DNA of 64,000 nucleotides from Peribacillus muralis (lineage in GTDB: Bacteria; Bacillota; Bacilli; Bacillales; DSM-1321): the NCBI RefSeq assembly GCF_001645685.2, contig NZ_CP017080.1, positions 1,292,001 through 1,356,000 on the forward strand, written 5' to 3'. Positions 1 to 64,000 of this stretch are shown in pieces. Position 1 is the first letter of the stretch, and every line of letters starts with the position of its first letter. The translations under genes were made by a program, and so were the position numbers. The notes under the pieces are model-generated. The model had not been told where the DNA came from, searched no databases, and saw nothing but the letters and a program-made list of their open reading frames with translations.

Positions 1-132
1 GACTTGCTCCTATGTTAGATTTTATGTTATGGAATAAGCAGTATTCTAAGAATATGACAAAAATGTGAAATATCGCACAAAGTTCTTGCAATGATAGTGC
101 ATAACTTGATATAGTACAGATATAGAAGTTCT

Positions 133-189
133 CACATCCCAAACTTATACCCCTTTGTTTGAACGTCGTGAAATTTCTCCCATCCCCTT
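133..189. repeat. First copy of a ~56-bp duplicated intergenic element
   Basis: A near-identical element recurs at 499-553. Shared blocks are CAAACTTATACCCCTTTGTT and AATTTCTCCCATCCCCTT, separated by a slightly variable CGTGAAA-type linker. Each copy sits just before a hairpin terminator. Function unknown. The whole 1-585 stretch has no gene I can support; the long reverse frame across it has no ribosome site. Confidence 0.6.
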
Positions 190-210
190 TGTTCGTATAA
201 ATAGGAAAAA

Positions 211-246
211 CCCTGACGGATTTCACGATTTGTCGGGGTTTTTCTT
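211..246. terminator. Rho-independent terminator-like hairpin
   Basis: The arms AAAAACCCTGAC and GTCGGGGTTTTT pair with one wobble and leave a T run on the plus strand. The gene it would serve is not visible; it may end transcripts entering from upstream of the window. Confidence 0.55.
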
Positions 247-498
247 CTATCTGGCAAACAAACGGCCGCAAGGGGCAAGCTGGAGTATGAAGGGGTAAAA
301 TGATTAACAATTTCAAGCATGTAATATTGTATTTCCTTAATCGTTAACGCCATGTAAGTAAAATAAAATTGCTTGTAGTTTGTGATTGCAAAGGGATATG
401 TGATTATAAGATCTATTTTGTGAACAAATTGTGAAATGTTGAACAAAGGGTTGATGGATGGATGCGTCATCTGTTATAGTTATTATTGTGAAGTGAAT

Positions 499-553
499 CA
501 CATACAAACTTATACCCCTTTGTTTGATCGTGAAAAATTTCTCCCATCCCCTT
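499..553. repeat. Second copy of the ~56-bp duplicated element
   Basis: Partner of the element at 133-189, differing by small indels in the middle. It lies immediately upstream (plus strand) of the spxH terminator hairpin. The same position next to a terminator in both copies suggests one duplicated terminator-plus-element module. Confidence 0.6.
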
Positions 554-570
554 ATTTCTTATATGAAACA

Positions 571-600
571 AAAAAGCAGTCATTTTCATGACTGCTTTTT
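571..600 (-). terminator. Terminator of spxH operon
   Basis: Perfect 13-bp inverted repeat (571-583 and 588-600) with a 4-nt loop and A/T tails on both sides. The spxH stop codon (586-588) lies in the loop and at the edge of the stem, so the end of the gene and its terminator are fused. Confidence 0.85.
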
Positions 601-1479
601 TGTGTATCTCCAAAACGTCCCATATTTAGCCGGGATTTTCTCAGCCAGCTGTTTTAATACAAGTTTTTTCATTTCCAGCTCGACAGTAGTTCTGTTCATA
701 TTGTAAACCGTTTCGATTTCCTTGGTTGCGACCAGTTTGAAACAGCTTAAGAAATCTTCAAGGGAGGGTGGTTTGGCAGGTGCGGGGAGACCGTTCAGCA
801 TATCTTCTAGAATCTGAACATATACCTCGTAAGAATAAACACCCGAAACCTTTATTCCTTCTTCTTCAATGTTTTGATTGAAGAAGACAAGAGAAGGGAT
901 TTCCGTCACTTCCATTTCACTCGTGATTTTCATATCACATTGAAAGCCCCTTGCTGCACTTGAAGAATTGATGTCGTATAGGAATTCCTCGACATCCAAC
1001 CCAACCTTCTCGGCACACTCCGTTAGAATACCAATATCGGAAATATCCTTTTTCCCGATGAATACATATTCTTGAAGCTGCCTTAAAAAGCGAATGGCCA
1101 ATTTTCGGCCCTGCAATTCAGCTGCTTTTATGGCGATGGAAGCTGTATATGGAGAAGAGATTGGGTTTTCGGACCAAAGGCTTCCGTCACAGGACATTCC
1201 CGAGCGACTGGCTGTCTTTTCCCAAACATGAGCAAGGTTTTCAAAATTTTTATTTTTCCCCATATTAAGAGAATCAATCTTACCGCTTAAAACATGGCGT
1301 AAGCTGAATAACTGACCATATTCTATCTGTAATTTTCTAATAATTGGTTCTAAGCCCCAGCATTCGGGACAAAGCGGATCAACAAAAACATAAATTTCAA
1401 TTGGCTTTTTTCCTATATCGTAGCAATGCTGTGTTTTAATCCAATCGGAAATGTTGAAAACTGGTTTATGTGCGCTCAA
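586..1479 (-). CDS. spxH: SpxH (YjbH), ClpXP adaptor for Spx degradation
   Basis: 297 aa, close to the usual length of about 299. It is a DsbA/thioredoxin-like protein with a CPEC motif at residues 37-40 inside YVFVDPLCPECWGLEP, followed by the family region around SRSGMSCDG. In Bacillus this cytosolic adaptor presents the redox regulator Spx to ClpXP, linking disulfide stress to Spx stability. It starts at a TTG overlapping the TGA of the upstream globin gene, with AAAGGAG seven bases before, so the two are translationally coupled. The pairing with yjbI is conserved in B. subtilis. Its stop codon sits in its own terminator hairpin. Confidence 0.93.
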   Translation of the reverse strand: MSAHKPVFNISDWIKTQHCYDIGKKPIEIYVFVDPLCPECWGLEPIIRKLQIEYGQLFSLRHVLSGKIDSLNMGKNKNFENLAHVWEKTASRSGMSCDGSLWSENPISSPYTASIAIKAAELQGRKLAIRFLRQLQEYVFIGKKDISDIGILTECAEKVGLDVEEFLYDINSSSAARGFQCDMKITSEMEVTEIPSLVFFNQNIEEEGIKVSGVYSYEVYVQILEDMLNGLPAPAKPPSLEDFLSCFKLVATKEIETVYNMNRTTVELEMKKLVLKQLAEKIPAKYGTFWRYTKKQS

Positions 1480-1880
1480 CTTTCTTCTCCTTTCCCGTCC
1501 GTACCGGATGTATTGATCATATGCTGTGCCGTCAAATAAAGGCGATGATAGAAGAATTCCCTAATTTCACCCTCAAGGCCCACTTCGTCCATGGCATGGT
1601 ACATGCATGATAGCCATGCCTTCGCACGTTCTGGTGTAATTTCAAAAGGTATATGTCGAGCCCGCAACATGGGGTGGCCATGTTCTTCGGTATATAAAGA
1701 CGGACCGCCTAGATATTGCGTCATGAATTGTTTTTGTTTACGGACCGTATCTGTTAAATCGTCAGGGAAAATCGGCTTCAGATCAGGGTGTTGACTAACG
1801 TTGGAGTAAAACACATCAATTAACCTGTGTAATTGCCCTTCTCCAATTGTTTCATATGGTGTAGGGTTCCCTTGCATCAT
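1476..1880 (-). CDS. yjbI: Truncated hemoglobin YjbI (group II type)
   Basis: 134 aa, the size of a group II truncated globin. Visible family features are the N-terminal YETIGEG segment, the HGHPMLRARHIPF segment that carries the proximal heme-binding histidine, and a C-terminal FFYHRLYLTAQHM helix. Such globins bind oxygen or other small ligands. It is first in a two-gene unit with spxH and overlaps it by 4 nt; in Staphylococcus and Bacillus the pair is linked to redox and nitrosative stress. An AGGAG site precedes the ATG by 8 nt. Confidence 0.92.
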   Translation of the reverse strand: MMQGNPTPYETIGEGQLHRLIDVFYSNVSQHPDLKPIFPDDLTDTVRKQKQFMTQYLGGPSLYTEEHGHPMLRARHIPFEITPERAKAWLSCMYHAMDEVGLEGEIREFFYHRLYLTAQHMINTSGTDGKGEES

Positions 1881-2050
1881 GTTGATTACTCCTTTAAAAG
1901 AAAAATGGTTGATATTTATTCATATTTTATCAATGACGTCGTGATATAACAAATATATAGCTTGAAGAAAATTTTACATCTGTAGTATGACACAGAGGGT
2001 AAAGAGGGAAAGTCGAACCTGGGATCCCTTGCAGGAGAGATGGACCGCGA

Positions 2051-2083
2051 AAAAACTGACCCCGAAGAATGGGGTCAGTTATC
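2051..2083 (-). terminator. Terminator of the yjbK-yjbJ unit
   Basis: Ten-bp arms AACTGACCCC (2054-2063) and GGGGTCAGTT (2071-2080) with an A run on the plus strand, which is a T tail for minus-strand transcripts. It lies directly after the yjbJ stop. The rest of the gap 1881-2050 shows nothing I recognise. Confidence 0.85.
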
Positions 2084-2084
2084 G

Positions 2085-2738
2085 TTAGCTTAAAAATGTT
2101 CCGTAAACACTTTGAACATAATTGCGTGTTTCTTTGAAGGGGGGAATGCCGTTATATTTATCCACATTTCCCGGCCCTGCATTATAAGCCGCAAGGGCGA
2201 GCTGGATGTCTCCGTCATACCGGGTCATCATCTGACTTAAATATTTACTCCCTCCCATGATGTTTTGTTCCGGATCTGTGGCATCATGCACTCCAAGGCT
2301 TCTGGCGGTTGCCGGCATTAATTGCATAAGCCCCGCCGCTCCCGCATAACTGACCGCTTTAGGGTTAAAGTCCGACTCTTGTTTAATGACCGACTTTATC
2401 AGTTTTTCCGGCAGCTTATATAAAGTGGCTGCCTGGCTGATGATTTCGTCAAAATTTGTTCCGGATTCCCCCGTCACCTTTTCAGTGGGGGGAGCAGGAG
2501 TGACAGGAGTCATCGATGCTGCATTCCTTGATTGAAGGATGGACTTCGCTTCCGTTTCCACAGTGGCCAATAAGGAGCCCAATTTTTGCGAGGTTCCGTC
2601 TAGCGTTTCACCGGAAACCAGTTCAGACAGCATGTCCTGAAAAACCGAATGCGATGAATCCGTACTTGAGTTGCTTCTATTTGTGAATTGCTGGATGGCT
2701 TGCAATTCCATAAATGTTTTGAAATCCTGGATCTTCAG
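2085..2738 (-). CDS. yjbJ: Lytic transglycosylase YjbJ/CwlQ-like (SLT domain)
   Basis: The C-terminal half is an SLT domain: IKSVIKQESDFNPKAVS contains the catalytic glutamate (QES), followed by AAGLMQLMPATARSLGV and LALAAYNAGPGNV. The N-terminal half is Ser/Thr-rich and low in complexity. It should cleave peptidoglycan glycan strands at the wall, although no signal peptide is visible, as in B. subtilis CwlQ. The frame is open back to a TTG at 2774 overlapping the yjbK stop, but that TTG has its AGGA directly abutting. A clean GGAGGTG lies six bases before a CTG at 2736-2738, which I take as the start (217 aa). The next ATG, at 2709-2711, is poorly spaced. Confidence 0.85.
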   Translation of the reverse strand: MKIQDFKTFMELQAIQQFTNRSNSSTDSSHSVFQDMLSELVSGETLDGTSQKLGSLLATVETEAKSILQSRNAASMTPVTPAPPTEKVTGESGTNFDEIISQAATLYKLPEKLIKSVIKQESDFNPKAVSYAGAAGLMQLMPATARSLGVHDATDPEQNIMGGSKYLSQMMTRYDGDIQLALAAYNAGPGNVDKYNGIPPFKETRNYVQSVYGTFLS

Positions 2739-2770
2739 ACTCTCCACCTCCGAATATGGTTCAATCAGGG

Positions 2771-3349
2771 TCAATCCTTGAATTTGGCACGATAAAACCG
2801 TTTAACTTTATTTTCGGTTTTTCTTTCAGGAATTTGAAGGGTTTCAAGCAGGTTTATGAAAATATTTTTTCCGGCTTTTGCGTCCGTCACTTCATATTCA
2901 AGCTCATAGTCCTCTTGATCCAAATAAGAACTATGATCTAACACAAGCAACCCTTCCTTGTAAGGAAATTCAAACCTGTCCGTCTCCAGCGTCCCAAAAC
3001 AAGTGAAGGCATCCGTATCCAACCCATCTGCAGTGAGGAGGCTTAGAATCGACCCTTCAGGGAATGTGCCATCCTTCAAAAATGCGATGGCTGCTTCGGC
3101 CGTGATGGCTTGATTCGTTTCCAACAATCCCTCTTTGGCTGGCTGCTTTAATGTCAGTTCATAACGATCGTTTTTTTTTCGGATCCGAAGCGCAGAACTT
3201 CGATTTTTCAATTCGAAATCAGATGTATCGAAATAATGATTTTGCTGAGATGTGAAACGCGCCGCTTCGATCTCGAAGTGATCAATCAGCTTCCGAAATT
3301 CTTTTTCATCCAAAAGGTTTTTAAACTCGATTTCAATATGCTGGTTCAT
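2771..3349 (-). CDS. yjbK: CYTH-domain protein YjbK
   Basis: 192 aa. The N-terminal EIEFKN motif is the ExExK signature of CYTH (CyaB/thiamine triphosphatase-like) proteins. Other charged strands follow, such as SALRIRKKNDRYELTLKQP and the late ELEYEVTD. This fold binds a triphosphate and divalent metal in a tunnel; the actual substrate in Bacillus is unclear. It is upstream of, and probably co-transcribed with, yjbJ, and divergent from relQ, as in B. subtilis. AAAGGAAG precedes the ATG. The 295-bp gap to relQ holds no gene. Confidence 0.88.
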   Translation of the reverse strand: MNQHIEIEFKNLLDEKEFRKLIDHFEIEAARFTSQQNHYFDTSDFELKNRSSALRIRKKNDRYELTLKQPAKEGLLETNQAITAEAAIAFLKDGTFPEGSILSLLTADGLDTDAFTCFGTLETDRFEFPYKEGLLVLDHSSYLDQEDYELEYEVTDAKAGKNIFINLLETLQIPERKTENKVKRFYRAKFKD

Positions 3350-3650
3350 GTATTTCTTCCTTTCTGATCTTCCAATTAAATTAACTATATAAGAACCAAT
3401 TCAGCTGTCAAATGGAAGGCAATAATTTTTTACTATTATACTTGAATATTTAGGAATCATTTGCAGGTTATGATAAAATATAAACGTTGAACATATGAGA
3501 AGAAATCATACATATTTTTTTGTCATTGAAGAACTTTACCAAATAAAGAAGTGAAAGCAGTGTGTCATAGGACCGCTGGATAAGGAGAGAGCGTTCTGCC
3601 CATACCAGAGTTGAACAGGCGCTTTTTAGATAGATATAGGTGGTGTGGCA

Positions 3651-4271
3651 ATGGAGAGTTGGGACGATTTCTTGGCACCGTATACACAGGCTGTCGAAGA
3701 ATTGAAGGTTAAGCTAAAGGGATTGAGGAAGCAGTTTGAGAGGGAGAACATTCACTCCCCGATCGAATTTGTTACGGGCAGGGTAAAGCCGATTGTCAGC
3801 ATTTTGGATAAGGCGAGTCAGAAGGACATTCGGATTGATAAATTGGGAACGGGGATGCAGGACATTGCTGGTCTTAGGATGATGTGCCAGTTTGTGGATG
3901 ATATTGAGCAAGTAGTTGAACTTTTACGGGGCCGCAATGATTTCGAAATCGTCGAGGAAAGGAATTATATTTCCCATAAGAAAGCAAGCGGCTATCGTTC
4001 TTACCATGTCGTCATCAGGTATCCGGTCCAGACGATCCATGGCGAAAAAAATATCCTTGCCGAAATTCAAATCAGGACGCTCGCGATGAATTTTTGGGCT
4101 ACGATTGAACATTCGTTAAATTATAAATATAAAGGCATTTTTCCGGAAGATATTCAACTGCGGCTGAAACGTGCGGCGGAAGCTGCTTTTCTGCTTGATG
4201 CAGAGATGTCGCAAATCCGGACGGAAATCCAGGAAGCACAGCGCCTCTTTTCAAGGAAGAAGGATTCTTGA
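3651..4271 (+). CDS. relQ: Small alarmone synthetase RelQ (YjbM/SasB)
   Basis: 206 aa, a stand-alone (p)ppGpp synthetase without hydrolase or regulatory domains. Seen are the SPIEFVTGRVKPIVSIL start of the RelA/SpoT domain, DIAGLRMMCQFVDDI, SGYRSYHVVIRYP, and the catalytic EIQIRTLAMNFWATIEH segment. It makes pppGpp/ppGpp from ATP and GTP/GDP in the cytosol, likely under envelope or alkaline stress. I start at ATG 3651 because AGGTGG lies seven bases before it; the GTG two codons earlier would abut the ribosome site. It heads a relQ-nadK-yjbO run. Confidence 0.94.
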   Translation: MESWDDFLAPYTQAVEELKVKLKGLRKQFERENIHSPIEFVTGRVKPIVSILDKASQKDIRIDKLGTGMQDIAGLRMMCQFVDDIEQVVELLRGRNDFEIVEERNYISHKKASGYRSYHVVIRYPVQTIHGEKNILAEIQIRTLAMNFWATIEHSLNYKYKGIFPEDIQLRLKRAAEAAFLLDAEMSQIRTEIQEAQRLFSRKKDS

Positions 4272-4320
4272 ACGCTTGAATGGGTAATTAAGAAGAAATT
4301 TAAAGGTAAGGTGGGATTAC

Positions 4321-5115
4321 ATGAAATTCGCGATTACGTCAAAAGGAGATGCAAAATCGAATACTTTGATGCAAAGGATGCGAACGTACCTCCAGGACTT
4401 TCAGTTGGAATACGACGAGGACCAGCCGGATATCGTCATTTCGGTCGGCGGTGATGGCACATTATTATATGCTTTCCACCGTTATAAGAATCGTTTAGAT
4501 AAAACGGCCTTTGTTGGTGTGCATACTGGACATCTTGGTTTTTATGCAGATTGGACCCCGGATGAAATCGAAAAATTGGTGATAGCTCTGGCGAAAACCC
4601 CCTTTCAGATTGTGGAATATCCGTTGTTGGAAACGATCGTCCGCTATCAGCATGGAGGGCGTGAAGCCAGATTTTTGGCTTTAAATGAATCGACAGTCAA
4701 GAGCGTCGAGGGCACGCTCGTCATGGATGTCGAAATACGAGGGCAGCATTTCGAGACGTTCCGCGGTGATGGTCTATGCATTGCCACCCCATCGGGCAGC
4801 ACGGCATATAATAAGGCTCTTGGGGGGGCCATCGTCCACCCTTCCATCGATGCCATCCAGATAACCGAATTGGCATCCATCAATAACCGTGTGTTTAGGA
4901 CGGTTGGTTCGCCACTTTTGCTGCCCGCGCATCATACGTGTATGTTCAGGCCTGTAAATGCAGTCAATTTCCAAATTACGATCGATCATTTAACTCTTCT
5001 TCAAGAGGATGTAAAGTCGATTCAGTGCCGGGTGGCTGATGAAAAGATACGCTTTGCCAGATTTCGCCCTTTTCCTTTCTGGAAAAGAGTGCATGATTCA
5101 TTCATTGCTAATTAA
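4321..5115 (+). CDS. nadK: NAD kinase (YjbN/PpnK)
   Basis: 264 aa, the usual size. The ATP/NAD-kinase GGDGT motif is at residues 43-47, with the second glycine-rich motif at [21 protein letters not shown] and the NESTVK segment between them. It phosphorylates NAD to NADP in the cytosol. It is preceded by AAGGTAAGGTGGG and followed after 17 nt by yjbO. The order relQ-nadK-yjbO is conserved in B. subtilis, so co-transcription is likely. Confidence 0.95.
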
Positions 5116-5132
5116 GGAGATACATTCACCAC

Positions 5133-6032
5133 ATGTCAAATCAAAACTTTTCTATGACTTGGTCGGTTTTTGAAGAGGATTCCGGTTCTTTATTACGAGA
5201 GTTTCTCAGCAAATGTGATATTTCAAAGCGGGCATTAACGGATATTAAGTTTAAAGGTGGATTTATCTTGGTAAACGGCAATAACGTCACCGTCAGGGAA
5301 CGCATTGAAGCTGGAGATGTCGTGACGGTCATTTTTCCTCCAGAGCAGGCAAGCGGAGGGCTTTTGCCGGAACGGATTCCCCTGGATGTCAAGTATGAAG
5401 ATGAATTCGTTTTGGTGGTCGTCAAGCCGCCGTCCATGAATACCATCCCGTCCCGGGAGCATCCAAACGGCAGTCTTGCAAATGGCTTAGCTGGTTATTA
5501 TAAGAAAACGGGAATACAGGCAACGATCCATATCGTTACAAGGCTGGATAGGGATACTTCAGGCTTGGTTTTAATTGCCAAGCACCGGCACATCCATCAC
5601 CTATTGAGTGAACAGCAAAAAATGGGTCAAGTGAAACGGAGATACCAAGCCGTTGCAGAAGGATTTGTTGCTGGCCCTGGAGGAGTCATTGAAGCGCCTA
5701 TCGGGAGGAAATCCACGAGCATCATTGAACGGGAAGTTCGTAAAGATGGCAGGTATGCATGCACCTTATTCGAGGTATCGGCACACACTGATTCCCATAC
5801 ATCTCTTAAATTGGAACTCCTAACGGGGAGGACGCACCAAATAAGGGTTCACATGGCTCATATCGGTCATCCTTTGGCAGGTGATGATTTATATGGGGGA
5901 AGAAGGGAGGAGATCGATCGCCAAGCCCTTCATTGCTTTGAATTGAAATTTCTGCATCCCTTCACGAAGAAGATGATGCTGTTTCAGCAAGAGCTTCCTG
6001 AAGATATGAAGAATTTGCTCAAAGGGAAGTAA
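5133..6032 (+). CDS. yjbO: RluA-family RNA pseudouridine synthase YjbO
   Basis: 299 aa. It has an S4-like N-terminal part (residues about 15-75) and the RluA catalytic signature HIVTRLDRDTSGLVLIAKH, where the aspartate in RLDRDTSG is catalytic. The late GRTHQIRVHMAHIGHPLAGD motif also fits. It isomerises uridine in rRNA or tRNA; the target site is not deducible. The ATG is spaced from AAGGAG. It is the last gene of the relQ unit, converging on prpE across a hairpin at 6104-6132. Confidence 0.92.
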   Translation: MSNQNFSMTWSVFEEDSGSLLREFLSKCDISKRALTDIKFKGGFILVNGNNVTVRERIEAGDVVTVIFPPEQASGGLLPERIPLDVKYEDEFVLVVVKPPSMNTIPSREHPNGSLANGLAGYYKKTGIQATIHIVTRLDRDTSGLVLIAKHRHIHHLLSEQQKMGQVKRRYQAVAEGFVAGPGGVIEAPIGRKSTSIIEREVRKDGRYACTLFEVSAHTDSHTSLKLELLTGRTHQIRVHMAHIGHPLAGDDLYGGRREEIDRQALHCFELKFLHPFTKKMMLFQQELPEDMKNLLKGK

Positions 6033-6103
6033 GAGAAGTGATCTCATACATAAAGAACCTGTAATCAAAAAAACGAATACAAGCAAAAAAAATCCATAGA
6101 ACA

Positions 6104-6133
6104 AAAAACTCACCAAGTTGGCGAGTTTTTTTG
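6104..6133. terminator. Bidirectional terminator between yjbO and prpE
   Basis: Arms with A and T tails and a 5-nt loop separate two convergent genes. The single non-Watson-Crick pair is a mismatch read from the plus strand but a G-U wobble from the minus strand, so it should work best for prpE. Confidence 0.75.
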
Positions 6134-6134
6134 A

Positions 6135-6878
6135 TTAATCGAAAGAAGTCCTGAATTTTTCTGCTAGATAGGGCATGGACGAAGGAACGTCTTGTAGTTC
6201 CATTTCAGGATATCGAATGGCGGTCAATTTGCCACCGAAGACGCAGCCGGTATCAATGTTGTATGTACGATTGACTTTTCTGGCATGTGGAACCGGTGTA
6301 TGTCCATACACGATCCAGGCATTCCCTTCGTAGGACCCGGCCCAATCCTTCCTGATTGGAGAACCGTCTGGATGTTTGGAGCCATTGATATCACCGTAAA
6401 GAACAAAGGTTTTTACTTTATTGCCATATTGGCCAATATAATCCCTGCGAATGCCGGCGTGTGCAATGATCAAACGGCCCTCATCCAGGTGTTGATAGAG
6501 TGGGGAACGTTCATACAATTCCATGAATTTTTTGCGGATCTTCTTTTGCTCCCTGATGCTCAGGGTTTCGTATTCAGCTACTGTAGTCTCTAATCCGTGC
6601 GATACTTGGACTTTATTGCCTGAAAAATAACGGTACAGCTTATTGCAATGATTACCTGGTGCATACTTTGCCAGTTTTTGATTTATGACTAATTCATGGA
6701 CAACCTCGATTACTTGGAGGGAGTTTGGACCGCGGTCGGTCAAATCCCCAACAAAGCCAAGAATCCTTCCGGAAGGATGGAGCGGTATCCCGGTCTCCCA
6801 AGTATAGCCCATTTTTTTTGTCAGCTGCTTGAATTCAGGGAAGCATCCGTGGATGTCCCCGATGATATCGATGTTCAT
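6135..6878 (-). CDS. prpE: PrpE bis(5'-nucleosyl)-tetraphosphatase (YjbP)
   Basis: 247 aa PPP-family metallophosphoesterase. Metal-binding motifs are IIGDIHGCF near the N-terminus, [22 protein letters not shown], and [15 protein letters not shown]. subtilis PrpE hydrolyses Ap4A-type dinucleotides and has Ser/Thr phosphatase-like features, with a role in spore germination. Its position after yjbO matches B. subtilis. An AAGGGTG ribosome site precedes the ATG. Confidence 0.9.
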
Positions 6879-6990
6879 TAGTCACACCCTTTGTTTGTTT
6901 TGTATATGTTTATGGTATTAGTATAGTATTATTTAAAAAAATAAAATATAAACGAAGAAATAAAAAAGTGCGTTTAGGAGGTGTATGGGT

Positions 6991-8370
6991 ATGGAGGAGA
7001 TGAAGGAACTGGAAAAAGAAAGTAAACAAACGAATCATGATCTTTTGCATGAAGCTCTTAAAACGGAGGATTTGGATCAGTTCCGTACGGAGTTCCTTGA
7101 AATGCATCCATATGATCAGGCTCAATTTTATACAAGCTTGTCAGACGAATCAAGGTCTGTCGTTTACAGGTACTTGTCACCTGAAGAGATGGCGGACCTT
7201 TTTGAAAATATCGAAATAGAGGAAGAAGGTTACGAAAGCCTGCTTGCAGAAATGAATCCTTCCTATGTAGCCGATATGCTATCGCATATGTATGCGGATG
7301 ACGCGGCAGATGTGTTGAATGAGATTAATGATGAACAGGCCGTCAGCTATTTGACGATCATGGATGATGAGGCAGCCAGTGAAATCCAGGAGCTTCTGAA
7401 TTATGAGGAATCAACGGCAGGAAGCATAATGACGACGGAGTTCATCGCTATTGAGGCTAATGAAACCGCCAAATCAGCTCTGCAAATCTTAAAAAGGGAA
7501 GCACCGCAAGCGGAAACGATCTATTATGTATTCGTCATTGATGAGGAAAAGAAACTGCTGGGGGTATTGTCACTCCGCACATTGATTATCGCGGATGAAG
7601 AAGCTTTAATTAGTGATTTAATGGATGACCGGGTAGTATCGGTCCCTGTCTCGGAGGACCAAGAAGAGGTAGCCCGAAAAATTCGGGATTATAATTTCCT
7701 CGCCGTCCCTGTCGTCGATTTTCAAAATCATCTGTTGGGAATCATTACAGTCGATGACATCATTGATGTAATGGATGAAGAAGCATCCGATGATTATTCT
7801 AAATTGGCGGGTATATCAGATATCGACCATGTTGATAAGAGTCCGTTCTCGGCTGCGAAAAAACGGCTGCCATGGTTAGTGATTCTTTTGTTTTTAGGAT
7901 TGTTGACTGCAAGTTTAATTGGCCGTTTCGAAGAGACACTCAGCCAAAAAGCAATATTGGCCGTGTTTATACCATTAATCGGCGGTATGGCTGGCAATAC
8001 TGGAACACAAGCATTGGCAGTAGCCGTCAGAGGGATCGCAACGGGGGATTTGGAACAGGAAAGCAAATGGAAGCTAGTTCTCCGAGAGGCTGGAACCGGC
8101 CTCATCATCGGACTTACATGCGGGATCGCCATCATTTTCATCGTCTATTTTTGGCAGCATGACTTAATGCTCGGATTACTGGTCGGCATCTCTATTTTCA
8201 TCACGCTGATCGTAGCCACGCTTGCAGGTTCGATCGTCCCGCTACTCATGCATAAAATGAAGATCGACCCTGCGGTAGCTTCCGGACCTTTCATTACTAC
8301 AATCAACGACCTGATCAGCATTCTGATTTATTTCGGGCTGGCGACATTGTTCATGGGATATTTACTGTAA
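6991..8370 (+). CDS. mgtE: MgtE-type magnesium transporter
   Basis: 459 aa. Order of domains: an acidic MgtE_N helical domain (about 15-125), two CBS domains (about 130-255, with TTEFIAIEANETA and GIITVDDIIDVMDEEAS), then five membrane helices from about residue 285, including the GGMAGNTGTQALA pore segment. It imports Mg2+ through the membrane, gated by Mg2+ binding to the cytoplasmic domains. ATG 6991 is chosen since AGGAGG is nine bases before; the ATG at 6985 is only three bases away. The 112-nt leader is too short for an M-box riboswitch and I see none. Confidence 0.92.
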   Translation: MEEMKELEKESKQTNHDLLHEALKTEDLDQFRTEFLEMHPYDQAQFYTSLSDESRSVVYRYLSPEEMADLFENIEIEEEGYESLLAEMNPSYVADMLSHMYADDAADVLNEINDEQAVSYLTIMDDEAASEIQELLNYEESTAGSIMTTEFIAIEANETAKSALQILKREAPQAETIYYVFVIDEEKKLLGVLSLRTLIIADEEALISDLMDDRVVSVPVSEDQEEVARKIRDYNFLAVPVVDFQNHLLGIITVDDIIDVMDEEASDDYSKLAGISDIDHVDKSPFSAAKKRLPWLVILLFLGLLTASLIGRFEETLSQKAILAVFIPLIGGMAGNTGTQALAVAVRGIATGDLEQESKWKLVLREAGTGLIIGLTCGIAIIFIVYFWQHDLMLGLLVGISIFITLIVATLAGSIVPLLMHKMKIDPAVASGPFITTINDLISILIYFGLATLFMGYLL

Positions 8371-8425
8371 CCTTGCATGATGCAAACCTGTTCAGAAAAC
8401 GGTGTTTTTATTGAAGAAAATTTGA

Positions 8426-8453
8426 TATACTATTATTAGTAGCAGGTACTAAT
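8426..8453 (+). promoter_or_regulatory. FapR operator next to -10-like TATACT, upstream of fabI
   Basis: The inverted repeat ATTAGTA-n5-TACTAAT at 8435-8453 matches the FapR operator type. FapR represses fatty-acid synthesis genes and is released by malonyl-CoA. It lies directly after TATACT (8426-8431), so repressor would overlap the transcription start of fabI. Confidence 0.8.
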
Positions 8454-8482
8454 AACTTGTATTAAAAATAGGAGGTCACAAG

Positions 8483-9256
8483 ATGACTTTTTCACTAGAA
8501 GGAAAAACGTTTGTCATAATGGGTGTAGCGAATAAAAGAAGTATAGCTTGGGGAGTTGCCCGTTCCTTACATAAAGCAGGTGCAAAACTGATATTCACGT
8601 ATGGTAAAGATCGTACGGAAAAAAGCATAATTGAACTATCCTCCACGTTGGACGGCGAGCCTTCCATCATCTTGCAATGCGATGTAACTAAGGACGAGGC
8701 AATCGAGGAATGCTTTGCAACCATTAAGGAAAAGGTAGGCATCATCCACGGTGTTGCCCATTCCGTCGCTTTTGCGAACAAGGAAGAACTTGATGGAGAG
8801 TTCGTCAACACAAGCCGTGAAGGATTCTTGCTTGCCCACAATATCAGTTCTTTCTCTTTAACGGCTGTGGCCAAAGCAGCGAAGGAACTTATGCCTGAAG
8901 GTGGCAGCATCGTCACGATGACGTATCTTGGCGGAGAACGCGTCATGCCGAATTATAATGTGATGGGTGTGGCAAAGGCTTCGCTTGAAGCAAATGTCCG
9001 TTATCTGTCCAGCGACCTTGGCAAAGATAACATCCGGGTGAACGCCATTTCAGCAGGACCGATACGTACGTTATCGGCAAAAGGAGTCCGCGATTTCAAT
9101 AGTATCCTGAAGAAGATTGAGGAAGAGGCACCTCTTCGCCGCACAACGACTCCTGAAGAAGTGGGCGATACGGCTCTCTTTTTATTAAGTGATATGTCCC
9201 GCGGTATTACCGGAGAAAATATCCATGTCGATTCTGGATATCATATAATGGGGTAA
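8483..9256 (+). CDS. fabI: Enoyl-ACP reductase FabI
   Basis: 257 aa divergent SDR enzyme that reduces enoyl-ACP in the last step of each fatty-acid elongation cycle. Seen are the N-terminal GVANKRSIAWGVA dinucleotide-binding segment, MTYLGGERVMPNYNVMG with the FabI-type Tyr-x6-Lys pair, and INAISAGPIRTLSAKG followed by a substrate loop. AGGAGG precedes the ATG. FapR control is indicated by the upstream operator. A hairpin follows at 9277-9310. Confidence 0.95.
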   Translation: MTFSLEGKTFVIMGVANKRSIAWGVARSLHKAGAKLIFTYGKDRTEKSIIELSSTLDGEPSIILQCDVTKDEAIEECFATIKEKVGIIHGVAHSVAFANKEELDGEFVNTSREGFLLAHNISSFSLTAVAKAAKELMPEGGSIVTMTYLGGERVMPNYNVMGVAKASLEANVRYLSSDLGKDNIRVNAISAGPIRTLSAKGVRDFNSILKKIEEEAPLRRTTTPEEVGDTALFLLSDMSRGITGENIHVDSGYHIMG

Positions 9257-9276
9257 CAACCAAAATGATGGCTGAG

Positions 9277-9310
9277 GGTTCGGAATGCAAACATTCCGAA
9301 CCTTTTCCTT
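9277..9310 (+). terminator. Terminator of fabI
   Basis: Eleven-bp perfect arms GGTTCGGAATG (9277-9287) and CATTCCGAACC (9292-9302) with a 4-nt loop and a T-rich tail. Confidence 0.85.
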
Positions 9311-9433
9311 TTCCCTTGAATATTGCTCAAGAAGCTAAAAAGAGTTCTACTAAAAAGTAAGGAAGCTGGGCTGGGTAATCCAGCTTGCGAGTGTAGAGTA
9401 AGGAGGAGGCGCAAAAGGAGCAAAGGAGGAAAC

Positions 9434-9568
9434 ATGCCGCTGAAAGAGTCCCTGTCGCGGCAAGGAATGGTCATGATTCATATTTACCCCATTCATTCAT
9501 TGGCAATCAAGATGCAATGTTCGTTTTCATGCAGAGTAAAAACGAAAGGAAGGTGCGAGCATAGGTGA
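9434..9568 (+). CDS. Possible small ORF, doubtful
   Basis: A 44-codon frame starts at an ATG four bases after a strong AAAGGAGG. The peptide is basic near its C-terminus and resembles nothing I know. The spacing is tight and the surrounding 9311-9635 stretch otherwise looks non-coding, with several AAGGAGG-like runs. In B. subtilis spore coat genes follow fabI here, so this may be leftover sequence. Confidence 0.2.
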   Translation: MPLKESLSRQGMVMIHIYPIHSLAIKMQCSFSCRVKTKGRCEHR

Positions 9569-9638
9569 AGACACAGCCGCAAGAGAGACGAGGGAGGGGC
9601 TGCCATTTCCGCCATATGTGAGCAGGATGCTCCACTAT

Positions 9639-9667
9639 AAAAAAGCAGGAAGATGCATTCTCCCTGC
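9639..9667 (-). terminator. Terminator of the siderophore-binding lipoprotein gene
   Basis: Nine-bp arms (9645-9653 and 9659-9667) with one wobble and an A run on the plus strand, giving a T tail for minus-strand transcripts. It lies 13 nt past the stop of the gene ending at 9680. Confidence 0.75.
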
Positions 9668-9679
9668 GCAACGTTTTAT

Positions 9680-10591
9680 TTAATCCAAGAAATGTGATTT
9701 GAAAAATTCCAATTGATAATCCAATGTTAAAGGGTCATTAAATATAAACTCGTTACCATTTGCCTCAAATACATGAGCATTTTTCACAGCCGGCATCTGT
9801 TTATAAACCTCGGTGTTTTGAAAAGAGTTATCTTGATCTCGATATTTGCTAATGACTAAATAGTCACCAACATATTGAGGCAATACTTCCAACGAAATGG
9901 AATAATAGCCTTCCTTATGAACCATCTCCTTTACTTTGTCGGGCATTTTTAATCCCATTTCTTGATAGAGGACTTCGGTGCCCCTGCCCCAATTATCTCC
10001 AAACACAGCTAGCTGCTTATCATAGCTTTCCACTACTGTAACGGTGGCATCTTCGCCGATCTTTTCTTTAATTTGCTTTCCGGCTGCCGCTGAGCGTGAT
10101 TTATAATCATCAATCCAAGCTTGTGCCTTTTTTTCCTTGTTCAGCAGCTTCCCGATTTCCAAATGCTGTGTTAAATAGTCCACTTTACCGTATGTATAAG
10201 TTACAGTAGGGGCAATTTCTTTCAACTTATCCAAATTCTTTGTAGTGCTTGCGCCGATGATCAAATCCGGATCCAATTCGATTATTTTTTCTAATTCATC
10301 TTCCGAAACCGATTGTACATCCTTTAATTTTTTTTCGAATCGTGGGTTCTTTTTAGACCATGGTTCAACACCGACCAAATTCACTCCAAGTGACAAGACA
10401 TCTCCCGCATAAGAAGCTAAAACGATGACCCGTTTTGGGTTTGCAGGAACCTCAACCGCACCATTTTCCGACTGATAGGTAATCGTATCTTTTTTATTTT
10501 TTTCGCTCGTTGTTTTTTCAGTGGCTGCATTGCCGCATGCGCTAACTAAAAGCATAAAAATGAAAACGATTGGTAAAAGTAGTTTTTTCAA
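9680..10591 (-). CDS. Iron-siderophore ABC transporter substrate-binding lipoprotein
   Basis: 303 aa. A basic N-terminus, a hydrophobic stretch and the lipobox LVSAC predict an exported membrane-anchored lipoprotein. The rest is a FhuD/FeuA-type class III binding fold: PKRVIVLASYAGDVLSLGV, DPDLIIGAST, and VFGDNWGRGTEVLYQEMG. It would capture a ferric siderophore outside the cell. Start is TTG 10589-10591 with AAGGGG nine bases before; a longer frame exists but places the signal peptide internally. No permease or ATPase gene is adjacent, so it must share a transporter encoded elsewhere, as orphan binders such as YhfQ do. A Fur-like box lies upstream. Confidence 0.88.
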   Translation of the reverse strand: MKKLLLPIVFIFMLLVSACGNAATEKTTSEKNKKDTITYQSENGAVEVPANPKRVIVLASYAGDVLSLGVNLVGVEPWSKKNPRFEKKLKDVQSVSEDELEKIIELDPDLIIGASTTKNLDKLKEIAPTVTYTYGKVDYLTQHLEIGKLLNKEKKAQAWIDDYKSRSAAAGKQIKEKIGEDATVTVVESYDKQLAVFGDNWGRGTEVLYQEMGLKMPDKVKEMVHKEGYYSISLEVLPQYVGDYLVISKYRDQDNSFQNTEVYKQMPAVKNAHVFEANGNEFIFNDPLTLDYQLEFFKSHFLD

Positions 10592-10692
10592 GATTAAGTT
10601 CCCCTTATAATAAAAAGATTTTTTTTCATTTTGATTCAACATGGTAAAAAGGACATTGCCTAAGGTGGATTTTTCCTTTCTATAAATATAGT

Positions 10693-10707
10693 TGAGAATG
10701 ATAATCA
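10693..10707 (-). promoter_or_regulatory. Fur box upstream of siderophore-binding protein
   Basis: TGAGAATGATAATCA fits the 7-1-7 Fur palindrome (TGATAAT-n-ATTATCA) at most positions. It lies about 100 bp before the lipoprotein start, so iron-repressed expression is likely. Confidence 0.7.
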
Positions 10708-10946
10708 ACAACAATTAAATATTAGACTTATTTTTCAATTAAGTCAATGTTGAAAAAAATTATTTTTCTCCGATATCCGAAGCTTGGTTGACATCCATTT
10801 TTTTCTCGCGGGGGACATCTTCGGCATAAAAAAACCTTAATTTCATATAAATGATACATAGAGCAGATATTCCATTGTGTAGTTACAATCAGCTTAAACC
10901 TGTTTCAGCCTTAACCGGGCCAATGAAAAAGGAGGGGGGACATCAT

Positions 10947-11258
10947 ATGGACGTAAAAAAAGTAAATCTGCCTTGTGCTGTTGGGAAACGAACCGTCTAT
11001 GACATGAAGGGCCATGTGCCATTTCCTGATAAAAGTATCAGTCGGTCTTATAGTGCCGAGGAATTGGTGGAGCTATTGTCCCGACTCCCAGCCTTTGCAC
11101 CTAAGCCAGTATGCAAATTCACCATCAATGGACGTACATTATTTGGGAAATTGGAACATAAAAAAGAATCGAATTTGTATATAAGGCATAAATTTGGGAA
11201 AAAGGTTGTTCAATACGATATGAAGCAGCTGCAGGCTGTCGATATCTTGAAATATTAA
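10947..11258 (+). CDS. Small CotO-like spore coat protein
   Basis: 103 aa. The C-terminal half (about 50-103) has PKPVCKFTINGRTLFGKL followed by a lysine-rich stretch and VVQYDMKQLQAVDILKY. This matches the layout of the C-terminal end of the next gene (PLCEAVINGESLRF, then a basic stretch and VALPDIINAKII), so I infer a shared CotO-type terminal domain. The start is ATG 10947, seven bases after GGAGGGGGG; the upstream part of the frame has no ribosome site. It lies 12 nt before cotO, probably in one sporulation unit. Function is inferred only from context and this similarity. Confidence 0.7.
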   Translation: MDVKKVNLPCAVGKRTVYDMKGHVPFPDKSISRSYSAEELVELLSRLPAFAPKPVCKFTINGRTLFGKLEHKKESNLYIRHKFGKKVVQYDMKQLQAVDILKY

Positions 11259-11270
11259 GGAGGAAGTTGC

Positions 11271-11858
11271 ATGCCAGAGAGTAATGGTGATAAAGAATCC
11301 AAACCAATTTTATATGTAAATTCATCAAAGATTTCCGAGCAGCGAGGAAATATGCAAACGGATTTTAGAACGAAAAAAAATACAGCTCCTGATACCGTCG
11401 AACCTGCGCATAATGAAGAAGAGCACCATAAGGAGGAAGAGAAAAAGGAAGAAAAAATAGAAGAAGTTAAACGTGAATTCGGTGTATTTGATGTCATGAA
11501 GGAAATTGAAACGGAAATGACGGCCATCAGGAAAATAACCGATCAATATGTTCCCGAGCAAACCCCATCGAAACAGGCGGAACCTCCAGAACAAGCTGAA
11601 AAGGAAACGGTGAAGCCACCGAAGAAAAAACGGAAAAAAATCGAAAAAAAAGAATCTACTCGTGAGATCATAACCCGATTATCCAATCAACAAGGTTTTC
11701 CAAAGCCGTTATGTGAGGCGGTCATTAACGGAGAATCGCTTCGGTTCCACGTATTGGGGATGAAGGGGGAATCAGTGAAGATCAAAAGGGGAAACCGCAT
11801 ACACTTTGTTGCTCTTCCCGATATCATCAATGCCAAAATCATCGAAGAATCCAAGTGA
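11271..11858 (+). CDS. cotO: Spore coat protein CotO (YjbX)
   Basis: 195 aa. The middle is highly charged and low in complexity (Glu/Lys runs at about 45-70, Pro/Lys/Glu at about 95-125), followed by a compact C-terminal domain with GFPKPLCEAVINGESLRF and basic strands. This resembles CotO, which in B. subtilis lies just after fabI and is needed for late outer-coat assembly on the forespore. AAGGAGG precedes the ATG. Operon partners are the CotO-like gene upstream and yjcA downstream (15-nt gap). The assignment rests on architecture and synteny; the charged region is not diagnostic. Confidence 0.75.
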   Translation: MPESNGDKESKPILYVNSSKISEQRGNMQTDFRTKKNTAPDTVEPAHNEEEHHKEEEKKEEKIEEVKREFGVFDVMKEIETEMTAIRKITDQYVPEQTPSKQAEPPEQAEKETVKPPKKKRKKIEKKESTREIITRLSNQQGFPKPLCEAVINGESLRFHVLGMKGESVKIKRGNRIHFVALPDIINAKIIEESK

Positions 11859-11873
11859 AGGGAGCAATAGTGA

Positions 11874-12239
11874 ATGTTTCTCCCACAAAATGAGTTGACC
11901 TTGTTTATAATATTAGGGTTGGCCTCCTTCAGGCTGACCCGATTGATTGTGTTCGATAAGATCACGGAGCCGCTGCGCCGCCCTTTTTTTAAAGAGATAG
12001 AGGAAAAGAATGAAGAAGGCGAAGTGGAAATATATTTAATGCCGAAAGAAAAGGGATTACTTGGTTGGGGCGGGCAATTGCTTAGCTGCTTTTGGTGCGT
12101 GGGTGTCTGGGTGAGCATTTTTTTGGTTTTCCTGCACGTGCAACAATGGTTTGTGGGGGACGCAGTGGTGCTGATTCTTGCCGTAGCAGCTGTGGGAGCG
12201 ATTATTGAGGTCATAATCAGTAAAATTATGGACAATTGA
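11874..12239 (+). CDS. yjcA: YjcA-like DUF1360 membrane protein (sporulation)
   Basis: 121 aa. N-terminal hydrophobic helix with ASFRLTRLIVFDKITEPLR, a charged middle, then LLSCFWCVGVWVSIFLVFL, in which the FWCVGVW motif is typical of DUF1360/YjcA. A final hydrophobic helix follows. It is probably a small integral membrane protein made during sporulation; its molecular role is unknown. GGGAG lies eight bases before ATG 11874. It follows cotO as in B. subtilis. Confidence 0.85.
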   Translation: MFLPQNELTLFIILGLASFRLTRLIVFDKITEPLRRPFFKEIEEKNEEGEVEIYLMPKEKGLLGWGGQLLSCFWCVGVWVSIFLVFLHVQQWFVGDAVVLILAVAAVGAIIEVIISKIMDN

Positions 12240-12302
12240 TTGGAAACAACTTGTCTCTTAAATCATATAGTAAGTTATAGATAGTAAAGGAGGCGTCATG
12301 CA

Positions 12303-12419
12303 TTGAACAAGAAACAGAATCCATGGACTTATGCCAAGCCGATGAAAAAGGATCAGCCGATCAAAATCAAGAAAGACTGTGGCTGTAATAATAATAATAA
12401 AAATAAAGGCTATTATTGA
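12303..12419 (+). CDS. 38-aa Lys/Asn-rich peptide, unknown
   Basis: A TTG start nine bases after AAAGGAGG opens a 38-codon frame reading NKKQNPWTYAKPMKKDQP, then IKIKKDCGCNNNNKNKGYY. It has a CGC motif and a basic, Asn-rich tail. A short ATG two codons earlier in another frame ends at once. It is flanked by sporulation genes and followed by a good terminator, so it is probably a real small sporulation peptide, but I recognise no family with confidence. Confidence 0.6.
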   Translation: MNKKQNPWTYAKPMKKDQPIKIKKDCGCNNNNKNKGYY

Positions 12420-12423
12420 GTAG

Positions 12424-12457
12424 AAAACCTTTCCGTTTTAGGGAAGGTTTTTTTATT
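12424..12457 (+). terminator. Terminator after the 38-aa peptide gene
   Basis: Arms AAAACCTTTCC (12424-12434) and GGGAAGGTTTT (12441-12451) with one wobble and a run of T. It closes the cotO-yjcA-peptide unit before the spoVA unit. Confidence 0.85.
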
Positions 12458-12533
12458 TCCTAATCCTACCATTCATAAAAAAGCAGTTAAACAAGAAAAT
12501 ACTAATAGAACGATTAATTAGGATGTGATTCTT

Positions 12534-13031
12534 TTGTTCAGAAAAAAAAATTATGTGTATCGCAGCTGGATGGTATTATTGGCTGTTTTATGTTTACTGA
12601 CAGCCTGTAGCAGCCAAGGAGACGGGAAAACGGAGAATATGGCTCTGATTAAGCGTACGAATCCCAAACCGATGGATATTATTAATGGGATGGATGAAGA
12701 AGATGAAAAAGGCCTGATCACAAAGGTCAAGGAAACTGTTGCGAATGAAGATACGATTTATGACGTGATCGTGGTGAAAAATGAAAAAAAGATTATTGTC
12801 GCTTACAAAGTTAAGCATTTACAACGTTTCCATATGAAGAAGATAGAAAAGAACGTGACGCAAAATCTTGAAGAAAGGTTCCCTAAATATGACTTCATCG
12901 TTTCCAGTGATTATAAAATCTTTTTGGAAGCTTTAAGGTTGAATGAGTTCCTCAAGAAAGAAGACGTTCCTGAGAAAAAGGCAAGGAAGAAGTTCAAGGA
13001 AATTGAAGAACTTCAAAAAGAATTGATTTAG
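12534..13031 (+). CDS. YhcN/YlaJ-type sporulation lipoprotein
   Basis: About 165 aa. A basic N-terminus (FRKKNYVYRSW), hydrophobic core and lipobox LLTACSS predict an exported lipoprotein. The rest is charged: YDVIVVKNEKKIIVAYKVKH and a Lys/Glu-rich C-terminus resemble the YhcN/YlaJ sporulation lipoprotein group. I choose TTG 12534 because AGGATG ends eight bases before it; the GTG at 12525 overlaps that site. It lies 18 nt before spoVAC, and such lipoproteins often accompany extra spoVA operons, so it probably acts with the SpoVA channel in the forespore inner membrane. Confidence 0.75.
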   Translation: MFRKKNYVYRSWMVLLAVLCLLTACSSQGDGKTENMALIKRTNPKPMDIINGMDEEDEKGLITKVKETVANEDTIYDVIVVKNEKKIIVAYKVKHLQRFHMKKIEKNVTQNLEERFPKYDFIVSSDYKIFLEALRLNEFLKKEDVPEKKARKKFKEIEELQKELI

Positions 13032-13049
13032 AAAGCGAGGTTCAAAGCT

Positions 13050-13520
13050 ATGAGCAACAAGGAAAAAACGACTCCCCAGCAGGACGCGTATAAGCAGCTA
13101 CAAGGAAAGCATGAAATTAAAAGACCGATAGTGAAGAATTGTTTAAAGGCATTTTTGGTAGGCGGGATTTTCTGCATAGTGGGACAAGCGATTTCTTACT
13201 TTTACATTTACTTTTTCAACTTTACGGAGCAGACAGCCGGAAGTCCAACCACCGCGACCATGGTTTTTCTTGCCCTGTTGATGACAGGCTTCGGCTTCTA
13301 CGATCGCATTGGCCAGTTCGCCGGGGCAGGGAGTGCCGTTCCGGTTACCGGATTTGGTAATGCAGTCATCTCAGCAGCTATCGAACACAGGACTGAAGGG
13401 TTTGTACTGGGTGTCGGGTCTAATATGTTCAAATTGGCAGGTTCAGTCATATTATTTGGTGTATTTTCAGCCTTTGTCGTGGCATTGATTAAAACGATTT
13501 ATTTAACGATTGGGGGCTAA
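13050..13520 (+). CDS. spoVAC: SpoVAC, dipicolinic acid channel component
   Basis: 156 aa integral membrane protein. Several hydrophobic helices contain GGIFCIVGQAISYFYIYFF, FYDRIGQFAGAGSAVPVTGF and GFVLGVGSNMFKLAGSVI, all typical of SpoVAC. SpoVA proteins move Ca-dipicolinate into the spore core during sporulation and out during germination. It heads the AC-AD-AE triplet, with spoVAD starting three nt after its stop. The triplet without A, B, Ea and F resembles the second (spoVA2-type) operons of bacilli. Confidence 0.93.
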   Translation: MSNKEKTTPQQDAYKQLQGKHEIKRPIVKNCLKAFLVGGIFCIVGQAISYFYIYFFNFTEQTAGSPTTATMVFLALLMTGFGFYDRIGQFAGAGSAVPVTGFGNAVISAAIEHRTEGFVLGVGSNMFKLAGSVILFGVFSAFVVALIKTIYLTIGG

Positions 13521-13523
13521 GCA

Positions 13524-14549
13524 GTGTTAAAAGGAAAACAAACATGGATGTTCGCCAATAAACCAGTCATTTTGGAAACAGGAGTAACAGGCGGTCCATT
13601 CGAAGCAAATGGGGAAATCGCGGGTGATTTCGATATTCTATATGAAGATTTGTGGATGGAGCAGGAATCGTATGAGAAGGCCCATCGCCATTTGCTGGAG
13701 AAAGCGGTGGAGCTTGCATTGGAAAAGGGAGATATTGAAAAGGAGCAGGTGCAGTTTTTCTTGGCGGGTGATTTAATCAATCAGATTAGCCCAACGAGTT
13801 TTGCAGCAAGAACGAATGGCATTCCCTACTTCGGTTTGTTTGGGGCATGCTCCACTTCAATGGAAGGACTTGCACTGGCAGCCTTCATCACCAATTATGG
13901 CGGGGCGAATTACGTGCTGACAGGCGCCTCGAGCCATAATGCAGCTGTTGAAAAGCAATTTCGCTATCCTACTGAATATGGTGGCCAAAAACCTCCCACA
14001 GCTCAGTGGACGATAACGGGTGCAGGGGTGGCGCTGGTTGCTCCGAACGGAAGCAGGGAAGGTGAATACCCCCATGTTGTTTCGGCCACGATAGGCAAGG
14101 TGATCGACATGGGCCTGAAGGATCCGTTCAATATGGGGGGAGCGATGGCACCGGCAGCCGTCGATACGATCCTTGCGCATTTCAATGACACAGGCTTGGG
14201 TCCGGATGATTATGATTTGATCATAACGGGTGATCTAGGGCAAATAGGCAGGGAAACCGCCATGGAGTTATTGAAGCAAAAAGGTTGCGAAATCAATCGG
14301 GAAAAGTTCAACGATTGCGGCTTGATGATATTTAAAAAGGATCAGCCCGTTTTAGCGGGCGGGAGCGGCGCGGGATGTTCAGCTGTGGTTTTATATGGCC
14401 ATATCCTCAATCAAATGATTTCAGATAAATATCAAAAAATCCTGTTAGTTGCAACTGGAGCATTATTATCCCCATTATCGGTCCAGCAAAAGGAGACGAT
14501 TCCGTGCATTGCTCATGCGGTGGCCATCGAGTATGGGATGAATTCATGA
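13524..14549 (+). CDS. spoVAD: SpoVAD, dipicolinic acid-binding protein
   Basis: 341 aa, the usual length. It has a thiolase-like fold with [20 protein letters not shown] (the thiolase-type cysteine region), AEKQF-like segments and a late [15 protein letters not shown]. It is a soluble or peripheral inner-membrane protein that binds dipicolinate. It starts at GTG 13524 with GGGGG before it, and probably couples translationally to spoVAC. Confidence 0.95.
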
Positions 14550-14565
14550 AAAAGGAGAGATTTGG

Positions 14566-14922
14566 ATGTTAGCAATGTTTTTTTGGGCCTTTGTCATCGG
14601 TGGCCTGATTTGTGTAGTCGGGCAGCTTCTTTTCGATGTTGCTAAGCTGACACCAGCACATACGTTAAGTTTGTTCGTTGTGATAGGCGCTGTTCTTGGC
14701 GGGTTTGATTTATATGAACCGCTTGTTGACTTTGCCGGTGCGGGAGCGACGATACCGATCGTTTCATTTGGGAACTCCCTAGTGAACGGTGCCATGATGG
14801 AATCCGAAAAACATGGTATCGTAGGCGTGCTGACAGGGATGTTTGAAATTACGAGCTCCGGTATCTCGGCAGCGATCATCTTTGGGTTTATCGGGGCTTT
14901 GGTTTTCAGGCCAAAAGGATAG
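14566..14922 (+). CDS. spoVAE: SpoVAE (SpoVAEb type)
   Basis: 118 aa membrane protein with three to four helices. [22 protein letters not shown] mirrors the FAGAGSAVPVTGFGNAV segment of SpoVAC, showing that the two channel proteins are related. AAAGGAGAG precedes the ATG. It ends the spoVA unit. Confidence 0.92.
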
Positions 14923-14962
14923 ATCATCGGAAATAGGCAGCCTGGACTAGGACATGGCCTAT

Positions 14963-14990
14963 ACATATTTGTCCAGACCTACATATGTTA
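14963..14990 (+). promoter_or_regulatory. SigK-type promoter for the YjcZ-like gene
   Basis: AC at 14963-14964, 17 nt, then CATATGTTA at 14982-14990, matching the SigK pattern AC-n17-CATANNNTA. The start codon follows at 15026. SigE recognises a similar -10, so the sigma factor is not certain. Confidence 0.55.
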
Positions 14991-15025
14991 TCAGTAAGCT
15001 TTTAGCGAAAGCGAGGTGATATAGT

Positions 15026-15178
15026 ATGTTTGGTTTCGGAGGCTACGGTTGCTGCGGCAACAGCGGTTATGGATATGGCGGCGGTTATGGCGGAGGCTAC
15101 GGTGGTGGCGGTTCTACATTCGCGATAATTGTTGTGTTGTTTATCCTATTGATCATTGTAGGGGCTTCTTTCTGCTAA
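15026..15178 (+). CDS. YjcZ-family sporulation peptide (Gly-rich, one TM)
   Basis: 50 aa. The N-terminal half is almost all Gly and Tyr with a CCG near the start, and the C-terminal half is a single hydrophobic helix, [17 protein letters not shown]. This is the YjcZ layout, a family of tiny spore proteins found in many copies in bacilli. GCGAGGTG lies seven bases before the ATG. Its position between spoVA/yjcA and spoVIF matches yjcZ in B. subtilis. Function unknown. Confidence 0.85.
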
Positions 15179-15181
15179 AGT

Positions 15182-15220
15182 AAATGGAATAGGCAGAAGA
15201 AGCCTATTCCATTTATTTTT
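15182..15220 (+). terminator. Terminator after the YjcZ-like gene
   Basis: Thirteen-bp perfect arms (15182-15194 and 15202-15214), 7-nt loop, then a T-rich tail. Confidence 0.85.
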
Positions 15221-15235
15221 ATTTAAGGGCCAAGC

Positions 15236-15263
15236 ACCATTTTTCTGTTAAAGCCATAGGATA
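15236..15263 (+). promoter_or_regulatory. SigK-type promoter for spoVIF
   Basis: AC at 15236-15237, exactly 17 nt, then CATAGGATA at 15255-15263, followed 26 nt later by the spoVIF start. This agrees with mother-cell SigK control reported for B. subtilis spoVIF. Confidence 0.6.
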
Positions 15264-15289
15264 GGTACAGAAAAGGGAGGGGCTTAGGT

Positions 15290-15544
15290 ATGGATAATAA
15301 CTTTTTTAAAAACATAGAAGGTAAAACGGGCGTGAATATGAAAGACGTATTAGAATTGGCAAACTCTCTACAAGGGGCCAATTTCAAAGATGAAACAACC
15401 GTCAGAAACGTCATTAAACGCGTTTCAAAAATAGCGAATAAACCGGTCAATAAGGAAACGGAAGATAAAATCGTCCATTCCATCGTAGCGGAAGGCAATA
15501 AACTAGACTTTGGAACGATTTCCAATATGATAAATAAAAAATAA
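15290..15544 (+). CDS. spoVIF: SpoVIF (YjcC), stage VI sporulation protein F
   Basis: 84 aa, close to the family length. It matches SpoVIF in the FFKNIEGKTGVNMKDVLELA start, the VRNVIKRVSKIANKPVNK middle and the LDFGTISNMINKK end. In B. subtilis it promotes assembly and stability of outer-coat proteins under GerE control. AGGGAGG precedes the ATG. It is monocistronic here: a SigK-like promoter lies before it and a terminator at 15554-15578 after it. Confidence 0.92.
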   Translation: MDNNFFKNIEGKTGVNMKDVLELANSLQGANFKDETTVRNVIKRVSKIANKPVNKETEDKIVHSIVAEGNKLDFGTISNMINKK

Positions 15545-15553
15545 TGAACCAAG

Positions 15554-15578
15554 GGCCTGCTTCAGCTGCAGGCCTTTT
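15554..15578. terminator. Terminator between spoVIF and yjcD
   Basis: Seven-bp arms GGCCTGC (15554-15560) and GCAGGCC (15568-15574), then TTTT. It separates convergent genes. Confidence 0.75.
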
Positions 15579-15607
15579 ACATTTGATTCCATCCGATCGC
15601 GGTTAGT

Positions 15608-17881
15608 TCAAAGCTTAAGGAAGCGTGATGGATATGCGGTCCGTCCGCGTCTTGTTTGCAGGATGGAAAGATAAAGATCCTTTTTAGCCCTTGTCGCTGC
15701 GACATAAAGCAGCCGTCTTTCCTCCTCAAGAGGAGCAAGTTCCCCTTTTCGATAAGATTCAAGAGCGAAATCATGGGGCAGGCTCCCATCCACTGCAGCC
15801 AGTACATAAACGGTATCATATTCAAGCCCTTTGGAACGGTGTATGGTGGTAAGCTGTATGGCATCTTTAAAATGTTTCGATAATTTTTTTATTTCTTGGA
15901 TCATGGCTGTCATATGGTCGACATGGTCAAGGAAAGCGGCGATTGTAGGAAAGCGGTTGGCTGCCACCTTTAGGTCGCGGATGTCATCGGAGCCTTTTTC
16001 CAGATTCGCTTCGTTACCTCGCTTTTTTACATAATCCTGGTAGCCCAAGTCCTTTTCGATGATTTCCAAAGCGACAAGCGGCGACATGTTTTTTAAAGAG
16101 CGAATCTGTCCTGGTATTGTTTTTAATTTTTTTTCTTGAAAAGCATGACCTGTCTTAATGTAAGCAAATGCATCAATAAAATCACAGTCCTGTAATATGG
16201 TTTGTGCTTTTAATTCCTGCAAAATACTTTGCCTTAAAAATAATGAGGAAAGAACATCCGCAGCAGCCTTGCTATCATGAGGAAACAGACTTAAGCGCAT
16301 GAAGGCAAGCATGCCGCGTATGACCCTGCGCTGATAAAAGGAATCTGCATCCTTCTCAATCACAAATGGCAGGTTTGAAGCTGCCAGCCTTTCAAATATG
16401 GCCCGGGACATAGTGTGTGTTCTGTATAATACGGCAAAGTCCCCAGGATTTGCTCCTTTGGAGATCTTTTCTTGAATATCAGCCACGATCATCGTTGCTT
16501 CCAATTCCTCATCATATGGATAAAATAATACAGGCGGATTACCTGAATCATGCTGTGCCCGCATTTTCTTTTCCATCCGATTCTGGTTGCGCTTGATCAA
16601 TCGATTTGCCGTAGCGACGATTTCATGAGAAGAGCGATAATTTTCGGTTAACTTTACAACTTGTGATCGAGGGAAGTCATGGTTGAAATTGAGGATATAT
16701 TTCGGATCGCTCCCCCTGAATGAATAGATCGACTGATCATCATCCCCAACCGCACACACATTTTTTGATTCGTAAGAAAGGAGTTTTATCAATTCGTATT
16801 GAACTTTATTGATATCCTGAAATTCATCCACCAAGAAATACTGAAATCGCTGCTGGTATTTCTTTAAAAAATCGGGGTGATTTTTTAAGAAGACATAGCA
16901 GCCGACAAGCATATCGTCAAAATCATACTTTCCTGTTTGCTTTTTATACTCTTCATATTTCTTATATAAGAATATACAGGATTTCTCCCACTCGTCATCA
17001 GGTTGAATATCTTCAGGAAAAGCCAATGAGTTTTTCCAAAGCCCGATTTGCTGTAGTGCTTGATCGTATGCGAAATCCTTATCATCAAGTTCTATTTCCC
17101 GACCAGCCTGTTTCAAGATCTTTTCTTTTTCCCAATCCCATTTCAAAAGCAAGTCGCGCTGCCATTTGGATGGTTCATGAAAGATCAGGATTTTATAAAA
17201 AATGCTATGAAAGGTCCCGCTCACAACTTGGGAAACGAGGGAAGGCGTCATATTAGGATAACTGAGCAGACGCTGCTGCATCTCTTTAGCTGACTTTGCG
17301 GTAAATGTTACGAGCATGATGCTTCTCGGATCGATTTTTTTCACCGTAAGCATATAGGCAGTACGGACCGTTAATACCCGGGTTTTCCCGCTGCCTGCTC
17401 CTGAAAGGACAAGAATGGGTCCATCGATCGTTTTTACGGCTTTAAGCTGCTCTGCATCCAGAACGACCCCGCATGAGGACAATTCCTGAAAATAAGGTTC
17501 CTCTAATTGTGCCATGGTAGTGGTTTTATTTGAATATTGCGGATTGCCTGTTATCTGTCGGCTTTTCAGGAAAGGCTCCGTAATGGTTTTTGTTTCGGTA
17601 ATGGTTCGGGACTTGGGAATCTTAAATCCATTCTGCTCCCTATATTCTAATGGCTCGTCCTGATTTGCTGGTTCGGAATGTGGCATTATACAGGGTGCCT
17701 GCGATGGATCACTGTGATAAAAATAGGGCGTTTCATGGATGCCAATGAATAATTTCACCGGCTTCCGACAAACGATGCAAGAAAGCTGATCACGTTTCCC
17801 TTTTTCGAATAGTGTCTGCAGCTCACCAGCTGAAACGGTATGTATATGTACGATTTCATCGCCAGATTTTGCTTGATTCAT
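15608..17881 (-). CDS. yjcD: UvrD/PcrA-family ATP-dependent DNA helicase YjcD
   Basis: 757 aa from ATG 17881. The first 130 residues carry a CIVCRKPV motif and lie outside the helicase core. The SF1 motifs follow: ILVLSGAGSGKTRVL (Walker A), FLVDEFQDINKVQYELI (motif II), GDDDQSIYSFRGSD (III), LTENYRSSHEIV (IV) and LTTIHRSKGLEYDTVYVL (V/VI). It is predicted to unwind DNA in repair or recombination. The frame runs open to 18040, but that end overlaps the divergent gene at 18030, and the chosen length fits the 759 aa of B. subtilis YjcD. GAGG lies 11 nt before the ATG. Confidence 0.9.
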   Translation of the reverse strand: MNQAKSGDEIVHIHTVSAGELQTLFEKGKRDQLSCIVCRKPVKLFIGIHETPYFYHSDPSQAPCIMPHSEPANQDEPLEYREQNGFKIPKSRTITETKTITEPFLKSRQITGNPQYSNKTTTMAQLEEPYFQELSSCGVVLDAEQLKAVKTIDGPILVLSGAGSGKTRVLTVRTAYMLTVKKIDPRSIMLVTFTAKSAKEMQQRLLSYPNMTPSLVSQVVSGTFHSIFYKILIFHEPSKWQRDLLLKWDWEKEKILKQAGREIELDDKDFAYDQALQQIGLWKNSLAFPEDIQPDDEWEKSCIFLYKKYEEYKKQTGKYDFDDMLVGCYVFLKNHPDFLKKYQQRFQYFLVDEFQDINKVQYELIKLLSYESKNVCAVGDDDQSIYSFRGSDPKYILNFNHDFPRSQVVKLTENYRSSHEIVATANRLIKRNQNRMEKKMRAQHDSGNPPVLFYPYDEELEATMIVADIQEKISKGANPGDFAVLYRTHTMSRAIFERLAASNLPFVIEKDADSFYQRRVIRGMLAFMRLSLFPHDSKAAADVLSSLFLRQSILQELKAQTILQDCDFIDAFAYIKTGHAFQEKKLKTIPGQIRSLKNMSPLVALEIIEKDLGYQDYVKKRGNEANLEKGSDDIRDLKVAANRFPTIAAFLDHVDHMTAMIQEIKKLSKHFKDAIQLTTIHRSKGLEYDTVYVLAAVDGSLPHDFALESYRKGELAPLEEERRLLYVAATRAKKDLYLSILQTRRGRTAYPSRFLKL

Positions 17882-18029
17882 ATAATTGGATACCTCTAAT
17901 CTATTAAAAATATCGGCAATACCCATCATACCAGAAGATGAAGAAAAAAGAATCTGGAAATGGTGTTTACTTATCATCCTGGGCGGGTATTTAAATGACA
18001 GCATACGTACATGAAAAGGAGGGTTAACG

Positions 18030-18326
18030 ATGGGATACATAGCGCCGGTAACACAATTTGATTATATTCAATATGCCAACAGGACGGTCGAAGCTGCAGA
18101 GAAAGTAAGAATTGTTAAAGGAACGACACCCATTCAACCTATCCGATTTGATCAAGTATTGGAGGAGAAAATGGGCAGTTTCGAAGAATTCGATTACGTT
18201 TCCAATCGCACTTTTGAAGGAACGGCTGGAGCGGGCACGTATAAAACGCATATGGGCATGAGGGCCAACAATCAACTGACGGCTGAAATGACGGGGAAGG
18301 GATTATATTTCAACGAAATGGTTTAG
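18030..18326 (+). CDS. Conserved hypothetical, 98 aa, in spore gene block
   Basis: AAAGGAGG six bases before the ATG and a dedicated terminator mark a real gene. The product starts GYIAPVTQFDYIQYANR and is polar, with no membrane helix and no motif I recognise. It sits where yjcE lies in B. subtilis, between yjcD and yjcF, but I cannot confirm homology. Flanking coat genes suggest sporulation expression. It is divergent from yjcD by about 150 nt. Confidence 0.7.
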   Translation: MGYIAPVTQFDYIQYANRTVEAAEKVRIVKGTTPIQPIRFDQVLEEKMGSFEEFDYVSNRTFEGTAGAGTYKTHMGMRANNQLTAEMTGKGLYFNEMV

Positions 18327-18345
18327 AATGAATTGAAATACAAAA

Positions 18346-18371
18346 GAGGACACGTGAGTGTCCTTTTTTTG
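18346..18371 (+). terminator. Terminator of the 98-aa gene
   Basis: Arms AGGACAC (18347-18353) and GTGTCCT (18358-18364), then a run of seven T. Lies between convergent genes. Confidence 0.8.
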
Positions 18372-18381
18372 TGTTGAATTC

Positions 18382-18873
18382 TTAGAGGATGTCTATCTCA
18401 ACGATTAGAGCTAACAATAGTTGTAGTAATAGTTGGATGTTAAGAGCGATTTGTGCATCAGTTGTCGTAATGTCGATATCCCGGCTGTTTTCAACAATTG
18501 TTTTTTGACGCGTGATTTGTTTGACATTAGAAGATTGAATCAATTCTTGAGTGATTCTTTCTGCATTATCTGCATCAGCGATGGAAATGCTTACGATGAC
18601 CGCAATGGCAGCTTGCAGTGCAGCTTGAAGAGAAAGAGCAGCTTTAACATCTGTAGAAGTGATATTTACATTACAAGAATCTTTAATGTAAATAAGTTCT
18701 TCAGAAAGCTGGACCTGGGAATTATCCTGTCTAGCCTCTTGGTCAATCCGAGTGTTGTCATTGCCGTTACAGAATCCTGTCAGGGGATGGTTGGAAGCGG
18801 AATCTAGAGCTGACCAAGTTCTGTCACAGCTTTCATGTGTGTTACAGTTGCTACGGTATACATTTTGGTTCAT
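18382..18873 (-). CDS. cotX: Spore coat protein CotX
   Basis: 163 aa. A polar N-terminus with several cysteines is followed by two copies of the CotX/CotV domain: LIYIKDSCNVNITSTDVKAA with a hydrophobic run, and KTIVENSRDIDITTTDAQIA with LLLQLLLALIVEIDIL. CotX belongs to the cross-linked insoluble coat/crust of the spore. TAAGGAGG precedes the ATG. In B. subtilis cotX lies in a cotVWXYZ cluster near yjcA; here only cotX and a cotW-like gene remain. A SigK-like promoter lies upstream. Confidence 0.9.
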   Translation of the reverse strand: MNQNVYRSNCNTHESCDRTWSALDSASNHPLTGFCNGNDNTRIDQEARQDNSQVQLSEELIYIKDSCNVNITSTDVKAALSLQAALQAAIAVIVSISIADADNAERITQELIQSSNVKQITRQKTIVENSRDIDITTTDAQIALNIQLLLQLLLALIVEIDIL

Positions 18874-18906
18874 GTCGTTTTTTCCTCCTTAGGTTTTATT
18901 CCCTAT

Positions 18907-18935
18907 TAAAATATGCTTCGATGATTATTCTGGTT
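18907..18935 (-). promoter_or_regulatory. SigK-type promoter for cotX
   Basis: On the minus strand AACC (18932-18935), 16 nt, then CATATTTTA (18907-18915). This fits the SigK pattern and lies 34 bp before the cotX start. Confidence 0.6.
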
Positions 18936-19106
18936 GGACGAATAAATCAATTCATTCGTCTATTTTTTAAAATACTTTGGAAAAGTAACGATGTGCGGGG
19001 ATGAATGATAAAGAAGCTGGAGTTTTAGGAATGGAATGAAATGAAAGTGCTGCTATGTCTTATTTTATTTTGCCAGCAAGTAAGGTTGATTAGCTGATAG
19101 GGTGAA

Positions 19107-19370
19107 TCATTTATCTTTGGAATCCGTGAATTTATTATGAATGGAATTCGTAATCGGATTAACATCATGTTCCGTGATGTTCTTTTCCTGGTTTATGAGG
19201 ATTTGTGATTGCTCCTGTAAATACCGAATGGTTTCTTTTAGGTTGTTTCTCTCTTTTTCAGTAAGATCGACATGCTCCTTTTTGAAACCATGTTTTCTCA
19301 TTGTCCTTGAAACCAACAATTCCATTAATCTTTTTTGCGACTCCTCCAGGTTAAATTCATTATTACCCAT
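19107..19370 (-). CDS. cotW: CotW-like spore coat protein
   Basis: 87 aa, slightly shorter than CotW (about 105). The central segment MRKHGFKKEHVDLTEKERN, continuing LKETIRYLQEQSQILI, parallels the CotW pattern of KHG, a Lys-rich turn, acidic EKE, then a DLQ-SQ-LI helix. It is likely a coat component acting with CotX. GGAGGG precedes the ATG, and CATAGTCTA upstream resembles a SigK -10, although the -35 is weak. It is upstream of cotX on the same strand. Confidence 0.65.
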   Translation of the reverse strand: MGNNEFNLEESQKRLMELLVSRTMRKHGFKKEHVDLTEKERNNLKETIRYLQEQSQILINQEKNITEHDVNPITNSIHNKFTDSKDK

Positions 19371-19481
19371 AAAATTATCCCTCCTTCTTGCTTTCTATAT
19401 ATAGACTATGTATTTTTGCGGAGATTGCCATTGAACGGAAAGGGTTTTTTATAAAACGCTAATCAAGGAATATGAACGACC

Positions 19482-19524
19482 AAAAAAACGCTGTACCATC
19501 AGATGACTGAAGGGACAGCGTTAT
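19482..19524 (-). terminator. Terminator of yjcH-yjcG-yjcF
   Basis: Arms AACGCTGT (19487-19494) and ACAGCGTT (19517-19524) around a long loop that can pair further, with a run of seven A on the plus strand as the T tail of minus-strand transcripts. Confidence 0.7.
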
Positions 19525-19529
19525 CAGGA

Positions 19530-19958
19530 TCATAATACAGTTTTTATCATCGTTCTATGAGGAATGCCTGCATCCATGAATTCATCGGACACAATCTCAT
19601 ATCCTAATTTCGAATAAAACGGGATTGCGTGCACCTGTGCATCAAGCTTCAGTTTAGGAATTCCCTGCTGGATGGCATATTCCTCAATTGCGTTCATGAT
19701 CTTGGCACCGGCCCCACTTTTTCGGCCAGCTGCGAGGACACAAATGCGCTGGACTTTTCCAATGTTATCAATGACCCTGAAACGGCCTGCACCGATTGGG
19801 TGTTCTTGATCATTATATAAGACGAAATGCGTGGAAACGTCTTCGTATTCATCAATTTCTTCTTCAAGCGGGACATTTTGTTCTTGAACGAATACTTGCC
19901 TTCGAATCATATACGCTTTTTCACGCTCTTGGCTGTTTTCGGCAATTTTTACAAACAC
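19530..19958 (-). CDS. yjcF: GNAT-family N-acetyltransferase YjcF
   Basis: 142 aa. The acetyl-CoA-binding loop is VQRICVLAAGRKSGAGAKIMNAIE, preceded by the IGAGRFRVI beta strand and followed by KLDAQVHAIPFYSKLGYE. It would transfer acetyl from acetyl-CoA to an unknown amine substrate. It starts at GTG 19958, 3 nt past the yjcG stop, with GGAG about 11 nt upstream. The order yjcF-yjcG-yjcH is the same in B. subtilis. Confidence 0.9.
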   Translation of the reverse strand: MFVKIAENSQEREKAYMIRRQVFVQEQNVPLEEEIDEYEDVSTHFVLYNDQEHPIGAGRFRVIDNIGKVQRICVLAAGRKSGAGAKIMNAIEEYAIQQGIPKLKLDAQVHAIPFYSKLGYEIVSDEFMDAGIPHRTMIKTVL

Positions 19959-19961
19959 TTA

Positions 19962-20477
19962 TTATTCAGCTCCTAACCTAAATGTTTCGTATACGGTCCA
20001 AGCACCATCCTCCAGCTGATACAATAGGTGAATACGCTTCACTTCTTCTTCATGGCTGACATCAAGCATGCTTAATTGACCTAAAACATCAGAATGCTCA
20101 TTATCGGATAAATCTTGGGCGATGGTAATGTGCGGGACAAAAGCATGTTCATTTTCACTTATAATGAAGCTCTCATCATTCAGTGCATCATGTAGCTCTT
20201 GAAGCCCTTCGGACAGTTCCACCTTGAAATAGATCGTATTGCTTACCGGCTGGAAGGATTTAGCCTTCGTTACATTCATCGTAAATGGTCTGCACTTTTG
20301 GGCAATGCCTTTTAGCTGTTCTGCAATCGTCGAAATTTCCATGTCCGTCGCTTCAAATGTTGGCTTAAGCGTTAAGTGCGGCGGAATGAAAGCGTATTTC
20401 GTATCATATCTCTTGCGATAGGAGTTAGCTAAATCTTGAAGTTTCTTTGTAGGGAAAATGGCAACACCGTATTTCAT
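19962..20477 (-). CDS. yjcG: 2H phosphoesterase YjcG (RNA ligase/LigT-like)
   Basis: 171 aa. Two HxT motifs, PPHLTLKPTF and VPHITIAQDL, form the active site of the 2H phosphoesterase fold. The protein may open 2',3'-cyclic phosphates; no substrate is established. AGGAGG lies before the ATG. It overlaps the same unit as yjcF (3-nt gap). Confidence 0.92.
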   Translation of the reverse strand: MKYGVAIFPTKKLQDLANSYRKRYDTKYAFIPPHLTLKPTFEATDMEISTIAEQLKGIAQKCRPFTMNVTKAKSFQPVSNTIYFKVELSEGLQELHDALNDESFIISENEHAFVPHITIAQDLSDNEHSDVLGQLSMLDVSHEEEVKRIHLLYQLEDGAWTVYETFRLGAE

Positions 20478-20559
20478 AAATAAAACCTCCTGATATTTTA
20501 AATGGTTGTATTATGGTTGGATATGTTTGTGAGAAACCTATCATTGGTTTTAATCTAGG

Positions 20560-21282
20560 TTAGAACATTTCCAATAGTGCTCTTCTTAAATCTGCCTGCC
20601 AATATTTCCAGGTGTGATTACCTTCAAATTCTTCATAGAAGCATGGAAATCCTTTTTGGTTCAATAATTCATGCAATTTCCTGTTGGGCTCTATGAAGTT
20701 CGCACGGTTCCCATCAGTCGTGGGTACGTCCGTTTCCTCAGTCCCGATTACATGGTAAAGTTCGAGGAGATGCGGATCCTCAAAATTACGTACAGCATCC
20801 ATCACCGCTTCATTGGCCAGGGGCGACTGCATGATGCACTTCCCGAATGTGTGCGGATACTGCAGGGCTGTCAATAAAGAGACAGTACCGCCAAGAGAAT
20901 CACCTATCAGGGCGCGGCCATGTCCCATTTGATAGGTCGGAAATTCATCATCCAAAAACGGCACAAGTTCATGGGCAAGAAAACGTATGTATGCAAGGTG
21001 CTGTTCCCCATCGGGATGATATTTGCGTCTGCGGTCAAAACGATCTTTATAGGGAATGCCTACAACGATTATATTCTCGATCTCATCGTTACCCAACAGT
21101 TCATCGGCTACGCGGCCGATACGGCCCATTTGAAAATAATCACGCCCATCCTGAGCAATCACAAGCGAATATTTATACAAGGGTGAATAATTCGCAGGCA
21201 AGTAAACAAGCAGTTCCAATTCCTCCGCCAGCGCTTCACTTTTAAACATATACTCTTTGATCGTTCCTTTACGTACACTCAT
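20560..21282 (-). CDS. yjcH: Esterase-like alpha/beta hydrolase YjcH
   Basis: 240 aa, equal to B. subtilis YjcH. It has the esterase-D type fold: VYLPANY near the start, VIAQDGRDYF, ALIGDSLGGTVSLL with the nucleophile serine in GDSLGG, and a late GNHTWKYW that provides the histidine. Substrate unknown. Start ATG 21282 is six bases after GAGGTG; a slightly longer frame exists. It precedes yjcG by 82 nt. Confidence 0.88.
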   Translation of the reverse strand: MSVRKGTIKEYMFKSEALAEELELLVYLPANYSPLYKYSLVIAQDGRDYFQMGRIGRVADELLGNDEIENIIVVGIPYKDRFDRRRKYHPDGEQHLAYIRFLAHELVPFLDDEFPTYQMGHGRALIGDSLGGTVSLLTALQYPHTFGKCIMQSPLANEAVMDAVRNFEDPHLLELYHVIGTEETDVPTTDGNRANFIEPNRKLHELLNQKGFPCFYEEFEGNHTWKYWQADLRRALLEMF

Positions 21283-21473
21283 TTCCCGCACCTCGATGAT
21301 CATTAATAATGAAATACTTCTTACTTAGTCATTTTAGCATGTCCTTGCGAGTTTTTCCCGTCCCAAGAATTTGGAATAGAAAATTTTCAATATATTTTCT
21401 AAAAATTTAAAAAATAGGATGCTATAATACAAGGATATACATTCATCATACTATAAAAAAGGTGGCGAATTAA

Positions 21474-22031
21474 ATGGCAGATGTACAAGTGCACAGCAGG
21501 GAAGTAACAAAGGCGGCCAAGCGGCTTTTATTGGAGCGCGGCGTCAGTGTGGAGGATATTGCAAAGATCGTTTACGAATTGCAGATTCCTTACAAAGCTG
21601 ACCTGAAATTGGAGGAATGCATCCGCAGCGTCGAGCGTGTCCTATTGAAGCGGGAAATTCAGCATGCCATTTTAGTCGGTGTGGAGCTTGATAAACTTGC
21701 AGAGCAAAAGAAGCTCTCCGAACCTCTTCAATCTATTGTCGAATCCGATGAAGGCTTATTCGGAGTCGATGAAACCATCGCCTTTGGTGCAGTACTCGGA
21801 TATGGAAGCATTGCTGTCACGACCTTCGGCCATCTGGATAAAAATAAAATAGGCGTCATCCACGAGCTTGATAAGAAGCAGGAAGGCGTGGTCCACACCT
21901 TCCTGGATGATATCGTAGCAAGCATTGCTGCGAGTGCCGCCTCAAGATTGGCCCATCGCCTGAGGGATGATGAAGAATCATTGACAGAACGGGAAAAGGA
22001 CATTCAGGAAGAAGAAGAGTTAATCGGATGA
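21474..22031 (+). CDS. yutG: Phosphatidylglycerophosphatase A (YutG/PgpA family)
   Basis: 185 aa. PgpA-type features are LLLERGVSVEDIAKIVYELQ, FGVDETIAFGAVLGYGSIAVTT and the charged C-terminus. It should remove phosphate from phosphatidylglycerophosphate in phospholipid synthesis. Bacillus YutG-type proteins lack the membrane helices of Gram-negative PgpA, as here. AAAGGTGG precedes the ATG. It stands alone, convergent with the WYL-like gene. Confidence 0.85.
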   Translation: MADVQVHSREVTKAAKRLLLERGVSVEDIAKIVYELQIPYKADLKLEECIRSVERVLLKREIQHAILVGVELDKLAEQKKLSEPLQSIVESDEGLFGVDETIAFGAVLGYGSIAVTTFGHLDKNKIGVIHELDKKQEGVVHTFLDDIVASIAASAASRLAHRLRDDEESLTEREKDIQEEEELIG

Positions 22032-22055
22032 AAATATCTTATTGGTCATAAAGAC

Positions 22056-22277
22056 TCATCCGGATTGATCATATTTGGCCTTGATGAGGCGGGCAGAAAG
22101 GATATTATTCATTTTAAACGTCCGTTTTGTCTGCCTCAGAAAACAGAAAGCGTGAATATGGCCAGGATATATTTCAAGCACCTGGATCTTTCGCTGCGTA
22201 ATCTTACCTTGCTCGGAGAGGTAAATGATCTCCAGAGGAACTTTTTCTTCCATATGCTTACGAAGTATATATTTCAC
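22056..22277 (-). CDS. Small WYL-like domain protein, SOS-type promoter
   Basis: 73 aa. The segment PLEIIYLSEQGKITQRKIQV, then HAFCFLRQTKRTFKMNNIL, resembles the core of a WYL domain, which usually senses nucleic acid or nucleotide ligands in regulators. Here it has no DNA-binding partner domain. It starts at GTG 22277 with AAAGGGG nine bases before. Upstream is a strong promoter with a perfect TATAAT and two LexA-type boxes, so it is probably induced by DNA damage. The function itself is unknown. Confidence 0.7.
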   Translation of the reverse strand: MKYILRKHMEEKVPLEIIYLSEQGKITQRKIQVLEIYPGHIHAFCFLRQTKRTFKMNNILSARLIKAKYDQSG

Positions 22278-22315
22278 TCTCGATCGCCCCTTTGCTGACT
22301 TACTTGGTTTTTATC

Positions 22316-22345
22316 ATTATATGCGAACGTATGTTTTTTATGCAA
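22316..22345 (-). promoter_or_regulatory. Promoter with LexA box in the spacer (WYL-like gene)
   Basis: On the minus strand TTGCAT (22340-22345), 18 nt, then TATAAT (22316-22321). The spacer contains a LexA/DinR box at 22324-22337: AAAACATACGTTCG, or CGAACGTATGTTTT on the plus strand. It matches CGAAC-RNRY-GTTYC at 13 of 14 positions. Confidence 0.75.
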
Positions 22346-22353
22346 GTTAAAAA

Positions 22354-22367
22354 AGAACGTTCGTTCG
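22354..22367 (-). promoter_or_regulatory. Second LexA/DinR box
   Basis: CGAACGAACGTTCT on the minus strand matches the Bacillus SOS box at 13 of 14 positions. Its centre is 30 bp from the first box, just upstream of the -35. Confidence 0.72.
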
Positions 22368-22414
22368 CTTTCGCCGAAAAAGAAATAAAATTAAAACTTT
22401 TTTAATATAATGCG

Positions 22415-22442
22415 TTGACTTTTTGCCAAAAAAACTTATAAT
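22415..22442 (+). promoter_or_regulatory. Promoter of tRNA-Val
   Basis: TTGACT (22415-22420), 16 nt, then a perfect TATAAT (22437-22442), about 43 nt before the tRNA. Confidence 0.7.
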
Positions 22443-22484
22443 AAGTTATGTGCTTAAGTAATTCACACGCAAGCATATACATAC

Positions 22485-22556
22485 GACTTGTTAGCTCAGT
22501 GGGAGAGCACTTCCTTGACAGGGAAGGGGTCGTGGGTTCGAATCCCTCACAGGTCA
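22485..22556 (+). tRNA. tRNA-Val (anticodon GAC)
   Basis: 72-nt cloverleaf: acceptor arms GACTTGT/ACAGGTC, D arm with TAGCTCAGTGGGAGAGC, anticodon stem CTTCC/GGAAG enclosing TTGACAG (anticodon GAC), T arm with GGTTCGAATCC, discriminator A. The CCA end is not encoded. It has its own promoter and terminator. Confidence 0.93.
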
Positions 22557-22562
22557 TCAACT
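22541..22562 (+). repeat. Putative attachment-site repeat (tRNA 3' end)
   Basis: The last part of the tRNA-Val gene and the six bases after it recur at 25058-25079 in the same orientation, 20 of 22 identical, starting with AATCCCTCACAGG. tRNA 3' ends are classic integration sites. Confidence 0.5.
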
Positions 22563-22565
22563 AAC

Positions 22566-22611
22566 AAAGGCTCAAATTCTTGATATCACAAGGATTTGGG
22601 CCTTTTTTTGT
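22566..22611 (+). terminator. Terminator of tRNA-Val
   Basis: Long imperfect stem from AAAGGCTCAAAT to ATTTGGGCCTTT, then a T run. Confidence 0.8.
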
Positions 22612-22870
22612 ATTTAAAGATATAGGTCATTATTTACTTAATCGGTGGCGGATAGAGAAGGATTTAAACGTACTAGGTCAATGATTAATATTTCAAAAAC
22701 GTAGGTAAAGCTTATGCTTATTCAGCTAACGATGAAATAAACGCTCATGTGCTATGTTAAGGATTGCTTTCAAGACGATTTATTTGCCATAAAATTCATT
22801 ATAAAATTTCATACATCCTTTATTAAACCATGGGGAAGTTTTGTTGAATAAGTAGTAATTTTACTATATG

Positions 22871-22913
22871 AAATAAGAGCATTTCTATATTATGAGAAAT
22901 GTTCTTATTTTTG
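22871..22913 (+). terminator. Orphan terminator hairpin
   Basis: Sixteen-bp arms (22871-22886 and 22895-22910) with one mismatch and TTTTTG. No gene precedes it between the tRNA and this point; the 22612-22870 stretch holds nothing I recognise and may be a gene remnant. Confidence 0.65.
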
Positions 22914-23004
22914 TGTTAACTAAAAGGGTATAGCAATAAAAATATTGTTAAGAACAATATTAATTTATTGTAAAACAATAAACTTCGTGGTAAAGTCACT
23001 TATT

Positions 23005-23217
23005 ATGAAATTAAATGATTGTTGGAATTGCGAGGCTTGCTTTATGTATCTAATGGTTGAGGAAGCCATCAAAGATGCAAAGCTTAAAGGAGATTGTTAC
23101 CATACGATCCAGCAGGTCCTATATCAAGGTATTTTAGCAGCAAGTATCATCGCAGCCATTGTGGATGCACTTCTAAATCCATTTAAAAAAGTCTCGAATA
23201 TTAAAGTGGAAAAATGA
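23005..23217 (+). CDS. Hypothetical small protein with one membrane helix
   Basis: 70 aa from ATG 23005. It begins MKLNDCWNCEACFMYLMVEE, with a CxxC motif, and has a hydrophobic helix GILAASIIAAIVDALL near the end. No clear ribosome site precedes this ATG, and an open frame extends upstream. It lies 39 nt before the DUF2975 gene and could share its transcript. Unknown function; weakly supported. Confidence 0.35.
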   Translation: MKLNDCWNCEACFMYLMVEEAIKDAKLKGDCYHTIQQVLYQGILAASIIAAIVDALLNPFKKVSNIKVEK

Positions 23218-23256
23218 TTAACGGTTTGAAGAAAATTATTTAAAGAGGTATTTTTT

Positions 23257-23736
23257 ATGAAACAAGTTACGACACTCTTTTTAAAGCTAGCTGTTTTTAT
23301 GATAGCAATCCCGGTTCTTGCATTGTGCATATTTTTAGCGCCCCATATAGGCAATTTCGCAGCAAAATTGTATCCCGATATTTCCTTGATGAAATATCTC
23401 GTTTTCATCGTGATGTATGGAGCAGCTGTGCCTTTTTATTTTGCTCTTTATCAGGCTTTCAATCTTTTACGCTACATTGACCAGAACACAGCGTTCTCGG
23501 AATTATCTGTAAAGGCGTTAAAGAAGATAAAGTGCTGTGCGATTACAATCTGTGGTTTGTATGTATTAGGTTTGCCACTCTTTCATTTTATAGCGAAGAA
23601 GGTTGATCCTCCCATTGGATTAATGGGATTCATCATCATTTTTGCTTCGCTGGTCATTGCTGTTTTTGCTGCTATCCTCCAACGGCTCTTACAAGAAGCG
23701 ATTAACATTAAATCAGAAAATGATTTGACGGTCTGA
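23257..23736 (+). CDS. DUF2975 membrane protein (YoaS-like)
   Basis: 159 aa with four predicted membrane helices (about 8-32, 45-68, 93-113, 124-147). The YQAFNLLRYIDQNTAFS segment between helices two and three is typical of DUF2975. These proteins are nearly always paired with a small YozG-like XRE regulator, as here, with only a few nt between the genes. The molecular role is unknown. AAAGAGG precedes the ATG. Confidence 0.85.
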   Translation: MKQVTTLFLKLAVFMIAIPVLALCIFLAPHIGNFAAKLYPDISLMKYLVFIVMYGAAVPFYFALYQAFNLLRYIDQNTAFSELSVKALKKIKCCAITICGLYVLGLPLFHFIAKKVDPPIGLMGFIIIFASLVIAVFAAILQRLLQEAINIKSENDLTV

Positions 23737-23746
23737 GGTGGAGTAT

Positions 23747-23965
23747 ATGGCAATTATCATTAATATTGATGTGATGCTAGCGAAACGGAAAATGAGCGTA
23801 ACGGAGCTTTCTGAGAGGGTTGGAATCACCATGGCGAATCTGTCCATCCTGAAAAATGGGAAAGCGAAAGCGGTTCGTTTTTCAACATTAGATGCGATTT
23901 GTAAGCATTTGGATTGTCAGCCGGGTGATATTTTGGAGTACACAAGCGATGAGGGCACTCAATAA
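23747..23965 (+). CDS. XRE-family regulator (YozG-like)
   Basis: 72 aa, a stand-alone helix-turn-helix: INIDVMLAKRKMSVTELSERVGI, TMANLSILKNGKAKAVRFST, then LDAICKHLDCQPGDILEY, the YozG type. It probably regulates its own operon with the DUF2975 gene. Start ATG 23747 is six bases after GAGGTG; the GTG three codons earlier lies inside that site. A strong hairpin follows. Confidence 0.9.
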   Translation: MAIIINIDVMLAKRKMSVTELSERVGITMANLSILKNGKAKAVRFSTLDAICKHLDCQPGDILEYTSDEGTQ

Positions 23966-24015
23966 AAACAGATAACAAATTCCAGTGTCCAGCGAGAATC
24001 TATACAGAATTAAAG

Positions 24016-24070
24016 AGGTGCCCCCAAAGTCATTTTCAATGATTTCGGGGGCATCTCCTTTCTTTTTTTT
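24016..24070. terminator. Strong hairpin terminator after the XRE gene
   Basis: Nineteen-bp arms (24016-24034 and 24038-24056), a 3-nt loop, wobbles only, then a T run. The sequence on to 24311 holds no gene I can support. Confidence 0.85.
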
Positions 24071-24311
24071 GTATTTTATTAAAAGGTATATAGCAGCTAA
24101 CAATAAAGCTCCAAAACTAGCAATTATATTACAAACCACAACATTTTCTCTTAATCCTTGCTCTAATCTGATAGGTTTTGTTTTCATTTATAATTTAAAT
24201 GTTGAGAATCGTCGGAAATTGTTAATATCTTTAGTGGGAAATATAGGATAGTATATATTTAGAACCATTTGGGACAACTTTGAAGGCTAAGCATGAGATG
24301 GAGGGATATAA

Positions 24312-24953
24312 GTGAGACAGACTTTAGACAAAATGAGCGGATTTTCATTATATGATGACATATCCATACTGGAATTAGTGCGTAAGGGTGATATCGATTC
24401 ATATGAATATTTGATAAGAAAATACCGAGGTTTAGTTCAAGCTAAAGCCAGGCAATATTTTTTGGTTGGAGCGGAAAAAGAGGATATTTTTCAGGAAGGT
24501 ATGATTGGTCTTTACAAAGCCATCCGTGATTTTAAATCGGACAAACAGAATTCATTCAAGAGCTTTGCCGAGCTTTGTATAAAAAGACAAATCATAACAG
24601 CAATTAAAACAGCCTCCCGCCAGAAACACACTCCCTTAAACTCCTATATCTCTTTGGACAAACCTATTTATGATGATGATTCGGAATATACACTGATTGA
24701 TAAACTACCAAGCAAAGTAATGGACCCGATAACCTTACTCATCGACAGGGAAAAAGCCATTGATATCGACTTGAAAATGTCGGAAATCCTTAGCGATTTA
24801 GAAAAGACCGTATTAGCTCTTTATATGGATGGTGAAACGTATCAAGAAATTTCATTGAAACTGGACATTCATGTTAAATCTATAGATAATGCCCTGCAAA
24901 GAACGAAAAAGAAACTTGGGAAATATCTAGACAATAGAGAACGGGTCGTATAA
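24312..24953 (+). CDS. SigH-type sigma factor paralog
   Basis: 213 aa, closely built like Spo0H (218 aa): region 2 LIRKYRGLVQAKARQYFLVG, EKEDIFQEGMIGLYKAIRDF, AELCIKRQIITAIKTASRQK, then NSYISLDKPIYDDDSEYTL. Region 4 is TVLALYMDGETYQEISLKLD with HVKSIDNALQRTKKKLGKYL. It would direct RNA polymerase to a SigH-like promoter set. The normal sigH lies in the secE/nusG region, so this is probably a second copy. It starts at GTG with GGAGGG before it. It lies in an accessory segment bounded by tRNA-derived repeats. Confidence 0.85.
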   Translation: MRQTLDKMSGFSLYDDISILELVRKGDIDSYEYLIRKYRGLVQAKARQYFLVGAEKEDIFQEGMIGLYKAIRDFKSDKQNSFKSFAELCIKRQIITAIKTASRQKHTPLNSYISLDKPIYDDDSEYTLIDKLPSKVMDPITLLIDREKAIDIDLKMSEILSDLEKTVLALYMDGETYQEISLKLDIHVKSIDNALQRTKKKLGKYLDNRERVV

Positions 24954-24961
24954 TGGAACCG

Positions 24962-25001
24962 AAGGAAACAGGATGGAGGCCTTCGTCCTTTTTCCTTTTT
25001 T
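24962..25001 (+). terminator. Terminator of the SigH-like gene
   Basis: Twelve-bp arms (24962-24973 and 24986-24997) with one mismatch, then TTTT. Confidence 0.7.
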
Positions 25002-25057
25002 GAGCAATCAGCTTTTCTTTACCTTTATTCTATACAGTTAACGTTTGAGTAACATGA

Positions 25058-25079
25058 AATCCCTCACAGGGCAGCAACT
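25058..25079 (+). repeat. Partial copy of the tRNA-Val 3' end
   Basis: Matches 22541-22562 at 20 of 22 positions in the same orientation, 2.5 kb away. It could be the far attachment site of a small integrated element or the remnant of a second tRNA gene. Confidence 0.5.
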
Positions 25080-25111
25080 GCCAAGGATTCAATCTTTTAA
25101 CTGGACAGTGT

Positions 25112-25144
25112 AAGGGGACAGTCATAAATGAAGTCCCCTTTTAT
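25112..25144 (+). terminator. Terminator-like hairpin
   Basis: Arms AAGGGGAC (25112-25119) and GTCCCCTT (25133-25140), then TTT. No gene is directly upstream. Confidence 0.5.
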
Positions 25145-25183
25145 GATGTATTACGGTTATGTAGTTTATATTGTTCCATGAAA

Positions 25184-25508
25184 TCACCTGCATACAAGCT
25201 TGTTATACTGAAGCAATAATAGGAGGAAAAGGGGTAACGTACCCAATAAAGGACCTCCGAAAGCAAGGTAAGCTTCTTGGTTAGCGTTCTTCTTTAAGGA
25301 TAATTAATGCTCCGACAAACGGGATGAAAATGGCATTGGCTGTTTTGATGCCTATTCTCCTAGCAGCAAATAAATGTCCCATTTCATGGATGTAGGCATA
25401 CGCTCCTAATGAAACGAAAATAGAAATCTGGGATCCCACCTTTGCTATTTTCAATAGTGCAAACAACTTCCTAGGAAAAATAACCCGATCGCCCCAAAAC
25501 TTAACCAT
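25184..25508 (-). pseudogene. Broken M50 (site-2 protease family) peptidase
   Basis: The reading frame has the metalloprotease motif IHEMGHLFAARRIGIKTA and FIPFVGALIILKEE, then stops at 25281. Shifting by one base continues the family sequence as NQEAYLAFGGPLLGTLPLFL, up to a stop at 25184-25186, so there is a frameshift. The family normally also has a further membrane segment before HEMGH and a long C-terminal region with a second zinc-site motif, and both are missing. It is a remnant, not a working protease. The adjoining minus-strand frame 25511-25828 matches nothing I know and lacks a ribosome site. Confidence 0.75.
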
Positions 25509-26051
25509 CCTTAATCGATTTGGATTCTTCCAAAATGCCCTCCTGATAGTAAAGGGGAAACAGGTGCCACCTTTATTGATTCAACCTCTTTTAATATCTT
25601 TATTTTATCGTATTGTTTCTTTACCTTTTTGGCGATTTTTTCTAAAATATCAGCTTTCAAGCTATACATTATTTTCAAAGCTGTTGATGATTCGGAAGGT
25701 AATGAATTAGTCCCTGTAAAAGAAGGACTATAGGCTGGATTTGGGCTCTTTTTTTGTATATTTGGTTTTCTGTAAAGACGCACAAAGACAGTAGGTGATG
25801 ATGTCGTTCGTTGCATGACTTCAGCCACTTTGGTACACTATGCAGAAGTGCATGTCACTTTGATGGGGAGCACATCATGTCCCAGTTTTATAAGTGTTCT
25901 TGGACTTTTGATTTTGATTTTTATGACAAATTAAATATGTAAAAAAGCGTTTCTAAGGAAAAATCATATGTTCCCTCATACAGCAGGCGTGTATGGGGGG
26001 CTTATATTTTATAGGTTTTTTGTCTGGATAGCTTTACAGTAGGAGGAACCG

Positions 26052-26789
26052 ATGAACAATTACAAGCTGACCATTCAATATGATGGCGGACGCTATAGAG
26101 GCTGGCAACGGCTCGGCGATAGTGATGATACGATTCAGGGGAAAATAGAAAATGTATTGACGGAAATGGCAGGGAAGAAGATAGAAATCATCGGATGCAG
26201 CAGAACGGATGCCGGTGTCCATGCTTTTGCCCAGATTGCCAATTTCAAGATTGATGGAAAGTTGACGGAAGCTGAAATTATGAACTATTTGAATAGATAT
26301 TTGCCCCAAGATATCAGCATCACAGAGGTTATGTTAGTTCCTGATCGTTTTCATGCCCGTTATAATGCTAAGGACAAGACCTATTTGTATAAGATCTGGA
26401 ACGAGCGATATACGAATCCGTTCATGAGGAAGTACAGTATGCATGTTGAGGAAAAGCTGGATATAGAAAAAATGAAAAGAGCGTGTCAATATTTTATCGG
26501 TGCGCATGATTTTACTGCTTTTTCGAATGCAAAGTCCAAGAAGAAATCAATGGTGCGTGAAATATATGTTATTGATATCGAGGAAAATGCCGGCTTCATC
26601 GAAATTAGTGTGCGTGGGGATGGTTTTCTTTATAATATGGTTAGGAAAATGGTCGGGACGCTGATAGAGGTCGGGCTGGGTGAAATTGACGCTGAGCAAA
26701 TCCCGGGCATTCTGGAGTCGAAAGAAAGAATCCAAACGGGCCGTATGGCTGATGCAGCCGGGTTGTATTTGGTGAAGGTTGATTTTTAG
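26052..26789 (+). CDS. truA: tRNA pseudouridine synthase A (TruA)
   Basis: 245 aa. The catalytic aspartate is in GCSRTDAGVHAFAQIANF; other signatures are YDGGRYRGWQR at the start, RYLPQDISI, RFHARYNAKDKTYLYKI and GDGFLYNMVRKMVGTLIEV. It converts uridine to pseudouridine at positions 38-40 of tRNA anticodon arms. AGGAGG precedes the ATG. Bacilli usually carry truA in the ribosomal protein cluster, so this is probably a second copy. It stands alone between the accessory segment and the PfpI gene. The gap 25829-26051 holds nothing recognised. Confidence 0.9.
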   Translation: MNNYKLTIQYDGGRYRGWQRLGDSDDTIQGKIENVLTEMAGKKIEIIGCSRTDAGVHAFAQIANFKIDGKLTEAEIMNYLNRYLPQDISITEVMLVPDRFHARYNAKDKTYLYKIWNERYTNPFMRKYSMHVEEKLDIEKMKRACQYFIGAHDFTAFSNAKSKKKSMVREIYVIDIEENAGFIEISVRGDGFLYNMVRKMVGTLIEVGLGEIDAEQIPGILESKERIQTGRMADAAGLYLVKVDF

Positions 26790-26867
26790 ACCGAATACGT
26801 TGTTAAAAAATCGAAGAAACAGGGAAGAATGATAAAGTTGAACAGCACGAAGGAAGGGGAGGTTTTC

Positions 26868-27392
26868 ATGAGATTAGCTGGAAAGAAAATTATCAGTCTT
26901 GTGCACCATGATTTTGAGGATTTAGAGCTTTGGTACCCGATCCTACGATTGAAAGAAGAGGGTGCGACCGTTCATCTTGCTGGAGAGAAGGCGAATGAAA
27001 CATACATGGGGAAATATGGTGTACCCGCCGTATCCGATTATGCGTATGGGAGCATTAAAGCGGAAGATTATGATGCGATTCTCGTACCGGGCGGTTGGGC
27101 CCCTGACAAAATTCGCCGGTTCCCTGAAGTGATTTCACTTATCCAAAGCATGGAAGAAACGAAAAAACCGATCGGGCAAATTTGTCATGCGGGCTGGGTG
27201 TTAATCTCAGCAAAAATCTTAGCTGGCAAGAAAGTAACAAGTACGCCTGGCATCAAGGATGATATGGAAAATGCCGGAGCTACATGGATTGACGAAGCTG
27301 TCGTCGTCGATGGAAACCTTGTATCAAGCAGACGCCCGCCTGATCTGCCGGATTACTTAAGGGAATTGATAACCGTGATAGAACAACGTTGA
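26868..27392 (+). CDS. DJ-1/PfpI family protein
   Basis: 174 aa, the usual size. The nucleophile cysteine is in GQICHAGWVLISA, the nucleophile-elbow pattern of PfpI/YfkM/YraA-type proteins. YDAILVPGGWAPDKIRRF precedes it and ATWIDEAVVVDGNLVSSRRP with DLPDYL follows. Such proteins are linked to stress and deglycase or protease activity; the exact activity is uncertain. I start at ATG 26868 after GGGGAGG; an in-frame start 39 nt upstream has no ribosome site. A strong terminator follows. Confidence 0.9.
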   Translation: MRLAGKKIISLVHHDFEDLELWYPILRLKEEGATVHLAGEKANETYMGKYGVPAVSDYAYGSIKAEDYDAILVPGGWAPDKIRRFPEVISLIQSMEETKKPIGQICHAGWVLISAKILAGKKVTSTPGIKDDMENAGATWIDEAVVVDGNLVSSRRPPDLPDYLRELITVIEQR

Positions 27393-27400
27393 TCGAATTC

Positions 27401-27448
27401 AAACTGAAGGCAAACCCGAGGAAAAGGGGGTTTGCCTTCAGTTTTTTT
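27401..27448 (+). terminator. Terminator of the PfpI gene
   Basis: Seventeen-bp perfect arms (27401-27417 and 27428-27444), then more T. Confidence 0.88.
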
Positions 27449-27582
27449 CTTTATGAAAAGTCCTAATGTTCATGCAACGACCAACATACGTGAAATGAAA
27501 ATACATGGATATGTTTACTTAGTATCGAATATGAAGGTTTTCCGAATAATAGTATCAAAATACTTATGCACGGGGGTATATT

Positions 27583-29685
27583 TTGAGAAATATTCGGGAG
27601 ATATTCGTGGACGATTTAAAAAGCATTTATAAAAATTTCTTTGTTTGCATCGTGCTTGTTTTCCTGATGCTCATCCCGTCCATTTATGCGTGGTTCAATA
27701 TTGTCGCCTCTTGGGATCCTTATGGAAACACGGAAGGAATTCTTGTAGGGGTTTCCAATAATGATAAAGGTGCCGAGTTGAATGGTAAATCGGTTAACTT
27801 AGGCAATGAAGTCATAGAGGGGTTAAAGGGGAATAAGGATTTAGGCTGGAGATTCACATCGGAAAAGAATGCCGTTGCAAAGGTGAAGAAAGGGGATTAT
27901 TACGCAACGATCGTCATCCCTGAAAATTTTTCCGAGCATATTGCGACCATCATGACCGATGAACCTATGAAAGCGGAGATTGATTACTATGTTAATGAAA
28001 AAATCAATTCCATCGCCCCTAAAATTACAGCAGCAGGAGCTAACACCATCGTCGATAATGTAAGCAAAAGCTTTGTTAAGTCGGCTAGTGGCAGTATCCT
28101 GGAAATCTTTAATGAATTGGGCATCACGTTGCAAAATGAATTGCCGACCATTCAGAAGATGAAGAATATGGTGTATTTATTGGAGGGAGAACTTCCAGAG
28201 CTTGAACAAAATCTGAAAATCGTACAAACACACGTAAAGAGGGCAGAAGAAATCATTAACAAGGTCAATGAAGGCTTGGAATCGATACAAGGGATAACAT
28301 CGCAGAAAGATGAATTGGTATCTGGCGTTTCTGGTTATGTAGACTCAACCAAGCAGGCGTTCGAAGAAATCCATCCACTCTTGAAAAATGATATTGCGAA
28401 AATGAGGAGCGATAATGAAACGATCTTAGTGCTTGCGAGTAGGGTAACAGATCAGGATTTGACTAGCGATGAGGTAAATCAGTTAGTTGAACAAGGCAGA
28501 ACGCAAATAAATAAAGAACTCTACCTTTTGGACAGCATGTTTGACTTATTGGTGAGTGTTAATCAATTTAGCGAAAAAGACCGGCTTCAGCCAGAAATAA
28601 AGCTAGTGGATGGTTTACGTGATAATGCTTCCGGCCAGCTTCAAGCGCTGAATGACCATTCTTTCGATTCACTTAGAGTTCTTGGTGATAATAATGATCA
28701 AGTCTTGGAAAGCCTCCAGGCTACCTTTTCCAATGATACAGGATCAAAAATCGATGAAATCTGGATGGAAGCGAATTCCATTTTACAAAAAGCCAAACTT
28801 ACGCTTGAGGAAGGCAGTCAGGTTCTTCCTGAAGTGAAGGGATTATTGAATGAGACCAATGGAAAGTTGGCGGACCACAAGGGAGATATCGATAAGTTAC
28901 AGGAAAAGTTTCCGGAAATCCAAGCAAAAATCAAGGCGCTCGCTTCTAAAATGAGAGAAATCGATAAGTCTTACAATATGAAGGAAGTCATTAATTTCCT
29001 AAGGAATGATATTGAACAAGAAAGTGAATTTTTCTCGGAGCCGGTACTGCTCAATAAACATAGTTTATTTCCCATTCCGAATTATGGGTCTGCCATGTCC
29101 CCCTTCTTCACGGCACTGTCCTTATGGGTGGGCGGGACCATACTGATTTCCATGCTTAGCGTGAGCGTCTCGCAAAAAAACTACAGTCCATATCAAATTT
29201 ATATCGGCAGATACCTCATATTCTTCATCATTGGTTTGATGCAGTCTTTAGCCGTTTCCATCGGAAACCTTTTCCTGATTGATGTATATGCAGTGGATAA
29301 ATTCGAGTACGTCATGTTTTCCATCTTGATAAGTACGGTATTTACATTGATGGTCTATACCTTCGTCTCGGTTCTGGGGAATGTCGGGAAAGGGATTAGC
29401 GTAGTCCTGATGGTGCTTCAAATATCAGGTTCGGGAGGCACTTTCCCCATTCAAGTAACACCGCCGTTTTTTCAACATATCAACCCTTTTCTGCCTTTCA
29501 CCTATGCCGTCAGCTTACTTCGTGAATCGGTTGGGGGGATAACCTGGAGTGTAGCTGGCAAGGATATATTCATCTTATTCATCTATTTATTACTGACGAT
29601 CGGCTTCGGCATCATTTTGAAAAAGCCATTGCACGAAAGAACGCAAAAGATGAAGGATAAACTATATGGAAGCAGGATTTTCTAG
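27583..29685 (+). CDS. yhgE: YhgE/Pip domain membrane protein (ABC-2-like)
   Basis: 700 aa. The N-terminal membrane helix with MLIPSIYAWFNIVASWDPYGNT is the YhgE/Pip signature. A long extracytoplasmic region follows (about 45-490), rich in coiled coil. Then about six helices from residue 505 include FFTALSLWVGGTILISML, SGSGGTFPIQVTPPFFQHINP and FTYAVSLLRESVGG. Family members act as phage receptors (Pip) or with type VII secretion; the role here is unknown. Start is TTG 27583, six bases after GGGGG. It is followed directly by the repeat array at 29735. Confidence 0.9.
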   Translation: MRNIREIFVDDLKSIYKNFFVCIVLVFLMLIPSIYAWFNIVASWDPYGNTEGILVGVSNNDKGAELNGKSVNLGNEVIEGLKGNKDLGWRFTSEKNAVAKVKKGDYYATIVIPENFSEHIATIMTDEPMKAEIDYYVNEKINSIAPKITAAGANTIVDNVSKSFVKSASGSILEIFNELGITLQNELPTIQKMKNMVYLLEGELPELEQNLKIVQTHVKRAEEIINKVNEGLESIQGITSQKDELVSGVSGYVDSTKQAFEEIHPLLKNDIAKMRSDNETILVLASRVTDQDLTSDEVNQLVEQGRTQINKELYLLDSMFDLLVSVNQFSEKDRLQPEIKLVDGLRDNASGQLQALNDHSFDSLRVLGDNNDQVLESLQATFSNDTGSKIDEIWMEANSILQKAKLTLEEGSQVLPEVKGLLNETNGKLADHKGDIDKLQEKFPEIQAKIKALASKMREIDKSYNMKEVINFLRNDIEQESEFFSEPVLLNKHSLFPIPNYGSAMSPFFTALSLWVGGTILISMLSVSVSQKNYSPYQIYIGRYLIFFIIGLMQSLAVSIGNLFLIDVYAVDKFEYVMFSILISTVFTLMVYTFVSVLGNVGKGISVVLMVLQISGSGGTFPIQVTPPFFQHINPFLPFTYAVSLLRESVGGITWSVAGKDIFILFIYLLLTIGFGIILKKPLHERTQKMKDKLYGSRIF

Positions 29686-29734
29686 GTGCATTGAAAGGTG
29701 CAGGCTTGTAAAGAATTTTCTCGACCAATGTAAA

Positions 29735-30690
29735 GGCCGAATAATACCAGTCAAGGCCGAAATAATCGAAACAAGGACGAAATACTCCAATGTAGGCCGA
29801 ATTAATAGCAGTCAAGGCCGGATTAATCGAAACAAGGACGAAATACTCCAATGTAGGCCGAATTAATAGCAGTCAAGGCCGGATTAATCGAAACAAGGAC
29901 GAAATACTCCAATGTAGGCCGAATTAATAGCAGTCAAGGCCGGATTAATCGAAACAAGGACGAAATACTCCAATGTAGGCCGAATTAATAGCAGTCAAGG
30001 CCGAAATAATCGAAACAAGGACGAAATACTCCAATGTAGGCCGAATAATACCAGTCAAGGCCGAAATAATCGAAACAAGGACGAAATACTCCAATGTAGG
30101 CCGAATTAATAGCAGTCAAGGCCGGATTAATCGAAACAAGGTCGGGAAAATTCAATGTAGGCCGAATTAATCCCAGTATAGGCCGAAATAATCGAAACAA
30201 GGACGAAAAAATCCAACGTGGGATGAATTAATAGCAGTCAAGGCCGGATTAATCGAAACAAGGTCGGGAAAATTCAATGTAGGTCGAATTAATCCCAGTA
30301 TAGGCCGAATTAATCGAAACAAGGACGAAAAAATCCAATGTAGGTCGAATTAATAGCAGTCAAGGCCGGATTAATCGAAACAAGGTCGGGAAAATTCAAT
30401 GTAGGCCGAATAATACCAGTCAAGGCCGAAATAATCGAAACAAGGACGAAATACTCCAATGTAGGCCGAATTAATAGCAGTCAAGGCCGGATTAATCGAA
30501 ACAAGGTCGGGAAAATTCAATGTAGGTCGAATTAATAGCAGTCGAGGCCGGATAAATCGAAACAAGGACGAAATACTCCAATGTAGGTCGAATTAATAGC
30601 AGTTCAGACCGGATTAATCGAATCCAGGTCGGAAAAATCCAACGTGGGATGAATGAATCCCAGTATAGGCCGAATTAATCCAGTCCAAGG
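29735..30690. repeat. Tandem array, 15 units of 60-61 bp made of three GGNCG modules
   Basis: Unit starts lie at 29735, 29795, 29856, 29917, 29978, 30039, 30099, 30160, 30221, 30282, 30343, 30404, 30464, 30525 and 30586, with a partial unit from 30647. Each unit has three related modules of 20-21 bp that begin GGNCG: type A GGCCGAATTAATAGCAGTCA, type B GGCCGGATTAATCGAAACAA, and type C either GGACGAAATACTCCAATGTA or GGTCGGGAAAATTCAATGTA. Units 1-6 share one C type; units 7-11 alternate, suggesting duplication of 122-bp dimers. It fills the gap between convergent yhgE and nrnA. The frames across it are artefacts of the period. Function unknown. Confidence 0.92.
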
Positions 30691-30723
30691 AATATACAAG
30701 CACGACGTGGTAGGGGCTCCCTG

Positions 30724-31662
30724 TTATGGACAGACTTTGTCCAATGCTTGGATTACCTGATCTACCTCTTCCCACGAATAGATGGAAGCACCGGAAGCAA
30801 ATGGATGCCCTCCGCCATTGAATTGGCGTGCCACTGAGTCGATGGGGGTATTCCGTGAACGAATCCTGACACGGATGTTGGCAGGATATTCAATGAAAAA
30901 AGCCCAGATCTTGTTCGCTCTGACAGTTGATAGCGTATTAATCAAATTCGAAGCTTCGTTTCGGTCTATGTTATATAATTTCAGCAAATCCTCGGTAATG
31001 ATGAAGTAAGCAACTCCTTTATCCGTTACCTTGAAGCTCATGAGAATGTCTTTTTGAAGCCTGGAAGAGTTTTTCGACTTTACCTGGAGGAAGTTATGGA
31101 TGCGCTCCGGTTGAAAATCATAAGCTCGTAAGCGTGAAACCACTTTTAATGTCCGTGGAGTGATATTTCCATTCATGAAATTACCAGTATCACTAAGTAT
31201 CCCTGTATAAAAGGATTTAGCCGTTTCTTTATTCATCGCAAAATCATCTGGAAATTCCAAGCACAAATCCGTAAGCATTTCACTTGCAGAACTATAGGAA
31301 GCGTCAACCCAAGAGAGGTCGCCAAATGGCTCGTAATCGTGGTGATGGTCGATTTTAATCAGCTTTTCACCTAAACAAAAGCGGGAATCACTAATTCTTG
31401 AAAGATTGGCAGTGTCACAAACTATCACTAAGGAGCCTTGATATTTTTTATCGGGGATGACATCCATTTTACCGATGAAATTAAGTTTATCGACCTCCTC
31501 ACCTACTGCAAAGATTTCCTTTGACGGGAAGGACTGTTTCAGAAAGTGCTGTAATCCGACTTGTGAACCGAGGGCATCCGGGTCCGGATTGACATGGCGA
31601 TGAATGATGATGGTCGAATATTTCTTGATGGTTTCCACTATTTCTTTTTTTATCTTTTCCAT
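30724..31662 (-). CDS. nrnA: NrnA (YtqI), oligoribonuclease/pAp phosphatase
   Basis: 312 aa DHH/DHHA1 phosphoesterase. Motifs are IIIHRHVNPDPDALGSQ at the start, LVIVCDTANLSRISD, KIDHHHDYEPFGD (DHH), ILSDTGNF, and the C-terminal FNGGGHPFASGASI (DHHA1). It degrades nano-RNAs from the 5' end and dephosphorylates 3',5'-pAp in the cytosol. GGGAG precedes the ATG. It converges with yhgE across the repeat array. Confidence 0.93.
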   Translation of the reverse strand: MEKIKKEIVETIKKYSTIIIHRHVNPDPDALGSQVGLQHFLKQSFPSKEIFAVGEEVDKLNFIGKMDVIPDKKYQGSLVIVCDTANLSRISDSRFCLGEKLIKIDHHHDYEPFGDLSWVDASYSSASEMLTDLCLEFPDDFAMNKETAKSFYTGILSDTGNFMNGNITPRTLKVVSRLRAYDFQPERIHNFLQVKSKNSSRLQKDILMSFKVTDKGVAYFIITEDLLKLYNIDRNEASNLINTLSTVRANKIWAFFIEYPANIRVRIRSRNTPIDSVARQFNGGGHPFASGASIYSWEEVDQVIQALDKVCP

Positions 31663-31779
31663 TTTACCATCTCCCTATAATGCTTTCGTTCCTATCAGTA
31701 TCATCACATGCATCAAGGATAAAGGCAATTCGAATAAGCTTCACCATGCGTCTTCCGGAAATATTAGAAAACATTATTG

Positions 31780-31808
31780 TTGAAAGATTCGAATAATTAG
31801 CTTATACT
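31780..31808 (+). promoter_or_regulatory. SigA-type promoter for the CoA-transferase operon
   Basis: TTGAAA (31780-31785), 17 nt, then TATACT (31803-31808). It is about 210 nt before the first gene; the rest of the 31663-32020 gap shows no gene and no riboswitch I recognise. Confidence 0.6.
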
Positions 31809-32020
31809 TAATTTACCAAACCGAGGACAGCAAGCTGCATACCTTGCTGCATGGCCGGCTTGACATAAAACTGGAATTCATAAAAATTGACTTGGTTCAC
31901 TTGATCTTCCTTTGCAGGAGGACAGTGCGTGGATAAGAGTCAGTGAAACGTTCAATGTGATGACATTGTTTGTTTTACTGGCTCTTTTTGTGTATTTCGG
32001 TATTTGAAAGGGGTGAAGGT

Positions 32021-33208
32021 ATGAGCGGAGCTTTGGAAGGAGTCAGGATCATCGATGTATCCCGGGTTTTGGCAGGGCCGTTTTGTTCGATGATTCTGGG
32101 TGATTTGGGAGCGGAAGTGATTAAAATTGAACATCATCAATCAGGTGATGAAACGAGAGGCTGGGGCCCTCCGTTCGCCCAGGGGGAAAGTGCCTACTAT
32201 TTATGCGCCAATCGAAATAAGCAAAGCATGACATTGAATTTAAAGTCTGAGCAAGGAAAAGAGATATTTCGAGAGTTGGTCTCATCCGGGGACATAGTGA
32301 TTCAAAATTTCAAGACCGGTACGTTGGAAAAAATGGGGTTAGGTTATGAAGATTTAAAGGAATTCAATCCACAACTGATCATGGCCTCGATTACGGGGTT
32401 TGGCTTAACAGGCCCTTATAAAGATTTGCCGGGCTATGATTATATCATTCAGGCGATGAGCGGGTTGATGAGCATCACCGGAGAGAAGGGTGGAGAGCCC
32501 GTGAAAGTCGGTGTGGCCATAGCCGATATCTTGACGGGCTTGTATACATGCATCGGCATTTTATCAGCCCTGCATCATCGGAATGAATCGGGGCAAGGGC
32601 AGGAAATTGATATTTCGTTAATGGACTGTCAGGTTTCTTCGCTAGTGAATGTGGCTAGTAACTATTTATTCAATGGCCTGCCACCAGAGCGTATGGGAAA
32701 CCAGCATTCTAATATCGTTCCATATCAAACGTTTCGTACAAGCGATGGAGAGCTAGTCGTGGCGGTAGGGAATGATGAGCAATTCAGTCGGTTCGCGGCT
32801 GTTATTGGCAGTCCTGAGTTAGCGGAACAGCAACGGTTTAAGCATAATGAGAAGCGTTTACTGAACAAGGAAGAATTAATCCCGATTTTGGAAGATTCAT
32901 TGAAAAGAAAGACAAAAAAAGAGTGGAAAGTGCTGTTGGATGATGCTGGGATACCGAACGGTCCAATTAATGATATAGCAGAGATGTTCGAGGATCCACA
33001 AATCAGCGCCAGAGGCATGCTTATGGCAATGGACCATCCGACCATTGCGGACTTGAGAATGGTCGGATCGCCATTGAACCTATCAAAAACGCCGGTCACG
33101 ATGAGGAAGCACCCGCCTCTGTATGGGGAGCATACCGATGCCATTTTGGTTGAAATGGGATACGATCCCGTTCAAATCGAGAAATTCAAGCAAAATAAAA
33201 TTATCTAG
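32021..33208 (+). CDS. CoA-transferase family III (CaiB/BaiF)
   Basis: 395 aa. GVRIIDVSRVLAGPFCSMIL, LGDLGAEVIKIE, then NRNKQSMTLNLKSEQG mark the family; VKVGVAIADILTGLYTC carries the aspartate used as the acyl acceptor. It moves CoA between organic acids in the cytosol. Start ATG 32021 has GGGGTGAAGG upstream; a longer frame has no such site. It is first in an operon with an acyl-CoA dehydrogenase (11-nt gap) and a DUF3870 gene, suggesting activation then oxidation of one carboxylic acid. The substrate is not readable. Confidence 0.9.
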   Translation: MSGALEGVRIIDVSRVLAGPFCSMILGDLGAEVIKIEHHQSGDETRGWGPPFAQGESAYYLCANRNKQSMTLNLKSEQGKEIFRELVSSGDIVIQNFKTGTLEKMGLGYEDLKEFNPQLIMASITGFGLTGPYKDLPGYDYIIQAMSGLMSITGEKGGEPVKVGVAIADILTGLYTCIGILSALHHRNESGQGQEIDISLMDCQVSSLVNVASNYLFNGLPPERMGNQHSNIVPYQTFRTSDGELVVAVGNDEQFSRFAAVIGSPELAEQQRFKHNEKRLLNKEELIPILEDSLKRKTKKEWKVLLDDAGIPNGPINDIAEMFEDPQISARGMLMAMDHPTIADLRMVGSPLNLSKTPVTMRKHPPLYGEHTDAILVEMGYDPVQIEKFKQNKII

Positions 33209-33219
33209 GAGGAATATGG

Positions 33220-34428
33220 ATGATGAATTTCGAATTAACAGAGGAACAGCAAAGTGTGAAAAAAGTGGTCAGGAAATTCGTGGATAAGGAAATCATCCCT
33301 TATATCCAAGAGTGGGATAGGCAAGGTCAATTTCAGCCACATATCCTGAAACGACTGGCGGAATTACAGTTGATGGGCGTTTGCATCCCCGAAGAGTATG
33401 GCGGGGTCGGAATGGATTATAATACTTTGGCCATCGTTTGCGAAGAGCTGGAGCGGGGTGATACGGCCTACAGAACTGCCGTATCGGTACATACAGGGCT
33501 GAATAGCATGACCCTGCTGCAATGGGGTACGGAAGAACAAAAATTGAAATATTTAGTGCCGCAGGCCAAAGGGACGAAGATCGGCGCTTTCGGGCTGACT
33601 GAACCGAATGCGGGGTCTGATGTAGCAGCAATGAAATCTACAGCAAGGCGTGTAGGCGATCATTATATTTTAAATGGATCGAAAACATGGATTTCCCTCT
33701 GTGATTATGCCGATCATTTCCTCATTTTTGCCAAGACTGATCATGATCTTGGCTCAAAGGGCATTACGGCATTTATCGTGGAAAGGACTTTTGAGGGAGT
33801 GGAGTCCAAGGCCATTAAGGGGAAGTTGGGGATTCGTGCGGGAAATACAGGGGAAGTCTTTTTGACGGATGTAAAAGTTCCGGCAGCGAATAGGCTTGGT
33901 GAAGAAGGGGAGGGCTTTAAAATTTCCATGTCGGCTTTGGACAGCGGCCGGTTTACGGTGGCCGCCGGTGCTGTAGGGTTAATTGAAGCGAGCCTAGAAG
34001 CCAGCTTGAAGTATTGCCATGAACGCAGTACTTTCGGCAAGGAGATAGGAAGGCATCAGCTCGTCCAACAGATGATTGCCAAAATGACGGCAAATTTGGA
34101 AATTTCCCGATTGCTGGTCTTTAAAGCGGGCACGTTGAAAAATCAAGGAAAACGGAATACGAAGGAAACGTCCCTTGCCAAGTGGATTTCCTGCAATGCA
34201 GCTAATGAAGCAGCCAATGATGCCGTTCAAATCCATGGTGCCTATGGCTATTCAGATGAATATCCGGTCGAACGTTTTCTGCGGAATTCAAAAGCTCCGG
34301 TCATTTACGAGGGAACCCGTGAAATCCATACGATGATGCAGGGCGAGTATGCACTTGGCTACAGAGAGGATAAAGAGCTCCGTAGGCAATTGCCTGCATG
34401 GCCTTTCGAGCAAGCATCCGTATATTAA
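33220..34428 (+). CDS. Acyl-CoA dehydrogenase
   Basis: 402 aa flavoprotein. FAD-binding AFGLTEPNAGSDVAAMKSTA is followed by HYILNGSKTWISL, FGKEIGRHQLVQQMIA, and the C-terminal APVIYEGTREIHTMMQGEY, where the glutamate in YEGT fits the catalytic base. It would dehydrogenate the CoA ester made by the upstream CoA-transferase and pass electrons to ETF. GGAGG precedes the ATG. The pairing with a CaiB-type transferase recalls glutaryl- or branched-acid pathways, but this is unproven. Confidence 0.92.
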   Translation: MMNFELTEEQQSVKKVVRKFVDKEIIPYIQEWDRQGQFQPHILKRLAELQLMGVCIPEEYGGVGMDYNTLAIVCEELERGDTAYRTAVSVHTGLNSMTLLQWGTEEQKLKYLVPQAKGTKIGAFGLTEPNAGSDVAAMKSTARRVGDHYILNGSKTWISLCDYADHFLIFAKTDHDLGSKGITAFIVERTFEGVESKAIKGKLGIRAGNTGEVFLTDVKVPAANRLGEEGEGFKISMSALDSGRFTVAAGAVGLIEASLEASLKYCHERSTFGKEIGRHQLVQQMIAKMTANLEISRLLVFKAGTLKNQGKRNTKETSLAKWISCNAANEAANDAVQIHGAYGYSDEYPVERFLRNSKAPVIYEGTREIHTMMQGEYALGYREDKELRRQLPAWPFEQASVY

Positions 34429-34450
34429 ATATAGATAGAGGAGACCAGAG

Positions 34451-34762
34451 ATGAACACTTATTTTATTGCAGGGCATGCCAAACTTCCACAAGGGATGGC
34501 AGCGAGAAATTTATATGATTCCTTGACGATCACATTGGAGCTGGACTTTAAATATGGTGTGATCGTCGAGGCTTCCTGTACGCTCGCTACAGAGCATGGC
34601 AGGGAATTCATTCGGCAGCTGCTGCGCGGTCATTGCCTGAAAGATGGTATCGGGGAATTGATCGATCGTGTACAAATGCATTATCGCGGGAAGGCTGGCC
34701 AAGCCATCCAAGCAGGATTGAAGGATGTGTATGCACAGTTCGAACTGGTCTCCGATAATTAG
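34451..34762 (+). CDS. DUF3870 domain protein
   Basis: 103 aa. FIAGHAKLPQGMAA near the start, VIVEASCTLATEHGREFI and LRGHCLKDGIGELID fit DUF3870, a small family commonly located beside acyl-CoA and CoA-transferase genes. No catalytic role is known. It is third in the operon and is followed by a strong terminator. Confidence 0.85.
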   Translation: MNTYFIAGHAKLPQGMAARNLYDSLTITLELDFKYGVIVEASCTLATEHGREFIRQLLRGHCLKDGIGELIDRVQMHYRGKAGQAIQAGLKDVYAQFELVSDN

Positions 34763-34771
34763 GGAAAATGG

Positions 34772-34814
34772 AAGGATCCTGCCGAAACATGAAGTCGGCA
34801 GGATCCTTTTTTTA
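34772..34814 (+). terminator. Terminator of the CoA-transferase operon
   Basis: Fourteen-bp perfect arms (34772-34785 and 34795-34808) then a T run. Confidence 0.88.
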
Positions 34815-34906
34815 TTGCTAAAGCGTGACAAAAAAAGAGGTGTTAAAGAACGCACCTCTTCGCCTTTCAACCTATTTCATGCACAATTACATGAGAAGGC
34901 ATGGAA

Positions 34907-35266
34907 CTAGAAGCTCCATTTCCATTTCTTCTTGAAATGAATGCTGCCGCTGCCGTGGCACCCACGCTTGTGGCATGAACACCGTTTCCTGCAAGTGTTC
35001 CTTTTTTTGCAGCATGTTGATTTCCTGTTGCCGCTTGATCGTCTTTGCGTGCCCCGTGTTGACTGTTTCCTGCTAGTGCGCCGCTTCGTGCCGCAAGTGG
35101 ACCGTTTCTTGCTACAGCAACGCTTCGTGCTGCCAGAAGAACGTCTTTTATTGTTTTTACGTGAAGAGCGCCCTTTTGAGCGTGGATCATTGAACATGAA
35201 ATCGCCCAATCCCATAGAATTCGCCTTATCCACAGCATTTTGTATATCACGAATGAAGTTTGACAT
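34907..35266 (-). CDS. CotG-like Ser/Arg/Lys/Cys-rich spore coat protein
   Basis: 119 aa. A normal N-terminus (MSNFIRDIQNAVDKANSMGL) leads into a very basic region from residue 30 made of Arg, Lys, Ser and Thr in short imperfect repeats such as RRSSG and KKRST. It has nine cysteines. The divergent neighbour is cotH, exactly as cotG lies beside cotH in B. subtilis, so I infer a CotG-type coat protein phosphorylated by CotH. Cysteine richness is unlike classical CotG. Start ATG 35266 has GGGGG upstream, and a SigK-like promoter precedes it. An overlapping Ala-rich frame (34867-35250) is a by-product of the repeats. Confidence 0.7.
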   Translation of the reverse strand: MSNFIRDIQNAVDKANSMGLGDFMFNDPRSKGRSSRKNNKRRSSGSTKRCCSKKRSTCGTKRRTSRKQSTRGTQRRSSGNRKSTCCKKRNTCRKRCSCHKRGCHGSGSIHFKKKWKWSF

Positions 35267-35291
35267 AATGATAATCCCCCTTTCCATACGA

Positions 35292-35319
35292 TAAACTATG
35301 CGGCTTGTACGTAATGTGC
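35292..35319 (-). promoter_or_regulatory. SigK-type promoter for the cotG-like gene
   Basis: On the minus strand GCAC (35316-35319), 15 nt, then CATAGTTTA (35292-35300), 25 bp before the start codon. Confidence 0.5.
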
Positions 35320-35363
35320 TAAAGATAATCGCACAGCCGGTAAAAAAATAGGTGCATTTTGGT

Positions 35364-35392
35364 GACATCCTTCGCTTTTTTTCCATATTTTA
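35364..35392 (+). promoter_or_regulatory. SigK-type promoter for cotH
   Basis: GACA (35364-35367), 16 nt, then CATATTTTA (35384-35392), 26 bp before the cotH start. Back to back with the cotG-like promoter. Confidence 0.58.
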
Positions 35393-35418
35393 ATAGGAAA
35401 GTGAAAGGGAAGGGTTAT

Positions 35419-36510
35419 ATGAATGCTGACAAGAAGCTGCCTTTGTATCAGCTGTTTATTCCACCTGTAAATTTAATGGAGCTTCGCAAGGATATATGGT
35501 GCAATGATCCGCTGCCTGCTAAATTAACCATCAACAAAAAGAAGCTCGATATTGATATTGTTTACCGTGGCTCGCATATCCGGGAATTTCGGAAAAAATC
35601 CTATCATGTTGTTTTTTATAAACCCCATACCTTCAAGGGAGCCAAAGAAATTCATTTGAATGCTGAATATAAGGATAAATCGTTATTGAGAAATAAATTA
35701 TCGCTGGACTTTTTTGCTGATATTGGCACCTTGGCGCCCAAATCCCAATTCGTAAGCCTGAATCTGAACGGGAAGGATGAGGGGATATACCTGGAGCTGG
35801 AGTCCGTGGATGAATATTACTTGAAGCGAAGAAATCTTCCGGAAGGCTCCATTTTCTATGCGGTGGACGGCGATGCGAATTTTTCCTTAATGAGCGATTT
35901 GGATCAGGGGATTAAAAAGTCATTGGAGATGGGCTATGAAAAAAAATGCGGAACTGTGAAAGACGAATGGTATTTACAACAATTGCTCATCCAAATCAAT
36001 ACCATTTCCAAAGGCGATTTTGAAGGGGAAATCGTAAAATATATCGATGTGGAAAAGTACTTGCGCTGGCTGGCTGGCGTAATTCTCACACAAAACTATG
36101 ATGGATTCGTTCATAACTATGCCTTGTACCGGAATGGTGATACGGGACTGTTTGAAATCATCCCGTGGGATTATGATGCGACATGGGGGAGGGATGTTAA
36201 TGGGGAAGTGATGGAGGAGGATTATGTTGGCATCGAGGGATTTAATACATTGACTGCGAGAATCCTTGATATAAGGGCGTTTCGCCTTCGTTACCAAAGC
36301 CTGCTAAAAGAGATTATGGACTTACGTTTTAACGTTGGTCATATGAAGCCGATCATCATCGGGTTGCATGATCAAATAAGTCCTTATGTATCAAAAGATC
36401 CATATATCAAAGACAATAAGGCAATTTTTGATGATGAACCTGATTCCATCCTGAAATTCATAGAAGAACGGGCCAAGTATATTAAGGGCCAATTATATAA
36501 ATTGGATTGA
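35419..36510 (+). CDS. cotH: CotH, spore coat protein kinase
   Basis: 363 aa, equal in size to B. subtilis CotH. It has an atypical kinase fold: IDIVYRGSHIREFRKKSYHV, LNGKDEGIYLELESVDEYYL, then NYDGFVHNYALYR and the acidic IPWDYDATWGRDVNG that fits the metal-binding catalytic part. It phosphorylates coat proteins CotB and CotG in the mother cell and is needed for outer-coat assembly and germination. Start ATG 35419 follows AAGGGAAGGG; the upstream extension has no ribosome site. It is divergent from its likely substrate gene. Confidence 0.92.
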   Translation: MNADKKLPLYQLFIPPVNLMELRKDIWCNDPLPAKLTINKKKLDIDIVYRGSHIREFRKKSYHVVFYKPHTFKGAKEIHLNAEYKDKSLLRNKLSLDFFADIGTLAPKSQFVSLNLNGKDEGIYLELESVDEYYLKRRNLPEGSIFYAVDGDANFSLMSDLDQGIKKSLEMGYEKKCGTVKDEWYLQQLLIQINTISKGDFEGEIVKYIDVEKYLRWLAGVILTQNYDGFVHNYALYRNGDTGLFEIIPWDYDATWGRDVNGEVMEEDYVGIEGFNTLTARILDIRAFRLRYQSLLKEIMDLRFNVGHMKPIIIGLHDQISPYVSKDPYIKDNKAIFDDEPDSILKFIEERAKYIKGQLYKLD

Positions 36511-36684
36511 ACATTTCATTTTCTTTAGAAGTTGAGTGTAATTGGGCAAAGAAAAAAACGACAGGAGTGCTGAAGAATTGCATTTCTGTTATTTTTTTTG
36601 CGCGATTCCATTTGCTTTTCTATACCATTACGGCTATGTTTGATAGAAAGATATAATCTTAAGAAAATGAAGGATGGGAATGGA

Positions 36685-37638
36685 TTGACTAATCATAGCC
36701 GAATACCGGCATATATATATACGTTTACGTGCAGCCCTGACGAACGTTCATTATCCAAAATGGAGATGCGCTCGTTCTTTGGCTTTGAAACGGCAGGAAG
36801 CATTTTGAAAAGTGATATTAAAATTGATCCGAGCAGAAGTCCTTTTATTAAGGGACGTGTGGATATTATGTTTGAAGGGGAAAGCATTCCAGATATCGTT
36901 GAGCAAGTAAAGGGTGTTCATTTGCCGGATTCAACGTTCAAAGTGCTATTCGTAAAAATCAATGATTTGAATGAAGAAGAAAAAATAGATTATGATGGGC
37001 AGCGAGAAATTGAACGAGAAATTGGCTGGCACATCCAAGCGGAGGCTGATGTACGCAATCCTGATCAGGTCTTCGGTATCGTACCCCTCGGCGGACGTTG
37101 GTATTTTGGGGAGTATGTCAAGCCAGATGCAGTTTGGCTCCATCATCTGAAGAAGCCGCGGGAATATTCAACGGCCCTAAGTACACGGGTGGCGAGGGCG
37201 ATTGCGAACATAGCCGTACCGCACCCTGATGGAGTGAAGGCGATTGATCCATGCTGCGGAATTGGGACGGTATTGGTAGAAGCGCTATCAATGGGGATAA
37301 ATATTGTTGGCCGAGATATAAATCCACTCGTTACGGACGGCTCAAGGGAGAACATTGCCTACTTTGGTCTTGAAGGCGATGTAACGACAGGCCCGATTTC
37401 AGAGGTCGCGAATAATTATGATGTGGCGATAATCGATATGCCCTACAATTTATATACCCATGCGACTCCGGAGGATCAGCTCTCGATCCTTAAACATGCA
37501 AGACGGTTCGCTGACAAAGTCGTTGTCGTGACGATTGATACGATGGATGAAATGATTTATGAAGCAGGGTTTGAAATTGCCGATCGATGTGTAGCGAGGA
37601 AAGGGGTTTTCTCGAGACAGGTTGTATTGTGCGTGTGA
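36685..37638 (+). CDS. TRM11-like RNA/DNA methylase
   Basis: About 317 aa. The N-terminal half resembles a THUMP-like region (YTFTCSPDERSLSKMEMRSF). The C-terminal half is an SAM methyltransferase with KAIDPCCGIGTVLVEALSMG (motif I), NIVGRDINPLVTDG, and DMPYNLY at the place of the usual NPPY/DPPY motif. Guanosine N2-methylation of tRNA is the likely reaction; this is inferred. I place the start at TTG 36685, six bases after GGATGGG; an ATG at 36667 and an upstream extension are alternatives. Confidence 0.8.
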   Translation: MTNHSRIPAYIYTFTCSPDERSLSKMEMRSFFGFETAGSILKSDIKIDPSRSPFIKGRVDIMFEGESIPDIVEQVKGVHLPDSTFKVLFVKINDLNEEEKIDYDGQREIEREIGWHIQAEADVRNPDQVFGIVPLGGRWYFGEYVKPDAVWLHHLKKPREYSTALSTRVARAIANIAVPHPDGVKAIDPCCGIGTVLVEALSMGINIVGRDINPLVTDGSRENIAYFGLEGDVTTGPISEVANNYDVAIIDMPYNLYTHATPEDQLSILKHARRFADKVVVVTIDTMDEMIYEAGFEIADRCVARKGVFSRQVVLCV

Positions 37639-37649
37639 GAGTGCCGAAA

Positions 37650-37686
37650 AAGAAGGCTGAAATCCATTAAGGATTTCAGCCTTCTT
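37650..37686. terminator. Bidirectional terminator between methylase and YqjP-like gene
   Basis: Sixteen-bp perfect arms (37650-37665 and 37671-37686) between convergent genes. Confidence 0.85.
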
Positions 37687-37691
37687 GATGA

Positions 37692-38657
37692 TTACATCGC
37701 TTCATAATGAACCACTTTTCCGATGATTTTCTTCGTGACCTTTCCCTGATACTCCAAGTAATCCAAATGCCCGATGATTTCAGACATGACAAGCGGGAAC
37801 TGGGATACATACTTTTGCCTATAGAATGCCTTTGCCAGCTCATTTCCTGAAGTTATACCGCTTTCTATCATGGACAAGATCTTTTGTGATTTCCTTTCGA
37901 TGCCCTTGAGCCTTTTTTCAATCAAACGACTTGGTTGTTCGATGATATTCCCGTGGCCAGGCAGAAGGAGATCGACCTGTAATGCCAAACATCGCTGCAA
38001 AGAATCAATATGATCGACAAGAGTCAGCATTCTATTGCCGTCATCATCAGGTTCGATCAAGGCGTTACTTGAAATATGCTCAATCAATAAATCGCCTGAA
38101 AGCAGTCGCCTTCCTTTTTGGTCCATGAACGCGATTTGGTCAGGAGCGTGCCCGGGAAATTCAATCACATCAAAGTCAAACAAGTGTTTTTCCGTGATTT
38201 CGATGATGTCGCCATTTAACTTTTGATCTTTATTATGGTCGACCGCGTTAAAAAGGTAGGCGATCTGTTTATCTCCAAGGTCACCACAGCCCATCTCCAG
38301 GTAAAGCTGTTTATAAAATTCAATTCGCATCTTCAAGAAGTCGGAATCGCGTTTTAGGCGAGGAGCGGCTTTAGGGTGGGCATATATGGGAACCGGGTGG
38401 AGCGCAGTGATCTTATTGACCAATCCAACATGATCTCCATGATGGTGTGTTAACCAAATATCCGTGATATCCCCGATGCTCAAAGCATTTTCCTTCAATG
38501 TGCGCTGCAATGCATACCAGCAAGTTTCATCATTCATGCCTGCATCAATTAATGTTAAAGCTTCTTCCCTTTTCACTAAGTAAAAGTTTATGCTTTTTAA
38601 AGGTAAAGCACTTGGAGCGATGATTGGATAAATTTCAAAATCTGAATTCGTTATCAT
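37692..38657 (-). CDS. MBL-fold metallo-hydrolase (YqjP-like)
   Basis: 321 aa. The metal-binding HHHGDHVGL motif is at about residue 72, then FPGHAPDQIAFMD, GRRLLSGDLLIEHIS and DLLLPGHGNII supply further ligands. A C-terminal helical domain (about 245-321) with QFPLVMSEIIGHLDYLE follows, as in B. subtilis YqjP. It probably hydrolyses a thioester or ester; substrate unknown. AGGAGG lies before the ATG. It is divergent from the yvcT-like gene. Confidence 0.85.
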   Translation of the reverse strand: MITNSDFEIYPIIAPSALPLKSINFYLVKREEALTLIDAGMNDETCWYALQRTLKENALSIGDITDIWLTHHHGDHVGLVNKITALHPVPIYAHPKAAPRLKRDSDFLKMRIEFYKQLYLEMGCGDLGDKQIAYLFNAVDHNKDQKLNGDIIEITEKHLFDFDVIEFPGHAPDQIAFMDQKGRRLLSGDLLIEHISSNALIEPDDDGNRMLTLVDHIDSLQRCLALQVDLLLPGHGNIIEQPSRLIEKRLKGIERKSQKILSMIESGITSGNELAKAFYRQKYVSQFPLVMSEIIGHLDYLEYQGKVTKKIIGKVVHYEAM

Positions 38658-38848
38658 GAACGTCCCGGATCCTCCTAAAGATAAACATATTGGAAAACTA
38701 GTGAAATGACGAAATATTGAGACTTTGTTATTCTATGATTAGTTGATTGAAAGGAAACTGTCAAGAAGAAGCTCCCATATGAATGGATGAACTGTCCGAT
38801 TATGTTTTTTATGGGGCATACGAATAAATCGGTATAGGAGGTTATTAA

Positions 38849-39823
38849 ATGAGGCCAAAAATCTATATTACAAGGAAATTGCCGGAACAAATCATCGAAG
38901 GTTTAAGAGGGAATTTTGATATCAGGATGTGGGACGAAGAGGAGATACCGGTACCTAGAGAAGTCCTTGAAGAAGAAGTGAAGGAAGTTGATGGGCTGCT
39001 TTGCTTGTTGACGGAACAAATTGATGAGTCACTGATCAATCGGGCGGTTAACCTGAAAATCATCGCCAATATGGCAGTTGGCCATAATAATATCGATGTT
39101 CACAGTGCCACGGAGCGGGGCATCATGGTAACGAACACACCTGGAGTTTTGACGGAAACGACAGCTGACTTAACCTTTGGCTTACTGCTGGCAACGGCCA
39201 GAAGGATGATGGAGGCAGCGGATTATTTAAAAAGCGGAAAATGGGAAACATGGTCTCCGATGCAGCTGACTGGGCAAGATGTACACGGTGCGACGCTGGG
39301 GATCATCGGCTTGGGAAGGATAGGGGAAGCACTTGCCAAAAGAGCGAAGGGCTTCGATATGAACTTGGTTTATTTTAATCGAAGCCGTAAATATGAACAG
39401 GAAAAGGAATTAGGCATCGATTATCTGCCCATTGAAAAGCTGCTACAAGTATCGGATTTTGTGTGTATCTTGCTCCCGCTTACACCGGATACCGCCTATA
39501 TGATTGGCAAGGAGCAGCTGAAATTAATGAAGAGGACGAGTGTACTCATAAATACGGCAAGAGGCGGAATCATCGATGAAAAAGCGTTATATCAGGCCTT
39601 GAAGGATCGTGACATCTGGGCAGCAGGGTTGGACGTATTTGAAGAAGAGCCCGTTTCTGTCGATCACCCGCTGCTAACATTACCCAATGTCGTTACATTA
39701 CCGCATATCGGGAGTGCCAGCATAGCCACAAGAATGAAAATGGCAGCCCTAGCCGTGCAAAATCTGGCGGATGGATTGGCGGGAGACACCCCCCGTAATT
39801 TAGTATTGTTGAATAAAACATAA
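38849..39823 (+). CDS. D-2-hydroxyacid dehydrogenase (YvcT-like glyoxylate/hydroxypyruvate reductase)
   Basis: 324 aa. The NAD(P)-binding motif is ATLGIIGLGRIGEALAKRAKG; catalytic residues are in NTARGGIIDE (Arg), VFEEEPVS (Glu) and LPHIGSASIATR (His). ANMAVGHNNIDVHSATERGI is typical of glyoxylate/hydroxypyruvate reductases. It reduces 2-keto acids such as glyoxylate or hydroxypyruvate, and related 2-ketogluconate is possible. TAGGAGG precedes the ATG. A repeat cluster follows its stop. Confidence 0.9.
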   Translation: MRPKIYITRKLPEQIIEGLRGNFDIRMWDEEEIPVPREVLEEEVKEVDGLLCLLTEQIDESLINRAVNLKIIANMAVGHNNIDVHSATERGIMVTNTPGVLTETTADLTFGLLLATARRMMEAADYLKSGKWETWSPMQLTGQDVHGATLGIIGLGRIGEALAKRAKGFDMNLVYFNRSRKYEQEKELGIDYLPIEKLLQVSDFVCILLPLTPDTAYMIGKEQLKLMKRTSVLINTARGGIIDEKALYQALKDRDIWAAGLDVFEEEPVSVDHPLLTLPNVVTLPHIGSASIATRMKMAALAVQNLADGLAGDTPRNLVLLNKT

Positions 39824-39829
39824 TACATG

Positions 39830-39957
39830 AAGGTCGGAAAAAGTGCGGTGAAGGACGGAAAAATCCGCGGACGGCCGGAAAAGGAGCGATGATGGACGGA
39901 AAAATCGGAAGACGGCCGTAAAAAGAGCGATGAAAGACGGAAAAATCCAGTGTAGGC
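39830..39957. repeat. Second cluster of the GGNCG module repeat
   Basis: Six modules of 20-22 bp start at about 39832, 39853, 39873, 39894, 39914 and 39936. Examples are GGTCGGAAAAAGTGCGGTGA, GGACGGAAAAATCCGCGGAC and GGCCGGAAAAGGAGCGATGA. The last, GACGGAAAAATCCAGTGTA, closely resembles the diverged module GGTCGGAAAAATCCAACGTG near the end of the 29.7-30.7 kb array. It lies just after a stop codon and before a terminator. Confidence 0.8.
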
Positions 39958-39966
39958 AGTTATCAT

Positions 39967-39998
39967 AAAAAATGACTCCGAATGGGGTCATTTTTTAT
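39967..39998 (+). terminator. Terminator after the second repeat cluster
   Basis: Arms AAAAAATGACTCC and GGGGTCATTTTTT (39967-39979, 39984-39996) with one wobble. It would terminate the yvcT-like transcript, placing the repeats inside its 3' untranslated region. The rest to 40207 is non-coding. Confidence 0.8.
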
Positions 39999-40207
39999 GG
40001 CCGAAACTGAAAAATATGTGTGAATGGAGTATATCCCAAGCCTTGATTTAGGTCATGAATATCGTAGTTTTGCTGCATATGCAGGCAGAGAGAGGGAACC
40101 ACATTTAGGGTTCGAAATCAAGGGAGGCATACTTATCGTAAATTGTATCGATTTTCTGTAAAATGAAGAAAGCGAAAAACGATTAGTTGGAAGGGATAGG
40201 TTAAAGA

Positions 40208-41443
40208 ATGATCGAAATGAAGGAAACGATATCATCAGGAAACGAAATGACTAAATCCAACAGACTGCTTTTGGCTCTTATGCTAGGTTCTTTTGCAGCG
40301 ATTGGACCGCTGTCATTGGATATGTATTTACCTGGTCTGCCCACACTGGCGGACGATCTGAAAAGCAGTACGTCCTTGGCACAACTAAGTTTGACTGCCT
40401 GTTTGTTAGGGTTGGCACTTGGTCAAATTTATTTGGGGCCTCTAAGCGATGCGAAAGGGAGACGCACACCGTTAATCATATCTTTATCGGTTTATGGCCT
40501 TTCATCCCTATTATGTGCTTTTGCTCCAAACATTGAATTGCTTTTATTATTACGATTCATACAAGGGATTGCAGGAGCGGGGGGCATTGTGATATCAAGG
40601 GCGATCGTCCGTGATTTATTTTCGGGAACGGACTTGACCAAATTCTTTTCCATGTTAATGCTGGTGAATGGAGCGGCGCCGATTTTGGCTCCGGTGTTTG
40701 GGGGACAGCTTTTACAGTTCACATCTTGGCGGGGCGTTTTCATCGTCATTGCGATATTGGGTATCCTGATGGTTGCTGCTGCCTTTTTCGGGATAAAGGA
40801 AACTTTATCACCTAATCTTAGGAGTACCGGGGGGATAAACGACACAATCAGGACTTTTGGGAATTTAGTGGGTGACCGTGTATTTATGGGCTATGCTTTT
40901 TCTCAAGGCTTCATAAGTGCTGCCATGTTCGCTTATATTTCCGGTTCTCCTTTTGTCCTCCAGAACATATATGGCGTTTCTCCACAGACGTTCAGCTTGA
41001 TTTTTGCCATAAATGGAGTGGGAATCATCATTGCTTCCCAAGTGGCAGGAAAGCTGGCCGGGAGGGTGAAAGAAGAAAAATTGCTTCAAATTGGATTATG
41101 TCTTGCTCTGTTTGGCGGGGTATTCCTTATTGCCTCAGTCCTTTTCGAGATCGGGTTAGCAGGCATTTTAATCGCTCTATTTCTCTCGGTTTCAAGTGTC
41201 GGCATCGTCGGTACGACGAGCTTTTCGTTAGCGATGCAAAATCAGAAAAAAACGGCAGGCAGTGCATCGGCCTTGATCGGATTGCTGCCTTTCATACTGG
41301 GGTCACTCATGGCTCCATTGGTGGGCTTGGGTTCAGGCGCTTCGTCCCTGCCGATGGGAATTGTGATGGTGAGTTGTCATGCGATTGCCCTGCTCGCATA
41401 CTTATTGCTTGCACGCCATGGTTTAAGTCAGGTGGAAGGATAA
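40208..41443 (+). CDS. Bcr/CflA-family MFS multidrug efflux transporter
   Basis: 411 aa, twelve predicted membrane helices. Family motifs: GPLSLDMYLPGLPTLADDL in helix 1, GLALGQIYLGPLSDAKGRR after helix 2 and QGIAGAGGIVISRAIVRDLF in helix 4. It is a proton-driven exporter of small drugs; the substrate cannot be read. AGG lies seven bases before the ATG. It stands alone with its own terminator at 41446-41486. Confidence 0.9.
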   Translation: MIEMKETISSGNEMTKSNRLLLALMLGSFAAIGPLSLDMYLPGLPTLADDLKSSTSLAQLSLTACLLGLALGQIYLGPLSDAKGRRTPLIISLSVYGLSSLLCAFAPNIELLLLLRFIQGIAGAGGIVISRAIVRDLFSGTDLTKFFSMLMLVNGAAPILAPVFGGQLLQFTSWRGVFIVIAILGILMVAAAFFGIKETLSPNLRSTGGINDTIRTFGNLVGDRVFMGYAFSQGFISAAMFAYISGSPFVLQNIYGVSPQTFSLIFAINGVGIIIASQVAGKLAGRVKEEKLLQIGLCLALFGGVFLIASVLFEIGLAGILIALFLSVSSVGIVGTTSFSLAMQNQKKTAGSASALIGLLPFILGSLMAPLVGLGSGASSLPMGIVMVSCHAIALLAYLLLARHGLSQVEG

Positions 41444-41445
41444 GG

Positions 41446-41486
41446 AAAAAGCTGAAGTCCCGATGATGGGATTTCAGCTTTTTTTT
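41446..41486. terminator. Terminator between the Bcr-type gene and the SDR gene
   Basis: Sixteen-bp arms starting AAAAAGCTGAAGTCCC, 6-nt loop, one wobble, then a long T run. Convergent genes on each side. Confidence 0.85.
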
Positions 41487-41502
41487 GTTTAGGCTGCATA
41501 AA

Positions 41503-42288
41503 TCATAAAAGGGATTCTGCCCCGTCGATATAAACCTCCGTACCGGTGATGTGTGACGACATATCCGAGGCTAAAAACAATACAAGGTCTCCAGCCTGCT
41601 CTGTGGTTCCGGCTTTATTGGCTAAAGGCTGAGAGCCCTGAGGATATTCGATGGGAATCCTGATTTTCTTTAAGCTTTCATCTTCAGGGAAAGTGTTGTC
41701 GTGGATATTCGTATCTATTGAGCCTGGACAAATCATATTGACCCTGATTTTGTATTTTGCCAGTTCGAGGGCAGCCATTTTACCGAACGCGACCTGCCCA
41801 GCTTTGGAGGAGCTATAGGCGGAAAAACCAAAGTTCTTGAAAAAACGGTTCCCATTGATGGAGCTGTTGATGACGATGCTGCCGCCCGTTTCCTTCATGT
41901 ATGGAATGGCGTATTTGATGGTGAGAAAGGTTCCTTTAAGGTTGATGGTGTGCGTCTGATCCCAATCTTCCGGCTTGATGTCTTCAATGGGGGCAATCAC
42001 CCCGTTGATGCCTGCGTTGGCAAAAACGAAGTCAATTTTTCCGAAATGGTCATAGGCAACCTTGAATGCATGTTCAACTTGCTCAGGCATCGATACATCG
42101 GTTTTAATGATGAAAGCTTCCCGGCCTAGATGTTCTACCTCTGCCTTCACCTTTTCAGCCTTTTCCACGGTTCGATCAAAAAAGATGATGTTCGCGCCGT
42201 TTTCAGCTAGCTTCAATGCTGCCCCCCGGCCAATTCCCGATCCTCCGCCGGTAATGATGGCCACTTTATCTTTCATTAAATCTGACAT
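41503..42288 (-). CDS. Short-chain dehydrogenase/reductase
   Basis: About 261 aa. The cofactor motif is IITGGGSGIGRGAAL, with NAGINGVIAP and the catalytic FSAYSSSKAGQVAFGKM (Tyr-x3-Lys), and a preceding SSINGN serine. The end ITGTEVYIDGAESLL is typical of SDRs. Substrate unknown. I place the start at ATG 42288; a GTG nine bases upstream is closer to the AAAGGAG site but spaced only 3 nt. It stands alone, divergent from the following oxidoreductase. Confidence 0.87.
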   Translation of the reverse strand: MSDLMKDKVAIITGGGSGIGRGAALKLAENGANIIFFDRTVEKAEKVKAEVEHLGREAFIIKTDVSMPEQVEHAFKVAYDHFGKIDFVFANAGINGVIAPIEDIKPEDWDQTHTINLKGTFLTIKYAIPYMKETGGSIVINSSINGNRFFKNFGFSAYSSSKAGQVAFGKMAALELAKYKIRVNMICPGSIDTNIHDNTFPEDESLKKIRIPIEYPQGSQPLANKAGTTEQAGDLVLFLASDMSSHITGTEVYIDGAESLL

Positions 42289-42493
42289 AAACTTCACACG
42301 CTCCTTTTTTAGTTTTCTTTCCCCTTCAGGGAGTATGTAGAAACCTCATGGCAGTAGTAATATAGGAAATTATAAACGAATATTGCCTGAAAAATCCAAT
42401 TTGAACCGTTGTCGTTGGACATTATGTTTTATTTTTTTATGAATTGTCGGTATATTGAGTACATAATAAGTTAGCTTGAAAGGGGATAGGATT

Positions 42494-43480
42494 TTGATAC
42501 GACTAGGGGTAATAGGTACGAATTGGATCACGGAACGATTTTTGGAGGGGGCAAAGCATGTAGCGGATCTATCGTTGACGGCGGTATATTCACGGACGGA
42601 AGAGAAGGCAAAGGAATTTGCCGGGAAGTACAGAGTGTCGAGAATTTTTACGAATTTGGAGGAAATGGCCGCAAGCGATGAGATCGATGCTGTTTATATA
42701 GCCAGCCCCAACTCTCATCATTGCCGGCAGGCTGTATTATTTTTACAAGGTAAGAAGCATGTATTATGTGAAAAACCAATGGCTTCGAATGTCAGAGAAG
42801 TGAAGCAAATGATCGAGGCAGCCCAACAAAATGGGGTCCTGTTGATGGAAGCGATGAAATCAACGATCATGCCTAATTTCCGAAGTGTCCAGGAAAATAT
42901 CGGAAAAATAGGCGAAGTCCGCCGCTTTACTGCAAGCTTTTGTCAATATTCCTCGCGCTATGACTCGTATAAACAGGGCACAGTGCTGAATGCATTCAAT
43001 CCCGAATTTTCAAGTGGTTCGTTAATGGATTTGGGCATCTATGTCCTGTATCCACTTGTTGTACTATTCGGTAAACCTAATAAGGTGCAGGCAACAGGAA
43101 CGATGCTAGAATCAGGTGTTGATGGACAGGGCTCGATCTTGCTTTCTTACGATGATATGGAAGCAGTCGTCATGTATTCGAAGATAACCCAATCAGATCA
43201 GCCAACTGAAATCCAGGGAGAACTTGGAAGTATCCTGATACAAAAAATTTCAGGGCCTGTTGCAGCAAGTATCCAGTACCGCGATGGAACGGCTGAAAAT
43301 ATCACGGTAAATCAGGATATGCCGTCGATGTATTATGAAGCGAAAGAATTCGTTGAATTGATACAGCAGGGGAAAAAGCAGTCCGATATAAATTCTTTCT
43401 CCCACTCACTAGCAACGATGGAAATCATGGATGAAGCAAGACGCCAAATCGGTATCGTCTTCCCTGCAGACCGATTATGA
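42494..43480 (+). CDS. Gfo/Idh/MocA-family oxidoreductase
   Basis: About 328 aa. The NAD(P)-binding start is RLGVIGTNWITERFL, followed by the family lysine motif HVLCEKPMASN and the C-terminal domain with SGSLMDLGIYVLYPLV. It oxidises or reduces a sugar or polyol derivative; the substrate is not deducible. TTG 42494 follows AAAGGGGATAGG; the frame opens 18 nt earlier. It lies upstream of an IscA-like gene and a flavin oxidoreductase, but gaps make a shared operon uncertain. Confidence 0.87.
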   Translation: MIRLGVIGTNWITERFLEGAKHVADLSLTAVYSRTEEKAKEFAGKYRVSRIFTNLEEMAASDEIDAVYIASPNSHHCRQAVLFLQGKKHVLCEKPMASNVREVKQMIEAAQQNGVLLMEAMKSTIMPNFRSVQENIGKIGEVRRFTASFCQYSSRYDSYKQGTVLNAFNPEFSSGSLMDLGIYVLYPLVVLFGKPNKVQATGTMLESGVDGQGSILLSYDDMEAVVMYSKITQSDQPTEIQGELGSILIQKISGPVAASIQYRDGTAENITVNQDMPSMYYEAKEFVELIQQGKKQSDINSFSHSLATMEIMDEARRQIGIVFPADRL

Positions 43481-43590
43481 GCATCTAATCGGAACTGACT
43501 AAAGCAGTTAGGGTATAAATGGATGTTACGGATTACCTTAAGTTGGGTACAATTGAGTACATGGACAATTTTATTGCTGGAGGAATGGAC

Positions 43591-43902
43591 ATGAAATGCA
43601 AAATTAATCGGAATGCAGCAAAGGTTTTACATAATATGCTGAACACGGATGAAGCGAATGGAAAAATGGTCCGTGTGTATATCACCCATATGCATGGAGA
43701 CCATGCTCATTATGAGATGAAGCTGGATACACCCACAGAGCATGACGAAATCGTCAAAACAGATAAAGATATTGATATTTTGCTGGACTCACGTGAGGAA
43801 TTCCTTGATGGTGTCTGGATTAAATATTTTTACGTACCTGAAGAAGGCTTTGAAATCACCAATCCTTCTAAAGAACCGCAAGGGCATCATCATCACCATT
43901 AA
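43591..43902 (+). CDS. HesB/IscA-like protein with natural His tail
   Basis: 103 aa. It resembles HesB/IscA-type proteins in the KINRNAAKVLHNML start, MKLDTPTEHDEIVKTDKDID and ILLDSREEFLDGVWIKYFYV. The cysteines that bind iron-sulfur clusters in IscA are absent: the only cysteine is residue 3. The C-terminus ends in five histidines, and THMHGDHAHYE is also histidine-rich, so metal binding is plausible. Start ATG 43591 follows GGAGG; an upstream in-frame extension is less likely. Confidence 0.75.
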   Translation: MKCKINRNAAKVLHNMLNTDEANGKMVRVYITHMHGDHAHYEMKLDTPTEHDEIVKTDKDIDILLDSREEFLDGVWIKYFYVPEEGFEITNPSKEPQGHHHHH

Positions 43903-43941
43903 CAATAGAACAACATTAGAACTTGAAGGGGGACGATTAGC

Positions 43942-45063
43942 ATGAATCAAAAATACGAAAAGATCTTTCAACCATATAAATTTTCATCAGGGGTCGAAGT
44001 GAAAAACCGTATCATGATGGCCCCGATGACCACCTATTCTTCAGATGATCAAGGGGTAGTGACCGATGCGGAACTTGCATACTACGCCGATCGCTCTGCA
44101 GGTGTTGGCGCAGTGATTACCGCGTGTGCTTTTGTCATCGCCGGCGGCAAAGGGTTTCCGGGCCAATTAAGTGCAGAGGACGATTCCTTCATTCCATCGT
44201 TAAGAAAATTGGCGGAAACGATTCAATCTAATGGGTCAAAAGCGATTTTACAAATATATCATGGCGGTCGCCAAAGCCCTCCGGAATTACTGCCTGATAA
44301 CCAACCGGTTTCAGCCAGTTCCGTTGCTTCGAAAGAGGATGCACCGGTACCGAGGGAAATGAGTGAAGAAGACATACAAGACGTTATTAGGGCATTTGGA
44401 GAAGCGACAAGAAGGGCGATTGAAGCAGGGTTTGATGGTGTGGAAATCCATGGCGCCAATACATACTTGCTCCAACAGTTCTTCTCTCCACACTCGAATC
44501 GACGTACCGATAAATGGGGAGGGACATTAGGCAAACGGTTGATTTTCCCGCTCACAGTCGTGAATGAAGTGGAGAAAACAGTTGCTGAGCATGCCAACAA
44601 GCCATTTATCATCGGCTACCGCTTATCTCCGGAAGAAGGCAGCAATCCAGGAATTACATTGGATGATACGCTGCAGCTTGTTGATAGATTGGCGAATCAA
44701 AATCTTGATTACCTGCATATTTCGGTAGGCCATTTCTGGAATGGTTCCTTCCGTGAGAGTGACAGGACCAAGTCACGAATCGTTAAAATTTACGACAAAG
44801 TGGGAAACCGTATCCCGGTCGTCGGTGTAGGTGCCCTGCACACTCCGGATGAAGTGGCTGAAGCTATGGAAACGGGTGTACCCTTTATCGCCCTTGGCCG
44901 TGAACTACTGATGGAACCGCATTGGATCGAAAAAATCAGGTCAGGAAAAGAAATGGAAATCCGAACGACGCTTTCCAAAAAAGATCAAGCTGAACTGGTC
45001 ATTCCCGATCCGCTTTGGGAAAAGCTAATTGGGGTGAAAGGGTGGCTCCCGGTCGTGGATTGA
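43942..45063 (+). CDS. yqiG: NADH:flavin oxidoreductase, old yellow enzyme family (YqiG-like)
   Basis: 373 aa TIM-barrel flavoprotein. It has NRIMMAPMTTYSSDDQG at the start, AILQIYHGGRQSPP, AGFDGVEIHGANTYLLQQFF and SPHSNRRTDKWGG, then VGVGALHTPDEV with ALGRELLMEPHW. These bind FMN and the substrate oxygen. It reduces activated enones or related compounds; physiological substrate unknown. GGGGG lies before the ATG. A strong terminator follows. Confidence 0.92.
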   Translation: MNQKYEKIFQPYKFSSGVEVKNRIMMAPMTTYSSDDQGVVTDAELAYYADRSAGVGAVITACAFVIAGGKGFPGQLSAEDDSFIPSLRKLAETIQSNGSKAILQIYHGGRQSPPELLPDNQPVSASSVASKEDAPVPREMSEEDIQDVIRAFGEATRRAIEAGFDGVEIHGANTYLLQQFFSPHSNRRTDKWGGTLGKRLIFPLTVVNEVEKTVAEHANKPFIIGYRLSPEEGSNPGITLDDTLQLVDRLANQNLDYLHISVGHFWNGSFRESDRTKSRIVKIYDKVGNRIPVVGVGALHTPDEVAEAMETGVPFIALGRELLMEPHWIEKIRSGKEMEIRTTLSKKDQAELVIPDPLWEKLIGVKGWLPVVD

Positions 45064-45081
45064 ACGTGAAAATCAAGAGTG

Positions 45082-45119
45082 AAAAAACCGTCCTCCAATG
45101 AATGGAGGACGGTTTTTTG
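45082..45119 (+). terminator. Terminator of yqiG-like gene
   Basis: Sixteen-bp arms (45082-45097 and 45103-45118) rich in GC with A and T tails. Convergent with the LacI-family gene. Confidence 0.88.
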
Positions 45120-45164
45120 GATGTAAACACATTTTGTGAAGATTCGTCCTGAACTCTCCATAAT

Positions 45165-46175
45165 TCACATCTCGGCTACGGAATTTTGGATGATGTTTTC
45201 AGTTGGAATGATCGTATGCTGGTTCGGGCTCGAAGCGTTCTGGATCTTTGCAAAAAGGATCTGTGTCGCAACATCTCCTAGCTTCCTCACGGGAATTTCC
45301 TTACAAGTCAGAGATGGGGAAAGGAATGGATGTAAATGTGAATTGCTGTAACCAACAATCGATAGGTCTTTTGGAATGGAGATTCCATTTTCCGCTGCCA
45401 TCTTATAAATACTCATCACTTTAAGATCATCAGTGGCAAAAATGGCCGTAGGTCGGTTATTTCCCAGTATTTTTTTGGCTGACTGATAAGCGGCATCAAT
45501 GGTATAGCCACTATTTAAGGTCCATTCATCCTTTAGTGGGAGCCCATTTGCTTTCATGCATGATTTATATCCTTCCAATCGGTCGATGGATACATGATAA
45601 TCGAGTGGAGAATGCAGGCAGGCAATATCACGGTGTCCTTTATCGATCAAGTATTGCGTCAAGTCATAACTGTCAATGTAGTTATTCGTGTCTACAGAAA
45701 AAACATTTTTATAATCTCCCTCAACCTTGCCAATGACCACTATAGGAATATTGAATGGGTCAATTTGTTGGAAAAAGTTCTCATTAGCAGGGGAACTTAG
45801 CATAATTATCCCTTTTATGAATTTCTCTTTTATTTTTCTAATGCATTTTTGAAGCTCGTCCTGGCTGTTTTTTGCAGTCTGTAAAATCACATCGAAGTTT
45901 AGTTCTTCGGCATTGGTTGATATGGCATGGATAATTTCAGAGAAAAAAGGGTTATTGGCGGTAGTCTTGGTAGAACGAGATAGCACCATGATGGCATCAA
46001 ATCCTGAGGATAGGGCCCTGGCTAATTTACTGGGATGATAATTCAATTGCTCAATTGCTTTCAACACGCGCTCACGCGATTCTTCAGAGATATTGCTTTG
46101 ATTGTTGAGTACTCGTGATACGGTGGATTTTGAAACCATTGCAACACGGGCGATATCGTAAATGGTGTGTCCCAA
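45165..46175 (-). CDS. LacI-family repressor of the glucoside operon
   Basis: 336 aa. The helix-turn-helix is TIYDIARVAMVSKSTVSRVL, followed by the hinge YHPSKLARALSSG, then a periplasmic-binding-like sugar domain with SVDTNNYIDSYDLTQYLID, RPTAIFATDDLKVM and SIVGYSN. Start TTG 46175 follows AGGAGGGGGG; a longer frame lacks a site. It is divergent from the ycj-like operon, so it most likely represses that operon and responds to a sugar or sugar phosphate. Three CG-centred palindromes lie in the intergenic gap. Confidence 0.9.
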   Translation of the reverse strand: MGHTIYDIARVAMVSKSTVSRVLNNQSNISEESRERVLKAIEQLNYHPSKLARALSSGFDAIMVLSRSTKTTANNPFFSEIIHAISTNAEELNFDVILQTAKNSQDELQKCIRKIKEKFIKGIIMLSSPANENFFQQIDPFNIPIVVIGKVEGDYKNVFSVDTNNYIDSYDLTQYLIDKGHRDIACLHSPLDYHVSIDRLEGYKSCMKANGLPLKDEWTLNSGYTIDAAYQSAKKILGNNRPTAIFATDDLKVMSIYKMAAENGISIPKDLSIVGYSNSHLHPFLSPSLTCKEIPVRKLGDVATQILFAKIQNASSPNQHTIIPTENIIQNSVAEM

Positions 46176-46412
46176 TAATGTTCCCCCCCTCCTGGTATGG
46201 TTCTGTATGATCTTTTCTTCTTGATTTTTAAGGTTCATAGTACATTTGGTTCATGAACGTGAAAGAGAGCGGTTTCATAGGGTAAATTATATGGGTGAAA
46301 CGTGATGCTGGCAATAGTAATTTTATAACCGATAGGCAAGCGGGCGAAGAAAGCTGATTTAGCTTGTATGCGAAACTCATAAATAAAGCAGGAATTGCTG
46401 CTTTGGTTTTCG

Positions 46413-46503
46413 TTGACAGAAAGCGCTTACTGTATTATATTTTGTTTGTGGGAGCGGTACCACGAACAAAATATCAATCTATCAATTTATGGAAACGGTT
46501 CCA
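46413..46503 (+). promoter_or_regulatory. Promoter with three CG-centred operator/cre-like palindromes
   Basis: TTGACA (46413-46418), 17 nt, TATATT (46436-46441). The spacer holds AGAAAGCGCTTACT (46418-46431), a cre-like site. Further sites are GTGGGAGCGGTACCAC (46448-46463) inside a longer inverted repeat (46442-46470, 10 of 11 pairs), and TGGAAACGGTTCCA (46490-46503), just before the ribosome site. CcpA and the LacI-type repressor both recognise such palindromes, so I cannot assign each site. Confidence 0.75.
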
Positions 46504-46517
46504 AGGAGGAGGCGTAT

Positions 46518-48203
46518 ATGGAATATATCAAACAAAGGCTGTCTGCAATATATGGGGAATCTGAAGCACAAAAGATATGGACTGGCCTGAGAGGGAAGCT
46601 TCTAAAAGCAAAACAAACACATCATAAAGAACGAAAACAAAGATGGGATGAAAAAGATGTTGTATTAATTACTTATTCGGATCAATTTCAAGAGGAAGGA
46701 AAGCCTACATTGGCGACTTTTGAGAAGGTATTCGATCGTTATTTGGCAGACAATTTCGAAATTGTCCATCTTCTTCCTTTTTATCCCTATTCGTCAGACG
46801 ATGGTTTTTCGGTCATGGATTATAAAAAGGTCAATCCGATAGCAGGAGATTGGGGAGATATAGAAAAACTATCCAAGAAAACGAGAATCATGTTTGATTA
46901 TGTGTGCAATCATATTTCGGCAAAGAGTGATTGGTTTAAAGAATACATAAAAGGCAACCCCGAATATGCTGACTTTTTTACGGAGATGGACCAGGATACA
47001 GATCTGAGTGCAGTAACGAGACCAAGACCCACTCCAGTCCTCACCAAGTTTAAACTGGAGGATGGTACAGAAAAATATATTTGGACAACGTTCAGTGAAG
47101 ACCAAATAGATTTGAACTTCAAAAATCCATTTGTATTATTGAAAATGATCGATGTCCTATTATTCTATGTTGAGCATGGTGCGGAATACATCAGGCTAGA
47201 TGCGGTCGGATTCATGTGGAAGGAAGTTGGAAGTACGTGCATCCATCTTGAAAAAACACACCAAATCATCAAACTATTCCGTGATATTGTTGAGGAAGTA
47301 GCTAAAGGAACGGTCATCATCACGGAAACAAATGTACCTCATGAAGACAATATTTCATATTTCGGCAATGGAAGCGATGAAGCACATATGGTTTATCAAT
47401 TTCCCCTACCGCCGCTTGTGCTATATACGATCAATCGCGGCAATGGGAGCGCTCTTACGCAGTGGGCAAGAAACATACAGCCAGCGGGCGATGAAACAAC
47501 CTTCTTCAATTTCCTTGCATCCCACGATGGGATTGGCTTGAATCCTATTCGCGGCATCATCCCGGAAGAAGAAATTCTTGCACTGGTATCTGAACTAAAA
47601 GAAGAAGGGGCTAAGGTGAACTATAAAAAAAATCCGGATAACACACAAAGTCCATATGAGATAAATGTGACATACTTGGACGCATTGAATAAACGGTCGG
47701 ATGATGATGACTTAAGGATGAAACGGTTTTTATCGGCACATTCCATTTTATTATCACTTCAGGGAGTACCAGCGATATACATCCAAAGTATATTGGGGTC
47801 CAGAAATGATTATGATGGTGTGGCCAAAACAGGAATGAACCGTTCCATTAACCGTCAAAAGTATAGATTGGAAGAAATTGAAGCTGAGCTGACAAAACCT
47901 AGTACGTTGCGAAGCAAGATATATCGGGAATTAACGAACATCATTCAGATAAGAAAAGCGGAACACCTATTCCACCCGGATGTGCCAATGGAAGTGTTGG
48001 AAAAAGGAGAAAAGATATTTGCGCTAACGAGGGGCACTGACTCCCGTGAAAGCCTTACCATTATTCATAATATTGCAAATGAACCGGTTGATGTCGAATT
48101 ATCGGGGGAATTTATCAATTTAATGACTGGGGAAGACCTGATTTTCATCAATACTGTAACACTGGATCCTTATCAATTCCTATGGTTGAAATCAAGTAAC
48201 TAG
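46518..48203 (+). CDS. GH13_18 phosphorylase (glucosylglycerate/sucrose phosphorylase type, YcjM-like)
   Basis: 561 aa. A GH13 subfamily 18 barrel: LLPFYPYSSDDGFSVMDY near the start, nucleophile Asp about 228 in YIRLDAVGFMWKEVGSTCIH, acid/base Glu about 270 in IITETNVPHEDNISYFGNG, and transition-state Asp about 337 in ASHDGIGLNPIRG. It breaks an alpha-glucoside with phosphate to give alpha-glucose 1-phosphate and an aglycone. The operon's glycerate kinase and the YcjM-like order favour glucosylglycerate as substrate over sucrose; this is inference. Start ATG 46518 follows AAGGAGGAGG. Confidence 0.88.
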   Translation: MEYIKQRLSAIYGESEAQKIWTGLRGKLLKAKQTHHKERKQRWDEKDVVLITYSDQFQEEGKPTLATFEKVFDRYLADNFEIVHLLPFYPYSSDDGFSVMDYKKVNPIAGDWGDIEKLSKKTRIMFDYVCNHISAKSDWFKEYIKGNPEYADFFTEMDQDTDLSAVTRPRPTPVLTKFKLEDGTEKYIWTTFSEDQIDLNFKNPFVLLKMIDVLLFYVEHGAEYIRLDAVGFMWKEVGSTCIHLEKTHQIIKLFRDIVEEVAKGTVIITETNVPHEDNISYFGNGSDEAHMVYQFPLPPLVLYTINRGNGSALTQWARNIQPAGDETTFFNFLASHDGIGLNPIRGIIPEEEILALVSELKEEGAKVNYKKNPDNTQSPYEINVTYLDALNKRSDDDDLRMKRFLSAHSILLSLQGVPAIYIQSILGSRNDYDGVAKTGMNRSINRQKYRLEEIEAELTKPSTLRSKIYRELTNIIQIRKAEHLFHPDVPMEVLEKGEKIFALTRGTDSRESLTIIHNIANEPVDVELSGEFINLMTGEDLIFINTVTLDPYQFLWLKSSN

Positions 48204-48211
48204 GAGGCAAA

Positions 48212-49519
48212 ATGATGAAATTCAAAATCATGGGTGTAGCGTTGATCTTTGGTTTAAGCATTGCGTTATCAGCCTGCAGCGGCGGAAGCGACAAGGCAGG
48301 CACAGATGAGAACATAACAATCGAGTTCATGCATTCCTCCGTTGAACAGGAGCGCCTGGCGGTGATCAACAAGCTGGTCGATAAATTCGAGAAAGAAAAC
48401 CCGGCTATTAAAATTAAGCAAGTTCCAGTTCAGGAAGATTCATATAATACGAAGATCATCACGTTAGCAAGCGCAGGAAAACTTCCTGCAGTCCTTGAAG
48501 TTGGACAGGATTATGCAAAGGTAATGGATAAGGAGCAGCTCATTGATAAAGAGGCCGTCACCAAAACGCTTGAGAAATCGGGTAAAACGGACTTCTATGA
48601 CGGCGCTTTAAAATTAGTGACTCCAGAAGATGGAAAGGGTTATACCGGAATTCCGATAAGTGGCTGGGTGCAAGGAATTTGGTTCAATAAAGAAATGCTG
48701 GCCTCCAAAGGTTTTGAAGAGCCAAAAACCTGGGATGACGTATTGAAGGTCGCAAAGGCATTTACGGACAGTGGCAGTAAAAAGTACGGCATCGCTTTGC
48801 CAACCGTTGAAGGTGGATTCTCCGAGCAAGCATTCTCTCAATTTGCGCTATCGAACGATGCAAATGTACTTGATGGCAAAGGAAAGCTGGATATGAATAA
48901 AAAATCGATGAAAGAAGCGCTAACTTATTATAAAGAACTAGCGCGATACACGATGCCAGGTTCAAATGATACCACCGAGGTTAAAGATGCTTTCATGAAT
49001 GGAACGACGCCGATGGCTGTATATTCGACTTATATCCTGCCTTCCGTTCATGCGGAAGGTGATGCAGACAATATCGGTTTTGCTATTCCGCAACAAAAAA
49101 CAAAAGCGGTGTATGGAACGGTTTCTGCAATCACCATTTCATCGGGTTTGGAAGATGCACAAAAAGAAGCGGCAGAGAAATTCACGGCGTTTTTGTCTGA
49201 GCCGGAAAATATGACAAATTGGGTATTGATGTCGCCAGGCGGTGCACAGCCAGTTAATAAAGCGGTTACAGAAAACGCTGCCTATCAAGAAAATGAAGTG
49301 GTGAAATCCTTTGGGGATTTATCGACGGAAATTGCGACATCTTTTAACGACATCCAAGTCTTCGGTCTGGCAGGTGGGAAAAACTACTTGAAGATGGGTG
49401 ATATTACGAGCTCAGGCGCCATTTCCACATTAGTGAATGATATTACAGTTGGCGGGAAAAGCGTTGATGGAGAACTAAAAACCGCTGAAAAGAAAATCAA
49501 AGATGTCTTAAGCAAATGA
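48212..49519 (+). CDS. Sugar ABC transporter substrate-binding lipoprotein (YcjN-like)
   Basis: 435 aa. The signal ends in lipobox LSACSGG, so it is exported and lipid-anchored. The mature part is a cluster B sugar-binding protein: ITIEFMHSSVEQERLAVINK, AVLEVGQDYAKVMDKEQL, GIPISGWVQGIWFNKEML and FMNGTTPMAVYSTYILP. It should capture the glucoside used by the operon. GGAGG precedes the ATG, 8 nt past the phosphorylase stop. Confidence 0.9.
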   Translation: MMKFKIMGVALIFGLSIALSACSGGSDKAGTDENITIEFMHSSVEQERLAVINKLVDKFEKENPAIKIKQVPVQEDSYNTKIITLASAGKLPAVLEVGQDYAKVMDKEQLIDKEAVTKTLEKSGKTDFYDGALKLVTPEDGKGYTGIPISGWVQGIWFNKEMLASKGFEEPKTWDDVLKVAKAFTDSGSKKYGIALPTVEGGFSEQAFSQFALSNDANVLDGKGKLDMNKKSMKEALTYYKELARYTMPGSNDTTEVKDAFMNGTTPMAVYSTYILPSVHAEGDADNIGFAIPQQKTKAVYGTVSAITISSGLEDAQKEAAEKFTAFLSEPENMTNWVLMSPGGAQPVNKAVTENAAYQENEVVKSFGDLSTEIATSFNDIQVFGLAGGKNYLKMGDITSSGAISTLVNDITVGGKSVDGELKTAEKKIKDVLSK

Positions 49520-49664
49520 GGTTCAAGGAAAGTTAACATACGGCAAGACCCTCTATTTCATTTATTAAGTCCAAGGCCAGGAAGATTCCATGATCCCTCA
49601 TGGGTCATATGGTTTTGGGGCATCTCATAGGGGAAAAAAGGTATGTATTCAGGGGGGCGTGAAC

Positions 49665-50540
49665 ATGAAAAACAGAGGGAAATCGGATTTGAAGCTGGCA
49701 TGGGTACTGCTTTTTCCAAGTGTCTTTTTAGTGCTTTTGCTTGTGGCATATCCAATGATATCCAATATAAAGATTAGTTTTTTTGATCTACCAATCAATC
49801 CAAGGCTAGATGCAACCTTTGTCGGGTTGAAAAACTATACGGACATACTGACAGATGTCGAATTCATTAAATCATTAGGAATTACCGTTTTATACATGAT
49901 CCTGGCAGTGGCAGGGAGTACGGCATTGGGATTGGCCGTGGCAATCTTCTTTAACCGCCCCTTCAAATTCCGCAAAGCAGCCCGGTCATTAATTATCCTG
50001 TCTTATGTAACCCCTTCGATTTCCTTGGTTTTTGCCTGGAAGTACATGTTCAATAACGGATATGGCGTCATAAATCATTTAGGGGTGGACGTTTTTCATT
50101 TATTTGATAAGGCGCCCCTATGGTTTGACAATCCTGTCAGCAGCTTCATACTAGTCGTGCTTTTTGCAATATGGAGATACTTCCCATATGCATTCATCTC
50201 GTTCCTGGCAATCCTGCAGACAGTGGATTCCAGTTTATATGAAGCAGCGGAGATCGATGGGGCTTCGACCTGGGAGAAGTTCAAGAATGTGACCATCCCG
50301 GCGATCATGCCTGTACTGATAACGATAATAACACTTCGTTCCATCTGGTTATTCTATATGTTCACAGATGTATATCTGTTGACGAACAAAGTGAACATCA
50401 TCGGCATTTACTTGTACGAAACGGCATTTGCCTTTAATGATCTTGGCAAGGCCGCATCCATCTCTGTCATTCTTTTCATTATCCTTTCCATCGTAATAAT
50501 AGCATCAAGAAAGCGGGTGAAATTCAATGGCAATGGCTAG
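49665..50540 (+). CDS. Sugar ABC transporter permease (YcjO-like, MalF type)
   Basis: 291 aa with about six membrane helices and the EAA loop EAAEIDGASTWEKFKNVTIP, which contacts the ATPase. Start ATG 49665 follows GGGGGG; the preceding 145-nt gap after the binding-protein gene is long for this operon and holds no gene. It overlaps the second permease gene by 14 nt. Together they form the channel for the glucoside. Confidence 0.9.
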   Translation: MKNRGKSDLKLAWVLLFPSVFLVLLLVAYPMISNIKISFFDLPINPRLDATFVGLKNYTDILTDVEFIKSLGITVLYMILAVAGSTALGLAVAIFFNRPFKFRKAARSLIILSYVTPSISLVFAWKYMFNNGYGVINHLGVDVFHLFDKAPLWFDNPVSSFILVVLFAIWRYFPYAFISFLAILQTVDSSLYEAAEIDGASTWEKFKNVTIPAIMPVLITIITLRSIWLFYMFTDVYLLTNKVNIIGIYLYETAFAFNDLGKAASISVILFIILSIVIIASRKRVKFNGNG

Positions 50541-51381
50541 CAGTAAGAAGAATAAAGCAGCAAGGAAGATCGGGTTTTATACCGGGCTGATCGCCTTATT
50601 GGTCGTTTCCTTATTTCCATTTTTCATCATGTTGATGACTTCCTTCAAGAACTCCAAGGAAGCGGTTGCCACTGACCCAACTTTTTTTCCGAAGGATTGG
50701 ACATTTCAGCATTATTTAGATATTTTCAATCCGGATATCTTTCCTTTCCTAGCTTATTTTAAAAATAGTTTAACAGTGGCCCTCACAGCGGCGTTGCTGT
50801 CAGTTTTAATTGGCATTTTCGGGGCCTACGCCCTTTCGAAACTGAATTTTATCGGAAAAACGACCATTAATGCAAGTTTCTATACCGTGTATATGCTGTC
50901 TGGGATTTTGCTTGTCGTGCCTCTATTCAAGATCATATCCGGTCTCGGTTTGTATGATACGAAAACAGCGTTGATCATCACAATGATCGTCCAAACGCTT
51001 CCGACTTCAATTTTCATGTTGAAAAGTTATTTTGACACCATTCCGGATGACTTGGAGGAAGCCGCGATGATCGATGGGTTGAACCGTGTCCAGATCATTT
51101 TCTATATCATCATCCCTCTAGCTCTATCAGGGATCATATCCGTTTTTGTCTATTCATTCATGGTCGCCTGGAATGATTACTTGTTCGCATCAATATTCCT
51201 GTCGGATTCTGTCAACTTCACGCTCCCAATCGGCTTGAATGCCTTGTTCAGTACACCAGATTATATATGGGGAAGAATGATGGCAGCCTCACTTATAACC
51301 GCACTTCCTGTTGTAGCAATGTATGCAATCTCTGAGCACTTCATAAAAGGAAACATGACCGAGGGCGGAGTGAAGGGATAA
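50527..51381 (+). CDS. Sugar ABC transporter permease (YcjP-like, MalG type)
   Basis: 284 aa, six predicted helices; the EAA motif is EEAAMIDGLNRVQIIFYIIIP. Overlaps the first permease. No ATPase gene is in the operon, so the importer probably uses a shared ATPase such as MsmX encoded elsewhere. Confidence 0.9.
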   Translation: MAMASSKKNKAARKIGFYTGLIALLVVSLFPFFIMLMTSFKNSKEAVATDPTFFPKDWTFQHYLDIFNPDIFPFLAYFKNSLTVALTAALLSVLIGIFGAYALSKLNFIGKTTINASFYTVYMLSGILLVVPLFKIISGLGLYDTKTALIITMIVQTLPTSIFMLKSYFDTIPDDLEEAAMIDGLNRVQIIFYIIIPLALSGIISVFVYSFMVAWNDYLFASIFLSDSVNFTLPIGLNALFSTPDYIWGRMMAASLITALPVVAMYAISEHFIKGNMTEGGVKG

Positions 51382-51415
51382 TCGAAAACAATCAAATAAA
51401 CGAGAGAAGGTATAC

Positions 51416-52477
51416 ATGATGAAAAAACTAGTTGCGATAAAACCAAGGGTTGCAGCATTGATCAGTTATGAAGAAAGTGCCGTCAAGCCGAATGAAGTGA
51501 AAATAGATGTGCAGTTCGCCTCACCTAAACATGGCACTGAAGTCATCGACTTTCGCGGAATGACACCTTTCATGGATGAGGATTTTTCTGAAGAGTGGCG
51601 GATGTTCATGCCGAGGGAAGAAGGCTCGACTAAAGGGATCGTATTTGGGGAATTCCAGCTTGGGAATATGGTTGTAGGTCGAATCATCGAAATGGGAACG
51701 GATGTAACGGAATACCAGTTGGGAGATACGGTTTGTACATATGGACCCATCATGGAGACGGTCATTGTGAATGCGGTGGATAACCACCGATTACGCAAAA
51801 TGCCAGAGGGGGCAAAATGGCAAAATGCGGTTTGCTATGACCCTGCACAATTTGCCATGAGCGGTGTACGCGATGCCAATGTACGCGCAGGTGATTACGT
51901 CGTTGTGGTTGGGCTTGGTGCAATCGGCCAATTGGCAATCCAGCTGGCAAAAAAAGCGGGTGCGAGTATCGTTGTCGGTGTTGATCCCTTGAATCAACGC
52001 AGGGAAATCGCTCGGCGTAACGGGGCGGATGTTTGTTTTGATCCGACCAATGATGATATAGGGCTTGAAGTGAAAAAGCTGACTAATAAAATAGGGGCGG
52101 ATTCCATCATTGAGACAAGTGGAAATGCGGCAGCGCTTCAAGCAGCTCTGAAGGGCATTGCGTATGGCGGCACCATTTCCTACGTGGCCTTTGGGAAGGC
52201 CTTTCCTGCAGGTTTGAATTTTGGGAGGGAGGCCCATTTCAATAATGCGAAAATTGTGTTCTCCCGCGCAGCAAGCGAGCCTAATCCAGATTATCCACGC
52301 TGGAACAGAAAGCGCATTGAAGAAACCTGCTGGGAGCTGCTGATGAATGGCTATTTAAATTGTGAGGATATCATCGAACCAATCGTTACATTTGACCAGA
52401 GTGCAGAAGCTTACATGGAATATATCGATCAGCACCCGGAATTAAGTATCAAAATGGGAATTGACTATAAAAAATGA
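51416..52477 (+). CDS. MDR-family dehydrogenase (YcjQ-like)
   Basis: 353 aa medium-chain dehydrogenase. The NAD(P)-binding motif is VVVGLGAIGQLAIQLAKKAG, followed by the VGVDPLNQRREIARRNGADV segment. The classical GHE zinc segment is not obvious; CYDPAQFAMSGVRDA lies where substrate contacts occur. E. coli YcjQ oxidises/reduces the C3 position of glucosides/gulosides with NAD, and the same role is inferred from the gene order here. It follows the permeases by 34 nt. Confidence 0.82.
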   Translation: MMKKLVAIKPRVAALISYEESAVKPNEVKIDVQFASPKHGTEVIDFRGMTPFMDEDFSEEWRMFMPREEGSTKGIVFGEFQLGNMVVGRIIEMGTDVTEYQLGDTVCTYGPIMETVIVNAVDNHRLRKMPEGAKWQNAVCYDPAQFAMSGVRDANVRAGDYVVVVGLGAIGQLAIQLAKKAGASIVVGVDPLNQRREIARRNGADVCFDPTNDDIGLEVKKLTNKIGADSIIETSGNAAALQAALKGIAYGGTISYVAFGKAFPAGLNFGREAHFNNAKIVFSRAASEPNPDYPRWNRKRIEETCWELLMNGYLNCEDIIEPIVTFDQSAEAYMEYIDQHPELSIKMGIDYKK

Positions 52478-52531
52478 ATCTTTATCGGGTGAAGATCCAT
52501 GTTGGAATACTTGTGAATGGGGGATATGTTA

Positions 52532-53326
52532 ATGAAAATCGGTACACAGGATCAGGCGTTTTTTCCGAGGGATTTGAAAGAAAAATTCCGTTACTTAAAA
52601 GAGGCAGGCTTTGAAGGATTTGAAATCGATGGCAAACTACTTGTCGATAATGTGGAAGAAGTGAAGGACGCCGTTGCGGAGACAGGGATTCCAGTAACGA
52701 CTGCCTGCGGGGGCTACACTGGCTGGATCGGTGACTTCAACGAGGAACGCAGGCTCAACGGATTGGCTGAAATCAAAAAAATTCTTGAGGCGCTCAAAGA
52801 AGTGGGAGGGAAGGGGATTGTCGTTCCAGCTGCCTGGGGCATGTTCACATACCGCTTGCCGCCAATGCATTCTCCTAGAAGCATGGAGGCAGATAGGAGG
52901 GCCGTAACAGATTCCCTGATTTACTTGGAAAGAATCGCGAAAGAAACCGGGACAACGATATTCCTTGAACCTTTGAATCGCTATCAAGATCATATGATCA
53001 ATACGCTCGCAGATGCAAGGAGTTATATAGAAGAAAACGAGTTGAACAACGTGAAAATCATCGCGGATTTCTATCATATGAACATTGAAGAAGATGATAT
53101 ATCCGAGGCACTGCATATGAATCAGGATTTGGTGCGGCATGTTCATCTGGCTGATAACCACCGTTTTCAGCCAGGCAGCGGTTCATTGGACTTCAAGCGT
53201 CACTTTAATCAGCTTAAAGAAGACGGGTATGTTGGCTTTTTAACCATCGAATGCCGTATAAGGGGAAATGATCCGAAAGCGGAGTATATGAAGGCATTAC
53301 ATTACCTAAAGGAATCATTGGGCTAA
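52532..53326 (+). CDS. TIM-barrel sugar epimerase/isomerase (YcjR-like)
   Basis: 264 aa, AP endonuclease 2-like barrel. Likely metal ligands are in IFLEPLNRYQDHM, IIADFYHMNIEEDDIS, LVRHVHLADNHRFQPG and FLTIECRIRG. E. coli YcjR epimerises 3-keto-glucosides at C4. Start ATG 52532 is six bases after GGGGGAT; an in-frame ATG lies 15 nt upstream. It is followed 15 nt later by the Gfo/Idh gene. Confidence 0.83.
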   Translation: MKIGTQDQAFFPRDLKEKFRYLKEAGFEGFEIDGKLLVDNVEEVKDAVAETGIPVTTACGGYTGWIGDFNEERRLNGLAEIKKILEALKEVGGKGIVVPAAWGMFTYRLPPMHSPRSMEADRRAVTDSLIYLERIAKETGTTIFLEPLNRYQDHMINTLADARSYIEENELNNVKIIADFYHMNIEEDDISEALHMNQDLVRHVHLADNHRFQPGSGSLDFKRHFNQLKEDGYVGFLTIECRIRGNDPKAEYMKALHYLKESLG

Positions 53327-53341
53327 AGGGGCTGATTAGAG

Positions 53342-54376
53342 ATGAAGAAGAAAATTGCGATAATTGGTGGAGGGCAAATGGCAGAAAAGGTCCATGTTTC
53401 ATACTACCGTACCAGGAATGAGGTTGAAATTGTCGCAGTTGTCGGCCCAAATTTCGAACGGACAAAGGATTTTGCAAAACGGAACGAAATCGCCCGATAC
53501 TATACGGATGTAGAGGAAATGTTTCAAGCGGAAAAGCCGGACATCGTCAGTGTCTGCACGCCAAATAAGTACCATCATGAACATGTCATGAAGGCTTTGG
53601 AGCATGGCTGTCATGTTCTGTGCGAGAAGCCGCCTTCCATTTCAAGCCAGGAAGCAAGGCAGATGCAGGAAGTGGCTGAAGGAAATAACCTCATTCTCGC
53701 TTATAATTTTCACCATCGCTTTGCAGAAGATGTTAAAATCATGCAGCAAAAAGTGGCGGAAGGCTTACTTGGAGAGGTTTATGTCGTAAAAGCAAAAGCG
53801 CTGCGCCGAAGCGGTGTACCTGGTTGGGGGAATTTCACTAACAAAGATGCGCAGGGCGGCGGGCCCTTGATCGATTTGGGCATCCACATGCTCGATGCTG
53901 CCCTCCATGTTTTAGGTTATCCGAAAGTCGAAAAGGTAACAGCAAAAATGTTTCAAAAAATCGGCACGAAAAAATCGCACGGAACTTTTGGTGAATGGGA
54001 TCCAAACAAGTATGAAGTGGAGGATTCCCTGTTTGGGTTCATAGAGCTTGAAGGCGGGTGCTTGCTGCAAATCGAGACTTCATTTGCTCTGAATATAAAA
54101 GAAACATCCATCATGAATGTGGAATTCCATGGGGATGAGGCGGGTGCAACCCTGTTTCCTGCCCATATTCATTCTGATCGAAAAGGGGAATTGGTGACGA
54201 TCTTGAATAGGGAGACAGCCGATCCAGACAGGCTACAGAAAGGAATGGCTGCCTTTGTTGATAAATGTCTAGGCAAAGAGGTCATGGTGGCTGATGGAAG
54301 AGAAGGTTACTTGATCATGCAACTCGTCGAAGCTCTCTATCAATCTGCTGAAAAAGGTGAAAGCATAACCATATGA
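53342..54376 (+). CDS. Gfo/Idh/MocA dehydrogenase (YcjS-like)
   Basis: 344 aa. N-terminal Rossmann fold KIAIIGGGQMAEKVHVSYY, catalytic HVLCEKPPSIS lysine motif and C-terminal GGGPLIDLGIHMLDAALHVL. In E. coli YcjS works with YcjQ and YcjR on the sugar ring at C3. Overlaps the GH65 gene by 4 nt, so tightly coupled. Confidence 0.87.
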   Translation: MKKKIAIIGGGQMAEKVHVSYYRTRNEVEIVAVVGPNFERTKDFAKRNEIARYYTDVEEMFQAEKPDIVSVCTPNKYHHEHVMKALEHGCHVLCEKPPSISSQEARQMQEVAEGNNLILAYNFHHRFAEDVKIMQQKVAEGLLGEVYVVKAKALRRSGVPGWGNFTNKDAQGGGPLIDLGIHMLDAALHVLGYPKVEKVTAKMFQKIGTKKSHGTFGEWDPNKYEVEDSLFGFIELEGGCLLQIETSFALNIKETSIMNVEFHGDEAGATLFPAHIHSDRKGELVTILNRETADPDRLQKGMAAFVDKCLGKEVMVADGREGYLIMQLVEALYQSAEKGESITI

Positions 54377-56601
54377 AAAAATTAGATGAAAATAGATTCG
54401 ATACGCGTTATATAAATAAATTTGCAAGTTTAATGACTGTAGGCAACGGATATTTCGGTCTGCGTGCTTCTCATGAAGAAAATTATGTAGATCAAACAAG
54501 AGGAATGTATGTTGCAGGGATATATAATAAAGCTACAGCCAATGAACCGTCCGATTTAGTCAATTTGCCAGATATGGTGGGCATGAATATTGAGCTTGAT
54601 GGAGAGAATTTTTCCTTATTAACAGGAGAAATCCTGTCCTATAAACGCCAGCTGAACCTTGAAAACGGCGAATTGCGACGTGATATTTTATGGAAAAGTA
54701 GAACCGGTTCACGGTTCCGCCTTACATTTCAGCGTTTTGCAGCAAAAAACGACCTCCATGTTCTTGCGACTAAATTGACGGTAACTTCTTTGGACAAACC
54801 TGCCCAAATGAAGATCGTGACTGGAATCAATGCACAGCAAACGAATTTCGGGAGACAGCATTTGATTGAAGAAAAGGTTCGTGTTGTGGAAGGGGACCTG
54901 CTCCAGGGAATCTATAAAACGACCGAATCAGGGCATATGATCGCCCTTGCCGCATGTTGCACTTGTTCATTGCAAGGAGAGGTAGGCCACGCGGCAAAAA
55001 ATAGGCAGCTGCTTACGACCATTAAGCAGGATCTCCTCGCTGAAACTCCTTTCGTTCTTGAAAAAATGGGCGTCATTTATACCTCGCTGGATGGTGATTT
55101 AAGGGGGGAAAGCCCTGAAGAAGCAAGTGAAGCCGCCCTTAGAAGCTGCTCTGCTGCTGGATATGATGCGTTGCTGCATAAATCGGCAGGAGAGTGGGCG
55201 CAATTTTGGATGGAAAAGCGCATCAAAGTGTCATCCGCGAGGGTTTTTGACCAACTGGCACTCGATTTTTCCGTCTATCAGCTGGAGGTCATGACACCTG
55301 CCCATGATGAACGGTTTAGCGTAGGTGCAAAGGGTTTGACGGGAGAAGGGTATAAAGGTCATGTTTTTTGGGATACGGAAATATTCATAACACCCTTCCA
55401 TCTGTTCACTGAGCCCAAAAAAGCGAAAAAGCTTTTGCGTTACCGTTATCTGCATCTGAAGCAGGCGATGGGGAAAGCTGCATCCAATGGATATGAAGGT
55501 GCTTTATTCCCTTGGGAAAGTGCTTTTACAGGTGAAGAAGAAACACCTGAATTTGCTGCTATTAACATTAAAACCGGTAAGCGGCAAAAGGTGGCCTCAG
55601 CCTTGGCGGAGCACCATATTGTTGCAGACATTGCCTATACAGTGGTGGAATATTACCAAAATACATTGGATGATGCATTCATGAAAAAAGAGGGGCTGGA
55701 GCTTCTAAAGGAAACGAGCCGGTTTTGGATCAGCCGGGCCGCGGAAGAAAATGGCCAACTTGTTATCAAGGATGTCATAGGACCGGATGAGTACACGGAG
55801 CACGTCAACAATAATGCCTTTACCAATTATATGGCTTGGTACAATGTCGAGCAGGCGCTGTTTTTCATGGGTAAATTTGGAGATGTTGATCATCAATTAA
55901 AGGATCGGGGCCATGAGTTTTTGAAACGCTTATATTTGCCCAAGGCCAATGATGATAAAATCATCCCCCAAGATGATACGTTTTTGAGCAAGCCCGAGAT
56001 CGACTTATCGCGGTACAAACAAGCTCAGGGCAGTCAGGGCATCCTTATGGATTATTCACGTCAAGAAGTGAATGAGATGCAAATCCTGAAACAGGCGGAT
56101 GTCGTCATGCTGCTCTACTTGTTACCGGATTTATTTCCAAAGGATATAATCTCTGAAAATCTGCATTATTATGAGGAGCATACCATTCACGATTCTTCCC
56201 TTAGTAAAGCGATTCATGCCATAGTTGCCGCGCGGGCTGGGGATATCGATAAGGCATACGGTTTTTTCCAGGAAAGCTGTTTAATCGATTTGGGACCGAA
56301 TCCCCTTTCCTCTGATGAGGGGCTTCATGCAGCATCCCTTGGTGCCATCTGGATGGCGGCAATGTTTGGCTTTGCTAATATATCCATTAAGGATCAGCGG
56401 TTAAGTTTGGACCCTAAGCTTCCTTCAGAATGGTCAGAACTTACCTTTCCGTTCATTTTCCAAGGATCTCGATTACATATTTCCCTAACCCATAAACAAG
56501 TCGAGATTACCAAGGTTTCGGGTGATGATGTATGCATAGAACTAAATGGGGCTGAATTTCTCGTATCCAACAAACTCGAAGTGGAACTTCAATATATATA
56601 A
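54373..56601 (+). CDS. GH65 alpha-glucoside phosphorylase (YcjT-like)
   Basis: 742 aa, the size of GH65 phosphorylases. N-terminal beta domain, then the (alpha/alpha)6 barrel with KGLTGEGYKGHVFWDTEIFI (acceptor loop and phosphate site) and general acid Glu about 473 in DVIGPDEYTEHVNNNAFTN. It converts a disaccharide plus phosphate to beta-glucose 1-phosphate with inversion. E. coli YcjT acts on kojibiose; this enzyme may be specific for kojibiose or another alpha-linked disaccharide. The beta-phosphoglucomutase at the operon end would use its product. Confidence 0.9.
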   Translation: MKKLDENRFDTRYINKFASLMTVGNGYFGLRASHEENYVDQTRGMYVAGIYNKATANEPSDLVNLPDMVGMNIELDGENFSLLTGEILSYKRQLNLENGELRRDILWKSRTGSRFRLTFQRFAAKNDLHVLATKLTVTSLDKPAQMKIVTGINAQQTNFGRQHLIEEKVRVVEGDLLQGIYKTTESGHMIALAACCTCSLQGEVGHAAKNRQLLTTIKQDLLAETPFVLEKMGVIYTSLDGDLRGESPEEASEAALRSCSAAGYDALLHKSAGEWAQFWMEKRIKVSSARVFDQLALDFSVYQLEVMTPAHDERFSVGAKGLTGEGYKGHVFWDTEIFITPFHLFTEPKKAKKLLRYRYLHLKQAMGKAASNGYEGALFPWESAFTGEEETPEFAAINIKTGKRQKVASALAEHHIVADIAYTVVEYYQNTLDDAFMKKEGLELLKETSRFWISRAAEENGQLVIKDVIGPDEYTEHVNNNAFTNYMAWYNVEQALFFMGKFGDVDHQLKDRGHEFLKRLYLPKANDDKIIPQDDTFLSKPEIDLSRYKQAQGSQGILMDYSRQEVNEMQILKQADVVMLLYLLPDLFPKDIISENLHYYEEHTIHDSSLSKAIHAIVAARAGDIDKAYGFFQESCLIDLGPNPLSSDEGLHAASLGAIWMAAMFGFANISIKDQRLSLDPKLPSEWSELTFPFIFQGSRLHISLTHKQVEITKVSGDDVCIELNGAEFLVSNKLEVELQYI

Positions 56602-56669
56602 TTATCCATTTCAGTACTAGAAGAGGCGTTCATTCTTGCAAGCGTTCATTCATAAAATGGGAGGCAAAC

Positions 56670-57815
56670 ATGAAAGTTGTCATTGCACCAGATTCATTTA
56701 AAGAGAGTTTACCAGCAGACGAAGTGGCAAGGGCCATTCAAGCTGGATTTCAATCCATTTTCCCGCAAGCGGAGTATCATTTGCTTCCAATTGCAGACGG
56801 CGGTGAAGGTACCGTCAAAGCTTTGGTATCCGCGCATAAGGGAAGGATGGAGAGCATATTCGTTACAGGTCCGCTTGGAATTCCGGTAGAAGCGAAAATA
56901 GCATTCTCGAATGAAGGCAAGACCGCTTTTATCGAAATGGCGGAGGCTTGCGGCTTACATCTTGTACCGATTGATCGGCGAAATCCTTTGCATACCACTT
57001 CCTTTGGTGTGGGGGAGCTGATGCTTCATGCGCTGAATCAGGGGGCCGCGGAACTAATCATTGGAGTGGGCGGCAGCTCAACGAATGATGGAGGTGTGGG
57101 CATGGCTTCCGCGCTTGGTTATGAATTTTTTGATGAACAAGGAAAGACGGTGAAGGGTAATGGCAAGGATCTATTTCGAATAACTTCAATGTCTGATCGC
57201 AATCGTAATCGGCGTTTGGACTCCGTGAAAATAACAGTGGCGGCAGATGTCGATAACCCCCTGACGGGCAATAATGGTGCAACGTATATTTATGGACCGC
57301 AAAAAGGGCTGCCGAAAGAAATGTTGAATGAAATGGATCATGCCATGGGAAGGTTTTATCAAATCGCAGGCAGCTTTATGAAGGTGGATGTCTCCTCCTT
57401 GCCGGGAAGCGGTGCAGGCGGAGGGATGGGGGCAGGTCTGCTTTTATTCACAGGAGCTCAACTAAAGAAAGGTATTGATCTCGTGCTGGAGCAGCTAAAG
57501 GTGAAAGAGATTTGCCAAGACGCGGATATCGTGATCGTCGGTGAAGGAAAAATAGATGGCCAAACAATTTTTGGAAAAGCTCCTGCAGGCGTAGCTAAAT
57601 GTGCGCCGCGAAAAGCAAAGGTAATAGCGATTTGCGGCAGTGTGGGTGAAGGTTCTGAAGCCCTTTACAATCATGGCTTTACTGCGATTTTCCCCACCAT
57701 TCCTGCCATGCTGCCAATTGAACACATTCTAAGCGGTGCATTCGCGAATATTGAGAGAACATCTCGTAATGTTGCAGCACTGCTTCGAAATGAGAGGGAC
57801 GGATTTAATGGATGA
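56670..57815 (+). CDS. glxK: Glycerate kinase (GlxK/GarK family)
   Basis: 381 aa. Family signatures: PDSFKESLPADEVARAI at the start, PIADGGEGTVKALV, GVGGSSTNDGGVGMASALG and the C-terminal IVGEGKIDGQTIFGKAP. It phosphorylates D-glycerate (to 2-phosphoglycerate in this family). GGAGG precedes the ATG. It is inserted between the GH65 and beta-phosphoglucomutase genes and is absent from the E. coli ycj operon, so it explains how glycerate released from glucosylglycerate would enter glycolysis. Confidence 0.92.
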   Translation: MKVVIAPDSFKESLPADEVARAIQAGFQSIFPQAEYHLLPIADGGEGTVKALVSAHKGRMESIFVTGPLGIPVEAKIAFSNEGKTAFIEMAEACGLHLVPIDRRNPLHTTSFGVGELMLHALNQGAAELIIGVGGSSTNDGGVGMASALGYEFFDEQGKTVKGNGKDLFRITSMSDRNRNRRLDSVKITVAADVDNPLTGNNGATYIYGPQKGLPKEMLNEMDHAMGRFYQIAGSFMKVDVSSLPGSGAGGGMGAGLLLFTGAQLKKGIDLVLEQLKVKEICQDADIVIVGEGKIDGQTIFGKAPAGVAKCAPRKAKVIAICGSVGEGSEALYNHGFTAIFPTIPAMLPIEHILSGAFANIERTSRNVAALLRNERDGFNG

Positions 57816-58506
57816 AAAATTTATAGATGCTGTAGTATTTGACCTTGATGGTGTCATAACGGATACAGCGCATTATCATTTCCTGGCTTGGCGCGAAATG
57901 GCTCGTGAGATGAACATCGAAATTGACGAAGTATTTAACGAAAGGCTAAAGGGTGTAAGCCGCATGGCTTCACTCGAGCTTATCTTAGAAGAAGGCAATC
58001 GACAAAACGACTTCACGTTACATGAAAAAGAAACCATGGCGGAAAAAAAGAATCAACATTATTGCCAGTTTCTGAACCATTTGACGCCTCAAGATATCCT
58101 GCCGGGAATAGTGGAGCTGATTTCCGCCATTAAAAGTGAAGGTGTTCCGATTGGTCTTGCATCCGTTTCCAAAAATGCACTGACAGTTTTGCGGGCACTG
58201 CAGTTGGATAATACTTTTGATTATATTGTCGATGCTTCAAAAGTTAAAAAAACAAAACCCGATCCGGAAATCTTCCTCACTGCATGTAATCGGCTTGAGG
58301 CAGACCCGGAGCGTTCGATCGGTATTGAAGATGCCGCTGCCGGCATCGATTCGATCAAGGCAAGCAAAATGTTTGCCGTAGGTGTGGGGAATACCCTTTA
58401 CAAATCCGATTATCAAGTGGCTGCAACAAAAGGACTCAAGTGGGAAAATATCAAGTCTGAATATCAAACTTGGAGAAATATGCAGTCCATAAATATAACG
58501 AGCTAA
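57808..58506 (+). CDS. pgmB: Beta-phosphoglucomutase (YcjU/PgmB)
   Basis: 232 aa HAD protein. The nucleophile motif is VVFDLDGVITDTAHYHFLAW, typical of beta-phosphoglucomutase, then the cap with NERLKGVSRMASLEL, GLASVSKNA (motif II), KKTKPDPEIFL (Lys motif) and IGIEDAAAGIDSIK. It converts beta-glucose 1-phosphate to glucose 6-phosphate. Start ATG 57808 overlaps the glxK end by 8 nt; a longer frame would start inside glxK. Last gene of the operon, followed by a terminator. Confidence 0.92.
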   Translation: MDEKFIDAVVFDLDGVITDTAHYHFLAWREMAREMNIEIDEVFNERLKGVSRMASLELILEEGNRQNDFTLHEKETMAEKKNQHYCQFLNHLTPQDILPGIVELISAIKSEGVPIGLASVSKNALTVLRALQLDNTFDYIVDASKVKKTKPDPEIFLTACNRLEADPERSIGIEDAAAGIDSIKASKMFAVGVGNTLYKSDYQVAATKGLKWENIKSEYQTWRNMQSINITS

Positions 58507-58517
58507 AGGCTGGTTCC

Positions 58518-58557
58518 AACCCCGCCCCCTTCATCGGAGGACGGGGTTTTTTTTTAT
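58518..58557 (+). terminator. Terminator of the ycj-like operon
   Basis: Arms AACCCCG (58518-58524) and CGGGGTT (58542-58548) with further GC pairing inside and a run of T. Confidence 0.8.
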
Positions 58558-58750
58558 ATTCATGAGGAAGAAGTACGTTTTGAACGGCAATTTCCACAAT
58601 CATGATCTTTTTTCTGGCAGGGTGATCTGGATGGGGAAATAGCCGGAAGTTCAATCTTCCTGATTCATAGTCTATCTTTCCGATTTCAAAATAACCAGTC
58701 TGGAAGTATTGTCCTGGTTTGTAATATAAGTGTAAAAGTAGCGGAGAAGT

Positions 58751-58786
58751 TGTAAACAAATGTTTACATTTCTAATAATGTACAGT
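58751..58786 (+). promoter_or_regulatory. Two palindromes and TATAAT upstream of SulP gene
   Basis: A perfect 18-bp palindrome TGTAAACAAATGTTTACA lies at 58751-58768. A second one, TACAGT-n10-ACTGTA, follows (58780-58801) and overlaps a TATAAT at 58800-58805. Such spacing suggests a regulator site over a promoter; the protein is not known. The MerR regulator after the SulP gene is one candidate. Confidence 0.5.
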
Positions 58787-58845
58787 TTTACGTTTTACTG
58801 TATAATGTTGAAGCATGTCAAATAACTTAACAAAGGAGAGTGCAC

Positions 58846-58863
58846 ATGACGTCCATTCCTTAA
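58846..58863 (+). other. Five-codon ORF with strong ribosome site
   Basis: AAAGGAG is spaced 7 nt before an ATG that opens MTSIP and stops. It lies in the leader between the TATAAT and the SulP gene. It may be a leader peptide or the front of a lost gene. The gap 58558-58995 holds no larger gene I can support. Confidence 0.35.
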
Positions 58864-58995
58864 ACCCAATGCTCCTGCAGTCAGTAAGAAACATCGTTTC
58901 CCCCTGAGAAGTTCTTCCATTAAGCAAGTTTGATGCTTTTCAAATACCTCCTCTGTCGATGGTGGATGTTAATCAAAAAGACCAAGGATGTGAGA

Positions 58996-60642
58996 ATGAT
59001 AAAGATGATAAAAGATACTAGATTTCGAGGGTATAACATGAAGGGTTTTCAAAAAGACGTAACGGCTGGGTTGGTTGTAGGCGTCGTGGCCATTCCTTTA
59101 GGATTGGCATTCGCAATTGCTTCAGGCGTGGAACCGATATACGGATTATATACGACGATCATCGCAGGAATTCTCATTTCCATTTTGGGCGGATCCAAAT
59201 ATCAAATTGGTGGGCCTACTGGTGCATTCGTACCCTTATTATTCGGCATTGTCATGCAATATGGTTATGAAAGCTTGCTGATTGCCGGATTTTTGGCGGG
59301 AGTGATATTAGTGTTGATGGGTGTGCTAAAGCTGGGCAATTTGATGAAGTTCATCCCCCGCCCAGTCATCATCGGCTTTACGACAGGCATTGCCATCATT
59401 ATCTTTTCGGGACAGATTGCCAGTTTTCTGGGCATGAAGGTGGAAAAGCATGAAGCGTTTATCGATAACATGAAGGAATTGGTGATTAAAGCGGACACGA
59501 TCAATTTATATAGTATCGTTGTTGCGTGTATATGCTTCATCGTCATCCTGCTGGCGCCAAAAGTCCTGCCGCGAGTGCCGGGGGCATTGCTGGGCCTCCT
59601 TGTTTCGACATTGGCTGCCTTCTTTTTATTTCCGGATAAGGTAGCCACCATTGGCTCGACGTATGGGGCGATTCCGAAAGGTTTCCCGGAATTCAATGTG
59701 CCGGACTTATCATTGGAAACCATCATCACGCTCCTACCAGTTGCTTTTACGATTGCCTTGTTGGGCGGAGTCGAATCATTGTTATCCGCCACCGTGGCCG
59801 ATAACCTGGGAGGAACCAAGCACGATAGCAACAAGGAATTAGTCGGCCAAGGAATTGCGAATATGGCGACTCCATTTTTTGGAGGGATACCGGCAACGGG
59901 TGCCATTGCAAGGACAGCGACCAACATAAAAAGCGGGGCAGTTTCCCCCATGTCCGGAGTCATTCACGGAATTGTCGTTTTGCTGGTTTTACTCGTACTT
60001 GCTCCTTTTGCAGAGCATATACCTTTAGCCAGCATGGCTCCGATATTGATGGTTGTTGCCTGGAATATGAGTGAAAGAAAGGAGTTCGCTCATGTATTGA
60101 AAACGAAGACGACCGATTCAGCGGTGTTAGTAGTGACTTTCCTCGTCACGGTCTTCACTGATTTAATCATGGGGGTCGGTATTGGCCTAATGATTGCGTT
60201 CGTCACTTTCATAAAAAAAATGAGCCATACATTAAAGGTCAGAGAAAGGAACGATATAACCGAAATCATCCCGACCGATGATTCGAGTTCGAAAATCAAT
60301 GTGTATAACTTGGAAGGGCCGTTATTCTTTGGTTCGATAGATGTACTAGAGTCTTCGATACTGGCGAACTTGGATAATAAGACGAAAATATTGGTTTTAA
60401 GCATGCGCCGGGTAACCTATATGGATACGTCAGCAGAGGCTGCACTATTGGCAATTGTCAATCGCATCAGGAAATACAAAGGAAAACTGATCATTTCTGG
60501 AATCCAGCAACAACCGAAGGAATTGCTTCTCAGCACGGGGTTGTATCATAAAATCGAAAAACAGCATTTTTTCAAATCCAAGGAAGATGCCTTATATTTT
60601 GCTAAAAAACAGTTGAATGGAAGTGCGGATAAAGTAGTCTAA
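58996..60642 (+). CDS. SulP-family anion transporter with STAS domain
   Basis: 548 aa. About ten to twelve membrane helices: FQKDVTAGLVVGVVAIPLGL near the start, GGSKYQIGGPTGAFVPLLFG in the anion-binding core, and GGVESLLSATVADNLGGTKH. A cytoplasmic STAS domain (about 440-545) has INVYNLEGPLFFGSID and MRRVTYMDTSAEAALLAI. It carries sulfate or bicarbonate with a cation or proton; the exact anion is unknown. Start ATG 58996 follows AAGGATGTG; the frame opens 66 nt upstream. Confidence 0.9.
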   Translation: MIKMIKDTRFRGYNMKGFQKDVTAGLVVGVVAIPLGLAFAIASGVEPIYGLYTTIIAGILISILGGSKYQIGGPTGAFVPLLFGIVMQYGYESLLIAGFLAGVILVLMGVLKLGNLMKFIPRPVIIGFTTGIAIIIFSGQIASFLGMKVEKHEAFIDNMKELVIKADTINLYSIVVACICFIVILLAPKVLPRVPGALLGLLVSTLAAFFLFPDKVATIGSTYGAIPKGFPEFNVPDLSLETIITLLPVAFTIALLGGVESLLSATVADNLGGTKHDSNKELVGQGIANMATPFFGGIPATGAIARTATNIKSGAVSPMSGVIHGIVVLLVLLVLAPFAEHIPLASMAPILMVVAWNMSERKEFAHVLKTKTTDSAVLVVTFLVTVFTDLIMGVGIGLMIAFVTFIKKMSHTLKVRERNDITEIIPTDDSSSKINVYNLEGPLFFGSIDVLESSILANLDNKTKILVLSMRRVTYMDTSAEAALLAIVNRIRKYKGKLIISGIQQQPKELLLSTGLYHKIEKQHFFKSKEDALYFAKKQLNGSADKVV

Positions 60643-60725
60643 TTGATTCATCCTGGAAGTCCCTTTTTGAAATCTTATGTTATAGTATCGTTAACAGTAG
60701 ATTTTAAAAGAAGGTGACTATCTGG

Positions 60726-61148
60726 GTGAATATTTATCGAATTGGCCAGCTCGCTGAACTTGCAAATGTCTCAAGGAGAACCATTGATTATTACACACAA
60801 CTAGGAATGCTGAACTATGAAAAAACTGGGTCCAGGTACCGATACTATACGGAAGATGCGCTAAACCGCCTTCGAATGATCAATCGGTATAAAGAACAAA
60901 ATATGCCTTTGAATGAAATCAAGGATCGATTACAGGTCTGGAAGGCAACCACCGTCGACTCTGAACAAGTGCTCTTTAAGATGGACAAGATAGCAATGGA
61001 TCTTAAAGAGCTGGAAAATGAATTGATGGAATTAAAGCCTTTACTCGACCAACTTGATGAACAGCAGGTAAAGTTTGCTGTGAAGCAGCTTTCCGTTAGA
61101 AGCAGCTCTTTATTGAGCATCATTGCCATGCTCGGCTTAAGCAGTTGA
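60726..61148 (+). CDS. MerR-family transcriptional regulator
   Basis: 140 aa. The N-terminal MerR helix-turn-helix is IYRIGQLAELANVSRRTIDY and the wing is KTGSRYRYYTEDALNRL, then a long coiled coil (about 75-120) for dimer formation. No cysteines or ligand domain are visible, so the signal is unknown. It starts at GTG 60726 after AAGGTG. It may control the SulP gene upstream; a perfect terminator follows. Confidence 0.88.
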   Translation: MNIYRIGQLAELANVSRRTIDYYTQLGMLNYEKTGSRYRYYTEDALNRLRMINRYKEQNMPLNEIKDRLQVWKATTVDSEQVLFKMDKIAMDLKELENELMELKPLLDQLDEQQVKFAVKQLSVRSSSLLSIIAMLGLSS

Positions 61149-61156
61149 CATTCAAC

Positions 61157-61186
61157 AAAAAAAGACCCGATCGGGTCTTTTTTTGT
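61157..61186. terminator. Perfect palindromic terminator after merR
   Basis: Fourteen-bp arms, AAAAAAAGACCCGA (61157-61170) and its complement (61171-61184), so terminating in both directions. Confidence 0.88.
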
Positions 61187-61309
61187 GACGATCAATAGCT
61201 GATTTTTTATTCTTCATATTTCTTTTTTTTTTTGTAAAGATGAAGGATATGAAGGAATTGAAAAAGAAGAACTTAAGTATTCGAAACTTTTTTAAAGAGG
61301 TGAGAGTGG

Positions 61310-62806
61310 ATGATAGGATCAATCGTAACGACGGCAAAAGGACATCTTCAGGGTACGATGGAGAATGATATATGCGTTTGGCGTGGAGTCAGGTATGCAA
61401 AGGCACCAATTGATGCCCTGCGTTTCCGCTCACCGGAGCCGGTCGAGAAATGGAGCGGTGTATTGGATGCGGTGGAATTCGGTGCCTTCCAGCCACAGCC
61501 AAACGATGGGGCAGGCAAGGGGAATATGGATGAAGATTGCTTGTATCTTAATATATGGTCACCGAGAGCTGATGATAAAAAGCGGCCCGTCATGGTGTGG
61601 GTACCAGGTGGGACATACATATCCGGTGCTGGATCCACTGGTCAGTTTAACGGACATTCCTTGGCAAAAAATGGAGATGTTGTCGTTGTAAGCATCCAAT
61701 ATCGGTTAGGGGCCCTGGGATTTTTGGATTTTACCGATTTGGCTGGAGAGACTGAAGAATTCGAAACCAATTTAGGTTTACGTGACCAAGTGGCATCCTT
61801 AAAATGGGTGCAGGAAAATATAGAGGTTTTTGGCGGTGACCCTGAAAATGTAACGATTTTCGGCGATTTGTCTGGGGGGAGTGCCGTAACGACCTTACTG
61901 ACTGTCCCTTCCGCAAGAGGACTATTTCACAAGGCTATAGCCGAAAGCCCTTCCCCGGCATGTATAGCCGGAAAAGGAAGCGCACGGCAAGTCAGTGAAA
62001 GGTTCCTTCAGATCTTGGGGATCGGAATGGATGAAATACACCGGTTAAAAACAATTTCAGTTGCAGACATCATAGCGGCTTCCTCGCGATTACAACAGGA
62101 GAATGCACAAGCGTTCCCCGGTTTGCTGCTGCCGTTTGGACCTGTCGTCGATGGTGATTTTTTGCCAGATTATCCACTTGATTCAATTCGTTCGAAAAAA
62201 ACAGAGGGAATACCCTTGCTTATAGGAATAAATCGAGACGAGGCATCATCACTCGGTCAACTTGACCCTCATCTAATCCCGTCAAATGCCGAGATGATGT
62301 TCGAAAACACTGACCCAGGGGCGAAAGAACGGATTAACAATGCTTATTGGTTCTTCCCTGAAAGAGAAGCGGCATTTGGAATAGGCAGTGATGCAGTAAA
62401 CCATATATCTTCAATCAGATATGCGGAGGCATACAGTAAAATTGAAAGAACCTGGATGTATCACTATGATCGCAAAACGGCGTCCATTTGCTTAGAAAAT
62501 GGGGGAGGAGCGTCTATTGTGGAAAACTCTTTTGCTTTACAAAATTTCAGTGCCACGCTTGTGGAACGGATCCATTCCATTCGTTTCAGGTCAGCAGCGC
62601 ATAAGGTTTCAAACAGGATAAAGAATCATTGGGTGAATTTTGCGAAATACGGAAACCCAAATCCGCCATTAGGGGAAATTTGGCCGAAATACAATGAAGC
62701 CAATCGTTACACGATGATTTTTAATAAAAGAGATTATATTGAAAAAGATCCTAATAGAATGATAAGGTTGGCATGGGAAGGGATAGGGGGAGGAACCTAC
62801 AAGTGA
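61310..62806 (+). CDS. Carboxylesterase type B family protein, altered catalytic site
   Basis: 498 aa of carboxylesterase/para-nitrobenzyl esterase fold: CVWRGVRYAKAP, EDCLYLNIWSP, PVMVWVPGGTYISGAGS (oxyanion loop), VVVSIQYRLGALGFLDF and NLGLRDQVASLKWVQENIEV. The nucleophile elbow reads FGDLSGGSA where esterases have FGESAGG, so the usual serine position is leucine. The segment around residue 395 that normally holds the catalytic histidine also lacks it. It may therefore lack esterase activity. GAGGTG lies seven bases before the ATG. Monocistronic by position. Confidence 0.88.
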   Translation: MIGSIVTTAKGHLQGTMENDICVWRGVRYAKAPIDALRFRSPEPVEKWSGVLDAVEFGAFQPQPNDGAGKGNMDEDCLYLNIWSPRADDKKRPVMVWVPGGTYISGAGSTGQFNGHSLAKNGDVVVVSIQYRLGALGFLDFTDLAGETEEFETNLGLRDQVASLKWVQENIEVFGGDPENVTIFGDLSGGSAVTTLLTVPSARGLFHKAIAESPSPACIAGKGSARQVSERFLQILGIGMDEIHRLKTISVADIIAASSRLQQENAQAFPGLLLPFGPVVDGDFLPDYPLDSIRSKKTEGIPLLIGINRDEASSLGQLDPHLIPSNAEMMFENTDPGAKERINNAYWFFPEREAAFGIGSDAVNHISSIRYAEAYSKIERTWMYHYDRKTASICLENGGGASIVENSFALQNFSATLVERIHSIRFRSAAHKVSNRIKNHWVNFAKYGNPNPPLGEIWPKYNEANRYTMIFNKRDYIEKDPNRMIRLAWEGIGGGTYK

Positions 62807-62947
62807 TAGATGTCGTTTTTTGAAAAAGCGGCTCAGTGAACAAATTCGACTTTTGCAGCAATTTCTTCACTGGCCTAATGCAACCGAGCCTCGGTAGTAC
62901 AAAAAATGGAATAAGAGGTAAATTATTGCGTGAGATAGGAGCAACAT

Positions 62948-64000
62948 ATGGAGAAGAATAAGCTGCGTCGTGAATTATCATCAAATCAAATCACCATGAT
63001 TGCCATGGGTTGTGCAATAGGCACCGGTTTATTTCTGGGTAGTGGCCTTGCGATTTCAACAGCAGGCCCCAGTGTCCTGATCAGCTATGCAATAGGTGCC
63101 TTCATCGTCCTGCTCTTGATGGGCTGTTTGGCAGAAATGACGGTAGCCCATCCAACATCGGGATCCTTTGGAACGATTGCCGAAAAGTATATCAGTCCAT
63201 TTGCGGGATTTGTTGTGAGGTATTCGTATTGGATCGCGAATGTCCTAGCGATTGGGGTCGAAGTGAGTGCAATCGCAGTATATATGAAATATTGGTTTCC
63301 TGATGTTCCAGGAAGCATTTGGATCTTTCTTTTTGCGGCCGTGCTAATTTATGTAAATGCTACAAGTGTCAATACATTCGGGAATTTCGAATACCTGTTT
63401 TCAATGATTAAAATAAGTGCCATCGTCATCTTCATTTTATTAGGAGCTTACGTGGTCGTCGGTGCCGAGCCTGCAAGCGGAATCGGAGTGGAGAATTATA
63501 CCGGACACGAAGGGTTTATGCCATTCGGGTTCTGGGGGCTTTGGGTCGCCATCTTCATTTCTCTCTTCAGCTTCTTAGGAACGGAACTGATTGCCGTCAC
63601 GGCAGGAGAGGCAAAGGACCCTGATATTGCCGTACCGAAAGCTTTAAAGGCTACTGTTTTCAGGCTTGCGACATTTTATGTTCTGACAATCGGGCTCATG
63701 TTAATGATTGTACCATGGCAAGACGCCGGAATTGATAAAAGTCCCTTTGTCAGGGTGATGGAAACCCTGAATATTCCTGGTGCATCCGGAATCATGAATT
63801 TCATTATTTTAACGGCAGCTTTATCTGCCATGAATAGTCAATTGTATGCCTCGACAAGGATGATATTTTCATTATCCGAGCAAAGGCAGGCTCCGGCAAT
63901 TTTTCAGAAAGTGAACAGAAATGGAGTCCCGATAAGGGCCCTGCTTATTTCCACTTTAGGCATTTTCCTTGCTGCAGGCGTCAAAGTCCTGCTGCCTGAT
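62948..64000 (+). CDS. Amino-acid permease (APC family), cut by window end
   Basis: 351 codons visible, no stop before the window end. About ten of the usual twelve helices are present. The start RELSSNQITMIAMGCAIGTG has the APC first-helix motif, with LISYAIGAFIVLLLMGCLAE, PTSGSFGTIAEKY and FLGTELIAVTAGEAKDPDIA following. It takes up an amino acid with a cation; the substrate is unclear. AGGAG precedes the ATG. The 141-nt gap before it holds no gene. Confidence 0.9.
   Translation, partial: MEKNKLRRELSSNQITMIAMGCAIGTGLFLGSGLAISTAGPSVLISYAIGAFIVLLLMGCLAEMTVAHPTSGSFGTIAEKYISPFAGFVVRYSYWIANVLAIGVEVSAIAVYMKYWFPDVPGSIWIFLFAAVLIYVNATSVNTFGNFEYLFSMIKISAIVIFILLGAYVVVGAEPASGIGVENYTGHEGFMPFGFWGLWVAIFISLFSFLGTELIAVTAGEAKDPDIAVPKALKATVFRLATFYVLTIGLMLMIVPWQDAGIDKSPFVRVMETLNIPGASGIMNFIILTAALSAMNSQLYASTRMIFSLSEQRQAPAIFQKVNRNGVPIRALLISTLGIFLAAGVKVLLPD

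Follow-up and report, generated by a model that had tools for sequence, protein, structure and literature searches.

Positions 45165 to 58506 of the window (the whole stretch of Peribacillus muralis DNA that was analyzed, 64,000 nucleotides) hold a complete ycj operon, comprising orthologs of Escherichia coli ycjMNOPQRSTU and of the repressor YcjW, with a glycerate kinase gene between the GH65 phosphorylase and mutase genes. Its sequence suggests that this is probably a catabolic operon for an imported glycerate-linked glucoside, whose hexose would be rewritten and phosphorolysed and whose glycerate would be phosphorylated. Because the ring-rewriting enzymes occur with a 2-O-glucosylglycerate phosphorylase (GGaP) at 79 of 80 loci (the best 80 of 156 YcjR relatives), and repeatedly with a glycerate kinase, the ycj substrate very probably contains glycerate.

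Gene Content and Regulation of the Locus

Long open reading frames on the plus strand were found for every gene from M to U and for the kinase, with Pfam and NCBIfam families as expected; the nine genes in common with E. coli follow the order of ycjM-U, at identities of 47-72%, in agreement with the preliminary description. That description had the operon start at 46175, which lies inside the divergent LacI-type gene (45165-46238, minus strand), the YcjW ortholog and part of the system. The features are as follows.

45165..46238, minus strand: YcjW ortholog, LacI-family repressor (PF00356/PF13377; 57.8% identity to E. coli YcjW)
46413..46441, plus strand: promoter-like TTGACA-17-TATATT for the operon (11/12 consensus positions)
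46418..46431, no strand: cre-like palindrome AGAAAGCGCTTACT within the promoter spacer, possible CcpA site as a sequence match only
46449..46462, no strand: YcjW-type operator TGGGAGCGGTACCA, 7 bases downstream of the -10 hexamer, kept in relatives
46490..46503, no strand: second LacI-type palindrome TGGAAACGGTTCCA, ahead of the start codon, a possible weaker operator or cre
46518..48203, plus strand: ycjM ortholog, GGaP-type GH13_18 (53.6% to YcjM; TETN; loop-A Glu381)
48212..49519, plus strand: ycjN ortholog, ABC solute-binding protein (PF01547; 51.5% to YcjN)
49662..50540, plus strand: ycjO ortholog, ABC permease (PF00528; 70.0% to YcjO)
50527..51381, plus strand: ycjP ortholog, ABC permease (PF00528; 71.1% to YcjP)
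51416..52477, plus strand: ycjQ ortholog, MDR dehydrogenase (PF00107; 71.7% to YcjQ)
52517..53326, plus strand: ycjR ortholog, TIM barrel of the 3-keto-glucoside 4-epimerase type (PF01261; 68.7% to YcjR)
53342..54376, plus strand: ycjS ortholog, Gfo/Idh/MocA protein of the glucoside 3-dehydrogenase type (PF01408/PF02894; 56.7% to YcjS)
54373..56601, plus strand: ycjT ortholog, GH65 alpha-glucoside phosphorylase (PF03632; 51.0% to YcjT)
56670..57815, plus strand: glycerate kinase, between the GH65 and mutase genes (PF02595/TIGR00045)
57808..58506, plus strand: ycjU ortholog, beta-phosphoglucomutase (TIGR01990; 47.0% to YcjU)
58518..58555, plus strand: likely terminator, inverted repeat AACCCCG...CGGGGTT followed by nine T (by eye)

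The binding protein has a lipobox-like LSAC close to its N-terminus, seen by eye in the translation. YcjQ is annotated in E. coli as D-guloside 3-dehydrogenase, the best PDB match of the YcjR ortholog is 6wn6 (420.8 bits, residues 2-265), and the YcjU ortholog passes the TIGR01990 equivalog cut-off (262.6 bits vs. 189.4). An ATPase gene (ycjV) is absent among the open reading frames of 45165-58506, and one OB_MalK-type gene lies elsewhere in the genome; the missing ycjV is not decisive for ycj membership, since ycjV is a pseudogene in E. coli MG1655.

The site at 46413..46441 is the top-scoring plus-strand promoter match across 46200-58800, in a scan whose sites were no more frequent than in shuffles (30 vs. 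a mean of 26.7). The possible CcpA site in its spacer was assigned with what we take to be the cre consensus. The operator at 46449 differs from the E. coli form by two mismatches and is the sole match in the 5.0-Mb genome at one mismatch or fewer, a genome search for a wider YcjW regulon having found no further operators at that threshold. Among the best 80 of 156 YcjR relatives, the operator was found at 71 of 77 ycj loci (0/77 shuffled) and the other six have none at the threshold used; L072, L077 and L087 were left out of this count, M or N at above 50% identity being missing there. New here is the finding that the predicted YcjW operator, of which this genome has a single copy, has been conserved in two phyla. 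The E. coli form stands ahead of ycjM (L001:5191) and at the ycjT-ycjU junction (L001:15119), and ChIP-seq located YcjW at both sites according to the available text of PMC6599011.

The likely terminator is missing from the list of the terminator scan, whose loop limit was 8. For the 68-nt gap between the GH65 and kinase genes, no promoter or terminator match was listed on the plus strand, and the kinase and mutase genes overlap by 8 nt. A separately transcribed kinase was dropped on these grounds, and the membership of the kinase in the operon, as first described, stands as far as sequence tells.

The GH13_18 and GH65 Phosphorylases

The protein encoded at 46518-48203 carries TETN from residue 269, which agrees with the (T/S)ETN after barrel strand 5 given as the GGaP criterion in the available text of PMC7178133. 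TETN together with a loop-A Glu was found in all 91 GGaP-like proteins of YcjR loci, whereas the sucrose phosphorylases have PEIH or PEVH with Gln (9/9). The 91 proteins comprise those of 79 loci (from the best 80 of 156 YcjR relatives), E. coli and 11 further stretches, 7 of which repeat or adjoin loci in the 79; six loop-A residues were read from the alignment rather than by regular expression. The second fingerprint of the window protein, loop-A Glu381, aligns with Gln in 9/9 sucrose phosphorylases, the loop-A position being placed in the alignments from what we take to be the BaSP sequence. Against TIGR03852 the protein scores 242 bits, under the cut-off of 334, and in a quick tree the nine sucrose phosphorylases lie beyond one branch (SH-aLRT 100) with the window protein on the YcjM side. 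Sucrose phosphorylase identity was dropped on the profile score, the tree and the fingerprints, and the protein is predicted to be of the GGaP type. The expectation of a glucosylglycerate phosphorylase is supported as far as sequence tells; of the tree placement proposed for it, the separation from sucrose phosphorylases was obtained, in a tree of 18 of the 79 GGaPs that held neither sucrose 6-phosphate nor glucosylglycerol phosphorylases.

The GH65 protein was described as YcjT-type, with YcjT a kojibiose phosphorylase. The orthology holds (51.0%); the kojibiose phosphorylase label is only partly safe, because the six-position motif (64, 392, 394, 402, 416, 585) reads DEAPAL in the window, outside the EEAPxx published for kojibiose phosphorylases (available text of PMC8537180) and found in E. 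coli YcjT as EEAPAL. With 3wiq, the kojibiose phosphorylase of Caldicellulosiruptor saccharolyticus, the protein shares the GH65 family and the EAP of the motif (408 bits); it differs in D for E at 64, A for W at 416 and a changed loop with Arg404 and Arg563 conserved (numbered as in the window protein). It appears from these comparisons to be related to kojibiose phosphorylases with its acceptor-side loop changed. In an AlphaFold2 model (mean pLDDT 74.8), the loop-bearing residues 380-417 are below 50, and Arg404 and Arg563 cannot be placed.

Distribution of GGaP, GH65 and Kinase in YcjR Loci

Across the best 80 of 156 YcjR relatives, GGaP is present at 79 of 80 loci, the 80th beginning at a contig end, and GH65 accompanies it at 78 of the 79. 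At L056, L099, L072 and L087, GGaP belongs to a different clade (SH-aLRT 100), and these are the only GGaPs below 50% identity among the 79; the GGaP part is here predicted to be replaced with its function kept. Both the near-constant presence and the four members from another clade are new here.

Within the same set, the kinase is in the cluster at 31 of 40 Bacillales loci and absent at nine: it directly follows GH65 at 28 (L075 with its frame broken), stands in the order T-U-K at L052 and L053, and in the order T-K with a broken frame at L096. Among the Enterobacterales it is in the operon at 1 of 39 loci, and E. coli is without it. In a 348-genome class sample, 7 of the 10 GGaP-positive genomes have the kinase in the cluster, and 2 of the 7 YcjR-bearing genomes lack GGaP within the 19.5 kb examined; in one of these two, L042, the kinase lies beside R and S. 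Loci of Peribacillus, Fictibacillus, Gottfriedia and Listeria have the same layout as the window. The combination had been thought unfamiliar in bacilli, a view that gives way to the 28 of 40 loci and to the published record: the available text of PMC7178133 describes GGaP-glycerate kinase clustering, and that of PMC11543891 names Bacillus sp. and Listeria fleischmannii as YcjN-cluster members with neighborhoods resembling that of E. coli.

Proposed Pathway

From the observed gene content, orthology, GGaP fingerprints, operator conservation and gene association, we infer the substrates and reactions in this organism, the order of the steps and the product of the kinase. A YcjW-type repressor, possibly together with CcpA, would control the operon, and the ABC transporter would import the glycerate-linked glucoside. 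YcjQ, YcjR and YcjS would carry out C3 oxidation, C4 epimerization and re-reduction, turning a non-gluco hexose into glucose. Phosphorolysis by the GH65 enzyme would free an alpha-1,2-linked glucosyl residue as beta-glucose 1-phosphate, from which the mutase would make glucose 6-phosphate. GGaP would act on the glucosylglycerate core and yield alpha-glucose 1-phosphate together with D-glycerate. Once phosphorylated by the operonic kinase, the glycerate would enter lower glycolysis.

How the two phosphorylases relate is less certain. They may serve parallel pathways, GH65 acting on kojibiose or kojibiosides and GGaP on glucosylglycerate, with the kinase needed for GGaP only and QRS feeding either; this arrangement is quite possible, if short of probable. 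The E. coli database records of YcjT as kojibiose phosphorylase and YcjM as GGaP are consistent with it, as are the clusters lacking GH65 (L043, L046, L208, L210) and the release of YcjW from DNA by 1 mM kojibiose (PMC6599011). However, the available text of that paper also reports that kojibiose gave no growth of E. coli in minimal medium and suggests a kojibiose derivative as inducer, while in that of PMC11543891 kojibiose binding by YcjN was not seen and the ligand of the binding protein was not found. The presence of GH65 with GGaP at 78 of 79 loci (from the best 80 of 156) would moreover be unneeded for two unrelated substrates.

Tentatively, the ycj substrate may instead be a hexosyl-(1-2)-glucosylglycerate, with QRS, GH65, GGaP and kinase forming one linear pathway, a specific proposal that we hold with some doubt. 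QRS would turn the outer hexose into glucose, GH65 would remove it as beta-glucose 1-phosphate, and GGaP would then cleave the core to alpha-glucose 1-phosphate and D-glycerate for the kinase. The outer hexose may be a non-glucose sugar of gulo or galacto configuration, the two being identical once C3 is oxidized. No gene is left without a role in this pathway, which also agrees with the suggestion in print that the inducer is a kojibiose derivative. A literature search on gulosyl-, galactosyl-, kojibiosyl- and glucosylglucosyl-glycerate returned matches for mannosylglucosylglycerate only. Other GGaP clusters can, by their gene content, carry enzymes for a second hexose, which is new here.

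Identity and Origin of the Glycerate Kinase

The operonic kinase passes the curated PF02595/TIGR00045 cut-off over its full length (467 bits vs. 168.45, residues 2-373) and falls below the equivalog cut-offs for glycerate 2-kinase (393 vs. 686) and 3-kinase (384 vs. 625). No other full-length PF02595 gene was found in the genome; the second match, G000:C1:3911032, is a 22-residue N-terminal remnant (tblastn). That the operonic kinase replaced an older one is only a guess, and a comparison of the ten-odd neighbors of the kinase in one relative, L213, with the surroundings of the remnant gave no convincing match (E 0.4 or worse). A PF02595 gene is present in all 26 ycj-bearing genomes searched and in all 36 genomes of the genus, so that mere genomic presence is not specific.

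It is unlikely that a housekeeping kinase stands in the operon by chance, for instance serving glycerate of other pathways. Its being the only full-length copy would suit such a role, as would the finding that, of 12 further genomes searched that have the T-K pair intact, 7 likewise hold the operonic kinase as their sole PF02595 gene; yet the other 5 keep it despite further copies, and the 8-nt overlap with the mutase gene argues against chance. Clustered kinases also form separate clades at varied positions (T-K-U, T-U-K, K-M, N-O-P-M-K). Their single origin was rejected (p-AU 3.6e-41; 1.8e-5 without four long rows) in tests that excluded L039, L040 and L042 and thinned out 12 near-duplicate rows, with groups named after seeing a tree. 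An earlier test (p-AU 3e-38) was unfair, having included the non-operon rows L039 and L040, both inside the T-K-U clade. The kinase trees were quick ones omitting pieces of under 300 aligned residues (L075, the L096/L183 halves). These trees point to more than one origin of the clustered kinases, a result new here.

It is very improbable that the phosphorylases run in reverse to build a compatible solute: glucosylglycerate is known to serve as an osmolyte and phosphorolysis can be reversed, but the importer-type ABC genes, the LacI-type repressor, the cre-like promoter site and a kinase that would remove the glycerate acceptor point to breakdown.

The breakdown of a glycerate-linked glucoside is thus the preferred reading. 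The ycj enzymes of E. coli were characterized singly, and the comparison makes the sugar of the operon a question that a short list of compounds can test. The host bacillus suits such a test, having a single ycj operon, a single matching operator and a single full-length glycerate kinase.

Comparison with Known Systems

The window shares with E. coli ycjMNOPQRSTU/ycjW all ten genes, the M-U order and the operator type. Unlike E. coli, it adds the glycerate kinase, has neither ycjV nor ompG, carries a cre-like site in its promoter, and places the repressor gene next to the operon in divergent orientation instead of downstream; its one operator is at the promoter, with none ahead of the mutase gene. 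In the available text of Franceus and Desmet (PMC7178133), a glycerate kinase neighboring GGaP is a clue to GGaP specificity, and the window resembles those neighborhoods in its GH13_18 fingerprints and adjoining kinase; they are named there along with glucosyl-3-phosphoglycerate synthase or phosphatase, whereas the window has an importer and ring-rewriting enzymes. The mannosylglycerate-type cluster L209 (PTS, GH38, GGaP, glycerate kinase) likewise has GGaP followed by the kinase; unlike in the window, a mannosidase replaces GH65, a PTS replaces the ABC transporter, and QRS are absent.

Organization of the operon

Family profile matches returned the gene families that the preliminary description had named at the locus, and its observation of a ycj-type operon carrying a glycerate kinase was borne out. 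The genes are orthologous to E. coli ycjM to ycjU (here M to U), and K, an extra gene relative to E. coli, is sited between T and U and encodes a full-length glycerate kinase (PF02595/TIGR00045). The features of the window (C1:1292001-1356000 within the 5.0-Mb genome) are as follows.

45165-58506: ten collinear genes and one divergent LacI gene (window ORFs)
38849-39823: upstream and outside the operon, a D-2-hydroxyacid dehydrogenase gene (PF02826), the product of which could act on hydroxypyruvate or glycerate

Identities to the E. coli MG1655 proteins are 57.8% (YcjW, the LacI-type repressor), 53.6% (M), 51.5% (N), 70.0% (O), 71.1% (P), 71.7% (Q), 68.7% (R), 56.7% (S), 51.0% (T) and 47.0% (U). 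Intergenic gaps are short or negative, the widest being 142 nt (N-O) and 68 nt (T-K), and K shares 8 nt with U. A scan for + strand promoters and terminators lists no match in the T-K gap, giving no sign that K is transcribed separately. The operon is real and well conserved, a Gram-positive ycj variant with a glycerate kinase.

Distribution of YcjR loci and of the T-K layout

With the centre genome included in each count, YcjR was detected in 7/398 class genomes, 8/36 genus genomes, 2/398 phylum genomes (at 1e-45) and 6/398 genomes sampled from the phylum to which a Buttiauxella belongs. When named genomes were scanned with an alignment of two YcjR sequences, 156 relatives emerged, of which the best 80 were kept: 40 loci from Bacillales, 39 from Enterobacterales and one labelled Chryseobacterium. 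The last (L091) is an enteric-type ycj operon with Q 86% identical to E. coli, and its assembly is probably mislabelled or contaminated. Within this set, the closest named relatives are Peribacillus; a P. simplex record falls in the window's genus group, G414 and L047 carrying one and the same contig.

Among these best 80 of 156 loci, the 2-O-glucosylglycerate phosphorylase (GGaP, encoded by M) is present at 79, the exception (L077) beginning at a contig end, and T and K are adjacent at 28 of the 40 from Bacillales, with Bacillaceae contributing 15, Listeriaceae 11 and Fictibacillaceae 2. The combination of operon and kinase is therefore widespread in Bacillales and no oddity of this window. 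The K frame is broken at one of the 28 (L075, Listeria rocourtiae), K directly follows U in L052 and L053, both T and K are present with broken frames in L096 (L. fleischmannii), and K is not in the cluster at nine of the 40. The broken K frames of L075 and L096, and the broken GH65 frame of L096, reflect decay or sequencing error. Strain-specific RNA-seq results for L. monocytogenes with bile, tabulated in PMC5808219, include lmo2837-2834, named ycjP, Q, R and S.

The preliminary interpretation was mostly right, although it was partly in print already, and the layout is not rare. No description of a glycerate kinase inside a ycj operon was found in the open-licence literature, which leaves out the primary ycj papers.

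Regulation

A palindrome that we take to be cre-like, by the cre consensus, lies within the promoter spacer of the window operon. Another palindrome, TGGGAGCGGTACCA, the predicted YcjW-type operator, lies 7 bases past the -10 hexamer and is the only genome match at up to one mismatch; the reversed control gives none. Operators of this type occur near the M or N start in 71/77 named loci vs 0/77 for shuffled sequences; 38 of the 71 match exactly, 1 has one mismatch and 32 have two. At the threshold used, none was found at L049, L066, L092, L095, L103 and L126. E. coli has the related TGGGACCGCTACCA in front of ycjM and where ycjT meets ycjU, the same two places to which YcjW was mapped by ChIP-seq in PMC6599011. 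Because repressor and operator are conserved between phyla, the data suggest that the inducer is conserved as well.

Specificity of the two phosphorylases

Both GGaP fingerprints given in PMC7178133, a (T/S)ETN motif and a Glu in loop A, are present in the window M protein and in all 91 GGaP-like proteins from the YcjR loci covered, a number that includes E. coli and repeats. All nine class sucrose phosphorylases above the TIGR03852 cut-off carry PEIH or PEVH plus Gln, and they fall on one side of a branch with SH-aLRT 100 (quick tree, 38 rows). For sucrose 6-phosphate and glucosylglycerol phosphorylases the comparison with window M is by PDB alignments only, which score at most 204 bits, the five shown being without the TETN motif. 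Given the fingerprints and the split from sucrose phosphorylases, GGaP specificity of window M is supported about as far as sequence permits.

GGaP is gone from its usual first position in L056 and L099, where a 46-47% identical GGaP sits after the mutase gene; a similar GGaP follows a different ABC transporter in L072 and L087. All four belong to a different GGaP clade, with support 100 (tree with 18 of 79 named loci), and no GGaP below 50% identity was found at the other named loci (best 80 of 156).

For T, the six positions highlighted in PMC8537180 read DEAPAL in the window, EEAPAL in YcjT and EEAPWE in the Caldicellulosiruptor saccharolyticus kojibiose phosphorylase (CsKP). With repeats counted, ycj-type GH65 rows have Ala at CsKP position 416 in 89/91, Arg at window residue 404 in 90/91 and Arg at window residue 563, inside a short insertion, in 91/91. 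Arg404 and Arg563, being basic, could contact a carboxylate. The structure model of the GH65 protein is weak in the first loop, where Arg404 lies.

Glycerate kinase lineages

In the kinase trees, clustered kinases are spread over several separate clades.

T-K-U type
T-U-K type (L052, L053)
L041 with L042
K-M type (L043, L044)
Long-branch kinases from GGaP clusters that lack YcjR (L208-L210)

Forcing the clustered kinases together was rejected (p-AU 3.6e-41, 27/52 rows), also without the long rows (p-AU 1.8e-5, 23/48 rows). In the class sample, GGaP was found at 1e-100 in 10/348 genomes, with a kinase nearby in seven (the window's own, G001, G079, G131, G239, G289 and G339); in G289 the two lie 4.6 kb apart with a divergent LacI gene between. 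No kinase was found in the sequence fetched around GGaP in G035, G070 and G056, the last having a contig end close to GGaP. No other argument for glycerate release by the clusters is as strong as the use of different kinase lineages for one function.

A PF02595 gene was present in 26/26 ycj-bearing genomes searched and in 36/36 genus genomes. The operonic K is the only full-length PF02595 copy found in the window's genome, where G000:C1:3911032-3911166 is what is left of the start of another glycerate kinase gene. Among 12 other searched genomes with intact T-K, the operonic K is the sole match in seven (G434, G440, G441, G442, G446, G448, G454), and five carry further PF02595 genes (G433, G438, G444, G452, G455).

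Three side observations concern kinases elsewhere. Limnobaculum allomyrinae (L085) is the only one of 39 Enterobacterales loci (best 80 of 156) with T-K adjacency and K in the T-K-U place; its operon is enteric-like, but its kinase, on a long branch, falls in with the T-K-U kinases of Bacillales, pointing to an ancient gene or transfer. In the same genus group, L039 (G406) and L040 (G423) have glycerate kinases 72-73% identical and inside the T-K-U clade, in genomes without a YcjR match and with no ycj genes flanking the kinase. L042:9807-13013 holds YcjR- and YcjS-like genes plus a glycerate kinase, with Q, GH65, binding protein and GGaP unmatched within the fetched 19.5 kb.

Implications for the substrate

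The smallest clusters are L043 (N-O-P-Q-R-K-M) and L046 (M-N-O-P-Q-R), in neither of which S or T was found. Since both are built around Q, R and GGaP, the ring-rewriting enzymes probably work on a compound whose final form is glucosylglycerate.

Five GGaP clusters of the class sample lack YcjR; three of them (L209, L206, L207) have second-hexose enzymes, and the other two (L208, L210) have none. In L209 there are PTS and GH38 genes, whose nearest models are a mannosylglycerate transporter and hydrolase (both below cut-offs), then GGaP and a kinase. As a side observation, this stretch (L209:3951-11348) is a possible mannosylglucosylglycerate breakdown route. A GH125 alpha-mannosidase is the third gene after GGaP in L206, and a group 1 glycosyltransferase (L207:7031-8404) immediately adjoins GGaP in L207. 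Another (L211:2132-3472) adjoins GGaP in L211, a locus of another class whose cluster has genes resembling Q, R, S, N, O, P and GH65 (30-48% identity); the glycosyltransferase matches the mannosylglucosylglycerate synthase model at full length with 423 bits (cut-off 640). Standing next to a phosphorylase and importer genes, the L211 enzyme may be degradative rather than biosynthetic.

By analogy, the GH65 enzyme of ycj operons could do for an alpha-1,2-glucosyl unit what second-hexose enzymes do in other GGaP clusters. The natural YcjW inducer has been suggested to be a kojibiose derivative (PMC6599011), and kojibiosyl-glycerate, on which no paper was found in the open-licence literature, would be one such derivative. 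Against this assignment, L043 and L046 have no T, the T of L044 keeps a kojibiose-phosphorylase-like loop despite K and M in the cluster, and kojibiose is a recorded substrate of E. coli YcjT. The worth of the comparison is what it tells about the natural ycj substrate.
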